A DNA stretch of 18,822 nt from Hepatocystis sp. ex Piliocolobus tephrosceles. Lineage: Eukaryota > Apicomplexa > Aconoidasida > Haemosporida > Plasmodiidae. Made by a program: the position numbers and the translations under genes. Positions 1 to 18,822 of this stretch are shown here, in pieces. Under the pieces are notes generated by a model. That model was not told where the DNA came from. It ran no database searches and was given only the letters and a program-made list of their open reading frames with translations. The stretch is from positions 19,579 through 38,400 of the forward strand of contig CABPSV020000055.1 of the NCBI GenBank assembly GCA_902459845.2. The letters are read 5' to 3'. The first letter of the stretch is position 1; every line of letters starts with the position of its first letter.

Positions 1-156
1 TAATGTTTAATTTATCATCAATATTTTTATTATAGATTTATTATTATTTTTTTTTTATATTTTATTTAAAATTTTTTTTTTTTTTAATGAAATTAGTTTT
101 ACATAAATTTATATTCCAAAATAGTAATAATAATAAAACAGCATTTGGTGTTATGT

Positions 157-225
<69 letters not shown>

Positions 226-625
226 AGCATTTTTAGCATTTTTAATTTATACATAAATTCACATACATTTTCATTCTACAAAGCTGATATGTACATATAA
301 ACTGTTTCTTTCAATCTTTAAAACGTTCTTTTGTACAAATGTATAGATTTTTTTTTTTTTTTACATTGTCTTAAACAAGCCTTTGAATGAACATGTTTTC
401 AAGCATATATTTGTTTTTAAAACAGGTTAATTTATTTATTTATTTTTTTTTACAAGCACTTTTTTTTTTTTTTTTTTTAAGATAAGCAATTTATTTTTTA
501 TCTTTTTTCTCTTTACCACTTGGTACATTACTACCTTTATCCTTTCTCTCTTCTCCTTTTCCCATTTCCTCAATTTATCTCTTCCCTTTTTCCAGTTTTG
601 TTTAAAACAAGATTTTATCGCGAAA
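1..625. other. 5' flank and probable leader of CTP synthase
   Basis: This non-coding AT-rich stretch holds a (TA)n microsatellite at about 162-198, running straight into a T run at 198-225, and several shorter T runs (near 347-362 and 461-478). From about 495 to 595 the + strand becomes pyrimidine-rich with more C (CTTT/TCTC-type sequence), which probably belongs to the transcribed 5' leader. No open frame with protein-like composition is seen on either strand, and no promoter motif can be assigned with confidence. Confidence 0.6.
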
Positions 626-3109
626 ATGTCATCTGCAGACAGTGAAAATGTGGTAACTAAGTACATCATCGTGACGGGCGGGAATATGAGCGGGTTAGGT
701 AAAGGAACCGCAATGAGTAGCATAGGTGTACTATTATTAACAAAAAATATTTTACTAACAACAATTAAAATAGATCCTTATTTAAATGTGGATGCAGGAA
801 CTATGTCGCCATATGAACATGGAGAGGTATATGTATTAGAAGATGGAGGAGAAGTAGACTTGGATTTAGGAAATTATGAAAGATTTTTAAATGTAAAATT
901 AACACATAAAAATAATATAACATCAGGTAAAATTTATGAGGAAGTTATAAAAAGAGAAAGAAAAGGAGAATATTTGGGAAAAACTGTTCAAGTAGTACCT
1001 CATGTTACAAATGTAATTAAAAAATGGATTAAAGATGTGATAGATGAAAGTATAAAAAAAATGAAAAAAGAATATAATATTATTAATTCAGTTAATAAGG
1101 TACCATGTATATGTCTAATAGAAGTAGGTGGTACTGTTGGTGATATTGAATCTGCTGTTTATTTAGAAGCTTTACAACAATTAACAAATAATTTAAACCA
1201 TGATGATGTTTGTTTATGTCATTTATCTTATTTACCTATCATTGGAAATTTAAAAGAACAAAAAACTAAACCAACACAACATAGTGTAAAAATTTTGAGA
1301 GAAGCTGGATTAAAACCTGATTTTATATTTTGTAGATGTGAAGAACCATTATCAGATGAAGCCATCCAAAAAATATCATTATTTTCACAAGTTAAAAAAG
1401 AACATGTTATATCTTTACATGATACATCAAATGTGTATAAAGTACCATTAATATTAGAACAACAAAATTTTAGTTCAAATGTTTTAAAAAAATTAAATTT
1501 ATTAAATATTACATTAAAAAATAAAATACAAATATCACCTTATTCTTTTAATACTTGGAAACATTTATGTGATAGATATGAATCTTCTACTGAACCTGTT
1601 GTAATTGGTATAGTAGGGAAATATACTGCGTCTAATGATACATACTTATCTATCATTTCAGCTTTAGTTCATGCATGTATACAATGTGGATACAAACTTA
1701 TTATTAAATATATTAACAGTAGTCATTTGTCATTGAAAAAAAAAAGTAAAAAAAAATATATAAATGCGAAAAAAAAAGCAAATAAATATTCATATGAAAC
1801 AGGCTCAGAAATTAATTCAACCAGAAAACAATTGTTTGTTGATGATACAACATCAGATGAAGATTATGATAAAAAAAGAAGAATTAAATATATGCAAGCA
1901 TGGAAAACATTAAAATCAGTTGATGGGGTTTTAGTACCTGGTGGATTTGGAACAAGAGGTATAGAAGGTAAATATTTATCTTCAAAATATTGTAGAATTA
2001 AAAATATACCATATTTAGGTATATGTTTGGGTATGCAAATAGCTGTTATAGATGTTACAAGAGAGTATTTAAATAAATATGCTAATTCAGAAGAGTTTGA
2101 AGATGTTATAGATCTTCAAAATAATTCAGACAAAGAACAACACCTATATGACAGTAGTGATGATAACAACAATATTGATAATAAAAACAAAAAAAAAAGA
2201 CAATTTGTATCTGATAATTTGGATAATGAAAATGTTAATAATTGTGATAAAAAAAAAGTACAATGGAATGCATTAACTAATGAGATTGAACAAACAAGAA
2301 CAGATGAACATAAACTTTTTAACCATATTGAAAATGGTATAATCCATAATAATACTCTCACAAATCATATTAATATTTCTAGTAGCATAACCAATACAAA
2401 CGATTCTTATGAAAACCAAAACGTACAAAACTATAATGAAAAAATATGTACAAAAAGTGAAAGCGAATGGACACATATGGAAGACTTTGAATATTATGAT
2501 AGAGATACAAAGTATATGTACAACAATACTAATAGTCTTAGTAATAATAATACAAATCATTTAACCCATATTCAACAATGCATTGACGATATACCTAAAA
2601 AAATGCAAGATCCATTATTTCAAGAAAAAATAAAATTACTAGGTATACAAAAATATTATAAAAGCATAAACGAAATAGATAATAATAATGTTATAGTATC
2701 CATGGTTGAATTTAAAGGAGAGGAAACGAAAGGTGGTACTATGCGTTTAGGACTTAAACAATCTAAAATTGTCGATAAGGAATCATTAACTTATAAAGCA
2801 TATGATGAAGCAGCACATATATTTGAAAGACATAGACATCGGTTTGAAATTAACCCACAATATGTACCTCTTTTAGAAGCAGTAGGTCTCAGTTTTGTAG
2901 CTAAAGATGTAGACAGTGTTCGAATGGAAATTTGTGAAATCAAAAAATTAGATTTTTTTGTAGGTGTACAATTTCATCCTGAATTTACTTCAAGACCATT
3001 CAAAGCAAACCCAATATTTTTGGCTTTTATTCTATCATCTAAGAGAAAGTTAAAGGAGCACTTGAAGCAGTTTAATAATAAATTATGTTCTGGCAATATA
3101 TACAAATAA
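626..3109 (+). CDS. CTPS: CTP synthase (glutamine-hydrolysing), Plasmodium type with two insertions
   Basis: The enzyme makes CTP from UTP, ATP and glutamine, the last step of pyrimidine nucleotide supply, in the cytosol or in filaments. Residues 12-300 are the synthase domain. The P-loop is at 18-28 (GLGKG, Lys26). KIDPYLNVDAGTMSPYEHGE lies at 48-67, DLDLGNYERF at 78-87 (Asp80 is the probable Mg ligand) and EVGGTVGDIES at 166-176 (Glu166). KTKPTQHSV is at 213-221. Residues 323-800 are a class I glutamine amidotransferase domain: oxyanion loop PGGFGTRG 438-445, nucleophile Cys467 in GICLGMQ, GGTMRLG 703-709, RHRHRFEIN 735-743, and His784/Glu786 in QFHPEF. The family is usually about 545-600 aa. 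The extra length sits mainly in two inserts, about 368-417 and 493-688. Two inserts are known in P. falciparum CTP synthetase. The start ATG lies in GCGAAAATG with A at -3 and directly precedes the conserved KYIIVTGG. The frame is complete and no intron is needed. Confidence 0.97.
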   Translation: MSSADSENVVTKYIIVTGGNMSGLGKGTAMSSIGVLLLTKNILLTTIKIDPYLNVDAGTMSPYEHGEVYVLEDGGEVDLDLGNYERFLNVKLTHKNNITSGKIYEEVIKRERKGEYLGKTVQVVPHVTNVIKKWIKDVIDESIKKMKKEYNIINSVNKVPCICLIEVGGTVGDIESAVYLEALQQLTNNLNHDDVCLCHLSYLPIIGNLKEQKTKPTQHSVKILREAGLKPDFIFCRCEEPLSDEAIQKISLFSQVKKEHVISLHDTSNVYKVPLILEQQNFSSNVLKKLNLLNITLKNKIQISPYSFNTWKHLCDRYESSTEPVVIGIVGKYTASNDTYLSIISALVHACIQCGYKLIIKYINSSHLSLKKKSKKKYINAKKKANKYSYETGSEINSTRKQLFVDDTTSDEDYDKKRRIKYMQAWKTLKSVDGVLVPGGFGTRGIEGKYLSSKYCRIKNIPYLGICLGMQIAVIDVTREYLNKYANSEEFEDVIDLQNNSDKEQHLYDSSDDNNNIDNKNKKKRQFVSDNLDNENVNNCDKKKVQWNALTNEIEQTRTDEHKLFNHIENGIIHNNTLTNHINISSSITNTNDSYENQNVQNYNEKICTKSESEWTHMEDFEYYDRDTKYMYNNTNSLSNNNTNHLTHIQQCIDDIPKKMQDPLFQEKIKLLGIQKYYKSINEIDNNNVIVSMVEFKGEETKGGTMRLGLKQSKIVDKESLTYKAYDEAAHIFERHRHRFEINPQYVPLLEAVGLSFVAKDVDSVRMEICEIKKLDFFVGVQFHPEFTSRPFKANPIFLAFILSSKRKLKEHLKQFNNKLCSGNIYK
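1727..1876 (+). other. CTP synthase insert 1 (Lys-rich then acidic)
   Basis: Residues about 368-417 interrupt the glutaminase domain between the strand ending KYINSSHL and the helix YMQAWKTLKSVDG, where bacterial and human enzymes have only about 10 residues. The first half is strongly basic (KKKSKKK, then KKKANK). The second half is acidic and Ser/Thr-containing (DDTTSDEDYD), resembling casein-kinase-2 type sites. The basic half could act as a nuclear signal or RNA contact, but that is inference only. Confidence 0.75.
2102..2689 (+). other. CTP synthase insert 2 (Asn/Asp-rich, about 190 residues)
   Basis: Residues about 493-688 are hydrophilic, N/D/K/T-rich and probably surface exposed. They lie between NSEEF and VIVSMVEF, about 25 residues after the catalytic Cys467 and before GGTMRLG. 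Other CTP synthases have a short loop here. The final third (about 652-682, including IPKKMQDPLFQEKIKLLGIQ) is less repetitive, contains hydrophobic positions and could form a helix. Confidence 0.75.
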
Positions 3110-3216
3110 TAACTAACATAAATACATTTTATAAGAAACACCATTTGTGTTTATTTTATTTTTTTTTTTTTTTTTTTTATGTGTGATTAAGTAACTGTAC
3201 TTAAAATAAATGGTGA

Positions 3217-3255
<39 letters not shown>

Positions 3256-3478
3256 AATGAGAACATTAATATATAATAATAGCTGTATTGACATACATTA
3301 TTTTTACATGCGTACCAAAATTTGTATTGTATCATACGTATTGTGTCATATATACTGTGTCAGAGGTACTATGTCAAATTTTATACAATTTAATGTCGTA
3401 TATAATATATAAATATTAACAGATGCATAAAAACAAAATATAAAATGCGGTTGGATTCTCTTTAATTCGAACAATTCG

Positions 3479-3526
<48 letters not shown>

Positions 3527-3952
3527 GCACCCCTAACAATACCGTATTATACATGCGTGTTTACATGTGCACACATTTGAATATTACAGTTTTTTAACGA
3601 TCTTTTTTAAAATGAGTTTAATACAACAATCCGCATTTTACTTTTTTTTTTTTTTTTTTTTTTTAACCATAATATTTTTTTATTTTTATATATGCACTAT
3701 TTTTAAAAATTAAATACTATTTAACAAAAACATTTGGATTTGGATTTGGATTTGCATTTTCATTTTTTAAAATTTTTATTTTATTTTTTTTTTATATATT
3801 TTAGCAACTACAATATTAAAAGTATTTAAAGACTGCATTTCGGGGTTATGTTTATGCGTATATATATATATGTATGTGTGTTTAAGCACGAGTGAACAAA
3901 TTAAACAAAATAACAATGAAACTATTAAACATTATAGTTTAATCTGTAATAA

Positions 3953-3992
<40 letters not shown>

Positions 3993-4370
3993 ACGAATGT
4001 ATGTACGTATACGCGCATGCTTATAGGGTGTGGTAAAATAAGTTAACTACGAAGGGGGAAAGTATTAACAGTATGCACGTGTATGTACATACCACATAAA
4101 AAATAAATAAATAATTCGAGCAAGGAATTTATATATATATATATATATACAAACAAAAAAAGAAGCGGTCATATAATAATAAAAAAAAAAAAAAAAAAAA
4201 AGACAAAACTGAATAATCAGAAAGAACTGATGAAATCTAATTAAATAAAAAAGATAAATAAATAAAAAAGATAAAATAAATAAAAAAGATAAAATAAATA
4301 AAAAAGATAAAATAAATAAAAAAGATAAAATAAATAAAAAAGATAAAATAAATAAAAGTAATAAAAAAAA
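3110..4370. other. Convergent intergenic region (shared 3' flanks)
   Basis: This lies between the stop codon of CTP synthase and the revised stop codon of the - strand gene. It contains homopolymer runs (T about 3157-3179, A 3220-3251, T about 3643-3664, A about 4181-4201) and (TA)n tracts (3482-3523, about 3957-3988, about 4130-4149). A short GGATTT hexamer run sits near 3733-3755 and an 18-bp tandem repeat at 4243-4355. No protein-like frame or RNA gene was recognised. Both 3' UTRs and both polyadenylation sites must fall here. Confidence 0.75.
4243..4355. repeat. 18-bp tandem repeat next to the revised stop codon
   Basis: About six copies of AAAAAAGATAAAATAAAT; the GAT cores are at 4253, 4270, 4288, 4306, 4324 and 4342, so the spacing is 17 then 18, 18, 18, 18. 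The array begins 16 bp downstream (on the - strand) of the stop codon proposed for the giant gene, so it would lie in that gene's 3' UTR. Confidence 0.85.
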
Positions 4371-4613
4371 TTAATAATAATGAAAGTTTAATTTGTAACA
4401 AAATATAAGGCTATCTATTAATATTGCATATACAGTTAATTCAAAGTCATCATTTCCTTTTTTCGTATATATAACATCAAAACCAGCGACAAAATAATTT
4501 TGGGATCCCGTAGTACATGTACTATTATGAATTTTAATTTTCTTGATATTATACCTTATATCATTTACAATATATTCCTTTTCATTAATACATTTCAGCT
4601 TGGTGTTGTTATG
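4371..4613 (-). other. Proposed terminal exon of the giant WD-like gene
   Basis: After the acceptor at 4614 the frame reads CAT AAC AAC ACC AAG and stays open for 80 codons to TAA (4373-4371), exactly in phase 0 with exon 1. The product has mixed composition with Cys, Gly, Thr and alternating hydrophobics (YFVAGFDVIYTK, FELTVYAILIDSLIFCYKL), unlike the poly-Lys translation of the intron. It has higher GC than its surroundings (CTACGGGATCCC, GTCGCTGG). The last stretch looks like two beta strands of a propeller blade. Confidence 0.82.
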
Positions 4614-4620
4614 CTATAAG

Positions 4621-4663
<43 letters not shown>

Positions 4664-7600
4664 ATGTATACATATATGTGCACATATATATGCGTAAAAT
4701 AAACAAAATTGTGCACACTTGCAAGACATAATTAAAAAAAAAAAAAAATCGTATTAAAGTGTTTATATTTTACAATTTTTTTTATTTTATTTTTTTTTTT
4801 TTGTTCTGTATGTTTCTGTTGATATATGTTTTTTTTTTTTTTTTTTTTTTTGTGTGTTACCTGATAAAAACGGCGAATGCAGTGGCGGTAGTGTAAGGGA
4901 ATAACAAAAGCGGGTACCAGAAAGTAAGTATCGGTGTACACGCATTGTTTAATAAAATAAACGTATATAACGTTATTATATTGATTGGCTAGCAGTATAC
5001 ATGATTTCTCATATATAATTTTTAATAGGCTAATACGAGATGAAATACTAGAATATGAAGTTTGTGTTTTTTTAGGTCCAGTTTGAAATGCTATGGGTAT
5101 AAATTGTGAGTGAAAAAAATTATTCGTTATTTTTGTAAATCCAATTTTAAATAAATATAAATAATATGAATCTGCAGCTATTACAAAATATTTACTTAAT
5201 TGTTTTTTTTCTTCCTTATTTACAATAGAAGAAAATGCTTTGTTGTTTTTATTTTTGCAAAAACCACATTTTTTACATAAAAAATTTTTATTAGCATTTA
5301 CTGATTCATTGTGATGATTAAAAATATTATATTTATCTGCATTCATTGTAATAAAGTTCTCACTATCACTACTATTGTATTTTTTAATTTTTTTTTTTTT
5401 TTCTCTATAATTTGTACTCATGTGAGAGTATAAAAATCTTAGAGTTGATATATTTAACAATACTAGATTTTTTTTATATTGTGGTAATAAAAAAAAGAAA
5501 CTATCGAAAAAAGGATTTAAATATAAGTTATTATTGTCTTTCTCAAATTGTTTTTTATCAAGTTCTGTTGATACTAATTCGCTAAGCAAATAAATAAACA
5601 TAGTATCACCAAAAAATGTATAATCGTTTAAAATATAATCTCTTATATTTGTAACCATTCTGTAAATAAAATGTTTATCTAAAAGGTATTTATATTTTTT
5701 ATGAAATAAATTGGAAGTTAAAAATGTCAAAAAATAAGATTGATTTTTTGTTAAGTTTTCAAAAAATTCTTTTTGTTTCGTTTTATATATTTCCTTATTA
5801 TTATTATTATCATTATGTTTAAATAGTAATTTTAAATTCTTTAATGTAAGTAAATATAATATTTTTACTACTTTCATATTAATATAAAAATTATTATTAA
5901 TGTATTTGTATTCGAAGGTTATTTTTCTCATGATGTACTTTTTTAATGCTTCTGTATTGACTCTAACAATGAAAATAAGAACTCTGAGTGTTTTAAAATG
6001 TTTTATGTCTTTTTCCTTGTCCCTGTCCTTATCCTTATCCAAATCTTTGTTTTGGTTTTGGTTTTGGTTTTGGTTTTGGTTTTGATTTTTGTTTTGGTTT
6101 TGATTTTTGTTTTTGTTTTGGTTTTGATTTTGGTTTTGGTTTTGGTTTTGATTTTTGTTTTGGTTTTGGTTTTGGTTTTGGTTTTGATTTTTGTTTTTGT
6201 TTTGATTTTGATTTTGGTTTTGATTTTTGTTTTTGTTTTGATTTTTGTTTTGGTTTTTGTTATTTCTTTCGTTTTTCATCATTTTATCAATTTCGCCCAA
6301 ACCAAGCCCACACATGTTTTCGTAATTATTTTTTACTTTGCATATGTGAATATCTGTTTGGAAAATAAGATTTTGTCGTTTGTTTGTACGTTTGTCGTAA
6401 TTCGTATTCGAATTGGTTATATTCGCTTCGGTAGATCCACATTTTTGGGAAATTTTACTTCTGTCTATGTCCTTATTATATCTACCATTTACCGAATATT
6501 TACTTTGGTTATGACTGTTGCAATTATGCATATATCTCACATTTACAATAATTAACCCCTTTCCAGTATATTTATACATATTTTGTAATATGTTTAAATT
6601 GTTAAAATAATTAACTCTATACATTTTATTTTTTGAATTTAAAAAACAAATATTAAACTTTTTTTTTTCTTTTTTTAACACTTCTTTTAAATCACTCTTT
6701 TTTAATGGACGTTTTGTTGAATTACTGTGTGGGTTCCTTTTTTGGGGGGTCAAGTTTGTATTTTTGTCTGTTTTGTTCGTTTTGTCTGTTTTGTTCGTCG
6801 CATCTGTTTTGTCTGTTTCATCCGTTTCGTCTGTTTCATCCGTTTCGTCTGTTTCATCCGTTTCGTCTGATTCATCTGTCTCATCCATCTCTTCCGTCTC
6901 ATTCGTCTCATCCGTCTCTTCCGTTTCATCCGTTTCGTCCCTTTTGCTGGCTTTTCCTTTCTTCCTTTCTTGCCATTTTTTTTTTTTTTTTTTTTTTTTT
7001 TCATATCGGTTTCCATTTTCGTCCGAGTTAAACGAACCTACAGAATAATAACCTATGTCATCGTCTGCTTTAAAATCACCCAGATATCGTTCAAATAATT
7101 CGTTTTTAACATTATGTTTTTTGTTACTACTATTACTACAACTGACATCATCAATATTATCCCGTTTCATACCTTCTTGTACTCCTTCCTTTTTCGTACA
7201 TTTTGAATATATATTGTCTTTATTACTTTTCACTTTTTTATTTCTAGATTTATAAATATTGCTTGTTTGAAAATATCTATGATGATTAATAATTTTATTT
7301 TCATGCGAAATATTTATTATATTATGTATAACATTATGAAAGTTGGCAATATTATTTTTTAATATGACCGTATATCCTTTATTTATAACGTTATTACTTC
7401 CATTATCATACTTGTTATCATTGTGATGACTACTAGAAAAACAATCACTATTTTGTTTACCTATGTTACAATCATCTTTCAATAATTGTTCTTTTTTTAA
7501 TAATTTTAAGTATGACATAAAATTTTTATTAAAAAGTTTATTATTTTTATTACTTCTTTTGTTACGACCATTATTATTACTAGTATTGATACTTCCTTGG

Positions 7601-10600
7601 TCAGAAAAATACACTGAATAATTAAGTAAAAGTTCGTTTAATATTTTTGATTCGTCATAACTTCCTGTAATATGAAAATTAAAATATAAATTCGGTTTCA
7701 ATGCTTTATATGTATTTATATACCTAGTTAATATTTTATTTTTTATATGATAATATATACTTTTGAAATTTTGCATTTCTACAAATTGTTTTATTTTCTT
7801 TTCAAATAAGGTTAATAATTTTTTACTACCATCCATATTTTTTGGTTCTAATCGATCTGATAAAAATAGTAAACTATTTTCATTTTTTAATTTGTTTGTA
7901 TATTTATATAATAAAGATTGTTCATATTCTATTTTTTTTAAATAATCTTTGTCAAATACATTATTATTTTTATCAATATTCTTAAAATAAAAATTCATAT
8001 ATTTGTGTTTTTTTCTTTGGTATGGATAGTTTTTTGTTATACAATGGTTTTCTTTAAGGCCATCGGAAGAATAATCTGTTATAAAGTTTAATTCTTTGCT
8101 ACTGTTACACAGGTTCATATGTGACACGTTTTTATTGAAACTATTCAATTGGCTAATATCCTTTCCTTGCAGTTTAACCAATGCTTCTAGTTGTCTTCTC
8201 GGATTCGATTCGAACTGCTTTCTCGAATTCGATTCCAAACGCTTTTTCGAATTCGATTCCAAACGCTTTTTCGAATTCGATTCCAATCGCTTTTTCGAAT
8301 TCGATTCCAATCGCTTTTTCGAATTCGATTCTAACCACTTTTTCGAATTCGATTCTAACCACTTTTTCGAATTCGATTCTAACCACTTTTTCGAATTCGA
8401 TTCTAACCACTTTTTCGGATTCGATTCTAACCACTTTTTCGGATGCATTTCCGACTTTATTTTTTTTTCCGTTACAGAGTGATCGGAAAAAATATTAATC
8501 GAAGGTATTAAATAATCTAACCTTTTTTTTTTTTTTTTTCCTTTAAAATTTTTATAAATATAATCACCACTATTAATATAATCCATTTCATAGTCAGTAA
8601 TAATACATGTATTATCCTTGCAATCAGTTTCTTTTAATATGTCCTTCTGAACTTCATGGTAATTAGGATTGGATTTTGGATATAGTATAAAATATCTTTT
8701 TTGTAAATTATGTGTAACATATTTCATACTGGAATAAACTTGTTTTACTTTTTTTTTATCTTTCCAATATTTATCATCAATTTTGTATTTTTCTTGTGTT
8801 AATAAAACTTGTATTAAATTATTAAGAGTACAATCTTTTAAAAGTTGATTTTTTTTTATACCTAATGAGTGTAAATAAGAGATCCAGTTTGTTCGCTCTG
8901 TATATTCGTCACTATTTCCCCTACTCTTTTTTTTACTACCACCAATACGACTATTAACATTGTTATAACTTTCGTATGTATAATTAGTTTTATTCGGAAG
9001 ATGCAAAAAAGATAATATAAATAACTGAAATAATGAATACTTTTCACAAAATTGACTAAAATAATGCCTTAATATAAATTTTCCAAAAAATGGAAAAAAT
9101 GAAGCATAATTATAAGCCGGTTGAGTATAAACAAAAGTAGATGCATATTTATGAAATAATTCAACCAAAGGATCAAATTTGGGAATATTTTTTTTTATAG
9201 CAAAATCACAACTCCAACCCATGTATTCTAGTTTATATTTACACAATAGATTATGCTTATTTATGTTACAAAGTATTTCTTTATCTTTTTTATTCTGATA
9301 CATTTTTGTTTCATGATATGTTTTATCAAATATGTTTTTTTTGCTTAAATAATTTATTTGTGGTTTAAAAATAGAGAGCCAAGTTGTGCAACCATCATGA
9401 AATTCGTTATTGTTACAGTTTGAAGTAAAATAATTATTACTATTACCATTTTCAAATACATTTTTTTTATTAGGATTAAAAATATGACCATATATATCAA
9501 ACTCATTATCCAAACGATGATTTTCTACATTCATAATATTCCACAAAACTACACTCTTATCAATTGAACAAGACAAAAGAAAATTACAATCTGGTGAAAA
9601 TTTAACACATGGTACATTATGTTCATGATGGACGATTGTAGTGTTGTAAAATCTTGAATATAAATTAGATTTTTTAAAAAAAAGTTCTTGAAATATATCA
9701 TACCAATCACACGTATAACTAGTAGCATTAAATGAATACGAATTTATTTTATGTATTAACGATTTTTCTTTTATTGACCCTAATCCACAATCTAATTTAT
9801 CGAAGCAATTTATAGGTAACGCTTCTTTATTATAATACATATTTTTTAAAATTTTTAATACATCTTCACTGTACAAATCATTTTTAACTTTCCTACTTTT
9901 AAATTGTACAAATGAGCTAATATTTTGATTCAAATATTTTATTATTTTGTTTGTTATAATCGACATACGTTCACCCATATCATTGTTATTACCATCTTTT
10001 TTTTTCAAATTTGACATCTTATTTATTATCATATTAACTTCATAACAATTCTGTTGTAATAAATATTTATGTAGTAATGTATGTTTTATAAAAAAATCAT
10101 TAGGTTTATTATATGTTATATTTTTTTCTTTTTTAATGACAACGTTTTTAACTTTATTGTTACTGTTATTGTTACTATTATTGTTACTGCTACTATTACC
10201 ATTACTATTACCATTACTATAACTCAAATAACAACTACTACATTCTTTTTTTTTAAAATCTTTAATATGTAGAGTAACAAGTTCTGTATTTTTTTTCATT
10301 CCTGTTCTCTTTCTATTTTTATTTTTTTCAATGCTACTACAGTTACTAGTGTCATACTGTTCTATACCATTTACAAGTCCATCAATTCTCCCTTTGCAAT
10401 TTTTCTCCAGTACTCTTTTTTTTAAATAATAGTTTGTTTCCTGTTCCTTTTTTTTATTATTTTTTATAATAACATCATAATCATTTGCATATAAAATATA
10501 ATGTTCATGTTTTAAAAAATTGTATACAGACTGAAAGTTAATAATAGTACTGTCGTATACAAACAGATCAGCTGAATGTTCACATTTAGAGCACTTGAAA

Positions 10601-13600
10601 TTACTACTCTTATTATTGTTATTATTATTTCCATAACTATTAGTAGCATAAATGGAATCATATTTATAACTGTTATCATTGTAGTCGCACGATGAGTGTT
10701 CCATCATACTAAAGTCGCTACTTGAGTTACTTGACGAGTAATCGTATGAACAACTTGACAATTCGAATGATGATTTATTTTTAATATTGTTGCTGGTCTT
10801 ATCAACAGTTGTACTCTCGCATCTTGGCTCATTGTATTGTTTCATCGGGATTTTGTTTACACCATCACTTGTACAGGTATCTATAGCTATACTTGTCTTA
10901 ACATTTGTCTTGGCAACATCTGTAAACGAATCTTTAATTGCATAATCTTTTTCACCATCTTCTTTCTCATGGTTAGGAATACATATAATATCTGAATGAT
11001 CCGAGATACACTCCAACAATGTATTCACATCCACATCCACATCCCCATCCACATCCATGCCCACATCCACATCCACGCCCACATCCACATCCACATCCAC
11101 ATCCACATCCACGCCCACATCCACATCCACATTCATTTCCTCTTTTTGTTCCTTTTTACTATCAAACAACAAACATTCACTATTTCTTTCTTCTTCCACT
11201 GGTTCATAATTCTTTTTATCTAAAAATGTTGTATTTAATAAATTGCATCTTTGAGCCATATGTTCATCCAGACCTTCGTACACAATAACAATATCATAAG
11301 ACGATGATATATTTTTTTTTTTTTTTTTTTTTTTTATTCCTCCTTTTTTTTTATCTGAATCATTATTATATTCTAATAATATCTGATCTGCACTTTTTGA
11401 GAGTGTATATACATATTTAATTATTTTGTCATATTTTCCCTTTGAAAATATATTTTCCACAGTTAAAGGTATTTCATAAAAAGCAGTTTGCTCGTCAAAT
11501 ATTTTTTCTGTATTCTCATTTTTGATATTATTTGAATTTGTTATTTTTGACATATCTTTTGTATCTTTTTTTAATAATTCGTAGTTTTTGTAGTCACTTT
11601 TTGTTTTTTTTTTTGTTGTTGTTGTTGTTGTGGTTACACCATTTTGGTATGTATTGTTATTATTTACATTACTTATAATTCCAGTCCCTTCTTGTGTTCT
11701 TCGAACACCCCCTTGCAGTACACTAACATCTATAATATTATCATTAATTAATGTTCGACTTATATAAATAAATATTTCATTATTATTTGTATTGAGTATA
11801 CCATTTCCTATATTTAAACAATTATCATAGAACAAATTAAAAAGTACATAACTACTGTTTTGTATCGCAGATTGAATTAGTTGTTGTGTACTGGTATCAT
11901 GGACTAAATGAACGTTATGATCGATCATGTTCTCATTATTCCTATTTACATTACCTGTTGGAAAATTAAATAGTGTTAAGTTATTTCCTTGATATAAATC
12001 TAAAATATTATTTGTACCATTTATTACAGAATAATTTACAACCCTTTCTGTGCTTTCATTTCCTAAATTATTGTTTATGTTTTCACTAGGTAAGTTAATT
12101 TGAGGCATGAGTCTACTACTGACAACATTGACATTATTTATAAAAAAATTATGTAATGTTCTGAACCCATTAGTACCATGTAAAAATAAAAAGTCTGGAT
12201 CCACTAAACTTTGGTCATACCCTGCTTCACTTGATAAATCATGTGTTTGTAACAGCCCATCATTATATATCAAGTTTACTGTATGTCCCAAATTTATTCT
12301 TAATTCAACTGCTATTACATCTGTATTATCACCAGTTAAATGAGTATTACCGACTATGCTATCTTCTATAACATTGTCATTACTAATACAATTTTCATTC
12401 TCTTCACTTGGTATAGAATGAAAATTACCTTCAGTATCACTTTGGGTCTTGGGTGTAAAATTATTACCACTACTACTACTATCACTACCACTACTATCAC
12501 TACCACTACTACCACTACCACTACCACTACCACTACCACTACCACTACCACTACCACTACCACTACCACTACCACTACCACTACCACTACCACTACCACT
12601 ACCACTACCACTACCACTACCACTACCACTACCACTACCACTGCCACTGCCACTGCCACTGCCACTACCACTATCACCCATAGTACCATTACCCTTTCTG
12701 GTGTTATGGTAATGTTCCATTTTTGCTTTACTCATCAAACTGTTATTATATATATTTATGTCACTTAACTCCATTTCTATTGTATGATTTATGATACCGT
12801 GAATATGTTCTGAAGTATTAAACAACTCGTTTTTTAAAATTCTTTGTTTTTCCTTTCCTGTTTTATATTGCAGACGTTTCATTTCATTTGTTAAAGGAAT
12901 GTGTTTTGACAACGTTTTCTCTTCTCCACTTATATTAATACTACTTCTACTATTACTGTTCATAGTATTGTTATTATCTCTACTTCTACTACTAACATTA
13001 CTAGTATAACTATTATTAATACTATCATAACAACTGCTTATACTATTATTACGATTACGATTAGAGTCCTTATTTTTTAATGAATAATCATAGCCATCCT
13101 TATAAGAATTTGCATTTCTAGAATTTATAGATAAAACCTCATTCAAATTTTGACAACCGTCTAAATTTTTTTCATTTAATAAATATATTATATCTAAAGT
13201 ATTACCATTATGATCACGCAATTCACATATTAATAAAATTTTTTTTTTTTTTTTTTCTTGAGGTACATTACTTTTTTCTCCTTCTTTTTCAGATTCAAAA
13301 TTATAATAACGATTTTTATAATTTAATTTAAATTCTTCACATACATTTCTTTGTATATTCTTAACTATCATTTTTAATTCGTTATTATATTTTATAGTAG
13401 TATTCGTATACTCATTTTTATGCTTTCTACTTTTTTTTTTATTTAATACTATCAATATATTATCATCGTTTGAGCATAAATAATGTTTACGACTAAATAA
13501 AAAGTTGTGTCTGTCTTTAATGAATTGGCGAAAATTTTGACTAATACATTTTAAGACGAAATTCGCTTTTTTGTAGTTATATATATGAGTGTACATTATG

Positions 13601-16600
13601 AGTTTCTTTTTTTTTTTCTCATCTCCTATATTCTTACCTATGTCATCATCGAACTTTCCACACTTGTTGTCATATTTTAAACCGTTATAATAATCACCAT
13701 TGGCTATTTCATGACTATCTGAAGTGACAACAACATACTCAGTATTTTTTTCCATCAAATTATACGATATTTTTGAACTATATAGTATTATATCATTATC
13801 ATTTATTGGTTCATCATCACTAGAAATTTTTATATATAACTCTTTATTAATCAGATTAATCTTTTCATCATTGGTAATCATGTTTTGCTTTTTTATATTA
13901 TATTTATTTAACTTTTTTTTATTATTCATTTTTTTTTGTTTTGTAATAGTGTTATAATCATTTTCACATTTTAAATACTCTATTTTGTTGTTTCCATTTT
14001 TGTTGTTTCCATTTTTGTTGTTTCCATTTTTGTTGTTTCCACTTGTGTTGTCTCCACTTGTGTTGTCTCCACTTTTTTTGTTGTCTCCATTTTTTTTGTT
14101 GCTTCCACTGCTACCATTCCCATCCTCTAATTTCTTCCTCTCCAACCGACAGGGGCTCCTAATAATATCGTTTCTTACCATGTCTCTATACACGTATCTT
14201 ATATACCAAGTTGGCATATATTTTTGAAAATTCATTACTATTGTATTATCATTAAACAGTTTTACATTATTATAATAATAAGGGAAAAATTTTTTAATAT
14301 AATTTCTTTTGATTCTTTTTATACCTGATGCAGCATTACTAAAAATATTATCAGAACAGTTTATAATTTTGTTTATTTTTTCGAGTTCTTTATGTAACCC
14401 AGCTTCTTTTAGTAAAAATAAAAAAATATCACCTGATTCATGATAGGCTATTGTAAATAACATGTTTTTTAAATTTTCTTTTCTATTATAAAAAAGCGAT
14501 TTTATGCTTAAGGGAATGTAACTAGGAGGTTTAAGTGTATCATATATTATTTTGTTAGCTCTTTGAACACTCATTCTGTTGCCACGATTATGTGCGTTAC
14601 GTTTGTTACTACCACCACTACCAATACTACTACCACTACCGTTACCACTACTTTTACCACTACTGTTACCACTACTGTTACTACTACTTTTACCACTACT
14701 GTTACTACTACTGTTACCACTACCACTATCACTACCACTACCACCACTATTCACTCGCAAACATGCTTCACATGCGTGCACATTTCCCTCCTTATTCCAA
14801 ACCAAGTCGGCTCTACCATCAATCATTTTTTTGCTGACATAAAAATTATTAAATTCATTATATGTTTTAGTTAAAAACTGTTCATACTTATGTACAAAAC
14901 GATTAAAAGTTTGTATATTATCAACATTGGTATGTTGTTGCATGTCCAGCTGTTTCTCTTTACTATTATTCATTAAGTAATGATCTGAATAATATAATTT
15001 GCTTTCACATAACAAACAATCTTTTTGCATATTCAAACTGACCCCGTTCATATATCTTGTGTATATACCACTTTCCTCATTTGGTATGTTTTTATTTTTT
15101 TTTTTTTTTTTTTTTTTTTTTACATATCTTATGATACTTCTGTTTAACAAAGAAAAGGGTGCTACTTCAGTTATTTTGTTACCATTTAAATATGTTAGTT
15201 TTTTTTTTTTATATTTCTGTACACATTTAAGGAATGCTTTTTTATCTCTTTTTATTAGGGTGCATTTCCTACGTACTCGTTCATAAATACTATCAGATAA
15301 ACAATTGCCCATAATGTTTAACTGAGTGTTATCATAAAAATTTTCTTTATCTGTATATAATTCGTTGTTAACCTTGTTTTTAGCTTTATCTGATAAATAT
15401 AATTCAACGATTTTGTTTTGTTCATTCTGGTAGTTGATTAATGTTTCTACTTCTTTTGTATAATTCGCTTTTTTTTTTTTTTTATCATCGGTTTCTAAAT
15501 GCGTCAACTGCTTGGGACAGTTGTTCATATTTTTACTTGTTCTTTTGCTGGTACATTTACTGGTACATTTACTAGTACATTTACTGGTACATTTACTAGT
15601 ACATTTACTGGTACATTTACTGGTACATTTACTAGTACATTTACTGGTACATTTACTAGTACATTTACTGGTACATTTACTGGTACATTTACTGGTACAT
15701 TTACTGGTACACTTGCTGGTACACTTGCTGGTACACTTGCTGGTACATCTGCTTTTGCTTTTATTTACTGATAAAAATAAAGCATTTTTTTTGTCACTAC
15801 TCTTTAATTTGGCTACTTGTTTGCTGTTCTGCTTTTTTAATATTCCATTACGATTGTCATTACGCTTACTACTATTACCAAAGTGAAACATAAAACCATC
15901 ATCAGAAATATTATTAAACAATTCATTTATTTTTATTTTTTTATTCATTAATAATTTAGTAAAATATTTTATAGCTTCGTCATAATTGTATCTTTTTCGA
16001 AAATAGTAAAAATTATTTAAATTGTATATATGTATTTTATGCTCGTTTGAACCAACAGCTAATAAATTTTTTTTAAAATTAAATGAAATTGCCCAAGTAC
16101 TTGTATCATATTCCACATCAAATACATATTTTATAACTATATCTGGTTTAACATATATATCAAAACATTTTAACAAAGTTTCATATTCACTAGTTCTGAA
16201 AAAATGGAAACGAAATATATCATCTGATTCCCATATTTTATTGTATCTTATTTTAATAGTTGGATCTGACAACATATTTACTTGTTTCTCATAATATTTA
16301 TTTTGGTAATCCATCATAGAATTACGTAACAAATGAGCAAAGTGAATTCTTGATTTTCGCAATTTATAATAGGTATTCATATATCGCGTGTACTCTTGTA
16401 AATTTTTATTTAACCGTTTTTGTCGTAATTCTTTTGAATTTGTTACTTTTTTAACGTTTTTTATTTTTTTAGGGGATGTCATTTCTGTTTGACTTTTTCG
16501 TCTATTCGAACTTAATTCATTTTTACCTGAATAAGTTTGTGTTGTTTGTAAAATGGATGAATACAGAGATAATTTCTTATCAAATTTTTGTGCCGATGAA

Positions 16601-18519
16601 ATTTGGATTCGTCCATTTGTCCCATCGGTTGGTTTGGTTCTACCTATTGACTTATCTTTCTCAACTAGTACTGCACTAATTTCTGTATCAGTATGATACC
16701 CCCTTTTTAGCAAATGCAAAAATCCATTTTGTTTGCTTGATCTGGTAGTCACATTTCTTACTTTTTTTTTATTCTTTTTTTTTTTTTCATCATCACTACT
16801 TGACTTGATATATTCATTAAAAAATGCATTTTCCATTGTGGTCAAATTTATATAATCATTATGTTCATTTATATGTGAATTATTCCTTAAATTGTATCCT
16901 GAATAAACATCTTTATACATTTGTTTGTAACAAAAATTTTCGCCTTCTTTATCATAATTTGTTAAGTTATTTGAGTAATAATTATTATAAAAACTATTAT
17001 TCAATTTATTTTGTTTTATAGAATCTTTTTTTTTTGTATCTATCCATCTTTTATTTAAAAATTTTGTTTCTATTTCTTCTTCCGCACTTTCAAGATCACT
17101 ACAAATATCACTTACTTTAATCCTTTTTTTACATATATTATTCGTATTAGTATCGATGCCGTTGTTCTGTACATAACAATTGCTATTACTATTATTGAAA
17201 TTATCATTGTTATATTTTGACGATTTTAATATACATTTAAATTTTCTTTTATATAAACCCAGTTTGTTTCCGTTTGTATTGTGATGTAAGTATTTTTTTC
17301 CCATCCATTTTAATGGACTAGTTCCACTTCCATAATTACTTTTTATCCTACAACTACTACTACTACTACTACCGTTGCCACATCCACTACTACCCGTACC
17401 ACCATAATTGCTGTTGGTAACATCAATTTTCCCTTTTTTGCTCTTTCTTTTTGTACGTGAATCAAGTCTTTTTTTATTGGTCACTAAATTTTGAGTAATA
17501 CTTATACTACTACCACTTAAATCGAATTTGTTATAAGGAATGATTTGTTTACAACTACTACTAGTAGTAGTAGTAGTAGTAGTAGTGTTGTCTATTGTTT
17601 TATTATTTTGTTGGGTCAATTTATATAAATAAAAATTTCTTTTCTTTTTTGTTTTATTTCGAGTAAAATGAAAATATCTCATATCTCCTGACATATCAAA
17701 CATATCAACCAAATCATTAGAAATACTGATGTTTTTATTTTTATATCCATTAGTATGTATCAAATTAAATATAAAATCTATTTCGTTGATTTTTAATTTG
17801 TTTATACAATTATATTTTGCATAATGAACTAAACCATTTTTAAAAAAGGTGTGACAAGGTGTAAATGGTAAATCTAATTCTTCATTTTTGTTATAATTTT
17901 CTTCATATCTTTTATCAAGATATAATTTCTGTTCTAATGCACGTTTTAAATTATTTTTTATATTTATACATTCAACAAGTTTTTCAATATAATAAACATT
18001 TTTAGCACCACATAATCCAACTGAAATTAATATACTTTTATCACCATAATTACAATTTTCTTCACATCGAATATTTACAAACCCTTTCGAACTATATAAC
18101 GGAGATATGACTAAAGATGGAGTAGGTGTATGTAATAAATTAAATTGTAAATCTATTTTAATTTCATCATAAGCATGTGTTATTCTATTAATATTTGTAA
18201 ACCCATCATTCTTATTGCCTATATCATTTTTATAAAAGCTTTTTAAAGCATCCGAATTTGCATAATCATTTTTTTCATTAAGATAAATATCATTATTTAT
18301 TGTGAACTTACTTAATTCGTATACATATATATATGAATCATAACAAATGAATAGTAAATCATATTTTTTACTTACACATAATAAATTCAAAGCAAAACTA
18401 ACAAATTTATGTTTAACTGCTCTACTTAAATTATACGAAAATAAATATTCAACATTACTATTTTTTAAAACTTGCACTTTTTTCCAAGGATTATATTCTC
18501 CCTTGTTTAATGCGCTCAT
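4371..18519 (-). CDS. Giant WD-repeat/beta-propeller-like protein, two exons, possibly Crt10-like
   Basis: join: exon 1 18519-4861 (4553 codons) and exon 2 4613-4371 (80 aa plus TAA), giving 4633 aa. The ATG at 18519 is the first Met after an in-frame TAG at 18561-18559, in context TTAAAATGAGC. Conserved islands in order: an N-terminal propeller-like strand (LLFICYDSYIYVYEL, about 55-69); WAISFNFKKNLLAVGSNEHK (809-828), a WD-type blade; HNVPCVKFSPD...VVLWNI (about 2967-2994), a clear WD repeat; MGWSCDFAI (about 3100-3108); and C-terminal strands after about 4435 (YFVIAADSYYLYLF, CILLANQYNNVIYVY). Exon 2 ends with FELTVYAILIDSLIFCYKL. Between the islands are enormous K/N/S-rich inserts and tandem repeats. 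A basic, NLS-like cluster (KKRLDSRTKRKSKKGK) lies at about 348-363. No signal peptide or membrane segment is evident. The order of islands recalls fungal Crt10, a WD protein reported to affect RNR gene expression and to bind an Rtt101-Mms1 ligase. That is tentative and the function is unknown. Confidence 0.88.
4614..4860 (-). other. Proposed 247-bp intron (GT-AG)
   Basis: The donor is TATCAG|GTAACAC at 4861/4860 and the acceptor is a 42-base T run (A run 4621-4662 on the + strand) followed by CTTATAG at 4620-4614. The interior is T- and A-run sequence typical of Plasmodium introns. Reading through it from exon 1 gives 42 codons rich in Lys and ending in Phe repeats, then a stop, which is typical intron translation. 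Exon 1 up to the donor is exactly 4553 codons, so the splice is phase 0. Confidence 0.82.
6047..6262 (-). repeat. Asn-Gln / Asn-Lys dipeptide array
   Basis: This coding hexamer repeat (GTTTTG on the + strand) encodes alternating NQ and NK at about residues 4087-4158 of the giant protein, directly followed by a D/K/R/E run (DLDKDKDRDKEKD, + strand 6008-6046). It is a low-complexity, prion-like N/Q tract. Its length is probably polymorphic. Confidence 0.85.
6762..6939 (-). repeat. Thr-Asp-Glu (TDE) tripeptide array
   Basis: A 9-bp period encodes TDE with EET, DES, TNE and, at the C-terminal end, TDK/TNK variants at about residues 3861-3920. It lies right after a Lys run. The strongly acidic array turns to TNKTDKTNKTDK, so charge falls along the repeat. 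Confidence 0.85.
8185..8442 (-). repeat. 24-bp minisatellite encoding octapeptide SKKWLESN
   Basis: Ten full 24-bp units and one partial unit (258 bp) encode residues 3360-3445. The ordered variants are PKKWLESN twice, SKKWLESN three times, SKKRLESN four times, SRKQFESN once and PRRQLE. Most units contain the palindrome TCGAATTCGA at the Glu-Ser-Asn-Ser codons. The Trp/Leu spacing with Lys and Glu could form an amphipathic helical repeat. The array is richer in GC than its surroundings. Confidence 0.92.
11026..11133 (-). repeat. Asp-Val dipeptide array
   Basis: A 6-bp repeat (CATCCA on the + strand) encodes alternating D and V with occasional G or M at about residues 2463-2498. The alternating acidic/beta-branched pattern is unusual among Plasmodium low-complexity tracts, which are normally Asn- or Lys-rich. 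Confidence 0.88.
12511..12672 (-). repeat. Ser-Gly dipeptide array (about 27 hexamers)
   Basis: A nearly perfect 6-bp repeat (CCACTA on the + strand, codons AGT GGT) runs for about 162 bp and encodes (SG)n at about residues 1950-2003. Four units near 12640-12665 use GGC instead of GGT, marking one edge. On the other side it degrades into SSGSDSSGSDSSSS. The peptide would be a long flexible linker resembling glycosaminoglycan-attachment SG runs, but no signal peptide is present, so that use is unlikely. Confidence 0.92.
13984..14104 (-). repeat. 15-bp repeat encoding GNNKN / GDNTS
   Basis: Tandem 15-bp units (about TTGTTGTTTCCATTT on the + strand) encode GNNKN about four times and GDNTS twice, preceded by the diverged GDNKKS and GSNKKN versions, in a hydrophilic linker at about residues 1472-1512. 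Confidence 0.82.
14605..14751 (-). repeat. Ser/Gly/Asn-rich trinucleotide-based array
   Basis: Degenerate ACT/ACC/GTT triplets on the + strand encode GGSGSDSGSGNSSSNSSGKSSSN-type sequence at about residues 1257-1305, immediately after the CEAC motif (Cys1250/Cys1253). The stretch is compositionally biased rather than a precise tandem repeat. Confidence 0.75.
15544..15747 (-). repeat. 12-bp minisatellite encoding 17 copies of CTSK
   Basis: Exactly 17 units of 12 bp encode Cys-Thr-Ser-Lys at residues 925-992, followed by one RTSK. Synonymous variants (AGT/AGC for Ser, ACC/ACT for Thr, AAA/AAG for Lys) sit in an ordered pattern with a 60-bp higher-order period. Seventeen cysteines at four-residue spacing, alternating with lysines, is rare. 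Confidence 0.95.
17554..17586 (-). repeat. Short poly-Thr/poly-Ser trinucleotide run
   Basis: An (ACT)n run on the coding strand changes to (AGT)n and encodes eight Thr followed by three Ser at about residues 312-322. It is a coding microsatellite likely to vary in length. Confidence 0.8.
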
Positions 18520-18613
18520 TTTAAGCTCAACTTTATATTTTTGTCTATACAGTGTACTCTATAAAGTTCCTTTCTATATTTAAAACTTTATATCTTGACA
18601 TTCATGTGTATAC

Positions 18614-18671
<58 letters not shown>

Positions 18672-18742
18672 CATATGTCCTAAACATCATTCAACTTTAA
18701 TTGTTTTAAATGGATGATATTAGCCAAAAGACGGATAATTAC

Positions 18743-18822
<80 letters not shown>
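18520..18822. other. 5' flank of the giant WD-like gene
   Basis: This is non-coding. An in-frame TAG on the - strand at 18561-18559 closes the frame upstream of the chosen ATG. There is a (TA)n microsatellite at about 18621-18666, and an A run at 18746-18784 that continues after GG at 18787-18822 to the window edge. The leader and promoter of the - strand gene should lie here and beyond. No specific motif was recognised. Confidence 0.65.

Follow-up and report, generated by a model that had tools for sequence, protein, structure and literature searches.

The giant gene on the minus strand of the analysed window, a stretch of 18,822 nucleotides from Hepatocystis sp. ex Piliocolobus tephrosceles, very probably ends in a spliced terminal exon, which would supply the conserved C-terminus of a WD repeat-containing protein. 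The coding sequence is proposed to be split into two or more exons. The coding part of exon 1 (4861..18519, minus strand) is an open frame of 4553 codons from the ATG at 18519 to the CAG at 4861, and exon 2 (4371..4613, minus strand) contributes 80 codons and the stop codon TAA. Removal of a conventional phase-0 GT-AG intron of 247 bases (4860..4614) would join the residues ...YQ, encoded up to 4861, to HNN..., encoded from 4613 onwards, and result in a protein of 4633 amino acids with the C-terminal end FCYKLNFHYY. This is an ordinary gene structure and no surprise; it matters here since it replaces the end of the protein that is obtained when the gene is read as a single open reading frame.

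The minus-strand frame extends from 18558 to 4732 and comprises 4608 codons, the 14th of which is the first ATG (18519), so that a single-ORF model gives a protein of 4595 amino acids. The initial annotation had proposed that the last 42 of these codons are a Lys-rich stretch that starts exactly at a splice donor, and that the protein continues in a separate downstream frame. On the minus strand, the donor indeed lies in the context TTTTATCAG/GTAACACAC, with TATCAG before and GTAACAC after the cut, and the frame stays open for exactly 42 codons beyond it (4732..4860, minus strand), where it reads VTHKKKKKKK...FFFF before its stop codon; this read-through tail lies outside the predicted protein. 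The proposed intron (4614..4860, minus strand) runs from GTAACAC to TTTTTCTTATAG and contains a tract of exactly 42 T followed by CTTATAG. The base directly behind CTTATAG (4613) opens the phase-0 frame of 80 codons, which ends in ...FELTVYAILIDSLIFCYKLNFHYY and is closed by the TAA at 4371. The donor CAG/GTAACA, the tract of 42 T, the CTTATAG and the frame kept at phase 0 are all features of GT-AG introns, and the GC content is 15.8% in the intron versus 23.9% in exon 2. The lengths given in the initial annotation, 4595 amino acids for the single-ORF protein and 4633 for the spliced one, are both correct. Directly 3' of the exon-2 stop codon, about 6.5 tandem copies of an 18-base unit are found (window positions 4242-4371).

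An open frame of 80 codons is by itself weak evidence for an exon in this DNA, as it is only modestly unlikely to arise by chance: 21 of 20,000 first-order Markov sequences modelled on this flank stay open for 80 codons, and so do 34 of the 2,042 start positions in the real DNA between 3110 and 4370, counted on both strands. Exon 2 is rather placed beyond chance by its homology to related proteins. Using the end of exon 1 as query, a protein search retrieved two relatives at E-values up to 0.001, and a search with the C-terminus of the P. ovale protein retrieved nine, including both of the former. These nine proteins stem from P. ovale curtisi, P. malariae, P. brasilianum, P. gallinaceum, P. 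relictum, P. fragile, P. knowlesi and two subspecies of P. vinckei; they represent about seven lineages, because the proteins of P. malariae and P. brasilianum (99% identical) and those of the two P. vinckei subspecies (96%) are near duplicates. When the last 150 residues of each relative were compared with the window by tblastn, exon 2 was matched by all nine (E-values between 1e-23 and 2.6e-18), and every relative matched in two blocks, one at the end of exon 1 (from 5028 or 5025 to 4894-4873) and one in exon 2 (from 4613-4580 to 4374). The second block starts at 4613, the predicted first base of exon 2, in two of the nine relatives (P. fragile and P. knowlesi). The exon has a single match in its own assembly (12.4 Mb in 611 contigs, with the window on contig C53).

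A homologue of the 80 residues closes the proteins of all nine relatives, down to the last residues FCYKLxFxYY, and this conserved end is supplied in the window gene by exon 2 only. The conservation in other Plasmodium genomes, which had been named as a check of the proposed exon, is thus found in 9/9 retrieved homologues from eight species. Identity to the relatives amounts to 40-51% in exon 2 versus 41-47% in the adjoining part of exon 1, and 19 of the 80 exon-2 columns are invariant across all ten aligned sequences; as judged from these alignments, exon 2 has evolved in the same manner as the coding sequence next to it. Over all aligned parts, the window protein is 37-43% identical to the nine relatives. 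In the C-terminal alignment it shares 42-48% identity with each of them, and the relatives are 44-99% identical among themselves; an unrooted FastTree phylogeny of this alignment places the window sequence on a long branch beside the two P. vinckei sequences (support 0.858). An ORF of 316 amino acids from the Hepatocystis assembly has its best PDB matches among L-lactate dehydrogenases (1oc4, E 7e-179). At the other end of the protein, the start of exon 1 resembles by eye that of seven of the nine relatives, with M...PW(K/E/Q/N)xV near the first residues; the exceptions are P. ovale, whose start is longer, and P. malariae, whose model lacks an N-terminus. Aligned with the almost identical P. 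brasilianum protein (P0007, 4326 aa), the P. malariae model (P0006, 3284 aa) sets in only at residue 468 and is probably a truncated gene model. A further entry (P0013) bears the name of a partial WD repeat protein of P. ovale curtisi. Over 1028 residues it shares 99% identity with the P. vinckei petteri protein (P0012), and its identity to the P. ovale protein (P0004) is only 44% and 31% in two stretches; it is probably a rodent-malaria sequence inside a P. ovale assembly. It is possible that the models of the relatives' proteins are computational and have an annotation habit in common. The exon had been described as missed, which holds for a single-ORF reading of the Hepatocystis genome but has to be limited to it, because the annotated proteins of the relatives already carry this ending.

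The choice of the junction was evaluated by scoring 137 pairs of GT and AG sites (16 donors and 12 acceptors) against a profile built from the C-terminal 260 residues of the relatives; pairs with an intron shorter than 40 bases or a stop codon before the donor were dropped, and an open frame past the junction was not demanded. The pair 4860/4613 ranks first among the 137 with 301.0 bits, and neither the read-through nor any other junction outscored it. The best pair with another donor reaches 282.1 bits, and the donor at 4860 is accordingly rated as well supported by the sequence comparison. The proposed acceptor appears less certain than the donor, as it rests on the pyrimidine tract and a small score margin: the 42 T, the CTTATAG and the top score speak for the acceptor that the initial annotation had chosen, but a rival AG 15 bases further on scores only 3.2 bits less. 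If this AG, just before 4598, was used with the same donor, or if both acceptors were used, the exon would start in frame at 4598 and the protein would lack HNNTK and have 4628 amino acids. This alternative is very improbable, since the rival AG is not preceded by a pyrimidine tract and its score is slightly lower (297.8 versus 301.0 bits); moreover, the first AG past the pyrimidine tract is normally the one taken. The residues flanking the proposed junction (HYRHCIRRFYQ/HNNTKLKC) lie in a region of 25 to 30 poorly conserved residues, and near the junction, where the relatives have PLYTExIGKEL or a similar sequence, the window protein reads PLHYRHCIRRFYQ. Exon 1 closes with 60 bases (window 4861-4920, minus strand) that have a GC content of 48%, and the 1-kb means across the window range from 19 to 33%; this GC-rich end of exon 1 encodes residues that depart from the otherwise conserved PLYTExIGKEL stretch of the relatives.

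Two other readings dispense with the intron, either always or in part of the transcripts, and both draw on the fact that the frame remains open for 42 codons beyond the donor. If the mRNA was read through, the protein would have a Lys-rich C-terminus, and exon 2 would be a remnant or a separate ORF. However, when the Lys-rich tail was compared with the last 300 residues of the nine relatives at E-values up to 0.01, none of them matched, which agrees with the earlier view that the tail is not protein; in addition, the reading frame continues undisturbed through exon 2, whose conservation equals that of the adjoining part of exon 1, and the unspliced sequence (200.8 bits) scores 100 bits lower than the proposed junction. 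A gene without splicing is therefore extremely unlikely. Alternatively, the terminal intron could be optional, with its retention giving rise to a second isoform in which the Lys-rich tail replaces the last conserved strands. Any intron can be read for some distance, however, and the tail shows no sign of selection and has no counterpart among the relatives, which makes a retained intron very improbable. The spliced terminal exon remains the preferred reading, supported by the conservation of exon 2, the junction score and the unmatched Lys-rich tail.

A Pfam search of the giant protein (P0001) revealed one WD40 repeat above the cut-off (residues 2974-3007, 1.9e-08). Most of exon 1 is covered by ordered blocks of similarity to the relatives, with 11 blocks shared with P. 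ovale (P0004) and ten with a second relative (P0005), at E-values from 1e-4 to 9e-76. The relatives are annotated as 'WD repeat-containing protein', 'conserved Plasmodium protein, unknown function' or 'hypothetical protein', and their lengths are, among others, 3898 aa in P. ovale, 4050 aa in P. fragile, 4028 aa in P. knowlesi and 3553 aa in P. gallinaceum. Tandem arrays within the coding sequence of the giant gene are located at 6049-6261, 6801-6939, 8199-8441, 11026-11132, 12472-12677, 13983-14100, 14619-14751 and 15532-15748; their periods are multiples of three, and they encode runs such as NQNQ, DETDET, SKKWLESN, DVDV, SGSG and CTSK.

PF3D7_1410300, a P. falciparum WD-repeat protein interrupted by very large insertions of low complexity, is the probable counterpart of the giant protein, an assignment based on synteny and description rather than on direct sequence comparison. 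PF14_0101 is the old number of this P. falciparum gene. The convergent neighbour of the giant gene in the window, which serves as synteny anchor only, encodes a CTP synthase of 827 amino acids from the ATG at 626 (626..3109, plus strand; Pfam CTP_synth_N 1.3e-114, GATase 1.7e-29). Within its glutamine amidotransferase part, this CTP synthase is interrupted by a long insertion rich in Asn and Lys, and the Pfam match to GATase is divided into two stretches. In P. falciparum, CTP synthase is listed as PF3D7_1410200 (PMC9675800), a gene number directly followed by PF3D7_1410300. Among the WD-repeat proteins listed for P. falciparum, PF3D7_1410300 is the longest with 4405 amino acids (PMC4456382). 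The codon changes listed for it place the gene on the minus strand, and its codons 1157 and 4186 are, as calculated from the same list, 9087 bases apart (PMC10128974). As this distance corresponds to exactly 3029 codons (3 x 3029), the P. falciparum gene model has no intron between these two codons, and any intron close to its end would have to be located past codon 4186 of 4405. The sequence of PF3D7_1410300 was not among the matches of the three protein searches for relatives. The giant protein resembles the annotated relatives in its collinear conserved blocks, the WD40 repeat and the C-terminal stretch of about 80 residues.

Exon 2 had also been described as containing beta-strand-like segments. 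Structure models of the last 501 and the last 203 residues of the P. gallinaceum protein, based on 6 and 7 sequences, reached mean pLDDT values of 34.3 and 40.7, which is too low for fold searches. In both models, which are of low confidence, the end of the exon-1 part forms four strands and the exon-2 part forms three, separated by the junction region. Judged from these models, exon 2 would probably provide the final three predicted strands of a conserved C-terminal beta domain, after a unit of four predicted strands with which exon 1 ends. In this way exon 2 may close the final blade of a domain resembling a beta-propeller; because of the low confidence of the models, this role is guessed from the secondary structure. 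The blocks TWAISFNF...LLAIGSN and HNIPCVKFSPD... are about 1670 residues apart in P. gallinaceum. In a version of the protein that was condensed by hand, both blocks were matched together by propeller profiles, among them THOC3 (residues 252-405, E 1.3e-09) and CDC20 (residues 255-402, E 4e-09), in both cases below the curated cut-offs of the families. These matches would fit blades of one propeller that have been driven apart by insertions. Profile searches of the PDB retrieved WD40-propeller-type chains, mainly via one repeat, among the best 60 of 99 and the best 60 of 271 matches.

Work on P. falciparum offers a possible function for such a protein. PF3D7_1410300 is one of two WD proteins that were significantly enriched with PfCUL4-HA in schizonts, and it was named as a possible substrate receptor, a function that is proposed only (PMC11481892). 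It is also contained in the pull-down of PfRBX1 (PMC12218279). By analogy, the giant protein as a whole would probably serve a ubiquitin ligase of the cullin-4 type, either as scaffold or as substrate receptor. In P. berghei gametocytes, the CUL4 study names WIG1 as the sole WD protein found with CUL4 or DDB1, and not the counterpart of PF3D7_1410300 (PMC11481892). Like the known CUL4-DDB1 substrate receptors (DCAFs, e.g., Plasmodium WIG1), the giant protein is of the WD40 type, and its P. falciparum counterpart was found with CUL4 and RBX1; unlike them, none of the ten long proteins examined contains the WDxR-type motif W[DN]x[RK], where the window protein was scanned with its unspliced tail and exon 2 contains no W. 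Not all DCAFs are known to carry the WDxR-type motif. In the Hepatocystis assembly, cullin matches are located on contigs C60 and C238, and the CPSF_A domain was matched on C5 only, beside a match to an RSE1-type propeller; a separate DDB1 partner was thus not found in this incomplete assembly of 12.4 Mb. Taken together, the blade-closing and the ligase roles are regarded as a tentative proposal that is somewhat doubtful in its combined form.

A more specific version of this idea concerns Crt10. The order of the conserved motifs (TWAISF...LLAIGSN, HNIPC..., last strands at the C-terminus) and the wording of their residues appear to resemble those of fungal Crt10-like proteins such as yeast Crt10 (Pfam PF08728), a likeness that serves as a lead only. 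Yeast Crt10 is a receptor of the Rtt101(Cul4)-Mms1 ligase (PMC10216172). The family CRT10 (PF08728) gave no match in Pfam scans of the window protein and two relatives (P0001, P0004 and P0005) at E-values up to 1, in three constructs of a further protein (P0008) at E-values up to 10, or in the window's genome, where 14 control genomes were equally silent; since the filters of HMMER drop weak matches, a distant relation could escape these scans. A protein search with a condensed four-row profile, in which scoring was restricted to the 7,992 candidates with the most words in common, returned 19 proteins, among which there was no recognisable Crt10 and no shorter apicomplexan relative: one is a named Plasmodium fragment, and the 18 others mostly have long lists of WD40 or propeller Pfam families. 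Among publications containing both 'CRT10' and 'Plasmodium', no title or beginning of an abstract dealt with this protein. It is unlikely that the giant protein is a haemosporidian Crt10-type CUL4 receptor, whose blades would be scattered along 4633 residues by low-complexity insertions and whose last blade would be closed by the terminal exon, so that splicing of the 247-base intron would decide on folding.

For the gene itself, a single-ORF model drops the conserved C-terminus and adds 42 residues without a counterpart, and this wrong end would compromise tagging at the C-terminus, the comparison of domains and any model of the structure. The end encoded by exon 2 is likely needed for folding, because it is common to malaria parasites of birds, rodents and primates. 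The value of the corrected model lies in fixing the single-ORF reading and in pointing to the conserved C-terminus of a candidate ligase receptor, and this C-terminus could be used for testing whether the giant WD protein acts as a receptor of the parasite's CUL4 ligase.
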